From Campylobacteraceae bacterium (GTDB lineage Bacteria; Campylobacterota; Campylobacteria; Campylobacterales; Sulfurovaceae), in NCBI GenBank assembly GCA_027068975.1, contig JALXFN010000070.1, positions 1 through 57,152 of the forward strand: a DNA stretch of 57,152 bases. Reading direction: 5' to 3'. The position numbers and the translations under genes were made by a program. Of the stretch, positions 1-57,152 are shown one piece after another (position 1 is the stretch's first letter; each line of letters starts with the position of its first letter). The notes under the pieces are model-generated. The model made no database searches and was not told the origin of the DNA. It was given only the letters and a program-made list of their open reading frames with translations.

Positions 1-61
1 ATATTTAACTTATTAATTTTAGTTGTATGTGTAAATTTGTAATTCATAATTATGAAAATGA

Positions 62-67
62 TATAAT
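62..67 (+). promoter_or_regulatory. Putative -10 box for the radical SAM gene
   Basis: TATAAT lies 28 bases before the ATG of the first gene, in an AT-rich leader with no clear -35 box. This fits the usual Campylobacterota sigma-70 promoter, which relies on the -10 box. It is a motif match only. Confidence 0.45.
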
Positions 68-95
68 GCATAAAAAAAATTGAGAAAGTAGATAA

Positions 96-1019
96 ATGAA
101 TATTATATTTGGACCAGTAAACTCCAGACGTTTTGGAAAATCTTTAGGTATTGACCTAAGTCCTTCTAAAAAACAGTGTAACTTTGACTGTCTCTATTGT
201 GAACTTGACCCTGCTAAAACCATGGGTGCGTATGAAGATGTAATTTCGGTAGAGGAGATTATGAAAGCTTTAAATAGCTCATTAGAAAACTATCAGGATA
301 TAGATGCTTTAACTGTTACTGCTAACGGTGAGCCGACACTTTATCCATATTTGTCAGAACTTATGGATGAGATAAACAGAGGAAAAGGTGCTATTAAAAC
401 ACTTATTCTCTCAAATGCAGCAAAAATAGATGATGAGAAGACGCAAGAAGCTTTAATGAAGTTTGACAGTGTAAAACTTTCTCTTGATTGCGCCACAGGG
501 CGTTGTCTAAAACGTTTAGATAGGTCACATGAGGGAATAGATATAGAGAAAATCAAAGAGGGTATGTTAAGGTTTAAAAAGAAGTTTACAAATCCACTTA
601 TTATAGAAATTCTTATGGTTAAAACCATTAATGATAGTACTGAAGAGATAGAGGCATTAAATGAGTTTTTATTAAAATTAAAACCAACACGTATAGATAT
701 AGGAACCATCGATAGACCACCTGCTTATACAGTAGAAGCTTTAACTTATGAAGAGTTACGTGAGATTTCTTTGAAGTTTGATAGTTCTTTACCTATTTAT
801 ATAGCGTCACGTAAAAAAGTCACAGAAAAACCATCGAGATATACAAAAGAGAATATTTTAGAAACACTAAAAAAACGACCATTGACCCAAGAAGATATTG
901 ATGTGTTGTTTGATAGTAAAAGTAAAGAAGATTTTCAAGTTTTGGTTAATGATAGAAAGATAGACAAACTTGATTGTGGGGGGTATAATTTTTATATATC
1001 ACGAAAAGATATAGAGTGA
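96..1019 (+). CDS. Radical SAM protein
   Basis: A 307-residue radical SAM enzyme. The CxxxCxxC cluster motif that ligates the 4Fe-4S centre is at Cys28, Cys32 and Cys35 (CNFDCLYC), preceded by the GPVNSRRFGKSLGID stretch typical of the small radical SAM family related to the wybutosine-type proteins (COG0731-like). The roughly 60 C-terminal residues look like a separate small helical domain. The substrate is unknown; members of this family are usually annotated only as radical SAM protein. It stands alone, with its own weak promoter upstream and the tRNA-Asn pair downstream on the same strand. The start at 96 is the first ATG in frame and begins directly with the conserved N-terminus. The family call is secure; the reaction is not known. 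Confidence 0.85.
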   Translation: MNIIFGPVNSRRFGKSLGIDLSPSKKQCNFDCLYCELDPAKTMGAYEDVISVEEIMKALNSSLENYQDIDALTVTANGEPTLYPYLSELMDEINRGKGAIKTLILSNAAKIDDEKTQEALMKFDSVKLSLDCATGRCLKRLDRSHEGIDIEKIKEGMLRFKKKFTNPLIIEILMVKTINDSTEEIEALNEFLLKLKPTRIDIGTIDRPPAYTVEALTYEELREISLKFDSSLPIYIASRKKVTEKPSRYTKENILETLKKRPLTQEDIDVLFDSKSKEDFQVLVNDRKIDKLDCGGYNFYISRKDIE

Positions 1020-1062
1020 TATGGTTAATTATGCTGTTTATTAAAAAAACTATGAAAAACTC

Positions 1063-1091
1063 TTGACATCAAAGGGTTTTTTGTCTATAAT
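1063..1091 (+). promoter_or_regulatory. Consensus sigma-70 promoter of tRNA-Asn
   Basis: TTGACA (1063-1068) and TATAAT (1086-1091) are separated by exactly 17 bases, a perfect match to the bacterial sigma-70 consensus. Start of transcription is expected near 1098, about 30 bases before the tRNA. A full -35 box is unusual in Campylobacterota and fits a strong stable-RNA promoter. Confidence 0.85.
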
Positions 1092-1128
1092 CTCACTCCA
1101 ATTTAAACGATAAGTTTTTATTGATTGT

Positions 1129-1203
1129 TCCGGATTAGCTCAGTGGTAGAGTAGATGACTGTTAATCATTTGGTCGTTGGTTCGAATCCAACATCCGGAG
1201 CCA
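1129..1203 (+). tRNA. tRNA-Asn (GTT), copy 1
   Basis: Cloverleaf of 75 bases with encoded CCA. The acceptor stem TCCGGAT (1129-1135) pairs with ATCCGGA (1193-1199), the discriminator is G1200 and CCA is 1201-1203. The anticodon GTT is at 1161-1163 inside loop CTGTTAA, and the T arm reads GTTGG-TTCGAAT-CCAAC. It is the first of two identical genes. Confidence 0.97.
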
Positions 1204-1276
1204 TAAAAAATATTAAAGTTGACTTCTGCAGTTAGCTCATGAGTTTAGTCTCATTTTAAATTTACTTCATATTTGT

Positions 1277-1351
1277 TCCGGATTAGCTCAGTGGTAGAGT
1301 AGATGACTGTTAATCATTTGGTCGTTGGTTCGAATCCAACATCCGGAGCCA
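1277..1351 (+). tRNA. tRNA-Asn (GTT), copy 2
   Basis: Identical over all 75 bases to the copy 148 bases upstream, including the encoded CCA (1349-1351) and the anticodon GTT (1309-1311). Its leader has a degenerate version of the upstream promoter: TTGACT at 1219-1224 and TTTAGT at 1244-1249, spaced 19. It may therefore depend on read-through from copy 1. The arrangement suggests a recent tandem duplication or gene conversion. Confidence 0.97.
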
Positions 1352-1472
1352 CCCTTCATTTAAATTTCAATAACAAATTGTTCTATTATAGGTTTGACCA
1401 TATTAAGCGTTAAGTTTCAGTTTAAATAAAATGGAAATATTAAATAAATAATCATCTCATATATAGTTTTGA

Positions 1473-1491
1473 CGTGTGACATGGTCACACG
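1473..1491. repeat. REP-like palindrome, family A copy 1
   Basis: CGTGTGAC (1473-1480) and GTCACACG (1484-1491) form a perfect 8-bp stem with a 3-base loop. The same core occurs twice near 47.1-47.2 kb. This copy lacks the GTAG head seen there, so it may be a decayed copy. It sits just beyond the apt stop codon. Confidence 0.6.
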
Positions 1492-1500
1492 GATTTTAAT

Positions 1501-2043
1501 CTAATCAAAATGTAAAACAGAATAAACATCTGCATCTATTCCGTCACGTCCTTTTAAAAAGTCGAGTTCTGCTATGAAACAGGCTTCTACACAGTTGGCT
1601 CCAACTTTATTTATAAGTGAAGCTGCTGCTTTGGCTGTTCCTCCTGTTGCGATGAGGTCATCTATAAGCAGTACTCTTGCATCTTCTTTGGGAAAGGCAT
1701 CTATATGAACTTCTACTTCATCGAAACCATACTCTAATGTATACTTCTCTGAAACGGTAGTATAGGGGAGTTTTCCTTTTTTTCTAATGGGAACAAAGCC
1801 TATGTTTAATCGGTCTGCTAAGATGGAGCCAAATATAAAACCACGAGCGTCTATTCCTGCAACATAGTCTAAGTTATAACTTTTATAACGTATTTCTATA
1901 TGATTTATTAAGGTTTTAAAAGCTCTTGGATTGTTTAGTATGGTGGTAATATCTTTAAAGATAATTCCTGGTTTTGGAAAATCTGGAATATCTCTAATGC
2001 TATCTTCAATAATTTTTTTATCTTCTGTTGTTAATGTTGACAT
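1501..2043 (-). CDS. apt: Adenine phosphoribosyltransferase
   Basis: A 180-residue cytoplasmic purine-salvage enzyme that joins adenine to PRPP to give AMP. The N-terminus [19 protein letters not shown] is the family signature. The PRPP loop is [14 protein letters not shown], with the two Asp and the GGT of the type I phosphoribosyltransferase motif. The open frame extends 58 codons further upstream to 2217, but that extension runs antisense into pyrH and has no family similarity. The start MSTLTTED at 2043 gives the normal length. It is transcribed away from pyrH, with a TATACT box at 2074-2079 on its strand. Confidence 0.95.
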
Positions 2044-2073
2044 ATTTACTCTTTTATTTTTTTTGTGTCTGTT

Positions 2074-2079
2074 AGTATA
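2074..2079 (-). promoter_or_regulatory. Putative -10 box of apt
   Basis: On the reverse strand the 100-base divergent apt/pyrH gap reads TTGTTATACT about 30 bases before the apt start, with a TTGACT hexamer just upstream of it. This is a motif match only. Confidence 0.4.
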
Positions 2080-2080
2080 A

Positions 2081-2863
<783 letters not shown>

Positions 2864-2892
2864 GAGAAAAATTAATTTAGTTAGGAAGAGAT

Positions 2893-3099
2893 ATGAAAAT
2901 AGAAAAGTTAACAGCAAAAGCTTTAGAGAGAGTTGATTTCGATAGATACCTATTGGCAGTATCAGTAGGTAAAAGAGCAAACGAACTTGCTAATGGTGCA
3001 GCCCCCTTAGTTGATATGGACCCTAAAATTGATAAATTTACGGATATCGCTTTAGTAGAGATTGCAGAAGGTAAAATCGCAATTAGTTGCGAAGGGTAA
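2893..3099 (+). CDS. rpoZ: RNA polymerase omega subunit
   Basis: A 68-residue omega subunit that helps assemble RNA polymerase by binding the beta-prime subunit. It has the short Campylobacterota form with DRYLLAVSVGKRANEL, the MDPK turn, and IALVEIAEGKI near the end, matching the conserved helices. A good ribosome site (AGGAAGAG) precedes the ATG. spoT starts 4 bases after its stop; omega next to spoT is a classic bacterial pairing tied to the ppGpp response. Confidence 0.92.
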   Translation: MKIEKLTAKALERVDFDRYLLAVSVGKRANELANGAAPLVDMDPKIDKFTDIALVEIAEGKIAISCEG

Positions 3100-3103
3100 A
3101 TAC

Positions 3104-5254
3104 TTGGAGGCTTTATTAAAAAAAGCACGGAATATTACTACCGTAGAAGAGGCTGAAAAACTTCTCTACGCTTATCATGAAATTTCTTCACCTCTATTTA
3201 CTAAAGCACTAACAGTAGCAAAAGAGGCACATGTTCACCAAGTACGTAAAAGTGGTGAACCGTATATTATTCACCCCATACTTGTAGCAACTATCACTGC
3301 ACTTATTTCAAATGATGAAACAATGGTTATTGCTGCACTACTTCATGATGTTGTAGAAGATACAGATTATCTTATTTCTGATATTGTTGAGATGTTTGGT
3401 AAAGATGTTGCCTTTATGGTAGAGGGTTTGACTAAAATTGAAATTATTCGTGATGTTGAGTTAATTCCCTCTACTTCTAATGAAAAACTCATCTCTTCTG
3501 CGATGACCTTTAGAAAGATGTTGCTCTCTTCTATAAAAGATGTTCGTGTCTTAGTGGTAAAGTTATGTGATAGGTTGCATAATATGACAACACTTGATGC
3601 TTTGCCTCTTGAAAAGCAGATAAGAATCTCCGAAGAGACCATGGTGGTTTATGCTCCTATTGCCCATCGTTTAGGTATTTCTAAGCTTAAAAATCGTTTA
3701 GAAGATTTAAGTTTTCAGTATATTTATCCTGATGCTTATAAAAGTATAGATGACTATATAGTTGGAAATAGACAGAACCTACACCTGAAATTAAATATTT
3801 TTGTAACTAAGATTAATGAACTTATGAAAGAGAATGGTTTTAGAGAAGATCAATATGAAGTGTTTGGACGTGTAAAACACTACTACTCTATGTATCAAAA
3901 AATGCAACGAAAAGGGATAGGTATTGATGAGATTCTTGACCTTATTGCTATTCGTATTTTAGTAAAAGAGGATATTGACTGTTATAAAGTTTTAGGTACA
4001 CTGCATCTAAATTTTAAACCTATTATATCGCGTTTCAAAGACTATATTACTCTACCTAAAGAGAATGGATACAGTACCATACATACCACACTTTTTAATG
4101 ATGATGGCATAGTAGAAGCACAAATACGTACTTTTGAGATGCATAAAACAGCCGAGTTTGGAATAGCAGCTCATTGGAAGTACAAAAGTGGTCGGGAAGA
4201 TAGTAAAGAGTCAAAAAACTCTGTTAACTTAGAGTGGCTAGAGGGGCTACAATATCAGAGTGAATCTGTAGAAGAGAGTTATGCTTTAGCTAAAGGTGAC
4301 CTTTTTGTAGAAGATATTATTGTTTACTCTCCTATAGGAGAGAGTTTTACCCTTCCACGTGACTCAGTTGCTTTAGATTTTGCTTATGCTATTCACTCAG
4401 AGGTGGGAAACAGAGCTATTACGGCATTGGTAAATAAACGTAAAGTTTCACTTTTAACCACACTGAAAAATGGTGATTTTGTAAAAATTATCACTGATAA
4501 AAATGCTACGGTTCACTGTTCTTGGATAGATGCTGTTATGACTTCAAAAGCAAAAGATGGAATTAAGAGTGCTTGTAACTATAAAATAAAAGAGTGTAAC
4601 CATTGGGCTGCACTTAATATTTTAACAGAGTTGACAGCTGTTGATAGAGACTTAATAGAGGAGCTGTTTGAGTTGTGTGAGCTTAAAGAGAATGCTTATA
4701 AATTGACCTCTAATCGAGAGATCTATAAAGAGGTTTTGGATAAATTTATAGAAAAGTCATCCTTTATTCCTAAAGATTTTGTCTATCCTACTGAGATAAC
4801 GGAGGAGTATTTTAGATTTATAACCAATCAAGAGATAAAAAATGTAGAGTTTGATTACTGTTGTCACCCTAAAATGGGTGATGAGATAGTTGCTTTTTTT
4901 GAAGATGGAAAAGCGACCATACATCATAAACTTTGCCAAGAAGCCTATAAGTTTATGAAAGCTAAAAAACCGATGATTTATGTAGCTTGGGTTAATGAAA
5001 AATCAGCTCGTTATCAGTTGATAGTTTCTTTGCAAAACCGTAAAGGAATTTTGGCTGAACTTTTACATAAATTGGCAAGTTTAGACTTAAATGTTTTAAG
5101 TATTGAATTGGGTATTAAAAGTAGCGAGAGTGCAGAGTTTTGTAAACTAGAGGTTGAGACCAAAGAGCAGAATTCTAAAAAACTTCAAGAAAAATTGAGC
5201 AAAAAGCTTAAATTGATAGAGATGATATCTCTTAACGATGCGTATAAAAAATAA
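3104..5254 (+). CDS. spoT: Bifunctional (p)ppGpp synthetase/hydrolase
   Basis: A long RelA/SpoT-type stringent-response enzyme of about 716 residues. Domains in order: an HD hydrolase domain with LLHDVVEDT, the ppGpp synthetase domain (GRVKHYYSMYQKM, FGIAAHWKYK), a TGS domain starting near GESFTLPRDSVALDFAYAIH, a Cys/His-containing linker, and a C-terminal ACT domain (YQLIVSLQNRKGILAELLHKL). Both hydrolase and synthetase motifs look intact, so it is probably the only, bifunctional enzyme. The start is uncertain: the frame is open to a TTG at 3062 inside rpoZ, but the TTG at 3104 has GAAGGG (3091-3096) at good spacing and avoids the overlap, so it is chosen. Confidence 0.93.
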   Translation: MEALLKKARNITTVEEAEKLLYAYHEISSPLFTKALTVAKEAHVHQVRKSGEPYIIHPILVATITALISNDETMVIAALLHDVVEDTDYLISDIVEMFGKDVAFMVEGLTKIEIIRDVELIPSTSNEKLISSAMTFRKMLLSSIKDVRVLVVKLCDRLHNMTTLDALPLEKQIRISEETMVVYAPIAHRLGISKLKNRLEDLSFQYIYPDAYKSIDDYIVGNRQNLHLKLNIFVTKINELMKENGFREDQYEVFGRVKHYYSMYQKMQRKGIGIDEILDLIAIRILVKEDIDCYKVLGTLHLNFKPIISRFKDYITLPKENGYSTIHTTLFNDDGIVEAQIRTFEMHKTAEFGIAAHWKYKSGREDSKESKNSVNLEWLEGLQYQSESVEESYALAKGDLFVEDIIVYSPIGESFTLPRDSVALDFAYAIHSEVGNRAITALVNKRKVSLLTTLKNGDFVKIITDKNATVHCSWIDAVMTSKAKDGIKSACNYKIKECNHWAALNILTELTAVDRDLIEELFELCELKENAYKLTSNREIYKEVLDKFIEKSSFIPKDFVYPTEITEEYFRFITNQEIKNVEFDYCCHPKMGDEIVAFFEDGKATIHHKLCQEAYKFMKAKKPMIYVAWVNEKSARYQLIVSLQNRKGILAELLHKLASLDLNVLSIELGIKSSESAEFCKLEVETKEQNSKKLQEKLSKKLKLIEMISLNDAYKK

Positions 5255-5268
5255 ATGAGGGAATGAGT

Positions 5269-6483
5269 ATGTCAAATAGTAGTAATATCAAAATAGCGTT
5301 GGATGAAATTAGCAGAGGAACTGCTGAGATTATAGATATGGAACGTATAGAGAATTTGGTAACTAAGTTTTATGAGACAGGTGAGACATATACTGTAAAA
5401 GCAGGATTTGACCCAACAGGTGCTGACCTGCATGTAGGTCATGCTGTTCTATTTCATAAATTAAGTGTGTTTCAAAAGCATGGAGCGATTATTCAGCTTC
5501 TTATTGGTGATTTTACAGCAACTATTGGTGACCCAACAGGTAAGAGTGAGACGCGAAAGGTTCTTGATAGAGAGACTATTGTTGCCAATGCACAGACCTA
5601 TCAAGACCAACTATTTCTTTTGCTCGATGAATCTAAAACAGAAGTGGTTTGGAATGCAACATGGTTAGAGAAGTTGGGTGCAAGAGGTATGGTTGAGTTA
5701 ACCACTACCTATAATGTCGCGAGAATGCTAGAGCGTGATGATTTTGAAAAACGTTATAAATCTGGACAGAGTATCTCAATCTCAGAATTTATTTACCCAC
5801 TACTTCAAGGGTATGATTCGGTTGCATTAAAATCAGATATCGAGATAGGTGGAACAGACCAGAAGTTTAACCTCCTTATGGGAAGACATCTTCAACGTGT
5901 TTATAATGTTGGAAAAGAACAAGCTGTACTTATGATGCCTATTTTAGAGGGTCTTGATGGTGTTCAGAAGATGAGTAAATCACTGAATAACTATATTGGT
6001 ATAACCGATACTCCAAAAGATATATATGGAAAGACTCTCTCTATTTCAGATGAGTTAATGTGGCGATACTATGACCTTTTAAGTGAGAACTCTTTAGAAG
6101 AGATAGAAAAGATAAAAAATGATGTTGCAAATGGAGACTTACACCCTAAAAAAGCTAAGGAAAACTTGGCTTTAGAGCTAACTGCTAGATTCTATAATGA
6201 AGAGTCTGCTATGATGGCTAAGAGTGAATTTGATAACGTTTTTAAATCAAATAAAATACCTACTGATATTGAAGAGTTTGAGATGGAAGAGGGCATTTGG
6301 ATATGTAAAGCATTGGTTGATGCTAAAATAGAGCCATCTACTTCCCAAGCTAGAAGGGATATTAAGCAAGGTGGAGTTCGAGTGAATCAAGAGAAAGTAT
6401 CTGATGATAAACTAAACTTGACATCTGGAGAGTATACCCTTCAAGTAGGTAAACGAAAATTTGCAAAAGTAAAGGTAAAGTAG
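5269..6483 (+). CDS. tyrS: Tyrosyl-tRNA synthetase
   Basis: A class I aminoacyl-tRNA synthetase of 404 residues that charges tRNA-Tyr. The HIGH motif appears as HVGH (about residues 55-58), the KMSKS motif is present as KMSKS (about 234-238), and the last 60 residues form an S4 RNA-binding domain. Two in-frame ATGs lie at 5263 and 5269; GAGGG at 5257-5261 is only one base from the first and seven from the second, so 5269 is preferred. The stop TAG shares its last base with the GTG start of the next gene, which implies translational coupling. Confidence 0.96.
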   Translation: MSNSSNIKIALDEISRGTAEIIDMERIENLVTKFYETGETYTVKAGFDPTGADLHVGHAVLFHKLSVFQKHGAIIQLLIGDFTATIGDPTGKSETRKVLDRETIVANAQTYQDQLFLLLDESKTEVVWNATWLEKLGARGMVELTTTYNVARMLERDDFEKRYKSGQSISISEFIYPLLQGYDSVALKSDIEIGGTDQKFNLLMGRHLQRVYNVGKEQAVLMMPILEGLDGVQKMSKSLNNYIGITDTPKDIYGKTLSISDELMWRYYDLLSENSLEEIEKIKNDVANGDLHPKKAKENLALELTARFYNEESAMMAKSEFDNVFKSNKIPTDIEEFEMEEGIWICKALVDAKIEPSTSQARRDIKQGGVRVNQEKVSDDKLNLTSGEYTLQVGKRKFAKVKVK

Positions 6484-7583
6484 TGTCATTTAAATCTTTA
6501 AAAATTGGAAAATACACCATAGAAAAACCTATTATTCAAGGTGGTATGGGTGTTGGTATCTCTTGGGATCAACTGGCTGGAACAGTAAGTTTAGAGGGTG
6601 GTCTTGGCGTTATATCTGCTGTGGGAACGGGTGTTTATAACAATCGAGAGTTTTCTAAAAAAACAGTTAAAACAAGACCTCATACAGAGGTTAACTTCTA
6701 TTCAAAAGATGCTTTGGCAAAGATTTTTGAAAATGCAAGAAAAATTTGTGGAGAGAAACCTCTAGCAGCCAATATTCTATATGCACAAAGTGGCTATGGG
6801 CAAGTTGTAAAAGATGCTTGTGAAGCAGGTGCCAATATGATTATTACTGGTGCTGGACTGCCTTTAACCATGCCAGAAGCTGCTAAAGATTATCCTGATG
6901 TTGCCTTAATTCCTATTGTTTCTACTGCAAAAGCTCTTAGAATTTTATGTAGACGCTGGAAAAAAACACATAATAGACTTCCTGATGCAGTCATTGTCGA
7001 GGGACCTTTGAGTGGTGGACATCAAGGTTTTAAGTATGATGAGTGTTTCTTGCCTGAAAACCAACTGGAAGAAATTTTACCACCTGTTGTAGAAGAGGCT
7101 AAAAATTGGGGTTCTATGCCTGTTATAGCTGCTGGTGGTGTGTGGGATCATGATGATATTGTGAAAATGATGGAGCTTGGAGCTGATGCTGTACAAATGG
7201 GTACACGATTTATTGGTACAATCGAATGTGATGCAAGTCAAGTGATGAAAGAGATGATAATTGAAGCAGGTGAAGAGGACATTAAACTCTTTAAATCTCC
7301 TGTTGGTTATCCTGCTCGTGGTGTTAAAAGTCAACTTCATGCTGATATTGAAGCTGGAACAGCACCTAAAATTGCTTGTATTTCAAACTGTGTTGCACCG
7401 TGTAATCGAGGAGTTGAAGCTAAACTAGTTGGTTATTGTATTGCTGATAGATTGAGCGATGCTTATGATGGAATTAAAGAGAGTGGACTCTTCTTTACAG
7501 GTGCTAATGGTTATAGACTCAAAGAGATAATAACCGTCAAAGAGCTTATGGAGAAGTTGATGCATGGAGAAGACAATTCTTAA
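6483..7583 (+). CDS. Nitronate monooxygenase / 2-nitropropane dioxygenase family
   Basis: A 366-residue FMN-binding TIM-barrel protein of the nitronate monooxygenase family. Visible motifs are PIIQGGMGVGIS at the N-terminus, the ITGAGLPL turn, EGPLSGGHQGF, and the phosphate-binding AAGGVWDHDDIVKMMELGADAVQMGTRF region. The family oxidises alkyl nitronates and also includes enoyl-ACP reductase (FabK)-like enzymes, so the substrate cannot be fixed from sequence. It starts with GTG overlapping the tyrS stop by one base and overlaps the amidase gene by 20 bases, so it is in an operon with both. Confidence 0.85.
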   Translation: MSFKSLKIGKYTIEKPIIQGGMGVGISWDQLAGTVSLEGGLGVISAVGTGVYNNREFSKKTVKTRPHTEVNFYSKDALAKIFENARKICGEKPLAANILYAQSGYGQVVKDACEAGANMIITGAGLPLTMPEAAKDYPDVALIPIVSTAKALRILCRRWKKTHNRLPDAVIVEGPLSGGHQGFKYDECFLPENQLEEILPPVVEEAKNWGSMPVIAAGGVWDHDDIVKMMELGADAVQMGTRFIGTIECDASQVMKEMIIEAGEEDIKLFKSPVGYPARGVKSQLHADIEAGTAPKIACISNCVAPCNRGVEAKLVGYCIADRLSDAYDGIKESGLFFTGANGYRLKEIITVKELMEKLMHGEDNS

Positions 7584-8688
7584 CAAAACAATTATATACA
7601 AATATTTAATATCGCTATTTTTACTACTTTTTTTTACCAATTCACTTTTTGCAGGGAATAACTTTGTAAAAAGTGAAATAAGTAAAGGGGAGTTAAATCT
7701 ATATTTTACTTCTGATATAGAGAGAGTAACCTATTTTACTTTGCCTGATGCAGATGGAATTACCAAATACATTTATGATGTTCATGGAGGAGTTCTTCCT
7801 CCAAATAAAGGAATATCGAAACACTCTTTTAAAAATATTGAGTCTTTTAGAATGGGACAAAACTCTCCAACAAAATTACGTATTATTATTCGTTCCAAAC
7901 AAAAATTTTCTGAAAATCATGTTTATAATGGTAAATGTTTGACCATTCCATTGGTTCATGATGGTAAAAAAAGTACTAAAGCCACTAAAATTGTTAAGGG
8001 TTCAAGAAAAGCATATACAGTTGTTATCGATGCTGGGCATGGAGGAAAAGATAATGGTGCTTCTTGTTGTGAAGTGAAAAAAGAGAAAAAAGTTACACTC
8101 TCTATTTCGTTAAAACTTAAGAATATTTTGGAAAATAAAGGTTTTAAAGTCTTTATGACACGAAGTGATGATACTTTTGTGCCTCTTCCTAGCCGAACAG
8201 AGTTTGCTAATAAGAAAAAAGCAGATATTTTTATATCTATTCATGCCAATGCAGCACCTAAAGAGAGTCTTTATGATGTTTTTGAAGGTATAGAAATTTA
8301 CTACTTGTCTCCTGCTAAAACACAAAGAGCCAAAGAAGCAGCAATCAAAGAGAATGCTGTTATGTTTGAGGGTAAAGATAAGTATAGTACGAATGAATAT
8401 TTATCTTTGCTTAGTCGAGAAAAAATAACTGAGTCACATAAACTTGGTTTAGATGTAAGTAAAATGATGCTTTCAAATGTACGTAACTCTTTTGGAAAAG
8501 TTTCAGACGGTGGAGTAAAAACGGCCAATTTCTGGGTACTTGTAGGGGCTCAAATGCCAGCTATTTTAGTAGAAACGGGTTACATTACACACCCAAAAGA
8601 GGGTGATAATCTGATGGATTTCTACTATAAAAATGTATTAGCAAAAGGTATTGCCGAGGGTATAGAGCGTTACTTAAAAAATAAGTAG
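7564..8688 (+). CDS. N-acetylmuramoyl-L-alanine amidase
   Basis: A 374-residue exported murein hydrolase (Amidase_3 family) that cleaves the amide between MurNAc and the stem peptide, usually in daughter-cell separation. Residues 1-30 form a signal peptide (YLISLFLLLFFTNSLFA). Residues 31-135 resemble an AMIN-type targeting domain. The catalytic domain begins at VVIDAGHGGKDNGA with the first zinc His, followed by the SIHANA His and the LVETGYITHP Glu. It overlaps the upstream gene by 20 bases. A weak hairpin follows the stop. Confidence 0.92.
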   Translation: MEKTILNKTIIYKYLISLFLLLFFTNSLFAGNNFVKSEISKGELNLYFTSDIERVTYFTLPDADGITKYIYDVHGGVLPPNKGISKHSFKNIESFRMGQNSPTKLRIIIRSKQKFSENHVYNGKCLTIPLVHDGKKSTKATKIVKGSRKAYTVVIDAGHGGKDNGASCCEVKKEKKVTLSISLKLKNILENKGFKVFMTRSDDTFVPLPSRTEFANKKKADIFISIHANAAPKESLYDVFEGIEIYYLSPAKTQRAKEAAIKENAVMFEGKDKYSTNEYLSLLSREKITESHKLGLDVSKMMLSNVRNSFGKVSDGGVKTANFWVLVGAQMPAILVETGYITHPKEGDNLMDFYYKNVLAKGIAEGIERYLKNK

Positions 8689-8698
8689 TACCAATAAA

Positions 8699-8728
8699 AG
8701 AGTAATTGTAATGGTTACTCTCTTCTTT
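8699..8728 (+). terminator. Possible terminator after the amidase gene
   Basis: AGAGTAA (8699-8705) pairs with TTACTCT (8715-8721) over a 9-base loop and is followed by a T-rich stretch. The stem is AT-rich and weak, so the call is tentative. Confidence 0.4.
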
Positions 8729-8811
8729 ATGTTTATCTATTTTTAAAATCTATATAATATTTTTATTAAAGTTATTAATAAGTATAATTATATGATTAAT
8801 AAAAATTATGT

Positions 8812-8817
8812 TATAAT
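8812..8817 (+). promoter_or_regulatory. Putative -10 box of the glycan operon
   Basis: TATAAT sits in the very AT-rich gap before the aminotransferase gene, about 60 bases from its start. No other promoter-like hexamer stands out, so this is the best candidate for the five-gene operon that follows. Confidence 0.4.
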
Positions 8818-8877
8818 TTATTTATAAATATTAAAAATAATTGAATTCTGCTACTAAATATGGACTAAGGAAGTTTG

Positions 8878-9954
8878 ATGACTTATGTAACAAAAATATA
8901 TATGCCTAATAGAGAAAAGTTTAAAACATATATAGATAGCATATATGAGAGTGGTTGGTTAACAAACAATGGACCACTTGTTCAAAAGTTAGAAAAAAAG
9001 CTAGAAACCTATTTAGGTGTAAAAAATTTACTTTGTCTTTCAAATGGAACAGATGCTTTACAGTTTGCTTATAGATTATTGGAGGAAGAGGGTAAAGAGG
9101 TTATTACCACACCATTTAGTTTTGTCTCTACAACCAGTGCCATTGTTGCAGAACGATTAAAGTCTATATTTGCAGATATTGATAAAGAGAGTTATAATAT
9201 TGACCCCACTAATATAGAGGGTTTAATTACAAAGAATACTTGTGCCATAGCCCCTTGCCATGTTTTTGGAAATGCCTGTGAAATAGAAGAGATAGATAAA
9301 ATAGCAAAAAAACATAATCTAAAAGTAATCTATGATGCTTCACATGCTTTTGATGTGAAATACAAGGGTAAGCATATACTTAACTATGGTGATATATCTA
9401 TAATTAGTTTTCATGCAACTAAAATTTTTCATACTATTGAGGGGGCTGCCATTGTTATTAAAGATGATGCTCTTTATGAAAAAGCAAAAATAGTAAGAAA
9501 TTATGGGATTGATGCCCCTGATTCAGTTGCGATGTTGGGTATTAATGCCAAAATGAATGAGATACAAGCTGCTATGGGACTTTGCATGTTGGATGAAGTA
9601 GATAAAATTTCTAAAGAACGTAAAGAGAGTCATCAGTTCTATACAAAATCATTAAATAGATATGTTCAATTACAGAAAAAGAATCCTAACTCTACACAAA
9701 GTTACTCCTATTTTCCAGTTGCCTTTAAAAGTGAAGATGAGATGAAAAAAGTAAAAGAGTCACTGCGTAAAGAGAATATTGTTGCACGTCAATATTTTAA
9801 ACCTTCACTAGATACTTTACCCTATATAGAGTCTAAAGAGATAATGCACAATTCAAGAGATTTATCAAATAGAATTCTAGTGATTCCTATGCATTCAAAT
9901 ATTGAGTTTAAGGTCAGTGAAATTATTATAAAAACCCTTGAAAAAGGAGTTTAA
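8878..9954 (+). CDS. DegT/DnrJ/EryC1/StrS-family sugar aminotransferase
   Basis: A PLP enzyme of about 358 residues that transfers an amino group to a keto-sugar nucleotide, as in VioA- or FdtB-like steps. Family features: the N-terminal SGWLTNNGPLVQKLE, the LSNGTDALQFA phosphate-binding turn, the YDASHAF aspartate, and the Schiff-base lysine in FHATKIFHTIEGAA. The start is the ATG at 8878, with AAGGAAG just upstream, not the TTG at 8875. It is the first gene of the surface-glycan operon and ends directly before the next ATG. The exact sugar is unknown, and no sugar-nucleotide dehydratase is in the window. Confidence 0.88.
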   Translation: MTYVTKIYMPNREKFKTYIDSIYESGWLTNNGPLVQKLEKKLETYLGVKNLLCLSNGTDALQFAYRLLEEEGKEVITTPFSFVSTTSAIVAERLKSIFADIDKESYNIDPTNIEGLITKNTCAIAPCHVFGNACEIEEIDKIAKKHNLKVIYDASHAFDVKYKGKHILNYGDISIISFHATKIFHTIEGAAIVIKDDALYEKAKIVRNYGIDAPDSVAMLGINAKMNEIQAAMGLCMLDEVDKISKERKESHQFYTKSLNRYVQLQKKNPNSTQSYSYFPVAFKSEDEMKKVKESLRKENIVARQYFKPSLDTLPYIESKEIMHNSRDLSNRILVIPMHSNIEFKVSEIIIKTLEKGV

Positions 9955-11154
9955 ATGCAAAAAAGAATACTCTTTTTAGGGGCTTCACAGTTTCAAATAG
10001 CACCTATCATTTATGCAAAAGAGCAGGGGCATTATGTCATTAGCTGTGATTATCATCCCTCTAACCCTGGACATAAGTTTTCAGATGAGTATCATAATAT
10101 TAGTACGACGGATAAAGAGGCTGTACTTGAACTATCTCGTAAATTAAATATAGATGGCATTGTCGCTTATGCTTCTGACCCAGCTGCTTCTACTCAAGCC
10201 TATGTTGGCAATAAACTAGGACTACCTTCAAATCCTTATAGGTCAGTAGAAATTTTAACGAGAAAAGATTATTTTAGAGAGTTCTTAGAAAAACATGATT
10301 TTTTAGTACCCAAGTCAAAAAGCTTTTATAATTTAGAAGAAGCATATAGTTGGTTCAGGGAGTTAGCAAAACCAGTTATAGTAAAACCAGTTGACTCTTC
10401 GGGAAGTAAAGGAGTGACTAAGGTGAACAGAAAAGAAGAGTTAGAAGCAGCCTTTAGTTATGCCTTAGTATTTTCAAGAGAGAAAAAAGTAGTAATAGAA
10501 GAGCTTTTTATTCGGGATGGTTATCAGGTTGCTGGAGATGGTTTTGTCTGTAATGGAAAGTTGGTTTTTAGCTCTTTTGCAAATGAACATTTTGATAAAT
10601 TGTCTAATAGATTCGTACCCATAGGGGAGAGTTTTCCTTCAATAGAATCAGAGGATAAACTCTCTAAGGCACACACTGAAACACAGAGATTATTAGATTT
10701 ATTAGAGATTAAAAGTGGTGCTTTAAATTTTGACTTTCACTTTAATAAAAATCAAGAGTTCTCATTTTTAGAATTGGGTCCAAGAAATGGTGGAAATCTT
10801 ATTCCAGAAGTTATAAAGTATGCAACAGGTATTGATTTGGTTAAATATACAGTAGATTCTGCCTTAGGTATGGACTGTTCAGCTTTAAGTATGAGAGAGC
10901 CAAGAGGGTACTACTCTTCTTATATATTACATGCATTAGAAGATGGAGATTTTGAGGGTGTTTGGTACAGTGATGAGATTGAAAATAACATTATAGAAGA
11001 GAATATTTTTATAAATATTGGCGATAGAGTTCAAAAATTCAATGGCTCTCATACAACATTAGGAACGATGATAATGAAGTTTAATTCACAAGAAGAGATG
11101 CTTGAAAAGATGGACAATATGGAGAAGTATTTAAAAGTAATTATAAAAGAGTAG
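9955..11154 (+). CDS. ATP-grasp ligase in glycan operon
   Basis: A 399-residue ATP-grasp protein. The N-terminal Rossmann-like part begins RILFLGASQFQIAP, and the ATP-binding core has VKPVDSSGSKGV (glycine-rich loop), VIEELF, and the metal-binding LELGPRNGGN. Such enzymes form amide or thioester bonds with a carboxylate through an acyl phosphate. Its place directly behind a sugar aminotransferase (no intergenic base) suggests that it ligates a carboxylic acid or amino acid to the new amino group, but this is inference. It resembles PurK/biotin-carboxylase relatives broadly, without a precise match. Confidence 0.8.
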   Translation: MQKRILFLGASQFQIAPIIYAKEQGHYVISCDYHPSNPGHKFSDEYHNISTTDKEAVLELSRKLNIDGIVAYASDPAASTQAYVGNKLGLPSNPYRSVEILTRKDYFREFLEKHDFLVPKSKSFYNLEEAYSWFRELAKPVIVKPVDSSGSKGVTKVNRKEELEAAFSYALVFSREKKVVIEELFIRDGYQVAGDGFVCNGKLVFSSFANEHFDKLSNRFVPIGESFPSIESEDKLSKAHTETQRLLDLLEIKSGALNFDFHFNKNQEFSFLELGPRNGGNLIPEVIKYATGIDLVKYTVDSALGMDCSALSMREPRGYYSSYILHALEDGDFEGVWYSDEIENNIIEENIFINIGDRVQKFNGSHTTLGTMIMKFNSQEEMLEKMDNMEKYLKVIIKE

Positions 11155-12900
11155 ATGATGAAAGTGTCTGACTATGTTACAGAGTTTTTACTAGAACAAA
11201 AGATAGATAAAGTATTTTCATATATTGGGAAAAATGCACATATTTGTGACTCTATAGATAAACATGAGGGGATAGAAAACATTTTTACCATTCATGAGCA
11301 GGGGGCAGGGTTTGCAGCAGGTGCATACGCAAGGGTGACTGGAAAAACTGGAGTGGTTACGGTTACGAGTGGACCAGGAGCAGCCAATATTATTACCTCT
11401 TTAGCTGATGCTTATTTTGACTCTATACCTCTACTTTATATTGTGGGTGATGTTCCCCCTTCTGAGTGCAAAGGTTCAAGAAGTATTCGTCAGTTTGGTT
11501 TTCAGGAGACAGATATTGTTAAAATATCAAAGGAGATTACAAAGTACTCTGTCCATATTTTAGCCTTAGAAGATATACGTTATGCGTTTGAGAAAGCTCA
11601 TTTTTTATCTCAACATGGAAGAAAAGGGTCGGTACTTATAAGTCTACCTGAAAATCTACAATTTAGAACAGATTTTTATCCAGAAAATGAAAAATCTTTT
11701 TTTGATAGTTTAGAGTATAAACAATCTATTTTAAAAGATAATATTTTAGTTAAGAATAATCAAATAGATGCTGTAGTTAATTTAATCAATAACGCTTCAA
11801 GAGCAGTTATCTTGGTTGGTGGGGGAGTTCGTCTTTCCAAGAGTACAGATGAGTTAGATACATTACTAAAAAAGAGCAATATACCTGTAGTATATTCATT
11901 GATGGGTAAGGACTCTGTCTCTTCCCAATATCTATATAATCTAGGATTTATAGGTAATTTTGGTACACGATATGCCAACTTTACGGTTGCTAACTCTGAT
12001 CTGTTAATTGTCTTAGGTTCGAGATTGGATAACTTACAAACAGGACGAAATATAGAGACTTTTGCTAAAAATGCTAAAATAGTCCAAGTAGACATAGATA
12101 AGAATGAATTGGGAATTAGAGTCGATACAGATTTGCTTATTCACTCAGATATTAAACATTTTTTAGAAGCGTTAAATAAAAAAAGTATAACGCCAAATAT
12201 TGACTCTTGGCAGAAAAAAGTTTTGGAGTACAAAGCTAACTATCCCTCAGAGTATGCTCTTGATAAGTCTGATAGAGTAGGAAACCAAATTATGTTAAGA
12301 ATATCAGAACACTTAACCCCTGATGATGTAGTTTGTGTTGATGTAGGAGAACATCAGATGCTTGTGGCTCAATCTTTAAAGATAAAAGAGAGACAAAGAG
12401 TGCTTTTTTCTGGAGCCTTTGGTGCTATGGGCTTTGCTTTACCATCTGCCATAGGTGCTGCATTAGCTACAGCTAAAAGAGCCATTGTTATTAGTGGTGA
12501 TGGTGGCTTTCAGATGAATATACAAGAGTTAGAGATTATTAAAAGAAGAAATTTACCCATTAAACTATTTATCATCAATAACGCCTCTTTGCACATGGTA
12601 AAGCTTAGACAAGATGCTTATTTAGAAGGAAACTTGGTTGGTTCTCAAAAAGATTACTCTGTACCAAATTTTAAAAAAATTGCAGAGGCATATGGTATAA
12701 AAAGTTATGAAGTAGAGAAAACAGAAGATATATACAAGAGAATAGAAGAGTGTTTAGAAAATAATAAGCCTGAACTCATAGATATAAAAATATCAGCAGA
12801 GATGACAACCGTAGAACCAAGATTAGATTTTAATAGACCATTTGCCGATATGAGACCATATTTGAGTAGAGAATGTTTTAAGAAAGAGATGTTGAGATGA
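11155..12900 (+). CDS. Thiamine diphosphate-dependent acetolactate synthase-like enzyme
   Basis: A 581-residue ThDP enzyme with the three domains of the acetolactate synthase/benzoylformate decarboxylase family. The N-terminal pyrimidine domain carries the catalytic Glu in IHEQGAGFAAGAYAR and the VTSGPGAAN signature. The C-terminal domain has the cofactor motif GDGGFQMN...INNAS. It is not the housekeeping IlvB: it sits in a glycan operon with no IlvN regulatory subunit. Its product may be the acyl group used by the neighbouring ATP-grasp ligase, or it may act on a sugar. It starts at the ATG abutting the upstream stop (a second ATG lies at 11158). Confidence 0.83.
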   Translation: MMKVSDYVTEFLLEQKIDKVFSYIGKNAHICDSIDKHEGIENIFTIHEQGAGFAAGAYARVTGKTGVVTVTSGPGAANIITSLADAYFDSIPLLYIVGDVPPSECKGSRSIRQFGFQETDIVKISKEITKYSVHILALEDIRYAFEKAHFLSQHGRKGSVLISLPENLQFRTDFYPENEKSFFDSLEYKQSILKDNILVKNNQIDAVVNLINNASRAVILVGGGVRLSKSTDELDTLLKKSNIPVVYSLMGKDSVSSQYLYNLGFIGNFGTRYANFTVANSDLLIVLGSRLDNLQTGRNIETFAKNAKIVQVDIDKNELGIRVDTDLLIHSDIKHFLEALNKKSITPNIDSWQKKVLEYKANYPSEYALDKSDRVGNQIMLRISEHLTPDDVVCVDVGEHQMLVAQSLKIKERQRVLFSGAFGAMGFALPSAIGAALATAKRAIVISGDGGFQMNIQELEIIKRRNLPIKLFIINNASLHMVKLRQDAYLEGNLVGSQKDYSVPNFKKIAEAYGIKSYEVEKTEDIYKRIEECLENNKPELIDIKISAEMTTVEPRLDFNRPFADMRPYLSRECFKKEMLR

Positions 12901-14351
12901 GCAGTTTAAAAGAGCAAGGAGTTGAGGCATTTATTTGGGATTTTTTTGGGAAAATTTTAATATATGGTTCAAGCTTTCTGGTGACTATTATTTTAGCCAG
13001 ACTTTTAACCCCTTCTGATTTTGGTATTATTGCTATTTTAATGGCTATTGTCTCTATGGCATCTGTACTTTTTGACATAGGATTGGCAGGAGCATTAATA
13101 CAACGTAAAAGAGTTTTAGATATACACTATACATCCGTATTTTATTTTAATATAACCACTGGTTTTTTATTAACCATCTTAATGTCTGTTTTTGCTCCTG
13201 ATATAGCAGCATTTTATCATAATAGTTCCTTGGAGTGTTATTTAGAAGTTATCTCTATACTTTTTACGCTTATAGCCTTTCATACGGTACAAACAGTTAT
13301 TTTAAAACGCCATTTAAACTTTAAACAGCTTACAAAATTAAATCTTTTGGCTTCTCTTGGTAGTGGTTTTATAGGAGTATCTTTATCATTTTTAGATTTT
13401 GGGATATGGAGTTTAATCCTACAAGTAATCTTTCGTGAAGTACTGTTTAATATAAATATTTGGCGTAGTTCACCATGGAAACCTAGCTTAAATTTTTCAC
13501 CAAAAGCTCTGAGTCAGCTTTGGTCTTATGGCTTTCATATGTTTTTAGCACAAGTTCTAACAACGGTTTATCAAAAGTTGGATTATATGATTATTGCAAA
13601 ACTCTTTCCCGTCTCTACTTTGGGCTATTTTCATCAAGCCAAACAGTTAAATACCTTTGCCATTACTTACTTTTCAAGTAGTCTCATGTCCGTACTCTTT
13701 CCTCTTTTAAGTAAGATTCAATACAATACAAAACGTTTTCAGTCCGTGGTTATAAAGCTACTTGGTCTTCTGTTATTTGTTACATTTTTTATATTGGGAG
13801 AGTTGTTTTTAATTGCAGATGAGCTTATCCCATTTCTTTTAGGGGAGCAGTGGGAAGCTTCTATTGCCTATTTTAAACTCTTTCTTTTAAGTGGCTTTGC
13901 CTATCCCATAAGTGCATTGATGGTGGATGTTTTAAAAAGTAGAGGAAAATCAAAAGAGTTTTTGAGGCTTGAAGTTTATAAAGTTTTTATTATGTTTTCA
14001 ACCCTCTATGTACTTTATATTTTTGGTATAGAGTACTTCTTATACAGTTTAATTGTAATGAGTAGCATAGCAACCTTGTTAAATATAAAATTTGCAGTTG
14101 ATGAGATAAAACTCTCTATGATGAGCATTATAAAACCTATTATTATAGAGATGCTTTTAACCGTAGTTACAGTCTCTTTTATTACTGCTATATTTAGTAA
14201 TTTTAGTATAAATTTTATGCTACTGATGTTGTTTAAAAGCTTACTGTTTTTATCTCTATACCTATTTCTACATTGGTTATTAAAGGTTAATTCTTTTAAG
14301 TATATGAAAGAAGAGTATAAAAAATTTAGAGAAAAAAGGAGGTTGTCATGA
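12897..14351 (+). CDS. Oligosaccharide flippase (Wzx-like)
   Basis: A 484-residue integral membrane protein of the polysaccharide-transporter/MATE-like superfamily, with about 12-14 hydrophobic helices. The N-terminal pattern FLVTIILARLLTPSDFGI is typical of the WzxC/AmsL-type flippases that move lipid-linked glycan units across the inner membrane. Its start overlaps the ThDP gene stop as ATGA, and its stop overlaps the glycosyltransferase start the same way, so all three are translationally coupled. Confidence 0.87.
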   Translation: MSSLKEQGVEAFIWDFFGKILIYGSSFLVTIILARLLTPSDFGIIAILMAIVSMASVLFDIGLAGALIQRKRVLDIHYTSVFYFNITTGFLLTILMSVFAPDIAAFYHNSSLECYLEVISILFTLIAFHTVQTVILKRHLNFKQLTKLNLLASLGSGFIGVSLSFLDFGIWSLILQVIFREVLFNINIWRSSPWKPSLNFSPKALSQLWSYGFHMFLAQVLTTVYQKLDYMIIAKLFPVSTLGYFHQAKQLNTFAITYFSSSLMSVLFPLLSKIQYNTKRFQSVVIKLLGLLLFVTFFILGELFLIADELIPFLLGEQWEASIAYFKLFLLSGFAYPISALMVDVLKSRGKSKEFLRLEVYKVFIMFSTLYVLYIFGIEYFLYSLIVMSSIATLLNIKFAVDEIKLSMMSIIKPIIIEMLLTVVTVSFITAIFSNFSINFMLLMLFKSLLFLSLYLFLHWLLKVNSFKYMKEEYKKFREKRRLS

Positions 14352-15382
14352 TAGATAAAACAGAAGAACAAATTATGCAAAACTGGAAAAAAAGTGTTTA
14401 TCCTATGGTAACCATTACTTGTGTTGTATTTAATCATGAAAAATTTATAGAAGAGACACTAGATGGATTTTTAATGCAAAATACAACCTTCTCTTTTGAA
14501 GTCTTACTTCATGACGATGTCTCAACCGATGGTACCATTGTAATTATAGAGAAATATAGAAAAAAGTTTCCCCATATTATAAAACCTCTCTATCAAGATA
14601 TAAATCAATATTCACAAGGAAAAAACCCTTTAGCCATTTTATTTTCAGAGGTAAAAGGTGAGTTTATGGCTCATTGTGATGGTGATGACTACTGGACAGA
14701 TGAAAATAAGTTACAGATTCAAATAGATGAGATGAAAAAACGTCCATGGTTAGATATGAGTTTTCATTATGCAAGAGAACGTATAGGTACTAAAAAATGT
14801 CACACTTATGGAAAGAGAGCAAATGAAGATACTGTTTTTACAACAAGTGAAGTTATTTTAGGTGGGGGTGAGTTTTGTGTTACATCCTCATTGGTTTTTC
14901 GTAGCAAACTTCTATCTAAAATTCCTAACTGGTTTTACAGTACAATAGTAGGAGACTACCCCCTACAGGTATTAGGAGCAGCTTCAGGGGGAGGTGCTTT
15001 ATATATAAATAGAAGTATGTCTATCTATAGAGTAGGTGAGACAAATAGTTGGACATCTTCTCTAAAACAGACAGAAAATAGTTATGCTCAACTGCTTTTA
15101 GCAAATAGATTTATAAATGATTTAAATAATACATTGGAGAAAAGATACCAAAAAGAATTTTCTAAAGTTATTGCTGATAAAAACTTTGCATTTTTATGTA
15201 AAACATCTTTTGATATAGAGCATAGAGAGAAACTATTTGAAGAGTTCAAAGAGACATTAAGCCCCATGCAAAAGTTTATTTGGCATTTTATTTTTAAGAA
15301 AATAAGGAGAGTAATCAATATTCCTTCGCCTAATAATATAAAGCAAAAGTTATTTAGATGGTTTTGTACTAAGAATTATTAG
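14348..15382 (+). CDS. Family 2 glycosyltransferase
   Basis: A 344-residue GT-A fold glycosyltransferase. The opening strand VTITCVVFNHEKFIEETLDGFL, the HDDVSTDGT nucleotide-binding Asp residues, and the DXD-type CDGDDYW motif are all present. It presumably adds a sugar to the glycan built by this operon; donor and acceptor cannot be read from sequence. It is the last gene of the operon and its 3' end overlaps the converging small secreted-protein gene by four bases. Confidence 0.88.
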   Translation: MIDKTEEQIMQNWKKSVYPMVTITCVVFNHEKFIEETLDGFLMQNTTFSFEVLLHDDVSTDGTIVIIEKYRKKFPHIIKPLYQDINQYSQGKNPLAILFSEVKGEFMAHCDGDDYWTDENKLQIQIDEMKKRPWLDMSFHYARERIGTKKCHTYGKRANEDTVFTTSEVILGGGEFCVTSSLVFRSKLLSKIPNWFYSTIVGDYPLQVLGAASGGGALYINRSMSIYRVGETNSWTSSLKQTENSYAQLLLANRFINDLNNTLEKRYQKEFSKVIADKNFAFLCKTSFDIEHREKLFEEFKETLSPMQKFIWHFIFKKIRRVINIPSPNNIKQKLFRWFCTKNY

Positions 15383-15708
15383 TCATAAACATCATCCATG
15401 TTAAAGTCATAGTCAGGTTCTAGGAGAGGTACCGAGTCAATAGTCTCTTGATTAACTTTTGCATAGTCTAAATCATAATCATCACCTTGATAAAACGTCT
15501 GTTCTTTAGCAAATTTCTTCTCTCTTTCTATCTGTTTTTTAAGTTGCTCTTCTATTTTATTTACTTTTGAGCTATTTAGTTCAGAAGTTATATTCTTATC
15601 AGAAACAATAGTCAGATTTGATTCAGAGCTTATGTTGTTTTCATGACTACTATTATTTTCTGCATATAATGAGAGAATGAATAGGGGTAAGATAAATAGG
15701 TTTTTCAT
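15379..15708 (-). CDS. Small secreted acidic protein, unknown
   Basis: A 109-residue protein not recognised. Residues 1-17 form a signal peptide (KNLFILPLFILSLYA). Residues 18-50 are Asn/Ser-rich and low-complexity, residues 50-70 are charged and probably helical, and the tail is rich in Asp and Tyr (YQGDDYDLDYA, YDFNMDDVYD). It is probably periplasmic or surface-associated. It stands alone and converges on the glycosyltransferase gene. Confidence 0.65.
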   Translation of the reverse strand: MKNLFILPLFILSLYAENNSSHENNISSESNLTIVSDKNITSELNSSKVNKIEEQLKKQIEREKKFAKEQTFYQGDDYDLDYAKVNQETIDSVPLLEPDYDFNMDDVYD

Positions 15709-15812
15709 AAGTTAGCCTTATTATTTTATTTACTTTTAGTTATGTATAGTATATCATAAATATCTTCTAACAAAATAGAGTATAATTCCTTTTTGATAAT
15801 AAAGGATGACGT

Positions 15813-16091
15813 ATGGATAAAATAGGCATAAAATTTTTAGATAACTTAACATATGAAGATTTTGAGAGTTTTCAATATTTACTAGATTATGATTTTGAAT
15901 ATGATGATTTAAATGAGTATGTAGAAGAGAAAAAAATTATAGAACTTGATATAGAGGAAGATGAAGATAGGGAAGAGGACTTAGAAGCCTTAAGAGTGCT
16001 TTTGGCAGAGTTCGATAGCAAAGAGATAAAGTATGAACTTTATAGTCTAGCAGAAGAGTGGGAGCTTAAAAACTTAGCTCAAATTGTCTAG
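15813..16091 (+). CDS. Small highly acidic cytoplasmic protein, unknown
   Basis: A 92-residue protein with no signal peptide and very high Asp/Glu content (for instance IELDIEEDEDREEDLEAL). It is not recognised. A ribosome site AAAGGATGA precedes the ATG. Its stop overlaps the start region of the N-formylglutamate amidohydrolase gene, so the two are coupled. It could be a partner or regulator of that enzyme, but nothing in the sequence proves it. Confidence 0.7.
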   Translation: MDKIGIKFLDNLTYEDFESFQYLLDYDFEYDDLNEYVEEKKIIELDIEEDEDREEDLEALRVLLAEFDSKEIKYELYSLAEEWELKNLAQIV

Positions 16092-16093
16092 TG

Positions 16094-16891
16094 ATGAATG
16101 ATATTAAAGTACAAAGAGAAGCGTCTCCTTACATTTTTTCTTTTCCTCATAGTGGAGAGCTTTTGATTTCTGAAATGGAGTTTCAGCTAACAGCAGAGGC
16201 ATGGAAGTTTTTACCCAATGTAGATTGGTATCTCAATGAGCTTTATAGATTTTTAGTTAATTATAAAGTGAATATCATCTCAACTCCTCATAGTAGGTAT
16301 GTTGTTGATGTCAATCGTCCACCAAATGCAGATAAGTTAGGAGACTATAGACGCTCTTTGGTCTACTCGAGCAATACTTGGGATGAAGAGATTTATGCCA
16401 TTAAGCCTACTGAAGAGGAGATAGAACGACGTATAGAGAGATATTACAAACCTTATCATGAAGAGCTTGAAGAACTTATTTTGGAAAAGATTAAAGCGTT
16501 TGGAAAAGTTTATCTTATAGACATACACAGTTTTATGGGGCCTATCACAGCAGATGTATGTATAGGTAACAGAAATGATACCACCTCTTCAAAAGAGTTT
16601 ATAAATAGGGTTTATGATGCTTTTAAATCGGAAGGTTTTGATGCAGTGAAGAATGATGTTTTTATAGGGGGTTATATTACCAAACACTATGCCTTTAAAG
16701 ATGTTATAGAGACAATTCAAATTGAGTTACGTTATACAAACTATATAGAAGCTTGTGACTTAGATGTACGGCGAAAACCTAGTAAAAATGGAATGTTGTT
16801 TTATGAAACTACTGCTCGTTTGGAAAAAGTGATTGAACAGATGGGAATAGAAAAAAAAGATAAGGGTGTATTTTCTGGGATGTTTAGGTGA
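16094..16891 (+). CDS. N-formylglutamate amidohydrolase family protein
   Basis: A 265-residue enzyme of the N-formylglutamate amidohydrolase (HutG-type) family, which releases formate from N-formyl-glutamate or related formyl and acyl amino acids. Family features are FSFPHSGELL with a metal-binding His, STPHSRYVVDVNRPPN, and YLIDIHSFMG. The ATG at 16094 follows the GTG at 16091 in frame and is preferred. No histidine-degradation genes are nearby, so a role in the hut pathway is not supported and the physiological substrate is open. Confidence 0.82.
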   Translation: MNDIKVQREASPYIFSFPHSGELLISEMEFQLTAEAWKFLPNVDWYLNELYRFLVNYKVNIISTPHSRYVVDVNRPPNADKLGDYRRSLVYSSNTWDEEIYAIKPTEEEIERRIERYYKPYHEELEELILEKIKAFGKVYLIDIHSFMGPITADVCIGNRNDTTSSKEFINRVYDAFKSEGFDAVKNDVFIGGYITKHYAFKDVIETIQIELRYTNYIEACDLDVRRKPSKNGMLFYETTARLEKVIEQMGIEKKDKGVFSGMFR

Positions 16892-16902
16892 TTAAGAAAG
16901 AT

Positions 16903-16988
16903 ATGAGTTGATGTTTTATTTCAAAGGAGTATTGTTCGGTAATGTACATTTACCTCAACTCATAAACGTGGAATCTTCTTGATTCCAC
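16903..16988. other. Nested inverted repeats between converging genes
   Basis: ATGAGTTGA (16903-16911) is the perfect complement of TCAACTCAT (16955-16963). Inside, GGTAA (16938-16942) pairs with TTACC (16950-16954). Immediately after, GTGGAATC (16968-16975) pairs with GATTCCAC (16981-16988) over a 5-base loop. The last hairpin is a credible bidirectional terminator; the first structure is more elaborate than a terminator needs. Confidence 0.55.
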
Positions 16989-17053
16989 CTCTTTCATGTT
17001 TATATTATACAAGTTATAGATAAACCATTGAACAATAAAAAGTCAATGGTAAA

Positions 17054-18268
17054 TTAATGGCTCTTTTCTTCTTTTCTTTTTGTTAAAACATCTACTATTT
17101 TAGTGACCACCAAGTCTGAGGTAACATTTAGTGAAGTTCTAGCCATATCTAAAATACGGTCAACAGCTACGATAATGGCTAAGTACTCAACAGGTAAACC
17201 TACTTGGTTCAAGATGACCACCATCATAACCAATGATGCAGAAGGAAGAGCAGCTACCCCTACTGAGAGAGCGACAACAGTAACACCTAAAATGAGTTGG
17301 TCGCCGATGGTCATAGCTACTCCTGCTAAGTTGGCGATATAAAGAACAGCAATGGTTAGGTATGCAGCCGTCCCATCCATGGAGACTGTGGCACCAAGTG
17401 GCAGTACAAAACCAGCTGAGTCCTTACTTACTCCACCTTTCTCTTGAACCACTTGTAAACTTACAGGCAAGGTAGCAGCAGAAGAGGCTGTAGAAAATGC
17501 CATAATACTAGCTTCTTTTACAGAGTTTAAGTAGCTGTATGGGTTGACTTTAGCAAAGAGTGCTAGAACCATCGGTAGGGTGACAACAGCATGAATAATA
17601 ATAACAGCCATAACCACAACTACATACTCCCATAGTCCTAAAATAACATCAATCCCCTGTTTCGCAATAATATAAGCTATAAGTGAAAAAACACCAATTG
17701 GTGTTAAGTTTATAACCCATTTAGCTATGTGGAACATCGCTTCATTGATGGAGGTAAAAAGGTCAAAAAGGACATCTTGGTGTTTTTGGTCTAGTTTAAA
17801 TGATGCTAAGGCTAAGAAGACTGCAAAGACAATGACTTGCATCATGTACCCACTTGCTAAAGAGTTAAAGACATTAGATGGGATAAAACTCATAATCATA
17901 TCATGAAATGAGAAGGGTTTAATTTCTGTAGCTTTTGCATACTCTAGTCCAGCAGAACTGACGGGTTCACCAATAGGAAAGATATTCATAACCAATATAG
18001 CTAAAAAGACTGAGAGGGCTGTAGTTAAAAGATAAAGACCAATAGTCTTAAGACCAATATTTTTAAGCTTCTCTACTGAACCTAGCCCCGTTAGTGCAGT
18101 GTATATAGAGGCAAATACTAAGGGTACAACCAACATTTTCAAGAGGGCGACAAACATGTCTCCTATAAGCTTCTGTTCTAAAGCAACTTCTGGGAGTAAA
18201 ATTCCAAATACAATTCCGAGGATGATTCCTAGTAGTACTTGTACATTTAATGACTTTAAATAGTGCAT
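17054..18268 (-). CDS. Dicarboxylate/amino acid:cation symporter
   Basis: A 404-residue member of the DAACS (GltP/DctA-like) family, which imports glutamate, aspartate or C4-dicarboxylates with sodium or protons. The N-terminal LLGIILGIVFGILLPE, the serine-rich re-entrant loop FSTASSAATLPVSL, and the substrate-binding LPLGATVSMDGTAAYL are clear. Eight membrane helices are expected. It is monocistronic, with an AT-rich promoter region shared with the diverging L,D-transpeptidase-like gene. Substrate specificity is not determined. Confidence 0.92.
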   Translation of the reverse strand: MHYLKSLNVQVLLGIILGIVFGILLPEVALEQKLIGDMFVALLKMLVVPLVFASIYTALTGLGSVEKLKNIGLKTIGLYLLTTALSVFLAILVMNIFPIGEPVSSAGLEYAKATEIKPFSFHDMIMSFIPSNVFNSLASGYMMQVIVFAVFLALASFKLDQKHQDVLFDLFTSINEAMFHIAKWVINLTPIGVFSLIAYIIAKQGIDVILGLWEYVVVVMAVIIIHAVVTLPMVLALFAKVNPYSYLNSVKEASIMAFSTASSAATLPVSLQVVQEKGGVSKDSAGFVLPLGATVSMDGTAAYLTIAVLYIANLAGVAMTIGDQLILGVTVVALSVGVAALPSASLVMMVVILNQVGLPVEYLAIIVAVDRILDMARTSLNVTSDLVVTKIVDVLTKRKEEKSH

Positions 18269-18466
18269 TGTTTTCCTTTTTTATTCATTTTGTAGTATTT
18301 TAACGGTTAAGTGATTAAGGGGTGCTATGAATGTAAATAAAAGGAAATAAATTAACAATAAAGAACACAAGAATTTAATTATAATTATAAACTTAATTTA
18401 ATATAAAATATAATATTATTTTGAATATTTAAGATATAAAAAATTATTAAAGAAAGTATAGTTAGT

Positions 18467-19096
18467 ATGAAACAAATTATTTTAGTATTAAGCATATTAT
18501 TAGTGACTACAACAAGCAGTTCTGCAAAAAGCAGTTATAGAAGTGGTTATGTAAGTAACTATCATTTACATAAGATATTTAATAGAGTTAAGCGAACAAG
18601 TGATGTAAGCCAATATGCTCTATCTAATGCATTTAATTATTATGAAAAGAATCGTTATAGAAAACATCTTTCACCAAATTATATTGCTATTGCAGATTAT
18701 ACAAAATTAGCAACAACGAAGCGATTATACATTATTAACCTTCATAATGGAAGAGTATATAGACATAAAGTTGCTCATGGAAGAAACTCTGGAGCAATGG
18801 GTGGTCGTGTTTGGCGTGCAAGTAACAGAATGAACTCATTTCAGACACCTACTGGCTTCTTTAAAGTAGGAAGAAGAGAGGGCTTAACCTCTTCTAAAAG
18901 ATATAGATACTTAGGTATAGAAGGTTTAGAGTGGAAAAATAGAAATGCCAAAAAAAGAGACATCCTTTTACATACAGCAAAATATGTAAAATGGGGTGGT
19001 CGTAGTGGTGGTTGTTTTGCAATTGAGCCTAAAGACAAAAAAGCCGTATTTAGTCGTCTGAAAACAGCACTTCTTTACAGCTATGTAGGCTTCTAA
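18467..19096 (+). CDS. Murein L,D-transpeptidase catalytic domain protein
   Basis: A 209-residue exported protein. Residues 1-20 form a signal peptide. The remainder matches the YkuD_2-type murein L,D-transpeptidase catalytic domain: YIAIADYTKLATTKRLYIIN, HGRNSG, TPTGFFKVG, and the catalytic cysteine region GGRSGGCFAIEP. It probably cross-links or trims peptidoglycan, or attaches a protein to it, in the periplasm. Its end overlaps the converging unknown gene by four bases. Confidence 0.85.
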   Translation: MKQIILVLSILLVTTTSSSAKSSYRSGYVSNYHLHKIFNRVKRTSDVSQYALSNAFNYYEKNRYRKHLSPNYIAIADYTKLATTKRLYIINLHNGRVYRHKVAHGRNSGAMGGRVWRASNRMNSFQTPTGFFKVGRREGLTSSKRYRYLGIEGLEWKNRNAKKRDILLHTAKYVKWGGRSGGCFAIEPKDKKAVFSRLKTALLYSYVGF

Positions 19097-19431
19097 TCGA
19101 CTACTACCTCATTCCAAACTACCCACTTTGCTTCTTTAAACAGAGCTTTGGCTTTGGAGCAAAGAGGGGCTTCTATATAGATGTATTTTTTATTAATCTT
19201 GCTATCGTTATACTCTTCTAATTTTTTATGGAACTCCATTAGTTCTACAGCCTCTTTACTAAGTATACGACTTTTTTTAGAGATATAAATAATACAAGCA
19301 TAGTACTTTTTTAAATCAACTCCCAAATAGATACTTATCTTTTTACGGCTTCCTAACGTTTTTACATCAATAGGTGTGAGTTTTTTAAAGAGCAGTTTTT
19401 TCTCTTGTAGTATGTCTACTATCTCTTTCAT
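19093..19431 (-). CDS. Small conserved-looking protein, unknown
   Basis: A 112-residue cytoplasmic protein rich in Lys and Ile, not recognised. No signal peptide or membrane helix is seen. The pattern is alternating beta strands and helices (KKISIYLGVDLKKYYACIIYI, then a helix with KEAVELMEFHKKLEEY). It lies nine bases downstream of the Xer recombinase gene on the same strand, so it is probably the last gene of that operon. Confidence 0.65.
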   Translation of the reverse strand: MKEIVDILQEKKLLFKKLTPIDVKTLGSRKKISIYLGVDLKKYYACIIYISKKSRILSKEAVELMEFHKKLEEYNDSKINKKYIYIEAPLCSKAKALFKEAKWVVWNEVVVD

Positions 19432-19440
19432 GTTTTTTCC

Positions 19441-20265
19441 TTATGCTAGTGGGTGGTATTGGTTCATTGTGTCTGCAAGGTTTTGTTGCTCTATATGGGT
19501 GTAAATCTGTGTGGTCTCTAACGATGAATGCCCGAGCAGGTCTTGTACCACACGTAGGTCAGCACCACCGATAATGAGTGCAGAGGCAAAAGAGTGTCTT
19601 AAAACGTGAGGTGAAACGCCTAAGTACTTTTTTACTATTTTATACGCAGAGATACGACTTAGTGGTTCCCCTTTATAGTTTAACCATATATGCTCATTTT
19701 GCATGGATGCTTCTTTTAAGTAGGCTTCTAGTGCCTCTATGGCTATGGGAGCTAGGGGGACAATTCTCTCTTTTTGTCCTTTGGCAAAACGAATTTTTAG
19801 CCAACCTTCATTAATGTCATCTCTTTTGGCTAAAAGTGCTTCTGAAATACGACATCCAGAGGCATACAAAAAGAGAATAAGTGCATAGTCTCTAAGTCCT
19901 AAAAAGTCACTTCTATCTATAAGTGAAAGACCAGTTTGTATCTGCTCAAACGACAAGTATTTAGGAAGATTTCTCGGTACCTTTGCCATGGGTATATTTA
20001 TTTTGGTTGATGAAAAATTAACTTGGTGACAAAAGTCATAAAAGGCATTGATAGAAGAGAGTTTTCTGTTTAGTGTACGTTTATTTTCAAAGAGCATTAA
20101 AAATCTAAAAATATCAGGGGTTTTTAGTTTTAAAAGGTTTTGCTTTGAAAAGTATTCTTGTAGTTGTTTTAGGTCTGAAAGGTAGCTCTTGATGGAGTTT
20201 TTTTCAAGAGCTTTGTTTATCTGTAAATACTCCTCAAAAGCGACGAGTAGGTTGTTGCTACTCAT
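19441..20265 (-). CDS. Tyrosine recombinase, XerD/XerC type
   Basis: A 274-residue site-specific recombinase. An N-terminal SAM-like DNA-binding domain (residues 5-85) is followed by the catalytic domain. It contains Arg in ASGCRISEAL, Lys in AKGQKERIVP, HVLRHSFASAL, LLGHSSLETT, and the nucleophilic Tyr in QIYTH. All catalytic residues are present. The length is close to XerD rather than the longer XerH of Helicobacter and Campylobacter. It probably resolves chromosome dimers at a dif site, not seen here. It overlaps the BamB-like gene by eight bases. Confidence 0.87.
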   Translation of the reverse strand: MSSNNLLVAFEEYLQINKALEKNSIKSYLSDLKQLQEYFSKQNLLKLKTPDIFRFLMLFENKRTLNRKLSSINAFYDFCHQVNFSSTKINIPMAKVPRNLPKYLSFEQIQTGLSLIDRSDFLGLRDYALILFLYASGCRISEALLAKRDDINEGWLKIRFAKGQKERIVPLAPIAIEALEAYLKEASMQNEHIWLNYKGEPLSRISAYKIVKKYLGVSPHVLRHSFASALIIGGADLRVVQDLLGHSSLETTQIYTHIEQQNLADTMNQYHPLA

Positions 20266-21259
20266 AACTTAGGGTATTGAGTTTTATGATAGTTCCATCA
20301 TAGTATATTTTTCCATTTGAGACAAAGGCATAACCTTCTACCTCAGGAACTTTATAAACTTTGTGTTTAGAAAAACTTTTGTTTGAAACTATAAGGTAGC
20401 CTTGTTTATCTAAGCTATAAACTTTATCATTATAAACTGTTGCTACAGAAAAGTGTGCAAATTTAAACTTCTTTTCTGAGTTAACAGAGAGTTCATCATT
20501 TAACTGCATAATTTTACCATCTTTAGCAAAAACAAAAACAGCATCTTTATCTATAACAACTTCAGAAACTGCTTTGTTTAACTCTTTTTTACCTTTACTA
20601 CTAATAGATAAAACTTTGTTCGGAGTTGCTCCTATTAGGGTATTTTTTAGACGACCTAAAAAGATAACATTGTTTAGTGATTTTTCTGTACTTATATACA
20701 TCTCTTTAGAAACTTTTAAAGTCGATAAATCAAGAACAACCAATTTACCATCAAGGGTAGGAATAACAGCTAAGTTATCGACATGTAAAGGGTTAGCAAT
20801 TCGTGTATCGATGGCATATGCTTTTTCTGATTTATTGTTGTAGACAATAGATTTACTCTCAAAGTCGTAAACACCAAAGTTGTTGTTTTGTAGTACATAA
20901 ACTAAATATTTACCAATAATGGTTCCAGCTACAAGTGCTTGAGGAAACTTAGCAGAAGCAACAGTTCCTTTTGCCGCTACGATGTTACAGTTCCCTTGTG
21001 CATCAGCCGTTATGGCAACATTTTTTGCATTGTTAATAAAGTGGAACCCTTTTTCAAGTTTTAGTTTAACCATTTGATGCTTAGTCAAAACATTTCCACT
21101 TGCTAGGGTTGCACCGTCACGAGAGTAGTGAATGATACTGTCACCCATATTTGAAGTAGATGCATTGTATGTTCGCTCTGGTGTATAGTATTGTCTTGAA
21201 CCACATCCAGAAAGTGTTAGTGCAGCAATAGCAGTAGCAAGTAGAAGTTTTCTATACAT
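20258..21259 (-). CDS. Outer-membrane-type lipoprotein, BamB-like repeat protein
   Basis: A 333-residue lipoprotein: the lipobox LTLSGC places the lipidated Cys at residue 19. The mature part is built of repeated beta-strand pairs ending in patterns such as KLVVLDLSTL, GKIMQLNDEL and VYSLDKQGYLIVSN, which look like a PQQ/WD-type beta propeller. This, and the fact that a YfgM-like gene precedes it, suggest a BamB-like accessory protein of outer-membrane assembly. The pairwise similarity to BamB is not obvious by eye, so the function is inference. Confidence 0.6.
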   Translation of the reverse strand: MYRKLLLATAIAALTLSGCGSRQYYTPERTYNASTSNMGDSIIHYSRDGATLASGNVLTKHQMVKLKLEKGFHFINNAKNVAITADAQGNCNIVAAKGTVASAKFPQALVAGTIIGKYLVYVLQNNNFGVYDFESKSIVYNNKSEKAYAIDTRIANPLHVDNLAVIPTLDGKLVVLDLSTLKVSKEMYISTEKSLNNVIFLGRLKNTLIGATPNKVLSISSKGKKELNKAVSEVVIDKDAVFVFAKDGKIMQLNDELSVNSEKKFKFAHFSVATVYNDKVYSLDKQGYLIVSNKSFSKHKVYKVPEVEGYAFVSNGKIYYDGTIIKLNTLSYE

Positions 21260-21837
21260 TATTTACCTTTAATAGTGTAGTGTTTTATCATTTTTGAAAT
21301 ATTGTAAACAGGTGACTCTTCAGGAATACTATCTAGCTCCTCTTTGGCTTCAGAGACTTTTCCATCTTTGATTAAAAGATAAGCGTTATTAATTTGAGCA
21401 ATATCTCCATTGAGTTCAGACTTTGCAGGTTTACCTTCTAATACAGCCAAATGATAAGCACTCATATCAGCAATAATACTATTTTTACTAGCACTCAATG
21501 TTTTCAAAGCTTCTTTATCAGAATTTTTCATAGCAGTTTGGTAGCTATATAGTTCAAATAATTCAGGACTATTACTCTTTAATTTCTCTAGTGCCTCTGT
21601 ATTTTTTGCATCTTTTTGAAGTACAGCTAAAGCTTCATTTCCAGCTATTAGCTTTTGTTCGGCTATACTGTTCATAATTGCTGTTCCACCAAAGTAAAGC
21701 ACAGCTGCACCTAAGACAGCAAAAAGTTTAAGTTTATGTTTTTTATAAAATTTCTCTACTTTAAAGGCAGAAGCCAACATCTGTTCATCATTGCTTAGTT
21801 CTTTTTTAGCTTCGTTAATAGTTTCCGTAATACTCAA
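21259..21837 (-). CDS. YfgM-like single-pass membrane protein
   Basis: A 192-residue protein with a cytoplasmic head of about 37 residues, one membrane helix (LFAVLGAAVLYFGGTAIM) and a periplasmic helical tail resembling tetratricopeptide repeats (SPELFELYSYQTAMKN, IADMSAYHLAVLEGK, INNAYLLIKDGKVSEAKEEL). This is the architecture of YfgM, the ancillary SecYEG/chaperone factor encoded before bamB in E. coli. Here too it directly precedes a lipoprotein gene, sharing one base. Orthology is not proven. Confidence 0.6.
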   Translation of the reverse strand: MSITETINEAKKELSNDEQMLASAFKVEKFYKKHKLKLFAVLGAAVLYFGGTAIMNSIAEQKLIAGNEALAVLQKDAKNTEALEKLKSNSPELFELYSYQTAMKNSDKEALKTLSASKNSIIADMSAYHLAVLEGKPAKSELNGDIAQINNAYLLIKDGKVSEAKEELDSIPEESPVYNISKMIKHYTIKGK

Positions 21838-21890
21838 TTTGTTTCTCCGTGTTTTAAAAATCCCATTATTATATCTAAATAGTTTTAGAA

Positions 21891-24095
21891 TTATAATTTA
21901 ACAACAGTAATTCCCAAATTCCCTTTTTGTCCATGAAATGATTGCAACTTAGGATAAGACTTTAAATAATCTATAATCACCTTTTTCAATACTCCTGAAC
22001 CTGTTCCATGGATTATTTCTACCTCTGAAAAACCTGCTACCAAAGCATCCGATAAAAAGACATCGAGTTTGTCTATAGCTTCGTCGGCGTAACATCCAAG
22101 AAGTTTAATAGAAATGGCTCCTCGTCCAGATTTTTCTACATTGACTACCGTTTTGGGTTTTTTTACAACTTTCTTCTGAACACTCTCTATGTAACGTAGT
22201 TGCGAAAGGGGTACACGCATTTTTAAGCCATCTACTTCTATGGTGGCTTCTGTGTTACGAATGCTTAAAATCTCGCCTCTTGTAGAGCGATATTTCACAC
22301 GGTCACCAACTTGTAAAATACGTTTATTTGGCTGTTCAGCTTTCTTGGCTTGGTTTGAAAGTTTTTTATGTTTATGTGCTTCGTTTAAAAGTCGCCGACC
22401 CTCGGTAGACTCTTTTACTTTCACTGCTTCCAAGGCTCGTTTAGTTGCTGCATTGTAACGGTTTTCTAAAGTGGCTATAGCTTTTCTCTGTTGTTCATTT
22501 AGTTTCTCTTCTATGTTCTCTAAATCTTCTCTTTTTCTCTCAACTGCTTTTAGTTCTGTGTCTATCTGCTCTAACTTTAAACGCATTTCACGTTCTAAAG
22601 TAGTGGACTTCTCTATAAGCTCATTTAAGTTCTCTTTGTCTTCACCATAAATCTCTTTTGCTTTAAGGACTATGTGTTCAGGAACACCATAACGCTCGGC
22701 TGTCTCAAAAGCGTAAGATTTACCAATGCTCCCTTGTAAAAAAGTGTAGGTTGGTTGTCGTTTCTCTTCGTCATAAAGGGCTGCTATGAGTTCTACATCA
22801 TCGTCGCTACTCATAAGTGAAGCCAAACGTTTATGGTGGGTGGTGACTATAAAAGTTATCCCTTTTTTCTTTAGTTCATCAAGCATGACTCTAAAGAGAG
22901 ATGCAGCTTCATCAGAGTCGGTTCCAAGTTCTATTTCATCGACTCCTACTATGGCATTCTCTTTGTCAAATAGCTTGGCAAACTCTACCATACGCCCTGC
23001 AAAGGTAGAGATGTCATTTTTAACTGATTGTGGGTCATCTATAACTGCTTCTATGCTTTTAAAGTGTCCAACCTCTGTTTTTTCTGCATTACATTTAAAT
23101 GGCAGAAGATTTTTAGACATAAATACAGCAGAGAGTAGGGACTTAAGCAACATGGTTTTACCACCAGCGTTAACCCCAGTGACTAACATAACAGACTTTT
23201 CAAGTGCTATGTTTACAGCTTTTGGGTTCTCTATGGCAGGGTGGCAAAAACCTGCTAGGTTTACTACTTTTCGTTTCGATGGAAGTATAAAGTTAAAGTC
23301 ATAAGCACGTGCAAACAGTACACGAGCTTGGTAGTGGTCAAACTTGTCATACTCACGGTTTATAAACCTCATAAACAGGTAGTGTTTGTGTAAGGTTGCT
23401 GAGAAGTTTTGACAATAACGGTAAATGACCTCTTCCTTACGGCTCAAAAGCAGAGACTCTTTCTCTTTTAAGTGTGAGATAGACTGAGGTAAAATATAGA
23501 AAAACCCACCAGCAGTACGCCCAACAACCGAGGCTTTTATGGCTTTGTTAAATCCACCACGTACCAAAAGCGTCTCTTCCCCATTTAAAAAGTGTACTTG
23601 GGTGTCTACCAAATAATCTTTAAGAGTAGAAGAGTGAGCCAGTCTATAGAGCTTATCTTTTAGTTCAGACTTGTTTTGCTTTAGAGCTTTTTCTATGTCA
23701 TAAAGTTCTGGTTCACGTTCAGGGTTTATGTTTCCCTCATCGGTAAAGTACAAGATTATATCACTAATATCTTCATGCACTGTAATCTCACGAATCCACT
23801 TGTTCAGAGGTTCAGGTAATGAAGAGGCTTTAAGAGCATTAAAATACTCCACCATCTGAACAAAAGCATAAATCTCCTCTAAAGAGAGAACGCCTTGTTT
23901 CTTTATACGGTTAAGTTGCTCATCAAGGTTAGGAACCTCTTTCATAGTAGGAAACTCTACCTTTGAGAGAGCAGAGATATACTTAAAATGCTGATTAATA
24001 TCACCCATCATCTCTATGTTTTTGTCTCTTGCATAGAAGTTTTTAAAGTTGTTTATATGTTGGTCTAGGTCTAGTTTTTGTGTTATGGTTTTCAT
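21891..24095 (-). CDS. mutS2: MutS2 ATPase/endonuclease
   Basis: A 734-residue MutS2 protein. The ATPase domain carries Walker A in VTGVNAGGKTMLLKSLL and Walker B in IVGVDEIELGTDSDEA. A long coiled coil follows (about residues 490-580), then a KOW-like segment and the C-terminal Smr nuclease domain (INLLGCYADEAIDKL-like stretch, IIHGTGSGVLKKVI). The family suppresses recombination or rescues collided ribosomes rather than doing classical mismatch repair. A GGAGAA ribosome site supports the start. Length is normal and nothing is missing. Confidence 0.94.
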   Translation of the reverse strand: MKTITQKLDLDQHINNFKNFYARDKNIEMMGDINQHFKYISALSKVEFPTMKEVPNLDEQLNRIKKQGVLSLEEIYAFVQMVEYFNALKASSLPEPLNKWIREITVHEDISDIILYFTDEGNINPEREPELYDIEKALKQNKSELKDKLYRLAHSSTLKDYLVDTQVHFLNGEETLLVRGGFNKAIKASVVGRTAGGFFYILPQSISHLKEKESLLLSRKEEVIYRYCQNFSATLHKHYLFMRFINREYDKFDHYQARVLFARAYDFNFILPSKRKVVNLAGFCHPAIENPKAVNIALEKSVMLVTGVNAGGKTMLLKSLLSAVFMSKNLLPFKCNAEKTEVGHFKSIEAVIDDPQSVKNDISTFAGRMVEFAKLFDKENAIVGVDEIELGTDSDEAASLFRVMLDELKKKGITFIVTTHHKRLASLMSSDDDVELIAALYDEEKRQPTYTFLQGSIGKSYAFETAERYGVPEHIVLKAKEIYGEDKENLNELIEKSTTLEREMRLKLEQIDTELKAVERKREDLENIEEKLNEQQRKAIATLENRYNAATKRALEAVKVKESTEGRRLLNEAHKHKKLSNQAKKAEQPNKRILQVGDRVKYRSTRGEILSIRNTEATIEVDGLKMRVPLSQLRYIESVQKKVVKKPKTVVNVEKSGRGAISIKLLGCYADEAIDKLDVFLSDALVAGFSEVEIIHGTGSGVLKKVIIDYLKSYPKLQSFHGQKGNLGITVVKL

Positions 24096-24142
24096 GTTGT
24101 TTTCTCCGAAAGGGTATTAATATTGGTATTGTTAAAAAAATT

Positions 24143-24190
24143 GTAGGGTGCTGTTTTTATTGAAATGTATCCCTTTAGGGACAACGCACC
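24143..24190. repeat. REP-like palindrome with GTAG head (degenerate)
   Basis: GTAG (24143-24146) is followed by GGTGC (24147-24151), which pairs with GCACC (24186-24190). Inside is CCCTTTAGGG (24171-24180). The left arm has diverged from the right, so this looks like a decayed element in the patch between mutS2 and the HARE-HTH gene. Confidence 0.5.
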
Positions 24191-24241
24191 ATTAAATAAA
24201 ATTTGCATAAAATAAAATCTCGCCGAAAGGCTTAAAGACCC

Positions 24242-24267
24242 GTAGGTCGGGATGTCCTCTTCCCGAC
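24242..24267. repeat. REP-like palindrome with GTAG head
   Basis: GTAG (24242-24245) is followed by GTCGGGA (24246-24252), an 8-base loop, and TCCCGAC (24261-24267). The head plus GC-rich stem matches the layout of the other palindromes in this window, although the stem sequence differs. Confidence 0.6.
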
Positions 24268-24296
24268 GTAAATAGGCATATTTAAAAAAGAGTAAA

Positions 24297-25172
24297 CTAT
24301 TCATTAGAATCTATAGGAATGTTCTTTGATTTACAATAAGTAGTAATCTCTGTATCATTTTTTAAGAAATTATCACAAAAATCTAATTGAAACTCTTTTT
24401 TGACACGTTTATAGTTTCTTCCTTTGTTAATGATAATCTCTTCAACATAAACAATAAACTCTTTAAAAGTATCATTTATTTTACAAAGTTTATCTATTGT
24501 TTTAAAGTCTAAATCTTTATATCTTGATGGGAAAAGGATTTTACTCTCATAAGGGTTTGATTTAAGTTCAATAATTCCAATACCAAAAGATTGATTAAGT
24601 CGTTCTATTTCTGTTAAAAGGTTACTCTTTATCTCTCTTTTTAGTTCATAGGAAGTTAGTTTAAATGTGTCTAAAGTGTTTAATGTCTTAATAAATTTTT
24701 CTGTCTCTTCTGTTTTTAAATTTAAAAAATCAATACCTATTATATCAGGATGTATCCATTTTTGATGCTCTTCACTTCCATTTGATTGTTCATGTAGTAT
24801 CGTTTTACAGTATATCTCTTTAGATTTTAGATAAGTAGAAAAAAGTAAGTGTAAATCTCGTTCATAATAAGTTTTGTCTTTTTTTGAAATTTTTTCTATA
24901 GCTATTTCAAGTTCATCTACTTTTAAATCAAGTTCATTTTCATAAACTGTTAAGTAGTATTCATAGTAGTTTTCAGGACGTTTTATTCTACTTACTCGAT
25001 TGTCTCCTCTACGAATAAAATCACCTAAAAGAGCTGAAATAGTAGATTCAGGAGTTTTTGCCTCTTTAAAATCATAATAGTTATTTTGTTGAATATGTTT
25101 TAGTATATCCCAATGAGTCGATAGCATCTTTCTCTCTTCTAGAGATTTTAAAATAGCCTCTTTTATTGTCAT
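24297..25172 (-). CDS. HARE-HTH domain protein with nuclease-like remainder (COG2958-like)
   Basis: A 291-residue protein. Residues 1-70 match the HARE-HTH winged-helix domain found in restriction endonucleases and chromatin proteins (KEAILKSLEERKMLSTHWDI, KTPESTISALLGDFIRRGDNRV). The rest resembles the uncharacterised COG2958 family: HPDIIGIDF could supply the Asp and SYELK the Glu-x-Lys of a PD-(D/E)xK nuclease. From memory, relatives have about 50 more residues between ELK and the FGIGII segment, so the nuclease core may be shortened. The ATG at 25172 is preferred to 25193 because AGGGAGAA lies five bases upstream. It is a possible defence gene; no methyltransferase is adjacent. Confidence 0.6.
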   Translation of the reverse strand: MTIKEAILKSLEERKMLSTHWDILKHIQQNNYYDFKEAKTPESTISALLGDFIRRGDNRVSRIKRPENYYEYYLTVYENELDLKVDELEIAIEKISKKDKTYYERDLHLLFSTYLKSKEIYCKTILHEQSNGSEEHQKWIHPDIIGIDFLNLKTEETEKFIKTLNTLDTFKLTSYELKREIKSNLLTEIERLNQSFGIGIIELKSNPYESKILFPSRYKDLDFKTIDKLCKINDTFKEFIVYVEEIIINKGRNYKRVKKEFQLDFCDNFLKNDTEITTYCKSKNIPIDSNE

Positions 25173-25262
25173 TTTTTTCTCCCTAGTTTTCAAGAAAGCA
25201 TTATATCAAAATCAGCGTTAAGCCTTATGCAAGAAATCTATTGTAGAAACCCCCCTTATGTT

Positions 25263-25652
25263 TTAGTTAAAAGGTACCCCCAAGTTTCGCATAAAGTTCC
25301 CTGCGATTATCTCGCCTCTCTCTTTAAACTCAGCTCCGAGTTTTGGAACAAACACTTCATCTACTGTTTCAAAAAATAGTTTAAGCCACTGTTTAAAAGT
25401 GTCGTGTTTAAGTTCACCTAAGCTAAAGTGTGGTCTGAGTGGGTTGCCTTCGTATGAGCCATCTTGTAGTATCATAGATGACCAGAAGTTTACCAACTGT
25501 ACTATGTGTGGTTTCCAATATTCATTGTTCATGTCATCACCTAGTTTAGCGATAAAAAATGGACCTACCACATCGTCTTTTAAAATTTTTCTATAAAATC
25601 TTAAGACCATGGTCTCTATATGTTCTCGGTTAATTGTTTTGGCTGGGTACAT
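25263..25652 (-). CDS. Truncated hemoglobin (group III-like)
   Basis: A 129-residue single-domain globin. The short two-over-two globin pattern is visible: HIETMVLRFYRKILKDDVVGPFF, the proximal region KPHIVQLVNFWSSMI, and PLRPHFSLGELKHDTFKQWLKLF. Group III globins in Campylobacter (Ctb) handle oxygen or NO. The frame is open to 25688, but the ATG at 25652 has AAGGAAAA upstream and begins with the conserved MYPAKTINREHIE-type N-terminus. Monocistronic, transcribed divergently from the first coiled-coil gene. Confidence 0.85.
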   Translation of the reverse strand: MYPAKTINREHIETMVLRFYRKILKDDVVGPFFIAKLGDDMNNEYWKPHIVQLVNFWSSMILQDGSYEGNPLRPHFSLGELKHDTFKQWLKLFFETVDEVFVPKLGAEFKERGEIIAGNFMRNLGVPFN

Positions 25653-25797
25653 CGTTTTCCTTAGTATTAGACTTCTTGCATATAACAAAAGTTTTTAAAA
25701 TCAAATTCATAGGACTAATTTAAGTTTTTAAATAGTTCTTGGAAGTATAGCTTATTTGGAAGCAAAAATAACTTTTAACTAAATATGTTTCATAAAA

Positions 25798-25828
25798 TGT
25801 TATAATTTTACTTATAAAAATTATAACA
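25798..25828 (+). promoter_or_regulatory. 12-bp inverted repeat over a -10 box
   Basis: TGTTATAATTTT (25798-25809) and AAAATTATAACA (25817-25828) are perfect complements with a 7-base spacer. The left arm contains a TATAAT -10 box (25801-25806) for the coiled-coil gene, so the palindrome spans the -10 box and the expected transcription start. It could be an operator or, as RNA, the leader. Confidence 0.55.
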
Positions 25829-25845
25829 ATTAAAAAGGATTAATG

Positions 25846-26349
25846 ATGGAAAAAGAGTTTAAAGAATCAATAGAAAAATCAAAAGTGGCTGCAAAAGAGC
25901 TTGAGAAAAAAGTAACTGAGGTAGCAGGAGAGTTTTCTGAGAGTGCAAATGAGTTTTGGAAAGATTTACAAGAGAAGTTTGAAAAAATCAATGTACAGTT
26001 AGCTGGTTCCTATGAAGAGATGGAAAAAGCAGGAGATGAAGCTAAACTTCAAGCAAACCTTGGAGCTATGGAAGCTAGTGATAAGTTTAAAGAAATAAAA
26101 GAGAGCCTTGAAGAGTTTAGTGAAAAAGTAAGTAAAAATGCTCAAGAGAGCTTTGATGTGGTTGCAGAAAAGGCACTTTTAGCTAAAAAAGAAGCAGAGA
26201 GTTTGTGGGAAGAGAAGAGTCCTGCTTTAAAAGAAGAGTTTGCCAAGTCTAAAGAGAAAGTAACAGAGTTCTCTGTAAAAGCTATAGACGAAATTACAGA
26301 TTTTTATGAAAAGATGGCTGCAAAGTTCAATGAGAAAAAAAACTCATAA
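25846..26349 (+). CDS. Amphipathic coiled-coil protein, copy 1, unknown
   Basis: A 167-residue cytoplasmic protein that is almost entirely charged amphipathic helix, with no signal peptide. It has a paralogue after the glutaminase gene; both share the frame E-F-K-x-x-I-E-K-S, the AGE-SESA-E-W block, the LGAMEA-DK motif and the end AIDEIT-F. The overall look is that of LEA-, phasin- or apolipoprotein-like helical proteins, but no family is recognised. Of two adjacent ATGs, 25846 is best spaced from AAGGA. It is followed by glutaminase after 12 bases. Confidence 0.72.
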   Translation: MEKEFKESIEKSKVAAKELEKKVTEVAGEFSESANEFWKDLQEKFEKINVQLAGSYEEMEKAGDEAKLQANLGAMEASDKFKEIKESLEEFSEKVSKNAQESFDVVAEKALLAKKEAESLWEEKSPALKEEFAKSKEKVTEFSVKAIDEITDFYEKMAAKFNEKKNS

Positions 26350-26361
26350 AGTAGAGTGTTG

Positions 26362-27285
26362 ATGGATTACCAAAAAATACTCAATGAGATAGAAGAAGAG
26401 CTTAAGGGTGAACTCTCAAAAGGAAAGGTAGCAGATTACATTCCAGCACTCGCAGAGGTAGATGGTGACCAGTTTGCCATGACTATTACCTTAGAAAATG
26501 GAGAACAGTTTTCAGTAGGGAAATACAAAGAGGAGTTCTCCATACAGAGTATCTCTAAAGTGTTGGCATTCTCTTTAGCTATAGATATCTACTCAAAGTC
26601 ACTCTATAAAAGGGTAGGGGTAGAACCATCGGGTAATGCCTTTAACTCTTTGGTGCAGTTAGAGTATGAGCATGGTATTCCTAGAAATCCATTTATAAAC
26701 GCTGGAGCTATTGTGGTGGTCGATGCACTTATGAGTCACTTTGGTGGAGACTATGCAGCATTAGAAAAGGTGATGACATTTACCAGAGAGATAAGTGGAA
26801 ACCCTGAGTTAAAGTTTGACACAGTAGTTGCTACTTCTGAGATGGAACATGCTTCACGTAACCTCTCTTTAGCTCATCTTATGAAGAGTTTTGGTAACTT
26901 TGAGAATGATGTTACTGATGTGGTCACAACGTACTTTAAACAGTGTGCCATTGTAATGACTACAGAGGAGCTTTCTCGTGCCATGTTGTACTTGGCATTT
27001 AAGGGTACAGACCCTATTTCTGGAAAACAGTTTTTAAATGAAGCACAAGCAAAAAGGGTTAATGCACTTATGTTGACTTGTGGTCACTACGATGCAAGTG
27101 GTGAGTTTGCATTTCATGTAGGTTTACCTGCGAAGTCAGGAGTAGGTGGGGGGATTGTAGCTGTAGTTCCTAATGTTATGAGTATCGCTGTTTGGTCACC
27201 AAGACTAAATAAATATGGTAATTCTCATGTTGGAACTTTGGCACTTGAACTTTTTACTACAAAGACTGGTTTGAGTATATTTTAA
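26362..27285 (+). CDS. glsA: Glutaminase
   Basis: A 307-residue serine-dependent glutaminase (beta-lactamase-like fold) that hydrolyses glutamine to glutamate and ammonia. Family motifs: GKVADYIPALAEVD, the catalytic FSIQSISKV with its Ser-x-x-Lys, RNPFINAGAIVV, and PAKSGVGGGIVAVVP. The frame opens at a GTG (26356), but the ATG at 26362 gives the usual N-terminus. The gene is enclosed by two paralogous coiled-coil genes, suggesting a stress-related unit such as acid or osmotic response; that is inference. Confidence 0.95.
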   Translation: MDYQKILNEIEEELKGELSKGKVADYIPALAEVDGDQFAMTITLENGEQFSVGKYKEEFSIQSISKVLAFSLAIDIYSKSLYKRVGVEPSGNAFNSLVQLEYEHGIPRNPFINAGAIVVVDALMSHFGGDYAALEKVMTFTREISGNPELKFDTVVATSEMEHASRNLSLAHLMKSFGNFENDVTDVVTTYFKQCAIVMTTEELSRAMLYLAFKGTDPISGKQFLNEAQAKRVNALMLTCGHYDASGEFAFHVGLPAKSGVGGGIVAVVPNVMSIAVWSPRLNKYGNSHVGTLALELFTTKTGLSIF

Positions 27286-27327
27286 ATTTAAAATGTGAAT
27301 TTTATCAACACAGTAATTAAAAAGTGA

Positions 27328-27333
27328 TATAAT
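27328..27333 (+). promoter_or_regulatory. Putative -10 box for coiled-coil gene copy 2
   Basis: GTGATATAATAC contains a TATAAT 31 bases before the start of the second coiled-coil gene, so this copy probably has its own promoter. It lacks the long palindrome seen at copy 1. Confidence 0.5.
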
Positions 27334-27364
27334 ACTTTTTCATAAAAGCTAAAAAGGAATGATG

Positions 27365-27868
27365 ATGGAAACAGATTTTAAAAAGGCGATAGAAAAATCA
27401 ACAAAAGCGATGAGTGAACTTGAAGCTAAAGTTGAAGATATAGCAGGAGAACTTAGTGAAAGTGCTTCAGAGCTTTGGGGTGATTTTAAAAAGAACTTTG
27501 CAGATATGAGTTCTAAGCTTCATACTGCTTCAGAAGACTTCTCTAAAGCAGGGGAGGAGACAACGCTTCAAGCACACTTAGGAGCAATGGAAGCTCGTGA
27601 TAAGATGGAGAGCATGAAAGATGATGTTTCAGATTTTACGGTAAAAGTAGCGAAAAGTGCAGAGACAGTCTTTGATACAGCAACACTTAGAGCTCATCTT
27701 GGAAAAATGGAAGCTGAAGATTTTTGGGAAAAAAGAGGTAAAGGGATTGCTGAAGAGTTTAATTCCTCTAAAGAGAGTGTAGAAAAACTAGCTGTTGAAG
27801 CTATTGATGAGATTACAAGCTTTTTCTCTAAATTAGTTTCTGATTTTAATGAGCATAAAAAGAGCTAA
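27365..27868 (+). CDS. Amphipathic coiled-coil protein, copy 2, unknown
   Basis: A 167-residue paralogue of the protein encoded before the glutaminase, colinear along its whole length. Here the internal motif is plainly duplicated: LQAHLGAMEARDK and later LRAHLGKMEAEDFWEK, suggesting the helix is built from a repeated unit. Three consecutive in-frame ATGs occur (27359, 27362, 27365); the third is best placed behind AAAAAGGA and aligns with copy 1. No signal peptide or membrane segment is visible. Function unknown. Confidence 0.72.
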   Translation: METDFKKAIEKSTKAMSELEAKVEDIAGELSESASELWGDFKKNFADMSSKLHTASEDFSKAGEETTLQAHLGAMEARDKMESMKDDVSDFTVKVAKSAETVFDTATLRAHLGKMEAEDFWEKRGKGIAEEFNSSKESVEKLAVEAIDEITSFFSKLVSDFNEHKKS

Positions 27869-27873
27869 TGTTT

Positions 27874-27924
27874 GGAGTAGGGGCTTTAGCCCCGTTTTAA
27901 CATGGACTGAAGTCCATGCTCCTA
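27874..27924. repeat. Paired REP-like palindromes (BIME-like)
   Basis: The head GGAGTAG is followed by GGGGC-TTTA-GCCCC (stem arms 27880-27884 and 27889-27893). Then comes a second hairpin, CATGGAC-TGAA-GTCCATG (27901-27907 and 27912-27918), which on the other strand has the head TAGGAG. The two are arranged in inverse orientation. The outer edge provides the TAG stop of murC (27922-27924). Confidence 0.8.
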
Positions 27925-29235
27925 TGCCTCACCACGAATTTGGTAAGTAATATCTCCTGCACCAAATGCAGTAATTAAATCTTCTCTATACTCTTTTATA
28001 ATATTGTTGTCTTGAATAATCTGAACCACACCATCTTTACGAGTAATGCTGTCAGCCATATGCAGTTTGTAGCGTGAAAAAGCACCTTTTAGGTCGATGT
28101 CCACTTTGAGTTCACCTGCTGCCCAAATAGGCAAAATTACCAACTCATCAACACCCTCAAAACACTCTACAAAAGCTTGTAGGTTATCTAAAGTTCGGCT
28201 ATATTTATGAGGTTGCCAGATAACATTTAATTTGTTAAATCCTCTTAGCTCTTTATAGGCTTGTAGTGACTTCATGGTTACTTGTATCTCTGTTGGGTGG
28301 TGACCATAGTCATCTATAACTACACAATCTTCATGGTTTTGAATAATGTCAAAACGTTTTTTAATCCCCTTATAATTAAGAATATTTTTACGAATATCTT
28401 CTAACTTTTCACCCATCTCCAAAGCACCTAAAATAGCAAGAGCAGCATCAAGTGCAATATGATTACCAAATCCAAATACTTCAAAATCACCAAAATCTTT
28501 AAAAGTAAATTTAGTATGAGGCTCACCATGAACCAAAACAAACTCAATGTTGCTAATATCTTTAGATGGGTAGAGTTTAATCGCATCTATATCTAAAGAG
28601 CCTAAAAACTCATCTTCTGCATTAATAACACGGATTTTTGCTAAATTTAAAAAGTTTTTGTAAGCATTGTAAAATCGCTCTTCATCATACTCATAATACT
28701 CCATATGTTCAGGTTCTACATTAGTAACAATGGCTAAGTGAGGGTTAGAGTTTAAAAAGCTTTCGTCACTTTCATCTGCTTCAAAAACCACTTTGTTATT
28801 CTCAGCATAACGTACGTTTGAGCCAAACTCTTTACTTATGGCTCCTATAAGTGCATTTGAGTCAGGAATAATAGAAGCCAACATAGCAGAAGTCGTACTT
28901 TTACCATGAGCCCCACCCACAGCATAAACTTCTTTGTCACCTAAAATGGTTTTAAGCGACTCTTTTCGTGAAAGTAGCTCAATTCCTAGCTCTTTGGCTT
29001 TTTGGTACTCAGGATTGTTCGGACGAACAGCAGCAGAGTAGATGACCCTCTCTACTCCTTCTACTGCATCTTCATGATGAGGTATGGTGATTTTAGCCCC
29101 AAAGTTGAGTGCTAAATCGTTAGTGATTTCTGTCTGTTTAATGTCTGAGCCAGATATTTGGTGACCATCGTTTGCTAAAAATTTTGCCAGTGCAGAGAGA
29201 CCGATGCCTCCTATTCCTATGAAGTGTATTTTCAT
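27922..29235 (-). CDS. murC: UDP-N-acetylmuramate--L-alanine ligase
   Basis: A 437-residue Mur ligase adding L-Ala to UDP-MurNAc, the first peptide step of peptidoglycan precursor synthesis. It has the N-terminal nucleotide-binding HFIGIGGIGLSALAK typical of MurC, the ATP loop GGAHGKSTTSAML, and the central EADESDESFL and DDYGHHPTEI motifs. The length is near normal. Its stop lies in a REP-like palindrome. A wall gene (dapC-like) is found upstream on the same strand, separated by a broken hipA. Confidence 0.95.
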   Translation of the reverse strand: MKIHFIGIGGIGLSALAKFLANDGHQISGSDIKQTEITNDLALNFGAKITIPHHEDAVEGVERVIYSAAVRPNNPEYQKAKELGIELLSRKESLKTILGDKEVYAVGGAHGKSTTSAMLASIIPDSNALIGAISKEFGSNVRYAENNKVVFEADESDESFLNSNPHLAIVTNVEPEHMEYYEYDEERFYNAYKNFLNLAKIRVINAEDEFLGSLDIDAIKLYPSKDISNIEFVLVHGEPHTKFTFKDFGDFEVFGFGNHIALDAALAILGALEMGEKLEDIRKNILNYKGIKKRFDIIQNHEDCVVIDDYGHHPTEIQVTMKSLQAYKELRGFNKLNVIWQPHKYSRTLDNLQAFVECFEGVDELVILPIWAAGELKVDIDLKGAFSRYKLHMADSITRKDGVVQIIQDNNIIKEYREDLITAFGAGDITYQIRGEA

Positions 29236-29309
29236 TTTTTTGTTTTCCTGTTTGTTTATTTTTTAATTTTTTAGATTTACAATTTTATTGTGATATTCTA
29301 CCCCAACTA

Positions 29310-29822
29310 TTATAAAAACCGATATTTAAGGGCTTTTATTCTGTTTAAAAAAAGTATTTTATATCGCTCCTTTGCCTCTTGGCTCAAAAATGACTCTTCA
29401 AGTAGTTTTAAAACTTTTGGCTCATTGCCTATAAAGGTTTTAATAATGTTTTCTATCATCTTTACAGACAATCCCAACTTCTCTCCAAAGGCTACAAAAT
29501 CATCATAAGCATAAAAGCCATTGGCTTCAAAACTTTTGGTCTCATGTTCCTCAAAAAGTTCTAAAGCTGTTCGTGATTCATTGGGTAGGTGAAGCGAACT
29601 AGAGAGTAAATCGTAAGCAGGGGTTAGACCGTAGTCATTGGTGCTTCGTTGTAGCACTGAAAAGTTTTTTAGATGAGCATCTCCATTACCTACCAAATAG
29701 TTAAAAAGTAGCAGTTTAAAGTAGTGAACCATCTCTACTTTATAGGCAGGTAGATACTTTTTAATCAATGCTCCTATCTCTTCATAGGAGTAGTCATATT
29801 TGCGTATAGAATAATAAGAAAA
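29310..29822 (-). pseudogene. Truncated HipA C-terminal fragment
   Basis: The longest start-to-stop frame here is 152 codons from a TTG, but homology-like sequence runs about 18 codons further upstream (YEEIGALIKKYL). It holds the C-terminal kinase-fold part of HipA: LLFNYLVGNGDAHLKNFSVL with the catalytic Asp-Ala-His, and GLTPAYDLLSS. The N-terminal half of HipA and the HipB antitoxin are missing, and the upstream gene begins where the similarity ends. It is best read as the remnant of a hipBA toxin-antitoxin locus cut by deletion. Confidence 0.75.
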
Positions 29823-29829
29823 AAGAGTA

Positions 29830-30423
29830 CTATTTACTCTCTTCCAAAACTTTCAAATCTGCTTTACCAAGTTTTACATATTTTGCAAACATTTGAAGTA
29901 AAATATCTTTAGGTTGTACAAAATCTTGAATGAAAAATGCTGTTGGGCTGTTTTCGTCTATTTGGGATGTATCTGCTAGTTTTTCTAAAAAGTCATCTAG
30001 GGTATGACCAGCCATAACAGCACAGGCGTGAATCATCATGGCATCTTTGAGTTCATCGTCTTCAATGGTGTGGTGAAGTACTAAAAATATCTCTTTTGCA
30101 CCTTTGATGTCTTTTTCAGAGTAACGCTGAATACCATGTTCATAGATAGCTCTAGCCGTTGCTAACTCTTCTGGATCAGTGATGCTAAAACCTTTATGTT
30201 TTGTAAGGTTTTCTGCTAGTACATCAAAGGCTTGGTTAACGATGAAAGTAAAGATGTCGTTTATCTCATCTTCTGAAGCTTTTATAGCCATTTTTGTACC
30301 TAAAAGCATGTAACCTTTTTCAATACTTTTATTTTTGTACATATCTTCTTCTAATCTCTTCATATCTGCTATGAAGTTTTCGTCTTTTTTTAGTGCTTCT
30401 ATGTCTATTTCTTGTTCTTGCAT
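29830..30423 (-). CDS. Helical cytoplasmic protein, unknown
   Basis: A 197-residue acidic, mostly helical protein with no signal peptide or membrane helix, not recognised. Segments such as EDEINDIFTFIVNQAFDVLAE, YSEKDIKGAKEIFLVLHHTIEDDELKDAMMIHACAVMAGHTLDDFLEKLAD suggest a helical bundle. It lies between a dapC-like gene and the hipA remnant on the same strand and probably forms a unit with the former. The start has AAGGAACCCC upstream. Confidence 0.7.
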   Translation of the reverse strand: MQEQEIDIEALKKDENFIADMKRLEEDMYKNKSIEKGYMLLGTKMAIKASEDEINDIFTFIVNQAFDVLAENLTKHKGFSITDPEELATARAIYEHGIQRYSEKDIKGAKEIFLVLHHTIEDDELKDAMMIHACAVMAGHTLDDFLEKLADTSQIDENSPTAFFIQDFVQPKDILLQMFAKYVKLGKADLKVLEESK

Positions 30424-30456
30424 GGGGTTCCTTTTGTTTTTTTGATTTCTAAATTT

Positions 30457-30480
30457 GGTGCGATGGCAATCGCACCCTAC
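30457..30480. repeat. REP-like palindrome with GTAG head abutting a stop codon
   Basis: GGTGCGAT (30457-30464) and ATCGCACC (30469-30476) form a perfect 8-bp stem with loop GGCA. Next to it is CTAC (30477-30480), i.e. GTAG on the reverse strand. The TAG within that head is the stop codon of the dapC-like gene. Confidence 0.75.
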
Positions 30481-31595
30481 AGGGCTTTTTTAATGCGTTC
30501 TAGGGCTTCTCTTGTTTTCTCTTCTTCGTAGACTAGGGCAAGTCTTACAAAACCTTGACCTTGGCTCTCTCTTCCTAAGAATGAACCAGGAATTACTTTT
30601 AGGTTGTAGTCTCTGTAGAGTCTTGTTGTAAACTCTATTTCATCATCTACAGGCAACCAAATATAAAAGGTTGCTAGTGGGGGTTCTACGCCTAAAACCT
30701 CTTTTGCAATCTCAAAGTTTCTGATGTACTTGGCTCTAAAACCATTTACATGAGTTTGGTCAGCCCACGCTACAGCTGCAGCGTGTTGTAGTGGGAGAGG
30801 GGAGGCACAACCCACATAGGTTCGGTAGGTCATGTACCCTTTAAGTATGTTGGCATCACCTGCTATAAATCCACTTCTTAGCCCTGGGGCAGAGGAGCGT
30901 TTTGAGATGGAGTTGATGACTAAGATGTTTTTAAACTCAGTGTTTCCTACTTCAATACTTGCATTCAGTAAAGAGGGTAGTGGAGTATCTAAATATAGGT
31001 CGATGTAACACTCATCATTGAGTAGAACAAAGTTATGCTTAAGTGCCAACTCTACCCAGTTTTTAAGTTCATCCATTAAAATGGTTGACGCTGTTGGGTT
31101 GTTTGGTGTGTTGATGATAACAAAGTTACATCTTTTTAAATCATTTTCTTCTATGTGAGGCTGAAAGTTGTTTTGAGCTGTCAAGTTCATGTAGATAACT
31201 TCTGAACGTGTTGCTTTGGCTGCTCCTTCGTAAATTTGATAGAACGGGTTAGGATACGCCATAACTGAGTTTTCTACGTCATGCAGTAAAAACTGTGGGA
31301 AGTTAAAAAGAACCTCACGTGTTCCAAATGTAGGGATAATCTGCTTATTTGTTAGCTCTAAGTCAAAACGATTTTTTAAATATTTAAGCATTCCTTCTCG
31401 CAAAACAGCTTCACCTGATGTTTTTGGGTATTTATTTAAAAGTTCTGATTTATCTTGTAGTTCATCTAAAATAAACTCTGGGGTTTTAAATTGAGGTTCA
31501 CCAATAGTAAGACTTAACGGTGTGTAGTCAGATGTTGGGGTAATTGGTTCTAATAAGTTGTTGAGTTTTTCAAATGGGTATGTTTCAAAGTTCAC
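30477..31595 (-). CDS. dapC: Class I PLP aminotransferase, probable succinyldiaminopimelate transaminase
   Basis: A 372-residue class I aminotransferase. Family residues include LSLTIGEPQFKTPEFI, the INTPNNPTAS turn, the NDECYIDLY aspartate and the PLP lysine in INSISKRSSAPGLRSGF. This subgroup in Campylobacterota is usually annotated as DapC, which makes N-succinyl-LL-diaminopimelate for lysine and peptidoglycan. A nearby murC fits, but the substrate cannot be fixed from motifs alone. Its stop codon is within a REP-like palindrome. Confidence 0.8.
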   Translation of the reverse strand: MNFETYPFEKLNNLLEPITPTSDYTPLSLTIGEPQFKTPEFILDELQDKSELLNKYPKTSGEAVLREGMLKYLKNRFDLELTNKQIIPTFGTREVLFNFPQFLLHDVENSVMAYPNPFYQIYEGAAKATRSEVIYMNLTAQNNFQPHIEENDLKRCNFVIINTPNNPTASTILMDELKNWVELALKHNFVLLNDECYIDLYLDTPLPSLLNASIEVGNTEFKNILVINSISKRSSAPGLRSGFIAGDANILKGYMTYRTYVGCASPLPLQHAAAVAWADQTHVNGFRAKYIRNFEIAKEVLGVEPPLATFYIWLPVDDEIEFTTRLYRDYNLKVIPGSFLGRESQGQGFVRLALVYEEEKTREALERIKKAL

Positions 31596-31675
31596 GATAC
31601 TATAAGCCCTAATTTTTTAGGTGATTATAGCAAAAAAAATATTTGGGTTGGCTAGTAGGAGAAGTAAATAGTTAT

Positions 31676-32089
31676 TTACTTCTTTTTCTTTCTACAATGT
31701 CTAAGTTTTGTAGTTTTTGCCATAGGTATTTTTTTATAAGTGTCTTTTAGTAATTTTGCAGGTTGCAAGTTTTCACAATTAACTGTGTCACATGGTATGG
31801 TTTCAGCCATAGGGATCTCTTGGTACTCATCTGGAAGGAGCTCTGCTGGAGTAAGATTCTCATCATCACATGCTTCTCCCTCTTTTAAGTTTGGATTTGT
31901 ATTTTGACTGTTGTCATCTGTTGTAATAACAAATTCATCTAAAATTTCTATATTTGAGCTACTGTTCCCCTCTGTATCAATGTGTGAACTTACTGGTAAG
32001 TTAGGTGCTGATTCTGCATAAGTATAACTACCCAATGCAATCAAAAGTAGCACCATTGAACCGACTTGTTGTTTAACGATAGATTTCAT
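31676..32089 (-). CDS. Secreted protein with two oppositely charged repeats, unknown
   Basis: A 137-residue protein not recognised. Residues 1-25 look like a signal peptide (SMVLLLIALGSYTYAES). The middle is Asp/Asn-rich. The C-terminal half holds two 20-residue repeats: NLTPAELLPDEYQEIPMAET (about 78-97) and NLQPAKLLKDTYKKIPMAKT (about 107-126), 13 of 20 identical. Almost every difference replaces an acidic or neutral residue by Lys. Four Cys residues flank the repeats. It ends in a basic tail. Probably periplasmic; divergent from the thioredoxin-like gene. Confidence 0.65.
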   Translation of the reverse strand: MKSIVKQQVGSMVLLLIALGSYTYAESAPNLPVSSHIDTEGNSSSNIEILDEFVITTDDNSQNTNPNLKEGEACDDENLTPAELLPDEYQEIPMAETIPCDTVNCENLQPAKLLKDTYKKIPMAKTTKLRHCRKKKK

Positions 32090-32246
32090 TGAATTTCCTT
32101 CTTTTTATATTAGTTGTTTGAAACAAATATAACAATTATAGTTAAATTATCACAAGAATCTCATAAAATAATACAAAAAACTTTAAAATTAACCATATAA
32201 ACTATATAAATAGTATGATAATATTACACTATAAACTATTAAACTA

Positions 32247-32275
32247 AAATTGTGTGATAATTTAAATCACAATTT
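32247..32275. promoter_or_regulatory. Palindrome before the thioredoxin-like gene
   Basis: AAATTGTG (32247-32254) and CACAATTT (32268-32275) are perfect complements with a 13-base spacer, in the divergent region between two secreted-protein genes and about 35 bases before the + strand start. This looks like a dimeric regulator site; no known regulator is matched. Confidence 0.4.
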
Positions 32276-32308
32276 GAAGTGATAGTGTTTTTAATTAGGA
32301 GAAGTTAA

Positions 32309-33070
32309 ATGAATAAAATTACATGGTTGATTTTTTTACCTGCACTATTAATCTCAGGGGCGTTAAAAGATTCATTAGTTAAGGCTAAAAAATCTCATCA
32401 GGCAATGATGATTTATGTTAAATCTGATACTTGTCAGTTTTGTGCTAAGATGAAAAATGAAACATTAAATGATGCTTCGGTATTGGAAAATACAAGTGAT
32501 TTTATGTTTATTGTCGCAGATAAAAATGATGCAGAGACAAAGAAGTATCTTCCACATGTTCGTTATACACCGACTATATATTTCATCTCACCAGAGTTTA
32601 AAGTGGTTAACACTGTAAAAGGGTATTTAGGAAAAGATGATTTTAATCTTTGGGTTGATGATAGTAAGAGAAAGTTAGGTTTAAAGGATACTTCTAATGT
32701 TGAGAATGTTACTACAGAAGGTGTAAATCAAAGTGATACATGGATGTACGATATACCATCAGCGATGGACTATGCATCACAAACAGGTAAGCAAATTATG
32801 CTTTATGTTGATAGTCCAGACTCTAAATGGTCAAGAAAAATGATGGAGAGTACCTTATCTGATACTACTATAAAGGAGGCTCTTGATAATTTTGTATGGG
32901 TAAAGCTTCAAAAAAATAGTGCAGATATTTATACTTTAGGTTTACACCCAAAGCATACTCCAACAGTCTATTTTATGAAGGCTGATAAAAGTTCTTTGGC
33001 AACAGCTGAAGGGTATTTTAACGTAAGTGATTTTTTACAGTGGATTAACTATGCAAAATCTAAGATTTAG
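32309..33070 (+). CDS. Tandem thioredoxin-fold protein, second active site degenerate
   Basis: A 253-residue exported protein with a short signal peptide (WLIFLPALLISGAL). Domain 1 (about residues 20-125) is thioredoxin-like with the redox motif CQFC and the cis-Pro region RYTPTIYFI. Domain 2 (about 145-253) repeats the fold (QIMLYVDSPDSKWSRKMM, HTPTVYFM, EGYFNVSDFLQWI) but has SKWS where the CxxC should be. So only the first domain can do disulfide chemistry. It probably acts in the periplasm. A good ribosome site (TTAGGAGAAG) precedes the ATG and a strong terminator follows. Confidence 0.82.
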   Translation: MNKITWLIFLPALLISGALKDSLVKAKKSHQAMMIYVKSDTCQFCAKMKNETLNDASVLENTSDFMFIVADKNDAETKKYLPHVRYTPTIYFISPEFKVVNTVKGYLGKDDFNLWVDDSKRKLGLKDTSNVENVTTEGVNQSDTWMYDIPSAMDYASQTGKQIMLYVDSPDSKWSRKMMESTLSDTTIKEALDNFVWVKLQKNSADIYTLGLHPKHTPTVYFMKADKSSLATAEGYFNVSDFLQWINYAKSKI

Positions 33071-33080
33071 TTAAACTCTT

Positions 33081-33108
33081 ATTCCCCATTTTAAATGGGG
33101 AATTCTCT
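33081..33108. terminator. Bidirectional terminator between converging genes
   Basis: ATTCCCCATTT (33081-33091) and AAATGGGGAAT (33093-33103) form a long stem flanked by T-rich runs on both sides (TCTCTTT on the + strand). It serves the thioredoxin-like gene and the converging metallopeptidase gene. Confidence 0.8.
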
Positions 33109-33999
33109 TTAAAGACCTGTATTGCAACTTGCTAATTCCCCACTTCTAATACCTTTTTTAAACCATTCAACCCTTTGAGCTGATGAACCATGAGTAAAAG
33201 CATCTGGTACCACATATCCTTGTGCTTGTTTTTGTAATGTATCATCCCCAATAGATGAAGCAGCATTAAGTGCCTCTTCAATATCACCTTGTTCTAAGAT
33301 GTTAAAACGTTTGTGGGCATGGTTAGCCCATACTCCTGCATAACAGTCAGCTTGAAGTTCTACGCGTACTTGTAGTTGGTTTTCTCCTGCTTTACCTCTA
33401 GCATGTTGTTTCATTTGTTGAACTTTACTGAGTGTGCCTTCCATATTTTGAATATGATGACCAATCTCATGAGCAAGTACATAGGCTTGTGCGAAATCTC
33501 CACCAGCATGATGTTTTAGACGAAGTTCATCAAAAAAACCTAAATCTACATAAACTTTTTGGTCAGCAGGACAGTAAAATGGTCCCATTTGAGCAGAAGC
33601 ATAACCACATCCACTTGTTGTTTGACCTCGGTAAAGTACCATTTTAGGTTCTCTGTAGGTGGCTCCATGTTTTCTAAAGATGTCTTGCCAAACCTCTTCT
33701 GTGTCATGTAGCACGGTAGAGATAAATTTAGCCTGTTTATCATCAGCAGCTGGGTTACTTACTTTTGATGAGCCTCCCCCCATAACTGAGGAGAGAGGGT
33801 TAAAGCCTGAAAAGTATGCCACAGCACCTATACCAAGAATAGCCCAACCAAATTTGGTTCGTAATAGTCTTTGAATAAATGGCCAAAGAAACATAATGGT
33901 TCCCATTGATGGCATACCTCTGCCTCCTCCACCACCACTGTGTGGGTCTCTTCTTCTATCCTCTACATTGTCACTTTGCTCTCGGTCTTCCCATCTCAT
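33109..33999 (-). CDS. Neutral zinc metallopeptidase (YpfJ-like)
   Basis: A 296-residue single-pass membrane protein. The N-terminus MRWEDREQSDNVEDRR and a Gly-rich stretch are characteristic of the YpfJ/putative neutral zinc metallopeptidase family. A membrane helix lies at about residues 52-68 (FGWAILGIGAVAYFSGF). The zinc site is AHEIGHHIQ. The GQTTSGCGYASAQMGPFYCPADQKVYVDL block is also family-specific. The physiological substrate is unknown. Monocistronic, divergent from dnaX. Confidence 0.9.
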   Translation of the reverse strand: MRWEDREQSDNVEDRRRDPHSGGGGGRGMPSMGTIMFLWPFIQRLLRTKFGWAILGIGAVAYFSGFNPLSSVMGGGSSKVSNPAADDKQAKFISTVLHDTEEVWQDIFRKHGATYREPKMVLYRGQTTSGCGYASAQMGPFYCPADQKVYVDLGFFDELRLKHHAGGDFAQAYVLAHEIGHHIQNMEGTLSKVQQMKQHARGKAGENQLQVRVELQADCYAGVWANHAHKRFNILEQGDIEEALNAASSIGDDTLQKQAQGYVVPDAFTHGSSAQRVEWFKKGIRSGELASCNTGL

Positions 34000-34092
34000 T
34001 TAGGCTCCTATGATTTTTTGTCAAATTATAACACAAGTAAAATTTGACTACAATAGTAGTAATTATTTTACATATAGTTTTAGGAGTTCAAT

Positions 34093-35856
34093 GTGTCTTT
34101 AGCTTTAGCAAGAAAGTATCGACCTGCAACATTTGATGATTTGATTGGTCAAGAGGCAGTAGCACAAACTTTAAGTTTAGCATTAGATAGTGACAGACTA
34201 TCACATGCCTATCTTTTTTCAGGTTTAAGAGGTTCAGGAAAGACATCAACTGCAAGAATATTTGCAAAAGCTCTTCTTTGTGAAAAGGGTACAACCTCTC
34301 ACCCTTGTGGTATTTGTTCTCACTGTGTAATGGCTACTGAGTCACGACATATGGATATCATAGAGATGGATGCAGCGTCAAATAGAAAGATAGATGACAT
34401 AAGAGAACTGATAGAACACACTAAGTATAAGCCTTCAACAGCACGATATAAAATTTTTATTATCGATGAGGTGCATATGTTGACTAAAGAGGCATTTAAT
34501 GCCCTTTTAAAGACACTAGAAGAGCCACCAGATTTTGTAAAATTTATTTTGGCGACGACTGACCCTTTGAAACTTCCTGCAACCATACTAAGTAGAACAC
34601 AGCACTTTAGGTTTAGAAAAATTCCTCAATCTGTAATAGCAAAGCATTTAGCACATATTTTAAACTTAGAGGGTGTGGAGTATGAGCAAAATGCTTTAGA
34701 TATTATTGCTCGTTCGGGAGCTGGGTCGGTTCGTGACTCTTTAACCTTGCTTGACCAAGCCATTGTCTACTCTAAAAACTTTATTGACCTCTCTACCGTT
34801 ACAAATATGCTTGGTATTATAGAGCCATCTATGTTGGCAAAACTTTTAGAAGATATTATGGCAAAAGATGAAGCCAAAGTTTTAGACTTTATACGAAGTG
34901 CCAGTGAGTTTGAAGCTGAAATGGTTATAGATGAGTTAATGCTTTACCTCAAGGAGGTTCTTTTAAGTGGTTCACATGTTATAAAACCCATGATTATAGA
35001 GCGTTTCTTTAGAGTCTTAGCCGAGTCAAAAAGTCTGCTAAACATGGGAGCAGATGGTGAGTTTGTTCTTTCTCTAACGCTTTTCAAAATGATGGAATCT
35101 TTACAGATAAAAGAGATAGATGCAATGATTCGCTCTTTAGAAAAAGAGCTTTCAGGTGTTGAGGTAAAAAAAGTAGCTCCTGTTAGAGAGGTGCTTCCTG
35201 TTCAAGTTCCTATAGAAAAAACAGTGGAACAAAATGTAGAAGCGATACAAGAAGAGGAGTTGGTTCAAGATATGGAACCCGTAGTAGAACCTCAAATAGA
35301 AGTTCCTAAAGAGGTTGTAGTATCTGAACCAATAGTTGAAGCTCCACTCGATGAAGGTGCTAAACTTTTTAACGTTCTTATAACAAAAATGTACGATAGA
35401 AACTATGATTTAGGTGAGTGTTTTAAACATAGTATTGCTTATGTCTCTTTTGAGAACAATCTTCTAACTTGGGAGTCCTCTGCCTCTGATAAGGAGAAGG
35501 TACTGCTACGAAACAACTGGAGTATGATACGTATGTTTGTCCAAGATATTTTTGGTTTTGAGACAAAAATTAAAAATATTTCAAAGGAGTTACCCTCCCA
35601 AGTAGAGACGAAGCGTGTTGAAGAGCCATCTTCCATGATAGAAGATGAGGTACTAAACCAGCCTATAGAAGAGTTCCATACACCCCCAATAGATGATAAT
35701 GAAATACCCATGAAGAGTTCCTGTATAGCCCCAGAAGCAGGAGACACTGAAGCAGCCAAAGAGAAAGATGAACGTACCATTTTAGATGAACCAATGGTTG
35801 CTAAGGCAATAGAGTTGTTTGCACCTGAGAAAGTTCGGATTAAGAGGAAAGTGTAG
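34093..35856 (+). CDS. dnaX: DNA polymerase III gamma/tau subunit
   Basis: A 587-residue clamp-loader ATPase. The AAA+ module has Walker A GLRGSGKTSTARIF, zinc cysteines around CGICSHC, Walker B IIDEVHMLT, and sensor residues near LATTDPLKLPATILSRTQHF. After about residue 365 comes an acidic Glu/Val/Pro-rich linker and then a shorter C-terminal region. The start is GTG at 34093, with TAGGAG six bases upstream; the ATG two bases before it is out of frame and stops at once. It is not followed by recR or ybaB here. Confidence 0.95.
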   Translation: MSLALARKYRPATFDDLIGQEAVAQTLSLALDSDRLSHAYLFSGLRGSGKTSTARIFAKALLCEKGTTSHPCGICSHCVMATESRHMDIIEMDAASNRKIDDIRELIEHTKYKPSTARYKIFIIDEVHMLTKEAFNALLKTLEEPPDFVKFILATTDPLKLPATILSRTQHFRFRKIPQSVIAKHLAHILNLEGVEYEQNALDIIARSGAGSVRDSLTLLDQAIVYSKNFIDLSTVTNMLGIIEPSMLAKLLEDIMAKDEAKVLDFIRSASEFEAEMVIDELMLYLKEVLLSGSHVIKPMIIERFFRVLAESKSLLNMGADGEFVLSLTLFKMMESLQIKEIDAMIRSLEKELSGVEVKKVAPVREVLPVQVPIEKTVEQNVEAIQEEELVQDMEPVVEPQIEVPKEVVVSEPIVEAPLDEGAKLFNVLITKMYDRNYDLGECFKHSIAYVSFENNLLTWESSASDKEKVLLRNNWSMIRMFVQDIFGFETKIKNISKELPSQVETKRVEEPSSMIEDEVLNQPIEEFHTPPIDDNEIPMKSSCIAPEAGDTEAAKEKDERTILDEPMVAKAIELFAPEKVRIKRKV

Positions 35857-35938
35857 AGGGGGATATGATTTTGTAGAGTTTAAAATCTCTTGAATTTTAT
35901 TCATTGATAAAGCCTTTTCGTTTAATGAATTTATTGAG

Positions 35939-38230
35939 TTACTCCGTTAACTCAACTTCTTTGAATCGTTTTAAACGTTTTAAGAAATAGATATCTACAA
36001 GTTTAGCTAAGTCTGATTGCTTCTTTTTAAATTCTGTTTTATTTTTATAGTCTATCTTATTAATATGATAATGTACTCTAAATTGGTCTTTTGAAATGGT
36101 GTAGTGGTAAATATTTTCATCATATTCATCGGTATGGTCAAACTTTAAAACAAAAGAGTAAACAATGTAAAGCGTTAGCTCAATATCATCTTTGAAACTC
36201 TTGTATGGTTCTAAGTTTTTAATAGCCTCAGAAATAATAAAGTTATCATTGCTTTCTGTAGACAAATATTTTTCATACTCTTGCATGAAGTCGTCATCTT
36301 TAAGATAATCTAAAAAATTTTTAAGTGTTAACTCATTAATTTTATATCGGTACATTATTTTTGTAGCAACTCTATCGTTACCTGATATACGATAATTTTC
36401 ACGATAAATATGACTTTTACTATTATTAATAGGTATTTCACGTAAAAGTCTAGGAAACATCTGAAACTGAAAAATTTCAAAATCGCTTTTATGTACTAAT
36501 CTTACATGTTTAAGTTTGTCTACTAATGTATAACAAGAGACCAAATTATTATAGCGAATATGGATTTTTTCATATTTTTCTATCTCTTTGTTATATTTAT
36601 ATAAAGAGCGATTTGAACGATGTTCATGTTTATCATAATCGGTATCTTCAAAGGTATGAACATAAAGCTTTCCTTCTCGACTAAATGGTTGTTTGATGTT
36701 GTTCCATAAAGTAGAGAAAAACTTTTTTTTGTTTTTATTCTCTTCAGTTGTAAACCATGATTTTACAAATGTTAGCATGGTCAAATAGATTGTAAAGTTA
36801 ACAAGAATTTCTGCAAAATTTAATCCCATGTTTGCAAAAATTTTTATTGTATCTTCTGTTTTCATATCTTTAATCCACGATACAACACCAAAATCTAAAA
36901 GAGGTGCTTCTCCTGCTAAAGTGACAATAGCAATAAAAAAGAGTATTTTTTTAGAACTTTCATCTAGGGCAAAAGCTTTATTTTTCTTAAGTTCTCGTAT
37001 GTCTTCAATATCGGCTTGATAGTTTGCATTGTAGCTAATATCTTCTAATTCTCGCAATGTTTTATTTTGATGGAACATTGCCAAGGACTCTTTTGCTTTG
37101 TCTGCAGTGTCTATACAAAAGTCAATAGAGGCTTTCCATTTTCTATAATAGAAGGTATTAAGAATGGTCTCTTCTTTTTTTATGTTTAAATTGGTAGTGG
37201 TGTTTCCTACTTTTATGTAGTATGCCTCTTGAATTTTACTATCCATCATGTGAAATTTTGGTATTACCTGAAGAAGGTTTTGTATAAAAATTTCACTTGC
37301 TGATTCATCATCTAAATCTTTTGTTTTTTTAATATTCTCTTTTTTATCTCTTTTGATATCTTCAAGTAGGTACGAGTTTAATTTTTTAAGTATATCATTG
37401 TTTAGAGCTATTTCATTGATAATTTTACTTAAATAGTTCACTTTTGTTTCATGTAAAAAGTTTAATATAATGCGTTCTTCAATAGTGTCTTGAATAATTT
37501 TTTCAACCACTCTTTCAATCAGTTCATGTTCCTCTTGAGTTTTTTCCTTATTTATCTGTAGTTCTAGCTTAGGAAGATGTTTCTCAAGGTTTTTATAGAT
37601 GTTTTTAGTTACAGAGAGATGATAGAGTTCTCCTTTTTCTAAGTGCAGTCCATGAGTAAAAAAGATACCTTTTTTTATTAGATTCTCAAAGTTTCGATTT
37701 AAAATTGTATGAAATCTTATATTGTTATTCTCTTCGGTGTTTTCAATAGAAAACTTCATCTTATCTTCGCTGAATAACTTTTGTTCCTTGAGTGATAAAT
37801 TAAAATCAATATATTCAAATTTTATAGCATTATCAAGGTTCTTAAATGAAGTAGTAACATTTTTTAGAAACTCAATCAAAAGTGCATCTTGACTTCTTGC
37901 TCCTATATTGTCTACATAACCAATACTTTTGTTTAAAAAAGTTTGCGTTATATTTTTGATGCTTTTTTTATTTAAAATTTTGACCAAAATGACAAAGAGT
38001 TCATACACTATGTTTTCTTGATTTACTTCGTCAATAAATATAAAGCCTAAAGAGTCCATGGTAATGGTGGCATTTTTATATTTAAATGTTATCCAAGACC
38101 AATTGCTATTAACTAAAGGTTCAGAGCTTTGTAGACTCTCTTCTTTTTCAATATTGGTACAGAGTTCATGAAAATCAGTCAGTGGTAACCAAAGTGCGTA
38201 TAGGTTTGTTTCATCTGTTTGTATATTCAT
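35939..38230 (-). CDS. Large two-helix membrane protein, unknown
   Basis: A 763-residue protein that I do not recognise. The long N-terminal part (1-420) is charged with extended helical stretches (EHELIERVVEKIIQDTIEERI). Two membrane helices lie at about 429-448 and 470-492, the short loop between them holding WIKDMKTEDTIKIF. A long soluble C-terminal part follows (500-763), rich in Tyr, Asp and Lys. No ATP-binding, protease or nuclease motif is evident. The coding frame is intact and long, so it is real. It stands alone beside a tRNA gene, a position typical of acquired genes, but no att-site repeat was found. Confidence 0.75.
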   Translation of the reverse strand: MNIQTDETNLYALWLPLTDFHELCTNIEKEESLQSSEPLVNSNWSWITFKYKNATITMDSLGFIFIDEVNQENIVYELFVILVKILNKKSIKNITQTFLNKSIGYVDNIGARSQDALLIEFLKNVTTSFKNLDNAIKFEYIDFNLSLKEQKLFSEDKMKFSIENTEENNNIRFHTILNRNFENLIKKGIFFTHGLHLEKGELYHLSVTKNIYKNLEKHLPKLELQINKEKTQEEHELIERVVEKIIQDTIEERIILNFLHETKVNYLSKIINEIALNNDILKKLNSYLLEDIKRDKKENIKKTKDLDDESASEIFIQNLLQVIPKFHMMDSKIQEAYYIKVGNTTTNLNIKKEETILNTFYYRKWKASIDFCIDTADKAKESLAMFHQNKTLRELEDISYNANYQADIEDIRELKKNKAFALDESSKKILFFIAIVTLAGEAPLLDFGVVSWIKDMKTEDTIKIFANMGLNFAEILVNFTIYLTMLTFVKSWFTTEENKNKKKFFSTLWNNIKQPFSREGKLYVHTFEDTDYDKHEHRSNRSLYKYNKEIEKYEKIHIRYNNLVSCYTLVDKLKHVRLVHKSDFEIFQFQMFPRLLREIPINNSKSHIYRENYRISGNDRVATKIMYRYKINELTLKNFLDYLKDDDFMQEYEKYLSTESNDNFIISEAIKNLEPYKSFKDDIELTLYIVYSFVLKFDHTDEYDENIYHYTISKDQFRVHYHINKIDYKNKTEFKKKQSDLAKLVDIYFLKRLKRFKEVELTE

Positions 38231-38324
38231 CTTCCCCCCCTTTATATTTATAAGGATAACATAAAAAAATAAATGAACAATGAATGACTTAGATTAATAG
38301 AAGTTTGATTTTTAAATTAAGAAG

Positions 38325-38401
38325 TGGTGGGTCGGGGGAGACTCGAACTCCCGACCACTCGGTTATGAGCCGAGTGCTCTAACCAACTGAGCTACCGACC
38401 C
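38325..38401 (-). tRNA. tRNA with CAT anticodon, probably tRNA-Met
   Basis: 77 bases with encoded CCA (38325-38327 on the + strand). The acceptor GGGTCGG (38395-38401, reverse) pairs with CCGACCC (38329-38335). The anticodon CAT is at 38365-38367. The 5' end is paired and the anticodon stem lacks the initiator G-C run, so it is elongator Met or lysidine-modified Ile2; elongator Met is my first choice. It lies downstream of rodA on the same strand. Confidence 0.9.
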
Positions 38402-38429
38402 GTTAGAGCAAAAGCAACAAATCTAAGGG

Positions 38430-39554
38430 TTATTTCCTTATCATCGTTAATTTTGAGTCCGAATTATACATAAAATAAAAACGAAAAGCAAGTAAATTCT
38501 CTAAAATACCAAAAAGAACTGCAAAAATAATAAATGAAGTCCCTCCATGGCTAAACATTGGCAGTGGTAGACCCACAACAGGAGCCATTCCAATGGTCAT
38601 TAAAATGTTGACCGTCATGTAGATAAAAAAGAGAAAGGCTATACCTGAGGAGACCACCCGTACATAATAGTCTTTTGAATTTTTAAAGGCAATATACATT
38701 AGATGTAAGATTAGAGCGATGTAGAGACCAATTGTTATCATCATTCCTTTAAAACCAAGACGTTCCCCTAAATAAGCAAAAATAAAGTCCGTTGAGGATA
38801 CAGGTAAGAATTTTAATTGTGTTTGGGTTGCTTCTTCTTGGTCTTGTCCATCCATTCCACCTGAACCAATAGCAATCATAGACTGTTGAACATGATAACT
38901 AGGTTCACCAATAAAGTTGGCTATACGCTGTTTTTGGTAAGGTTTCAGACCATGTGTGTAGAGAAGAGGTGCTGTAAGACCTAAAATTAAAATCAATATA
39001 ACCCAAATACGAGCTTGAATACCTATCGTAAATAAAACACCATAACCAGTAAGAAGCAGTACAAGACCTGTTCCTAAATCTGGCTCTTTTGCTATAAGTA
39101 TGAAAGGGGTAAGAATATAAAAAGAGAGCTTGGCAAACATCCCCCATGAGTATCCATGTTTAGGAGGAGGATTCCGAGATATAAGATATCCAAGCATGAG
39201 TATAACAGTAATTTTAATAAACTCTGAAGGTTGAATGGTCATATGTATAACGGGTATCTCTATCCAACGTTGAGCTCCAAGGATTTTTTTACCAAAAAGT
39301 TCAACACTTAGAAGTAGAAGAAGATTAACCCAATAGGCTAGGGGTATAAGCCATTGAAATTTACGCCATGGAATTAAAAAAGCTACAAAAAACGCAACAG
39401 CAGAAATACCATAGTAAATCATTTGACTGTTAAAAGAGCGTTCTGAAATTTCATACACTAGGTATGAAGATAATACAAAAAGTGGTATAAGCTGTAGTAT
39501 AAGTAGAAAATTTATCTGTTGAAGAATACGTCTATCAAATTGGAACCAGTTCAT
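38430..39554 (-). CDS. rodA: RodA-type SEDS peptidoglycan glycosyltransferase
   Basis: A 374-residue polytopic membrane protein of the FtsW/RodA/SpoVE family that polymerises glycan strands in cell elongation. Typical motifs: GAQRWIEIPVIHMTIQPSEFIKI, KEPDLGTGLVLLLTG with the conserved Glu/Asp pair, and GLPLPMFSHGGTSFI near the end. About ten membrane helices are expected. The shape (short N-terminus, QRWI) favours RodA over FtsW. No penicillin-binding protein gene adjoins it. A tRNA lies 28 bases downstream. Confidence 0.92.
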   Translation of the reverse strand: MNWFQFDRRILQQINFLLILQLIPLFVLSSYLVYEISERSFNSQMIYYGISAVAFFVAFLIPWRKFQWLIPLAYWVNLLLLLSVELFGKKILGAQRWIEIPVIHMTIQPSEFIKITVILMLGYLISRNPPPKHGYSWGMFAKLSFYILTPFILIAKEPDLGTGLVLLLTGYGVLFTIGIQARIWVILILILGLTAPLLYTHGLKPYQKQRIANFIGEPSYHVQQSMIAIGSGGMDGQDQEEATQTQLKFLPVSSTDFIFAYLGERLGFKGMMITIGLYIALILHLMYIAFKNSKDYYVRVVSSGIAFLFFIYMTVNILMTIGMAPVVGLPLPMFSHGGTSFIIFAVLFGILENLLAFRFYFMYNSDSKLTMIRK

Positions 39555-39677
39555 TAAGTGTCTTTTTTGATTGTATTATATCGAAGAGAGAATTAATCTT
39601 AAGTAGTGATGAGAGGAGTTTTAAGTATTTTTAGGGAGTAAATACTGAAGGGGTTTTCTATCAATTTAAAAGGAGGA

Positions 39678-39752
39678 ATGAATGTAAACTCAATCAACTA
39701 CTTAAGATATGTTCAAATTATACCTAATTCGGATAAAATTACTCTTAATTAG
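39678..39752 (+). CDS. Possible 24-residue small ORF with strong ribosome site
   Basis: ATG at 39678 opens a 24-codon frame ending in TAG at 39750-39752 (MNVNSINYLRYVQIIPNSDK-, then ITLN). AAAGGAGGA lies directly before it, one of the best Shine-Dalgarno matches in the window, though only one base separates it from the ATG. It lies in the 227-base gap between rodA and the helicase gene, both on the other strand. It could be the remnant 5' end of a lost gene. Confidence 0.25.
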   Translation: MNVNSINYLRYVQIIPNSDKITLN

Positions 39753-39781
39753 ATAAAATTTTATATTAATATTTATTAACA

Positions 39782-41146
39782 TTAAAAATGACGTTTATTT
39801 GATGGGCTTTTACGGCTTGTTTTTTTTCTTTTATTATTAGAAACATCAGATATTTTTGTATTTCCCATCATTTTTTCAGCCAACTCTTTAGCTTTTTTAA
39901 GTTTTTGAGCCTCTTTTTTATTTTCATTACTCTCTTTTTGTTTTATTTTTTTAGAACTGGGTTGTATATGTTTTTCATAGGTAAACCCTTCTGTCTCTAT
40001 AGTCTCTAAAGTTTTATTAATAAGTTTTTCTATCTCATGCAGTTGTTCAACCTCTTTTTGACAAATAAGAGAGAGTGCTTGACCATTTTGTTTGGCACGA
40101 CCTGTTCGACCGATTCTGTGAATATAGTCTTCATTTTTAGTAGGAAGCTCAAAGTTTATAACATGAGGCAGGTTAATAATGTCAATTCCTCTAGCAGCGA
40201 CATCGGTTGCCACCAAAACACGTAAACTTTTATCTTTAAATGCTTGGAGTGCTTCTACTCTTTGTCCTTGGCTTTTGTCACCATGTATAGCTTTTGCATC
40301 TATGTTTTTTTCCTTGAGATGTTCTACTATTTTGTCTGCTTGTAGTTTAGTGTTGGTGAAAACCAAAACTTGCTGCCAGTTATGAGAACTAATAAGAGTA
40401 GAGAGTAGGGGCATCTTCTCCTCTTCGTTAACATAGTTTATGACTTGCTTTACCTGTTTAGTTGAAAGGTTCTCTCTGTCTACTTCTATAGTGATAGGGT
40501 TTTTTAGAAATGATTTTGCCAAACTCTTAATAGCTGAAGGAAATGTTGCTGAGAACATGACAGAGTGTCGTTTTTTTAATATTCCATCATCTTGTAGGGT
40601 ATTGATAGGGAGTTTTGATAGAATAAAACGTATATCTTTTATAAATCCCATTTCTAACATTTTGTCTGCTTCATCTAACACTACCATCTCTACCTCGCAA
40701 AGGTCAATGGTTTTGTTTTTCATATGGTCTATAAGTCTTCCTGTAGTTGCTATGGCAATGTTCGCACCAGAGCGAATTTGTGTAGTTTGTCCTCCTAGTT
40801 TTACACCACCATAAAGTGCTACAGATTTATGACTAAACGCTTTTCCATACGCTTCTACTTTAGCATGAACTTGTAAAGCCAGTTCTCGTGTGGGTACTAA
40901 AACAAGAGCTTTTATTTTGTATCGGTCATCACCTGTTTTTTTTATACTATTCTCTTCTAAGTTTTCTAACATAGGTAAGACAAAAGCAGCTGTCTTTCCT
41001 GTGCCTGTTTGAGATGTGGCGAGGAGGTCTTTACGCTCAAGTAGTAGAGGTATGGCTTTTTTTTGAATCTCTGTTGGATTGGTATAACCAAGTTTCTCTA
41101 TAGTGTTTAGTAGTTTATCTGAAAGTTTTAGCTCTTTAAATGACAA
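39782..41146 (-). CDS. DEAD-box RNA helicase (RhlE-like)
   Basis: A 454-residue ATP-dependent RNA helicase. Motifs in order: Q-motif region GYTNPTEIQKKAIP, motif I ATSQTGTGKTAAF, motif II VLDEADKML, motif III SATF, and motif VI HRIGRTGRAKQNG. The C-terminal 80 residues are basic and Lys-rich (KKAKELAEKM, NKRKKTSRK), as in RhlE-type helicases that remodel rRNA or mRNA. Divergent from the peptidase gene. An alternative name would be CsdA/DeaD, but the C-terminal domain is too short. Confidence 0.92.
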   Translation of the reverse strand: MSFKELKLSDKLLNTIEKLGYTNPTEIQKKAIPLLLERKDLLATSQTGTGKTAAFVLPMLENLEENSIKKTGDDRYKIKALVLVPTRELALQVHAKVEAYGKAFSHKSVALYGGVKLGGQTTQIRSGANIAIATTGRLIDHMKNKTIDLCEVEMVVLDEADKMLEMGFIKDIRFILSKLPINTLQDDGILKKRHSVMFSATFPSAIKSLAKSFLKNPITIEVDRENLSTKQVKQVINYVNEEEKMPLLSTLISSHNWQQVLVFTNTKLQADKIVEHLKEKNIDAKAIHGDKSQGQRVEALQAFKDKSLRVLVATDVAARGIDIINLPHVINFELPTKNEDYIHRIGRTGRAKQNGQALSLICQKEVEQLHEIEKLINKTLETIETEGFTYEKHIQPSSKKIKQKESNENKKEAQKLKKAKELAEKMMGNTKISDVSNNKRKKTSRKSPSNKRHF

Positions 41147-41261
41147 TATTTTTTTCCTTATATTTATTATTCTTAGGTACTTATTGTTGTGGTATTATAT
41201 TATACTTTCGATATAATCTATGCAAATAAATTTCACCATAACAAATATAGGACTCCCATAG

Positions 41262-43214
41262 ATGCAATTTCAAGAATTTAAGATAGAAAATTTAGAACAA
41301 TTCCCAAAAGATTTAGAGAAGATGTTAGATAAACATCTAAATAGAATTGATAGTATAGCAAAGAGTGATGACTTTACTTATGCAGGGGTCTTGAAACCTA
41401 TGCAAGATTTAGATGAAGAGCTAGAGAACTTTTTTACACCTCTTGCTCATTTGAACTCTGTAGAAAACTCTGAAACGACACAAAAAGCGTATGAAGAGTC
41501 TCTTCCTTTACTCTCAAAGTTCTCTAGTCAAGTTGCACAAAATGAAGCTCTTTTTAAGAAGATAAAAAAGATATCTTCAGATGAGTTAGAACCTAAAAAA
41601 GTAATAGAAGATAATATAAAAAGTTTTGTTCTCTCTGGTGCAGAGCTTCCTTTAGAGCAAAAAAAAGAGTTAGAAGCCATAAATTTAAAGCTTTCAGAAC
41701 TGGGAAATAACTTCTCTCAAAACCTTTTAGATGCTACCAATGCATATGAGTTGATAATAGAAAATGAGAGTGATGTAGAGGGAATCCCTGAAGGTGACCT
41801 AGCTTTGGCAAAAACAGAGATAGATGGAAAAATTGTCTATAAATTTACTTTACAAATTCCAAGTTATTTAGCCTACATGACCTATGGTGTTAATAGGGAG
41901 TATAGAGAGGAGTTGGCTAGAGCATACTCTTCACGAGCACCTAAAAATGCAGAGGTGATAGATGAACTTATGGAGTTACGACAGAAAAAAGCCAAACTTT
42001 TAGGCTTTGACTCTTATGCTGAGTATTCATTGGCAACTAAAGATGCACCATCAACCGATGCCGTAATAGAGTTTTTAGAGAAGTTAGCAGATGAGGCATT
42101 GCCTCAAGCTAAAGTGGAGTTAGAGGAGTTAAAAACCTATGCTCGAGAGGTAGATAATATCTTCTCTTTACAATCATTTGACGTAGCATACTACTCTGAA
42201 AAATTAAAAAAAGAGAAGTTTGATTTTGATAATAGTATGACTAAACCATATTTTGAAAAGCAAAGAGTACTTAGAGGGATGTTAGATGTAGTCTCTGAAC
42301 TCTTCTCTGTAGAGTTTAAAGAGGTAGAGGTAACGGTATGGAATGAAAAAGTTAAAACCTATGACATATATAAAAACAGTAAGCTCTCAGGGCGTGTCTA
42401 TTTTGATTTAGAATCAAGAAAAGAGAAGCGTGGTGGAGCGTGGATGCATAATTGGGAGACACACTTTGTAGATGCAAAAGGGGAGAAGCACCTGCCTTCT
42501 GCTTTTATAGTTTGTAACTTCTCTCCATCAACCGAAGATAGCCCAAGCCTTTTAAGACATGATGATGTAGTAACTCTATTTCATGAAATGGGGCATGGTA
42601 TACATCATCTATTTGGAACTTGTACGGAACATTCGGTTTCAGGTGTTAATGGTGTAGCATGGGATGTGATAGAGTTTCCATCACAATTTTTAGAAGCTTT
42701 TGCCTATGAAAAACCAATTTTAAAATGTTTTGCTTTTCATCATGAGACAGGTGAGCCGATGAGTGATGAACTTTTAGACAAAATCAATAGTACAAAAAAC
42801 TATCAAGCTGCTATGGGTATATTGAGACAGGTTGAGTTTTCACTATTTGATTTTAAGTTGCACCTAAAACTTCATAAAGGTGATGAGGTTCAAGAGCTTT
42901 TAGATGATGTTCGTAAAAAAACAGCTCTCTTAAAAGTACCAAAATATAACAAGTTTCAAAATGGTTTTGCTCATATATTTGCTGGTGGATATGCTGCTGG
43001 TTACTACTCTTACAAGTGGGCAGAAGTACTAAGTGCAGATGCTTTTTTTGCATGTACAGATGAGAGTGGGTTTAATCAAGAGAAAGCAGATGGTTACTTA
43101 AAGTATATTTTAAGTAGAGGTGGTTCTGTTGATATGAACATACTTTATAAGGAGTGGTTAGGAAGAGATGCAGACGTTACTTCTTTATTAAAATTGTATG
43201 GAATAGAGGCATAA
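41262..43214 (+). CDS. prlC: M3-family oligopeptidase
   Basis: A 650-residue zinc peptidase of the oligopeptidase A/thimet family that degrades short cytoplasmic peptides. The zinc site is FHEMGHGIHHLFG, with the third ligand in the downstream EFPSQFLEAFA. The N-terminal helical half (NLKLSELGNNFSQNLLDATN) is typical of M3A enzymes. It has its own promoter region with TATAAT-like hexamers in the 115-base divergent gap. No signal peptide is seen. Confidence 0.92.
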   Translation: MQFQEFKIENLEQFPKDLEKMLDKHLNRIDSIAKSDDFTYAGVLKPMQDLDEELENFFTPLAHLNSVENSETTQKAYEESLPLLSKFSSQVAQNEALFKKIKKISSDELEPKKVIEDNIKSFVLSGAELPLEQKKELEAINLKLSELGNNFSQNLLDATNAYELIIENESDVEGIPEGDLALAKTEIDGKIVYKFTLQIPSYLAYMTYGVNREYREELARAYSSRAPKNAEVIDELMELRQKKAKLLGFDSYAEYSLATKDAPSTDAVIEFLEKLADEALPQAKVELEELKTYAREVDNIFSLQSFDVAYYSEKLKKEKFDFDNSMTKPYFEKQRVLRGMLDVVSELFSVEFKEVEVTVWNEKVKTYDIYKNSKLSGRVYFDLESRKEKRGGAWMHNWETHFVDAKGEKHLPSAFIVCNFSPSTEDSPSLLRHDDVVTLFHEMGHGIHHLFGTCTEHSVSGVNGVAWDVIEFPSQFLEAFAYEKPILKCFAFHHETGEPMSDELLDKINSTKNYQAAMGILRQVEFSLFDFKLHLKLHKGDEVQELLDDVRKKTALLKVPKYNKFQNGFAHIFAGGYAAGYYSYKWAEVLSADAFFACTDESGFNQEKADGYLKYILSRGGSVDMNILYKEWLGRDADVTSLLKLYGIEA

Positions 43215-43312
43215 AAGGTATAAACTAAAATTAAATTTAAAATTTTATCTTAAATAATAAGCTATTAATTTTTTTTAAACTATACTTATATAAATCAATA
43301 TAAGGAGATAGG

Positions 43313-44050
43313 ATGAAGAAAATAGTAGGGAGTATGTTGCTTGTTGCATCAACAACATTTGTTGTAGCTGATGAAGTAAAAGTAGCAGAAGATACAAATG
43401 TAACTGTAACAAAGAAAGCGTCAAAAGTAGAGAGTTTAGATAATCAAAGAGCATTTAATACAGCACTTAAGTTAGGTACATTAGGTGTGGGGCTTGATGT
43501 ATCTACGCCTATTAATGATAAGTTGTCGGCTAGATTTAACCTAAATGGGGCAAGTTATACCGATACAGACACGCAAGATGATAATGATTATGAAGGGACT
43601 TTAGATTTATTAACGGCAGGTGTTTTACTTGACTACTATCCTTTTGAAAATAACTTTAGATTAAGTGGTGGAGCATACTACAATGGTAATGGATTTAAAG
43701 GAAATATAAAACCTTCTGCTACTACATCAATAGATATTAATGGTAAAGAGTATAATGTTGGAGATATAGGAAGTTTAGACTCAAAAATAGAGTTTGATAA
43801 GGTAGCACCTTATATAGGTTTAGGTTGGGGTAATGATGCTCACGATAAAGGTTGGGGATTCACTTTTGATTTAGGGGTTATGTACCATGGAAAGGGAGAA
43901 GCAACTTTAACACCTAAAGATGTTTCACCTTTAGTAGACAGAGCTGAACTTGATAGAAACGTTAAAAGTGAAGAGCAAGATATTAATGATGATTTAAGTG
44001 ATTTTAAACTTTATCCAGTTGTTGCTATTGGTGTGAACTACAGTTTTTAA
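43313..44050 (+). CDS. Outer-membrane beta-barrel protein
   Basis: A 245-residue protein with a signal peptide (IVGSMLLVASTTFVVA, cleaved near residue 20). The mature part is made of alternating amphipathic strands with Gly/Tyr turns (KLSARFNLNGASY, FRLSGGAYYNGNGF, APYIGLGWGN, GWGFTFDLGVMY) and ends in VGVNYSF-like strand with C-terminal Phe, the BAM recognition signature. It probably forms an 8-strand OmpA/OmpW-like barrel. The ligand is unknown. A clear terminator follows. Confidence 0.82.
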   Translation: MKKIVGSMLLVASTTFVVADEVKVAEDTNVTVTKKASKVESLDNQRAFNTALKLGTLGVGLDVSTPINDKLSARFNLNGASYTDTDTQDDNDYEGTLDLLTAGVLLDYYPFENNFRLSGGAYYNGNGFKGNIKPSATTSIDINGKEYNVGDIGSLDSKIEFDKVAPYIGLGWGNDAHDKGWGFTFDLGVMYHGKGEATLTPKDVSPLVDRAELDRNVKSEEQDINDDLSDFKLYPVVAIGVNYSF

Positions 44051-44075
44051 GAGTAAAGGCAGAAGCCTTTCTCTT
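44049..44075. terminator. Terminator after the outer-membrane protein gene
   Basis: AAGAG-T-AAAGGC (44049-44060), loop AGAA and GCCTTTCTCTT (44065-44075) form a strong hairpin with one bulge. It also covers the stop codon of the converging ychF gene, so it acts between two converging genes. Confidence 0.75.
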
Positions 44076-45177
44076 AAACATTAAACCTAAAGTGCATTAC
44101 ATCGCCATCTTGTACGATGTACTCTTTACCTTCAAGACGGTTTTTACCAGCCTCTTTTGCACCTGCTTCACCACCAAATTCAATAAAGTCTTCATAAGAG
44201 ATAACCTCTGCTCTAATAAAACCTTTTTCAAAATCGTTATGAATAACAGCAGCAGCTTTAGGAGCTGTAGTATTTTGACCTATAGTCCATGCACGAACCT
44301 CTTTTACACCAGCAGTAAAATAAGACATGAGTCCTAGTTTATCAAACCCTTTATGGATGATTTGCTCTAGTCCACTCTCTTCGATTCCGAGGTCATTAAG
44401 CATCTCTTCACGCTCTTCATCGTCGAAGTCTACCATCTCCTCCTCCATTTTGGCACAGAGTTTAATAACTTCTGAGTTTCTCTCATTTGCATAGGCTTTA
44501 AGTTTTGTAACAAACTCATTGTCTTCATCTAAACTATCTTCATCAACATTTGCACCATACATAATCTCTTTAGAGGTTAAGAGGCGTAACTCTCTGTTCA
44601 TTTCAATAAATTCATCACTTTCAACATCTGCAAAAGTAGAGACAGGATTGTTTTCTGAAATATGTTCTAAAAGTGCTTCGGCTACAACAAGTTGAGCTTT
44701 TGCATCTTTGTCGTTTCCTCTTGCCTTTTTGTCAAGCAGTTTAATCCGTTTCTCAACAGCATCAAGGTCAGCAAAAAGAAGCTCTTGTTCGATAATCTCA
44801 ACATCACGAAGGGGGTCAATACTCCCTTCAACATGTACCACATTTGGGTCTTCAAAACATCTTACGATATGTAAAATAACTTCTGTCTCACGAATGTTAC
44901 TTAGAAACTTGTTTCCTAAACCTTCACCTTTAGAAGCACCTTTAACAAGACCTGCAATGTCTACAAAATCTAAAGTAGAGTATTGGATTTTTTCAGGGTT
45001 AACGATTTTTGCTAACTCTTCTAGTCTACTGTCAGGTACAGGAACAACTGCTTTGTTTGGTTCGATGGTACAGAAAGGGTAGTTGGCACTTTCTGCATTT
45101 TGTGCTTTAGTAAGGGCGTTAAATGTGGTTGATTTACCTACGTTTGGTAATCCTACAAGTCCGATGCTTAATCCCAT
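44074..45177 (-). CDS. ychF: Ribosome-binding ATPase YchF
   Basis: A 367-residue Obg-family P-loop protein. Walker A is GLPNVGKSTTFNALT; the NYPFCTIEPN switch and VDIAGLVKGASKGEGLGNKF (G3) follow. A coiled coil and the C-terminal TGS domain (RAWTIGQNTTAPKAA, YIVQDGDVMHFRFNV) complete the family layout. It binds ATP rather than GTP and associates with ribosomes, affecting stress responses. It is in the same direction as vanZ-like, pepA and trpB but is the last of the run. Confidence 0.96.
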   Translation of the reverse strand: MGLSIGLVGLPNVGKSTTFNALTKAQNAESANYPFCTIEPNKAVVPVPDSRLEELAKIVNPEKIQYSTLDFVDIAGLVKGASKGEGLGNKFLSNIRETEVILHIVRCFEDPNVVHVEGSIDPLRDVEIIEQELLFADLDAVEKRIKLLDKKARGNDKDAKAQLVVAEALLEHISENNPVSTFADVESDEFIEMNRELRLLTSKEIMYGANVDEDSLDEDNEFVTKLKAYANERNSEVIKLCAKMEEEMVDFDDEEREEMLNDLGIEESGLEQIIHKGFDKLGLMSYFTAGVKEVRAWTIGQNTTAPKAAAVIHNDFEKGFIRAEVISYEDFIEFGGEAGAKEAGKNRLEGKEYIVQDGDVMHFRFNV

Positions 45178-45234
45178 AAATATCCTTAGTTTAAATAATT
45201 ATGGAAGTTTAGCTAAATGTTGGTGAAGAGGGGG

Positions 45235-45624
45235 TTAGTCTCTTCTTTTTCGTTTTAATTCTCTAAGATATAGTAAAAAAGAGTATGTGAGTTGAAAAAA
45301 CAAAATTCCAATTAAATCAGCAAGTACATCACCTACTGAAACTTCTCTATAGCCCGTGAAAGATTGCAGTATCTCTATAAGTATACCAAATGCAAGTAGA
45401 GAAACCATGTTTCTAATACGTTTAGCAATACTAGATGAAGCACGATTTAGTAAAAAAGAGAGCACAAAGAAAGCTGAAGCATGTAGAAATTTATCTGCTT
45501 TTTCAAAATCAAAAAAATGGTTTCCATCATCTGGAGTAAGTGCTTTATAGAGTACAAATATGGCAGTTATAAAAAAGAGTATTTTAAACTGATTCCTATT
45601 GAGTATATGTAGGTATTTAGTCAT
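45235..45624 (-). CDS. VanZ-like membrane protein
   Basis: A 129-residue protein with four hydrophobic helices (FKILFFITAIFVLYKAL, LHASAFFVLSFLLNRAS, MVSLLAFGILIEILQSF, VLADLIGILFFQLTYSFLL) and the VanZ-family signature around FDFEKADKFLHASAF and EILQSFTGYREVSVGDVLADLIG. The frame is open upstream to 45750 inside pepA, but the ATG at 45624, two bases after the pepA stop, is the sensible start. The molecular function of such proteins is not known; they are usually membrane or envelope proteins of cryptic role. Confidence 0.8.
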   Translation of the reverse strand: MTKYLHILNRNQFKILFFITAIFVLYKALTPDDGNHFFDFEKADKFLHASAFFVLSFLLNRASSSIAKRIRNMVSLLAFGILIEILQSFTGYREVSVGDVLADLIGILFFQLTYSFLLYLRELKRKRRD

Positions 45625-45626
45625 AT

Positions 45627-47081
45627 CTATTTTGCCAGTTTTTCTAAAAGCCTTAGCGTGGTACGAACTCCAGCTCCTGATGCACCATGAGGGTTTTCTC
45701 CCCAAGCATGTTCGACAAAGGCAGGACCTGCTATGTCGATGTGTGCCCATTTATCTTTATGTTCATCATCTATAAACTCTTCTAAAAATTGACCAGCTGT
45801 TATGGCTCCACCATAACGGGTGTTAGAGATATTACAAATGTCTGCAATGGCACTGTTTAGTGACTTTTTCAAGTAACGGTTAAAGTCTAATTTTGTCGCA
45901 AACTCACCAGCAGTTTTTGATGCAGCTATATAAGCATCTTTAGGGGCATCACTGTTTCCCATAACAGATGAAGTATAGTGACCTACACCTACTACAGAAG
46001 CACCTGTAAGGGTTGCAAAGTCAAAAAGGTAGTCAGCTTGAACCTCTTGTTGTGCGTAACATAAAGTATCTGCTAAGACCAAACGACCTTCTGCATCTGT
46101 ATTGCGAACTTCTATAGTTTTACCATTTTTTGCTACCAAAACATCATCTGGTTTGTAAGCGTCACCACCTATCATATTCTCAACTGCACCTACAAAACCG
46201 TGAACTTCGACAGGTAAGTTCATCTCAGCTACTGCTTTCATGATTCCTAAAACTGCAGAACCACCACTTTTGTCAGACTTCATGGTTACCATGTAGTCAC
46301 CTGGTTTGAGGCTTAGTCCACCTGAATCATAAGTTAACCCTTTACCAACCAGAGAGACAACAGCCTTTGGATTTTTTGGTTTATGCGTTAAGTGAATAAC
46401 ACGTGGTTTATGACGAGAAGCACGAGCAACAGCGAGAAGTGTCTCCATTTTTTCTTCTTTTAGCTCTTTGGGTTTTAAAATTTTACATTTTAGTCCATTG
46501 TTCTTTGCTAAACCTTTAGCTATATCAGCCATAATAGCAGGGTAACAGTCATCTGGAGTGGTGTTGACAATGTCACGTGTAAAGTTAGTAGCATCTGCTG
46601 TTATTTCACCATTGTTTAGTGCTATTACACACTTCTCTATGTCAAGTTCATACTCATTATAGTCTTCTAAAGAGATAATAACCTTTTCAATAGGTTGTTT
46701 TGCTTTTTCACTTTTGTATTTGTCAAAGCTATACGCTCCTAGTTTAAAGCCCTCTACTATGGCTCTTATAACAGCTGTACATTTAGGGTGATTCATATAT
46801 GAAGCTATTTTAAGTGATTTGTACTTGGTGGCTGATAAGCTTTTAATGGCTGTGGCAACTGCTGTTCGTACATTCAGACTTGAGATTTTATCAATCCCAA
46901 CATATAATCTATTTTTATCTATAAGTAGATAGCTATCATCTTGTCCAGCTGAATAACCAGCTTTTTTTAGAAGCTTTTTATCTTGAACAAAACGGTGTTT
47001 AAAGTTTTTATCTACTATTATTATAATTTCTACATCAGCTTCTATTTCAGTTATTGGGTTGTTGGTTACTTCAAAATTCAT
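45627..47081 (-). CDS. pepA: Leucyl aminopeptidase
   Basis: A 484-residue M17-family cytosol aminopeptidase that removes N-terminal residues with two metal ions. Catalytic motifs: VGKGLTYDSGGLSLKPGDYM, MKSDKSGGSAVLG, and NTDAEGRLVLADTL with the metal-binding NTDAEGR. The N-terminal regulatory/DNA-binding-like domain is present (residues 1-170). The length is normal. It is directly followed by the VanZ-like gene and preceded by an inverted pair of REP-like elements. Confidence 0.96.
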   Translation of the reverse strand: MNFEVTNNPITEIEADVEIIIIVDKNFKHRFVQDKKLLKKAGYSAGQDDSYLLIDKNRLYVGIDKISSLNVRTAVATAIKSLSATKYKSLKIASYMNHPKCTAVIRAIVEGFKLGAYSFDKYKSEKAKQPIEKVIISLEDYNEYELDIEKCVIALNNGEITADATNFTRDIVNTTPDDCYPAIMADIAKGLAKNNGLKCKILKPKELKEEKMETLLAVARASRHKPRVIHLTHKPKNPKAVVSLVGKGLTYDSGGLSLKPGDYMVTMKSDKSGGSAVLGIMKAVAEMNLPVEVHGFVGAVENMIGGDAYKPDDVLVAKNGKTIEVRNTDAEGRLVLADTLCYAQQEVQADYLFDFATLTGASVVGVGHYTSSVMGNSDAPKDAYIAASKTAGEFATKLDFNRYLKKSLNSAIADICNISNTRYGGAITAGQFLEEFIDDEHKDKWAHIDIAGPAFVEHAWGENPHGASGAGVRTTLRLLEKLAK

Positions 47082-47109
47082 ATTCTATTTCCTTTATTTT
47101 ATATTAACC

Positions 47110-47136
47110 GTAGGTGTGACCATGTCACACGTCAAA
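47110..47136. repeat. REP-like palindrome, family A copy 2 (GTAG head)
   Basis: GTAG (47110-47113) is followed by GTGTGAC-CAT-GTCACAC (stem arms 47114-47120 and 47124-47130). It is in inverse orientation to copy 3, 60 bases away, making a BIME-like pair between pepA and trpB. Confidence 0.8.
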
Positions 47137-47196
47137 ATCAAATATTGCATAAATTAAAAATGTATAATTTCAATATTATTCAAATCGCTATTTGTC

Positions 47197-47217
47197 GTGT
47201 GACACGGTCACACCTAC
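47197..47217. repeat. REP-like palindrome, family A copy 3 (GTAG head)
   Basis: GTGTGAC-ACG-GTCACAC (arms 47197-47203 and 47207-47213) is followed by CTAC (47214-47217), the reverse complement of GTAG. It faces copy 2; the two match at all but a few bases when one is inverted. Confidence 0.8.
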
Positions 47218-47245
47218 ATGGTTTTTTATTTATATCCGAACAATT

Positions 47246-48487
47246 TTATCTAAATTGCTCAGCTAAAATATCTTGTGCTTGTATCATATCTTTGTCACCA
47301 CGTCCAGAGAGGTTTACTAAAATGGTCTTACCCTTTATATCCTCTTTTTTCATTTTTTTCAAGTAGGCAATGGCATGAGAACTCTCAAAAGCAGGAATAA
47401 TACCTTCAGATTGAGATAGCCATACAAAGGCATCCATTGCCTCATCGTCAGTAATATGGTTGTAGGTTACGATGTTATTGTCTTTAAAGTAAGCATGTTC
47501 AGGTCCAATACCTGGGTAGTCTAAACCAGCAGAGATGGAGTGTGCCTCTTGAATCTGTCCATCTTCATCTTGGAGTAGGTAGCTAAGTTGTCCATGTAGT
47601 ACCCCTGGGCTTCCTTTTTCTAAAGAACAGCCATGTTTAGAGTCCAGTCCTAAACCACCAGCTTCTATACCGATACACTCAACTGAGTCATCTTCTAAAA
47701 AGTGGTTAAAGATTCCAAGTGCGTTTGACCCACCACCAATACAAGCGATAACTTTGTCAGGTAGGCAAGACTCTACAATATCTAACTGTTGTTTAGCCTC
47801 CCAACCAATAATAGATTGAATATCACGTATCATCATAGGGTAGGGGTGAGGTCCTGCTACAGTTCCTATAATATAGTAAGTATCACGAGCATTGGTTACC
47901 CAGTGTCTTATGGCATCGTTCATGGCATCTTTTAGACTTTGGCTTCCAGACTCTACAGCGTGAACTTTAGCACCAAGAAGTTTCATTCTAAAGACATTTA
48001 GCTCTTGACGTTTAACATCTTTAGCACCCATAAAGACTTCACACTCCAAACCAAAAAGAGCAGCAACTGTAGCAGTAGCTACACCATGTTGACCTGCTCC
48101 AGTTTCAGCAATAACTTTCTTTTTACCTAAACGTTTAGCCAGTACAGCTTGTGCAACACAATGGTTGATTTTATGAGCCCCTGTATGGTTAAGGTCTTCA
48201 CGTTTTAAGTAAACCTTAGCATCTAACTCTTTTGAGAGGTTTTGGGCAAAGTAGAGAGCAGAGGGGCGACCGACATAGTTTTTGTAGTAGTAGTCTACCT
48301 CAGCCCAAAAATCTTCGTTAAAGCGTACAGCTTCATAGTCAAGACGTAGTTGTTCAAGGGCAGGCATTAGAGTTTCTGGAACAAAGCGTCCACCATATCT
48401 ATGTTCATCATCCTGTGAACCAAAGTGACCATTGCTATCAGGGTCATGAGGGCTTGGTTTTGGAATATAAATAGTTTTTTTTGTCAT
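47246..48487 (-). CDS. trpB: Tryptophan synthase beta chain
   Basis: A 413-residue PLP enzyme that joins indole and serine to give tryptophan. Motifs: the N-terminal [14 protein letters not shown], the PLP lysine in [16 protein letters not shown], the [12 protein letters not shown] block, and the phosphate-binding GGGSNALG. It is of the TrpB1 type that works with TrpA. No trpA or other trp gene lies in the window; here trpB stands between a structured non-coding region and the pepA gene. The intervening REP pair suggests separate transcripts. Confidence 0.96.
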
Positions 48488-48672
48488 TCATTTTCTCGAT
48501 TTTTTGATAAGTATTGGATTATAGCGAAATAACATTTATTTTGTTTGTAATTATTAATTTGAAAAAATAAAAAGTATTATTATATAATGTAAGTATAATA
48601 ATTTTTTTTGTGATATTTTGTGTTTAATTTAACATTTATACTATTTTTATGTTTATTAAAGTTTAAATCTAT

Positions 48673-48678
48673 TATAAT
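48673..48678 (+). promoter_or_regulatory. -10 box placed at a structured-RNA start
   Basis: TATAAT ends six bases before 48685, so the expected transcription start falls on the first base or two of the TTCAACGGCATA stem arm. No good -35 hexamer is present, as is common in this phylum. Confidence 0.5.
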
Positions 48679-48683
48679 TATGT

Positions 48684-48815
48684 TTCAACGGCATATAGGT
48701 GACGGTCTAGCTCTCCCCTATTTCCTGAATTAGTATGGTTTGCTTGTAAGAGTGGATTGTCTATTAAGTCTAGATTTGTCATGTATATTTATTTTTCTAT
48801 AAGTATGCCGTTGAA
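48684..48815 (+). ncRNA. Candidate structured small RNA, unknown class
   Basis: A 132-base element in an otherwise gene-free 363-base gap. The ends TTCAACGGCATA (48684-48695) and TATGCCGTTGAA (48804-48815) pair perfectly. Inside, TGACGGTCTAG (48700-48710) pairs with CTAGATTTGTCA (48770-48781) with two G-T pairs and one bulge. Between the stems is an asymmetric loop of 4 and 22 bases, and the apical region is about 59 bases. A closing stem, internal bubble and inner stem recall 6S RNA, but it is shorter and no 6S, SRP or tmRNA signature is recognised. No T-run follows. A small inverted-repeat mobile element is the alternative reading. Confidence 0.5.
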
Positions 48816-48850
48816 CTCCCTAAGATTGCATAAGCGTTATTATTTTGAAT

Positions 48851-49336
48851 CTATTCAAAATATCCTTTTTCTTTGTTTTTTATAACACTTATGTGGTCTT
48901 TAATTACTCCATTCATTGAGATATAAACACCATTTTTATTTATAGCATTTATATAACCATAAGCAGAAGCAAAGTTAGCTGTGGCCTCTATGGGGTTAAT
49001 AGAGTAGGGAACCATAGCTCCTGTGAGGATTATCTCTTTTCTTAAGTTAGCGTCATCTAAGAATTTAGCTGTTTTATCTATGGTGTCTGTTCCATGAATT
49101 ATTATAATGGTCTGTTCAGAATGTTCCTTAATAGTTTGGACTAGCGTCTCTCTGTCGTTATCATCTATATTTAAACTGTCTTTGCCTATTATATTAACAA
49201 TTTTAAAAGTTGTTAACCAATGTTTGGCAATAGCCTTTAGTGCATTACCATTTGGTTCTATATCTAAATTTCCAGTTAGGGAATTATAGACTTTGTTAAA
49301 GGTTCCACCTGTATTTATAATTAATATCTTTTTCAT
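48851..49336 (-). CDS. Single-domain asparaginase-like protein
   Basis: A 161-residue protein equal to the N-terminal domain of type I/II asparaginases. The first catalytic Thr motif INTGGTFNKVY and the second IIHGTDTIDKTA with Thr-Asp-Thr are intact, as is ILTGAMVPYS. The C-terminal domain, which completes the active site and the tetramer in canonical enzymes of about 330 residues, is absent, and no frame downstream continues it. Such short forms occur in Campylobacterota and may be a distinct protein rather than a broken gene; activity is uncertain. Confidence 0.75.
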   Translation of the reverse strand: MKKILIINTGGTFNKVYNSLTGNLDIEPNGNALKAIAKHWLTTFKIVNIIGKDSLNIDDNDRETLVQTIKEHSEQTIIIIHGTDTIDKTAKFLDDANLRKEIILTGAMVPYSINPIEATANFASAYGYINAINKNGVYISMNGVIKDHISVIKNKEKGYFE

Positions 49337-49349
49337 TTTTATCCTTTAA

Positions 49350-50239
<890 letters not shown>

Positions 50240-50240
<1 letters not shown>

Positions 50241-50995
50241 TGGAAGATTCAAAAGAGTATTTAGCAAAAAAATCTTTTTTTGCTAAGATAATCACCATCT
50301 ATGGACGTAATGCAGTTTTAGAAGTTTTGGAAGATGACTCCATTACCATTCATAAACTTCATTTTGCAGACTCTAATAAGCCAGTAACACAGTTAGATAG
50401 AATGGTAAGCATAGCCAAAAGTAGAAATATAGAGATAGCTTATCATGATAAAAAGGCTTTATCTCGCATCTCTAAAAATGCAAAACAAGACCAAGGGGTG
50501 GCTTTAGATATTGTTCTTGACCATGCTTTAAATGAAGATGAGTTTTTAGCTCAAAATAGCTCTTATAAGGTAATAGCACTTGATGGTATTCATAATCCTC
50601 AAAACTTAGGGATGATTATACGCTCTTGTGCAGCAGGGGATGTAGATGCTATTATTTTGCCTACTAAAAACTCTGCACAAATTTCACCATTGGTTATAAA
50701 AGCTTCAGTAGGAACACTCTTTAAACTGCCTATTATTAAAACAGATTCATTTATAAAGACATTAGAGAAGTTTAAAAATGCAGATGCTAAGTTATATACA
50801 CTTTCATCTCATGCAACAAGCTCTTATAAAAATGAAGTTTATACCACTAAAACTATTTTTATACTTGGTAATGAGAGTGAGGGTGTTAGTAGTGAAGTGG
50901 AAAAGCTTTCAACTACTTCTATATCTATACCTATGAAACGTGGAGTTGAGTCGCTTAATGTAGCTGTTACAGCTTCATTATTAGCATTTTTATAA
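50240..50995 (+). CDS. TrmH/SpoU-family RNA 2'-O-methyltransferase
   Basis: A 251-residue SPOUT methyltransferase, probably the RlmB type that methylates 23S rRNA G2251. The N-terminal substrate-binding domain begins IYGRNAVLEVLEDD. The catalytic knot has ALDGIHNPQNLGMIIRSCAAGDV, FILGNESEGVS and SIPMKRGVESLNVAVTAS, the three classical TrmH motifs. It starts with GTG overlapping the fabI stop by one base. The exact target nucleotide is inferred from similarity only. Confidence 0.88.
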
Positions 50996-51011
50996 AAATC
51001 TATTTATAAAG

Positions 51012-51041
51012 AGAGATGAGTTATATCATCATCTCTTGTTT
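51012..51041 (+). terminator. Terminator after the TrmH-family gene
   Basis: AGAGATGA (51012-51019) pairs with TCATCTCT (51029-51036) over a 9-base loop and is followed by TGTTTTAGTTT. It overlaps the end of the converging small gene. Confidence 0.7.
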
Positions 51042-51299
51042 TAGTTTCTCTTGATTGAGCTTTTTAATAAGTTTTAGTGAAAGTTCACCATAACGCTCTT
51101 CGTCCATACCAAGCTTTTCAAGTAGAGGCTCTATCTCATCTTCATTTGCCCAAGCATTTAAAATCTTAAACTCTTTTTTTGTTAGTTTTACTTTTAAAAC
51201 TTTCTTGAGTTCCTCTTCCTTTTTCAGTGGATTAACGAGTTTTCTAATGTGCTTTTCAACTTCATCCATTAATGGTGTTTCTTCATTGTCTATATTCAT
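51021..51299 (-). CDS. Small charged helical protein, unknown
   Basis: A 92-residue cytoplasmic protein, strongly charged and helical, not recognised. The middle KVKLTKKEFKILNAWANEDEIEPLLEKLGMDEERYGELSLKLIKKL reads like a helix-turn-helix of the sigma-region-4 sort, with a turn at LGMDEERY. It is the last gene of the reverse-strand operon starting at ctp, and its start directly abuts the plsC stop. Confidence 0.68.
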   Translation of the reverse strand: MNIDNEETPLMDEVEKHIRKLVNPLKKEEELKKVLKVKLTKKEFKILNAWANEDEIEPLLEKLGMDEERYGELSLKLIKKLNQEKLKQEMMI

Positions 51300-52010
51300 T
51301 TATCGTTCTCTTTCATGTTTATTCATCTCTTCATCTATTACGCTTTGCATAGCTATTTGAAGGTTTTTGTACCACTCTTTATCATTTTTATCAACTTGGA
51401 ATGTATCGAGATAGTGTATGTGTACGGTTGCACTGTGAGCTGTTTTGTTATGTTCGTTAAGTAGTTTCTTACTGTTGGTTATAACTATGGGCTGAATACT
51501 AAGTTCCAATTTATTTGCTATAATACGTGTACCACCTTTAAAAGGCAATAGCTCTTGTTTGTCTGTTCGTGTTCCTTCAGGAAAAATAGCAACCACTCTT
51601 TTATATTTTTCTTTAGTCTCTTTTACATCTTTAATAAGCTTGGTAAGACCAGTTTTATTTTCTCTATCAACTTCTATCATGTTTGGAAGTTTTAAAACAT
51701 AACCAAACCAAGGAGCATCAAAGAGCTGTTTTTTTGCTACCCAACGTAGGTCTGTCTCTTCTGCAGCTTCCATTGCAATAATGTCAATTATACCCTGATG
51801 GTTCATAACAAACATATCGGCACTATTGTCTCTTTTTCCATGTGAGACTATTTTCCCCCCAATTAAGAAGAGCATGACTCTATTCCAATAATGTAAAATA
51901 TGATTTCGTTTATTTTTTAAAACAAACATGAGTGGAACCATGATTCCTGCAGCTATAAAAGATATAACTGCAGCACCATAGTAAAATCTAATTGTCGCAA
52001 ATATCTTCAT
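51300..52010 (-). CDS. plsC: 1-acylglycerol-3-phosphate acyltransferase
   Basis: A 236-residue membrane-associated acyltransferase making phosphatidic acid from lysophosphatidic acid. Catalytic motif I is NHQGIIDI (His-x4-Asp), motif III FPEGTRT, and WVAKKQLFDAPWFG belongs to motif II. Hydrophobic N-terminal helices (YGAAVISFIAAGIMVPLMFVL) anchor it. It overlaps the upstream BatD/SH3-like gene by 23 bases, so translation is coupled in the pur operon. Confidence 0.93.
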   Translation of the reverse strand: MKIFATIRFYYGAAVISFIAAGIMVPLMFVLKNKRNHILHYWNRVMLFLIGGKIVSHGKRDNSADMFVMNHQGIIDIIAMEAAEETDLRWVAKKQLFDAPWFGYVLKLPNMIEVDRENKTGLTKLIKDVKETKEKYKRVVAIFPEGTRTDKQELLPFKGGTRIIANKLELSIQPIVITNSKKLLNEHNKTAHSATVHIHYLDTFQVDKNDKEWYKNLQIAMQSVIDEEMNKHERER

Positions 52011-53022
52011 GTTTAATCCATCCTACGACACCATGTTTATATTCTATTTTTACAAAGTTATTACGCTCTGCTAGTTTTGTTGTGGTAAAACGTCTATCTA
52101 TATGTATACTTGTTGTGCTGTTGGATGTAGGAACAATATAGAGAGGTGCCCCCTCTTTGATACACACTTTTGCCAAAGCTGTATAAAATGTTAAAAGAAC
52201 AGCAGCCGAAATAACAGAAAGAATTAAGTAAAAAAAGTCTCTTTTCCATAAGAAGAGTAATAAGAATAGAATGGCTAATACTATAAATGTGTACTTTTTA
52301 AGTTTTTCAAAACTATCATCTTTAGGGTTCAGGTCTGTTTGTGCTGCGACAGAGCCATCGTGTAAATTTATTGGGATAAATTTATCAACAAATGTCTGCT
52401 TTATAGTATCAAAGTATGAAAATGTAAGTGATTTTTGCTCAGCTGGTAGAACAATATAGTATTGGATTTCCATTTTAGAACCTGTACGTTTTGCATTTTC
52501 TACACCATCTTTTAACGCTGAAGGGACAAATATATCTTCGAGATTGGCATCATGAGCCTCTATAGATATAGCAATAAGGTTTGTATGCTCATCAAAAACA
52601 GAAACTTGATGGTTTTTAATTTTTAGACCTGAAGCGATAACGCCTGAAAAGTTATCTTTTTGAGGAAGCTCTTTAACAGGAATCTTAATAGCATGTAGTT
52701 TCTCTTTTTTTCCATTTACTTTAACCGTTACACTAGGAATTTTAAATAAAATTTCTGTTGTTTTAAAGTAAAAAGTATAAAAAGTTTTTGTCCCATTTCT
52801 AATAATAACTGGTCGTTTTAAAATTGGTGTTTTATTACCTTCAAAATGAAATTTTATATTTTTAGAGTGAGCAGTTGTTGTTAAAAAGCTTATAGGAAAA
52901 ACTTGTTTTTCATATACTTGTTTAGGGACATAACTGTATTCAACTTCATTTGCCAGTAGTACATTTGTAAAGGTGATAAAGAGTGCAATTAGCGTAAAAA
53001 TATATGATTTATAATGTTGCAT
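51988..53022 (-). CDS. Membrane protein with BatD-like N-terminus and C-terminal SH3-like domain
   Basis: A 344-residue envelope protein of unknown function. A signal peptide (residues 1-24) precedes an Ig-like beta domain resembling the oxygen-tolerance (BatD) family (VYEKQVFPISFLTTT, ILKRPVIIRNGTKTFYTFYF). Two membrane helices lie at about 240-256 and 262-283. The last 60 residues look like a bacterial SH3 domain (PLYIVPTSNS, NNFVKIEYKHGVVGWIKHEDIC), which often binds peptidoglycan. It shares its first base with the purQ stop. Domain calls are by eye. Confidence 0.65.
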   Translation of the reverse strand: MQHYKSYIFTLIALFITFTNVLLANEVEYSYVPKQVYEKQVFPISFLTTTAHSKNIKFHFEGNKTPILKRPVIIRNGTKTFYTFYFKTTEILFKIPSVTVKVNGKKEKLHAIKIPVKELPQKDNFSGVIASGLKIKNHQVSVFDEHTNLIAISIEAHDANLEDIFVPSALKDGVENAKRTGSKMEIQYYIVLPAEQKSLTFSYFDTIKQTFVDKFIPINLHDGSVAAQTDLNPKDDSFEKLKKYTFIVLAILFLLLFLWKRDFFYLILSVISAAVLLTFYTALAKVCIKEGAPLYIVPTSNSTTSIHIDRRFTTTKLAERNNFVKIEYKHGVVGWIKHEDICDN

Positions 53023-53696
53023 TAAGCAATTAATCCTTCTAGCATTTTAACACCATCTTCAGAACCTAGAATATTTTCTAAGGCACGTTCAGGGTGGGGC
53101 ATAAGTCCAAATATGTTTTTGTTTTTATTACAAACACCAGCAATAGAAGTTACTGACCCATTAACCACAATAGGGTTACCATACTCATCTGAATAGCGTA
53201 GTAAAATCTGCTCATTGGCTTCTAACTCATTAAATGCCTCTTCATCTATGTAATAGTTACCATCAGCATGAGCTATAGGAATATTTAACACTTCATCTTT
53301 TTGACACTTTTGTAGAAAATCATTACTATTATTTACTACTTTTAGTGTTTGAAATTTTGATATAAAGTGAAGACCAATATTTCTTTTTAATGCACCAGGG
53401 AGAAGACCTAATTCTGTTAAAATTTGGAAACCATTACAGATACCAAGAACTTTTCCCCCATTGTTAGCATACTCTATAACAGTTTGCATAATAGGAGAAA
53501 ATTTTGCAATAGCACCAGAACGTAGATAGTCACCATATGAAAAACCACCTGGTACTACAATTAAGTCTATATTCTCTGGAAGTTGAGTCTCTTTATGCCA
53601 CACTATGGTAGTAGTACAACCAAGTTTTTCAAAAGCATACTTAGTATCTAAATCGCAGTTGGTTCCTGGAAATTGTAAAATAGCTATATGTTTCAT
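53022..53696 (-). CDS. purQ: Phosphoribosylformylglycinamidine synthase, glutaminase subunit
   Basis: A 224-residue class I glutamine amidotransferase that supplies ammonia to PurL. The nucleophile is Cys in VLGICNGFQILTELG, and the His/Glu pair is in MPHPERALE. The start region MKHIAILQFPGTNCDLDTKYAFE is typical of PurQ. Together with the neighbouring purS it implies the three-part PurLQS enzyme; purL itself is not in the window. Its ATG overlaps the purS stop by one base. Confidence 0.96.
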   Translation of the reverse strand: MKHIAILQFPGTNCDLDTKYAFEKLGCTTTIVWHKETQLPENIDLIVVPGGFSYGDYLRSGAIAKFSPIMQTVIEYANNGGKVLGICNGFQILTELGLLPGALKRNIGLHFISKFQTLKVVNNSNDFLQKCQKDEVLNIPIAHADGNYYIDEEAFNELEANEQILLRYSDEYGNPIVVNGSVTSIAGVCNKNKNIFGLMPHPERALENILGSEDGVKMLEGLIA

Positions 53697-53935
53697 TATA
53701 CTAACTCGATGGTATAGTCTTCTATAACGGTATTTGCTAAAATCTCTTCAGCCATTTTTTCTACCTCTTTTTGAGCATCCTCTTTATTGGTTGATGAGAG
53801 TTTAAGAACAATTTGTTTTCCCATTCTTACATCTTCTACACCTTCAAAGTTCATTGCATCTAGTGCATGATGAATTGCTTTACCTTGAGGGTCAAGTACG
53901 CCTTCTTTTAAAAATATGTTTACTATCGCTGTCAT
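53696..53935 (-). CDS. purS: Phosphoribosylformylglycinamidine synthase, PurS subunit
   Basis: A 79-residue small subunit that bridges PurQ and PurL. The sequence VFLKEGVLDPQGKAIHHALDAM-like start and the GVEDVRMGKQIVLKLSS strand are the family pattern. Length is normal. It lies 83 bases downstream of purC, the gap holding a REP-like palindrome. Confidence 0.94.
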   Translation of the reverse strand: MTAIVNIFLKEGVLDPQGKAIHHALDAMNFEGVEDVRMGKQIVLKLSSTNKEDAQKEVEKMAEEILANTVIEDYTIELV

Positions 53936-53982
53936 TTTTTTTCCTACTTTTTATATATAACTTTTTTTGTTTATGAAGCAGA

Positions 53983-54007
53983 GGGCAGACACTGAGGTCG
54001 CCCCTAC
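53983..54007. repeat. REP-like palindrome with GTAG head
   Basis: GGGC-A-GAC (53983-53990) pairs with GTC-GCCC (53997-54003) with one bulge, followed by CTAC (54004-54007), i.e. GTAG on the reverse strand. It lies between purC and purS, 11 bases after the purC stop. Confidence 0.65.
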
Positions 54008-54018
54008 GTGTAATTTTG

Positions 54019-54735
54019 CTATTTGTTTCCTAAGATTCTGTTTAGAACCTCTTCATAAGCTACTTTTAGTCCACCTTGACCTTTTCTAAATCGGTCTTTG
54101 TCCATACTTTCACCTGTATTGGCATCCCAAAATCTAAAGTTGTCTGGGCTTAATTCATCTATAAGAATAATATTTCCATCTGTATCTCTACCAAATTCAA
54201 GTTTGAAGTCTACAACGGTCATCTCTTTATCGGCAAAAAACTCTTGCATAATGGTGTTGATACGTCTTGCCATAAATCTAATGTAATTTAACTCATCTAT
54301 ATTGTTGACTAATTCTAAAATAAGACAGTGTTGGTCATTAAGTTTTGGGTCACCTAGTTCATCATTTTTATAGTCAAATTCAACCAATGTAAATGGAAGC
54401 ACTGTACCATCTTCTATGCCAAGGTTTCTACTAAGACTACCTGTAGCAATATTTCTAACGATTACTTCTATAGAGATAACTTCTGCTTTTTTATGCAACA
54501 TATGATTATCATCTAGCATCTCTACAAAGTGAGTATTTACTCCCTTTTTTTGTAAAACTTTAAATAGCTCAGTAGAAATTTTGTTATTTAAGGCACCTTT
54601 TCCCTCTTCACTAGACTTTTTTTCACCATTAAATGCTGTTAAATCATCTTTAAATTCAGAAATTAGAAGAGTCTCATCTTCTGTATTCCAAATCTTCTTT
54701 GCTTTACCTTCATAAAGCAACACTGTTTTCTTCAT
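54019..54735 (-). CDS. purC: SAICAR synthetase
   Basis: A 238-residue purine-biosynthesis ligase joining aspartate to CAIR. Motifs: [13 protein letters not shown] at the N-terminus, the [20 protein letters not shown] substrate loop, [21 protein letters not shown], and [14 protein letters not shown]. The length is normal. It follows ctp after 11 bases in the same direction and heads the purine block. Confidence 0.96.
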
Positions 54736-54746
54736 CTCGCTTGTCC

Positions 54747-56060
54747 TTATATATTGTTTGTAATCATTAATGCTTTTAGTATATCTATAGCACTTTTAAG
54801 TTGAGCATCTTTATATATTTGCTCTTCTGTGATGTGTGTTTTATCTTTAGTTTTGTCTTTTCTCTTATGCTTTCCATCAACTTTTTCTAGTTCTCTCTCA
54901 AGGTGTTTTTGTAAATCTTTTTCTTTAATAGAGATTCCCTCTTCAACTTTTTGAATTTCACCATAGTCTACTTCTATGTCAGGTGTTACGCCAACTGCTT
55001 GAATGGTTCGTCCACTTGGTAAGTAGTAACGAGCGATAGTCAGACGCAAAGCTTCATCTTGGTTAATAGGCATAACCACTTGTACTGAACCTTTTCCAAA
55101 AGTTTTTTTACCTACAACTACAGCTCTTTTATGGTCTTGTAATGCACCCGATACAATTTCACTAGCACTTGCAGAGCCACCATTAACTAGGACAACAAGT
55201 GGAATATCTCTATTTGTACCTTGAGCTGTTGCATTGTACACAACATTCTCTTCAGCTACTTTACCTTTTTGACTTACAATAGCACCTTTGTCAACAAACA
55301 AATCAACTGTACCAATGGCTTGGTCTAAAAGTCCACCTGGATTGTTTCTTAAATCAATTATAATTCCTGTTCTTTCGGGGTGAGCTTTCATGGCTTTTTT
55401 TATACCGTTAACCACTTTTTTATCAAAAGAAGTAACTCGTAAATAAAGAATGTCATCGCCAATAGTTTTTGAATAGACTGATTGAATCTCTATAATGTCA
55501 CGAATAATTTTGATTTTAAGAGGTTTGTTCTCTCCCTCTCTTACAATCATAAGTTCAATAGGGGTATTTGGTTTACCTCGCATAAGAGATACAGCTTTGT
55601 CTATGGTCATACCCATAGTAGCAAGGTCATTTATCTTTAATATAATATCACCAGCTTTTATACCAGCTCTATCAGCAGGAGTACCTTCTAAAGGGGCAAT
55701 AACAGTTAATGCACCATCTTTCATACCCACTGTAATTCCTAAACCTCCAAATTCACCATGGGTTTGCACTTGAAGCTCTTTTGTCTCTTTTGCATCCATA
55801 AAGGAGGAGTGTGCATCAAGGTTAGAGAGCATTCCTTTTAGTGCATTATTGATAATATCACTGGCATTAATGTCATCAACATATTGGTCTTCAATTATTT
55901 GTACTATTTTTGTAAATTTCAAATAAGCTTGAAGTTTTGATGTTTGTTGGCTACTTGGTGACTCAGCACTCTCTGCGTTTGCAGAGGTAGCAAAGATAAG
56001 TGATGCAGTTATAGTAGAAATGAAGCCCAAAAGTATTGCTTTTTTATTTTTAATTATCAT
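54747..56060 (-). CDS. ctpA: Carboxy-terminal processing protease (S41)
   Basis: A 437-residue periplasmic serine protease of the Tsp/CtpA family. An N-terminal signal peptide ([22 protein letters not shown]) is followed by a PDZ domain (about residues 90-170, [13 protein letters not shown]) and the peptidase core with the serine in [18 protein letters not shown] and the lysine in [11 protein letters not shown]. The frame opens at 56108, but the ATG at 56060 leaves a proper signal peptide and is chosen; neither has a strong ribosome site. It is the first gene of the reverse operon that continues with purC. Confidence 0.94.
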
Positions 56061-56206
56061 ATTTATTGTTAGTGTCCCATTGTTTTTGAAATTGTGATAA
56101 TCATTCAAATATAAGATTATTTAAATGTTGCCATAATTAAGAGATATATTCTATCAAAAATTACTAAAAGTTCACTAATATGTGGTAATTTAAATTAATA
56201 ATCTTA

Positions 56207-56221
56207 CACATAAATTATGTG
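56207..56221. promoter_or_regulatory. Perfect 15-bp palindrome between ctp and clpB
   Basis: CACATAA-A-TTATGTG is a perfect palindrome in the 289-base divergent region, 147 bases before the ctp start and 129 before clpB. It could be a dimeric regulator site. A second dyad, TATCAA-GGTT-TTGATA (56297-56312), overlaps the probable clpB -10 area. No CIRCE or HspR-type element is seen. The rest of the gap is AT-rich with a TATAAT near 56243. Confidence 0.4.
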
Positions 56222-56349
56222 ATATTGAATGAAAGTATCATATAATACCTCAATTAAGTTGTTAAACATTTTATTGCAACAAAAGTGGCATTTTTTTATC
56301 AAGGTTTTGATATACAATTATAAAAAATAAAATAAATAGGAATAAGGAT

Positions 56350-57152
56350 ATGAGTATTTTAGAAAAATTAACCAATCAGATGACAGGAGCGATAGAGTCA
56401 TCAATCTCATTGGCTCTGCACAATAAAAATCAAGAGGTAGACCCACTACATGTATTGTGGGGTCTATTGACCAATAGTAATTCACTCTTACACCAAGCAC
56501 TTAATAAAATGAATACCGATAAAGCTGCAATAGAGCTGGAGGTAAAGAGTCTTGTCAATAAACTACCAAAGGTCTCTACCGTAACAAAAGAGAGCATCCG
56601 TCTCTCTCAAAAGATGGTAGCTTCACTACAAAAAGCAGAAGGGGTTATGGCCGCTAATGGTGACCAATATCTTGCTGTTGATGCATGGATTATTGCTAAC
56701 ATTGATGAAGATTTTATAAAAGAGACTTTAGGTAAGTATATTGATTTAATTGAGTTTAAAAAGACACTAGAGTCTATTCGTGGGGGTAAGAGTATCGACT
56801 CTCAAAGTTCAGATGAGGCATTAGAAGCGTTAGAACAGTATGGTATTGACCTTAATAAGAGGGCACTCGATGGTGAACTTGACCCAGTTATTGGTCGAGA
56901 TGAAGAGGTGCAACGTATGATGCAGATTTTGATTCGAAAGACCAAAAATAACCCAATTCTAATTGGTGAACCAGGAACTGGTAAAACAGCTATTGTTGAG
57001 GGGTTGGCACAACGTATTGTGAACAAAGAGGTTCCTCTAAGTTTACAAAATATGCGTGTAATCTCATTAGATATGAACCGTTTAATCGCAGGAGCAAAGT
57101 ATAGAGGTGAGTTTGAAGAGCGACTTAAAGCAGTTATTGATGAAGTAAAAGA
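56350..57152 (+). CDS. clpB: ATP-dependent chaperone ClpB (5' part only)
   Basis: The first 267 codons of a ClpB/Hsp104 disaggregase, cut by the window end. It starts [20 protein letters not shown] with the N-terminal Clp repeat domain (residues 1-145), then the linker [20 protein letters not shown] and the first AAA+ module with Walker [16 protein letters not shown] at about residues 204-213, and ends in the pore-loop region [19 protein letters not shown] lies just before the ATG. ClpB refolds aggregated proteins together with DnaK after heat stress. Confidence 0.95.

Follow-up and report, generated by a model that had tools for sequence, protein, structure and literature searches.

A predicted small RNA conserved in one genus of vent Sulfurovaceae shares a loop sequence with RNase P RNA

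RepG of Helicobacter pylori works via a C/U-rich loop. GsrN of Caulobacter pairs with katG mRNA through a C-rich loop (PMC5869019), and the cyanobacterial RNAs Yfr1 and Yfr10 have a C-rich motif in common, each in its own structural setting (PMC6778093). Bacterial Y RNAs tether the protein Rsr to PNPase (PMC4726728), and the 6S RNAs of C. jejuni and H. pylori are located upstream of purD, that of C. jejuni being 185 nt long (PMC3847290). The small RNA gene analysed here lies in a 57,152-nucleotide stretch of DNA (the window) from a member of the Sulfurovaceae. Like GsrN and other sRNAs of this type, its RNA is short and stable, with an exposed C-rich loop as its most conserved part (PMC5869019), but sequence, phylum and gene context differ, Rfam shows no relation between the two, no class of G-rich targets was found and the motif is also present in RNase P RNA. 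It resembles the Yfr1/Yfr10 pair in that a C-rich motif is predicted to be single-stranded in two otherwise different RNAs (PMC6778093), although here the second carrier is the RNA of the tRNA-processing enzyme RNase P and not a second sRNA. The shared string, CCCCUAUUUC, is found in the P12 insertion of class A RNase P RNA (RF00010), but the small RNA lacks any other RNase P feature; RF00010 gives no match at this locus, and RNase P RNA is encoded elsewhere in the genome. We found no description of the small RNA or of the RNase P insertion in the literature. The gene represents a new RNA family, missing from Rfam, that has strong covariation and two size classes, in vent bacteria related to Sulfurovum for which hardly any RNA biology exists.

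The gene occupies a gap of 363 bases, as noted earlier, between trpB (start 48487, minus strand) and an asparaginase-like gene (48851-49336, minus strand). The RNA of the window folds at -36.4 kcal/mol, compared with -24.7 +/- 3.5 for dinucleotide shuffles (z = -3.35), none of 200 shuffles being as stable, and the opposite strand folds much more weakly (-23.6). The original prediction of a separate structured RNA gene with its own promoter at the closing stem is supported by these values and above all by the ortholog comparisons given below, in which it passes the covariation test proposed with it. The perfect 12-bp pairing of the ends was confirmed (Table 1). The second stem inside it does comprise 11 bp, formed by TGACGGTCTAG and CTAGATTTGTCA, but is not perfect, since it includes two G.U pairs and one bulged base.

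Table 1. Features of the small RNA gene and its flanks, in window coordinates.
Feature	Position	Strand	Basis or remarks
Upstream promoter element ATGTTTATTAAAGTT, consensus TTtAAGtT	48649-48663	+	about 10 bases 5' of the -10 box; 29 upstream regions aligned
-10 box TATAAT	48673-48678	+	TTATAAT in 29/29 aligned copies
Closing stem, 5' arm	48684-48695	+	fold, covariation (long and short forms)
Inner stem, 5' arm (TGACGGTCTAG)	48700-48710	+	fold; 6/9 pairs changed on both sides
Near-invariant block CUCUCCCCUAUUUCCUGAAU, predicted single-stranded	48711-48730	+	ortholog alignment; recurs in RNase P RNA P12 insertion
Core CCCCUAUUUC	48715-48724	+	present in both size classes and in RNase P RNA
Short helix UAG	48731-48733	+	pairs with CUA 48761-48763; invariant, so covariation is no test of this helix
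Apical hairpin	48736-48758	+	sequence variable; compensatory changes in 6/6 consensus pairs
Inner stem, 3' arm (CTAGATTTGTCA)	48770-48781	+	fold, covariation
Closing stem, 3' arm	48804-48815	+	fold, covariation
Terminator-like A/U hairpin (48841-48862) and U-rich tail	48841-48880	+	conserved in long-form orthologs; overlaps 3' end of convergent asparaginase-like gene

The upstream element and TTATAAT stand at fixed spacing ahead of the closing stem in every upstream region that was aligned, which upholds the earlier assignment of a TATAAT box that places the start on this stem. We infer from these sequences that the small RNA gene is transcribed from this strand, with a start likely at about 48685-48687. 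The earlier statement that no T-run follows fails when the adjoining 50 bases are taken in, for a 9-bp A/U hairpin is followed there by TCCTTTTTCTTTGTTTTTT. This hairpin is more stable than its shuffles, both in the window and in each of two long-form orthologs that were folded, and is a plausible terminator in the long forms, so that a primary transcript could end there at a length of about 180-190 nt; the short form of G020 (L219) has a stronger terminator candidate. A small coding sequence was considered and rejected: the sole ATG in reach (48680) falls 3' of the -10 box but ahead of the start, and by eye it is not conserved.

Our genus sample comprised 34 genomes, all of them vent MAGs of the Sulfurovaceae. 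The small RNA is present in 29 of these, beside the same asparaginase-like gene, and falls into two size classes, a long form of about 130 nt, with 18 examples, and a short form of about 80 nt, with 11. A first DNA search of the 34 genomes gave 18 clear copies, that of the window included; each has the asparaginase-like gene and fabI as neighbours, and nearly every one has trpB too. Short forms with the same promoter were found in genomes that had no match in this search, those of G006 and G012 being recovered by a second model. They lie on the same side of the asparaginase-like gene as the long forms, but trpB is not their neighbour, which indicates that it is the asparaginase-like gene, not trpB, that accompanies the small RNA. 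Among the genomes in which no copy was found, the contig of G002 stops at the site, and the asparaginase-like gene itself was not found in G003, G010, G015 and G019. This neighbour encodes a 161-aa product consisting of an asparaginase N-domain; since the gene is present in 28 of the 34 genomes it is a conserved stand-alone domain, not a broken gene. The protein aligns to positions 1-161 of the 193 positions of PF00710, that is, to the N-terminal domain alone. Elsewhere in the window, the leucyl-aminopeptidase (45627-47081) and VanZ-like (45235-45750) reading frames, on the same strand as each other, overlap by 124 bases (45627-45750), probably because the mechanical ORF call set the VanZ-like start too far upstream.

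Both size classes show compensatory change. In the long forms (17 distinct sequences aligned), 13 of the 30 pairs are changed on both sides and 97.8% of cells are paired; none of 500 shuffles reached this covariation score, and no register slide came close. In an alignment of 11 short-form copies, the second module of G004 among them, 8 of 21 pairs are compensated, again with none of 500 shuffles scoring as high, and the sequence of the closing stem varies freely yet compensates. Judged from the alignments, these changes support the closing stem, the inner stem and the apical hairpin. Two arrangements of the short form are duplicated. G004 (L222:1340-1500) has two short-form modules in tandem, apparently in one transcript, in which the closing stem of the second module is unrelated to that of the first and still self-complementary, and G028 (L220:2000-2433, minus strand) has two complete short-form genes in tandem, about 350 bases apart, each with its own promoter. 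No Rfam family matched the RNA of the window or the stretch 48450-49000, in agreement with the earlier remark that it follows no recognised consensus. Beyond the genus, we obtained no convincing copy from 175 genomes of the family (R1) or 399 of the order (R2) under strict filters; this absence is soft, because the filters scored few candidates per genome, and as far as searched the small RNA is specific to one genus of Sulfurovaceae. Nor is it a mobile repeat or MITE, or a scattered inverted-repeat element, as had been raised earlier: it is single copy in G000, its synteny is fixed, and viral contigs and plasmids contain no copy, one phage record giving a short match to the upstream region only.

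The candidate RNA put forward in the original prediction stands, but its main feature, the string CCCCUAUUUC common to RNase P RNA, was beyond the view of a single stretch of DNA. In all forms the exposed C-rich loop, predicted to be unpaired, is the most conserved part of the RNA, reading CUCUCCCCUAUUUCCUGAAU in the long forms and AUCCCCCUAUUUCUAAAUC in the short forms, of which those of G006 and G007 differ slightly; CCCCUAUUUC is the near-invariant core common to all loops. The DNA search that gave the 18 long-form copies also revealed a second site in many genomes, with up to 24 identical bases, which Rfam identifies as RNase P RNA; the motif is located in an insertion in the P12 arm. P12 insertions with CCCUAUUUC are present in 18 genomes, found by a pattern search that demanded exact flanks, so that diverged insertions could escape it. 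The longest string common to the small RNA and the P12 segment of its own genome is 10-24 nt in all 18 genomes, compared with a mean of about 7 nt in shuffles, of which 0-6 in 500 were as long as the string observed, and with the 6-9 nt that the small RNA shares with RNase P RNA outside that segment. The hairpin of the insertion and its flanks cannot be aligned between lineages, but the core stays. About ten other genomes, among them five long-form carriers (G013, G025, G029, G031 and G032), have RNase P RNA without the insertion, and the RNase P side is therefore dispensable. In G005, G016, G017, G018, G020 and G027 the 10-mer is found exactly twice, once in each RNA, and genomes of this kind contain no third RNA with the core; other 12-mer matches are scattered, and none is common across genomes save one gene in two close relatives.

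The core is mostly unpaired by MFE in three contexts, namely the 5' side of an internal loop, a hairpin loop and the P12 bulge. Its predicted pairing is about 0.07 in the small RNA of the window, and ten of the 18 P12 arms are predicted to leave it single-stranded, nine of them with pairing of at most 0.09 and that of G020 with 0.31. The eight P12 arms with the longest matches give a mixed prediction, with core pairing of 0.22-0.60. A circularly permuted two-strand module, in which a strand B, AAAACUGU, is also shared, was rejected; strand B is conserved in some lineages only and is therefore not relied on. The RNase P RNA of G015 (L119) has a different, longer insertion in the P12 region that has no CCCCUAUUUC core. 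Two different RNase P RNA genes (L118 and L123) occur in the single MAG of G006, probably through contamination.

Sequence comparison establishes a conserved structure, promoter, synteny and fixed core, and the sharing of that core with RNase P RNA; that the core is unpaired is a prediction from folding. One string retained by two unrelated RNAs and met in three structural contexts is the pattern expected from a sequence-specific single-strand binder, and the reading that we prefer, with a probability of roughly 0.4, is that the structured RNA binds such a partner, shared with RNase P, as decoy or co-ligand. The RNA would start at the closing stem and fold into a long end-to-end helix presenting a single-stranded loop of fixed sequence, (C)CCCCUAUUUC. 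This loop would be recognised by an RNA-binding factor, most probably a protein, that is specific for a single-stranded sequence, and the same factor would recognise the matching bulge in the P12 arm. As a decoy the small RNA would compete with RNase P for the factor; as a co-ligand it might bring other RNAs and RNase P to it. The narrower proposal that a single dedicated RNA-binding protein is contested or bridged by the small RNA and RNase P RNA, and that RNase P activity, location or substrates are controlled in this way, we consider rather doubtful, and we know of no bacterial example of RNase P regulation by a small RNA via a common protein. The motif is a direct handle, as one short bait could fish out the putative RNA-binding factor and could also show whether the small RNA regulates RNase P.

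The nearest competitor, a possibility that we take seriously, is that the RNA is a trans-acting antisense sRNA that uses its C-rich loop to pair with G-rich sites of many mRNAs, the string in RNase P RNA being a second pairing partner or a target competitor. A near-invariant, C-rich loop with few or no G residues on a stable stem is the classic antisense layout, and sequences complementary to it are common just upstream of start codons: in G031, AAATAGG is found 13 times in start regions and once in gene bodies, and AGGAAATA 14 times and once. This excess, however, is what Shine-Dalgarno sequences give, and the complements of the C-run, AATAGGG and ATAGGGG, show little or no enrichment at starts (2 and 1 versus 1 and 1 in the gene bodies of G031, and 4 and 2 versus 3 and 2 in G020; the start-region counts cover 598 and 506 genes). 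Seven genomes have no perfect complement of the 10-nt core save the opposite strands of the RNA genes themselves, and genus-wide there are 79 non-self core complements, fewer than the 137 of the reversed control, which makes a target that base-pairs with the full core unlikely; no conserved full-length antisense target was found in the genomes of the genus. Antisense pairing would also leave the retention of the motif by RNase P RNA unexplained. Pairing via 7-8 bases, for which there are good precedents (GsrN, PMC5869019; Yfr1/Yfr10, PMC6778093), would escape the complement test, as might an rRNA partner (candidate site GAAAUAGGGG), the complement counts being from MAGs, which often lack rRNA. 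It is because short pairing is still possible, and a full-core target unlikely, that the shared factor is ranked slightly above antisense pairing.

It is improbable that the likeness records a one-time copy of the string from the small RNA gene into RNase P, by insertion or gene conversion, which has since been inherited without there being any common partner, and that the small RNA does something unrelated. The confinement of perfect 20-24 nt matches to long-form genomes is as such an event would give, but RNase P RNA in short-form genomes also holds the core, and there CCCUAUUUC is kept amid an insertion that is otherwise unalignable, which points to selection and not mere descent. As a special case of a protein-binding RNA, a Y-RNA-like scaffold for Ro60/Rsr is very unlikely: a size of 80-130 nt, a long stem that joins the two ends and a pyrimidine-rich loop are shared with Y RNA and YrlA, but the bulged Ro60 site of vertebrate Y RNA is not seen in the closing stem, nor is any tRNA-like domain, and there is no match to the Rfam Y or Yrl models.

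Least likely of all is an RNA of the 6S type, which would bind RNA polymerase by imitating an open promoter. The likeness to 6S remarked on earlier lies in the closing stem, internal loop and apical stem of the long form and in the promoter at the closing stem, and it proves superficial. The short form, about 80 nt long, has only a 19-nt hairpin loop in place of the central bubble, the gene adjoins the asparaginase-like gene instead of lying upstream of purD as in Campylobacterota 6S, RF00013 gives no match at E up to 5 in the window or in 48450-49000, and a 6S-like sequence is located elsewhere, near purD. No genome of the genus exceeds the RF00013 cut-off. The 6S-like sequence, in G017 (L045:1501-1694) about 500 bp from purD, scores weakly at 25.6 bits against a cut-off of 46.4, and is for that reason supporting, not conclusive; it is probably the 6S RNA of the genus.
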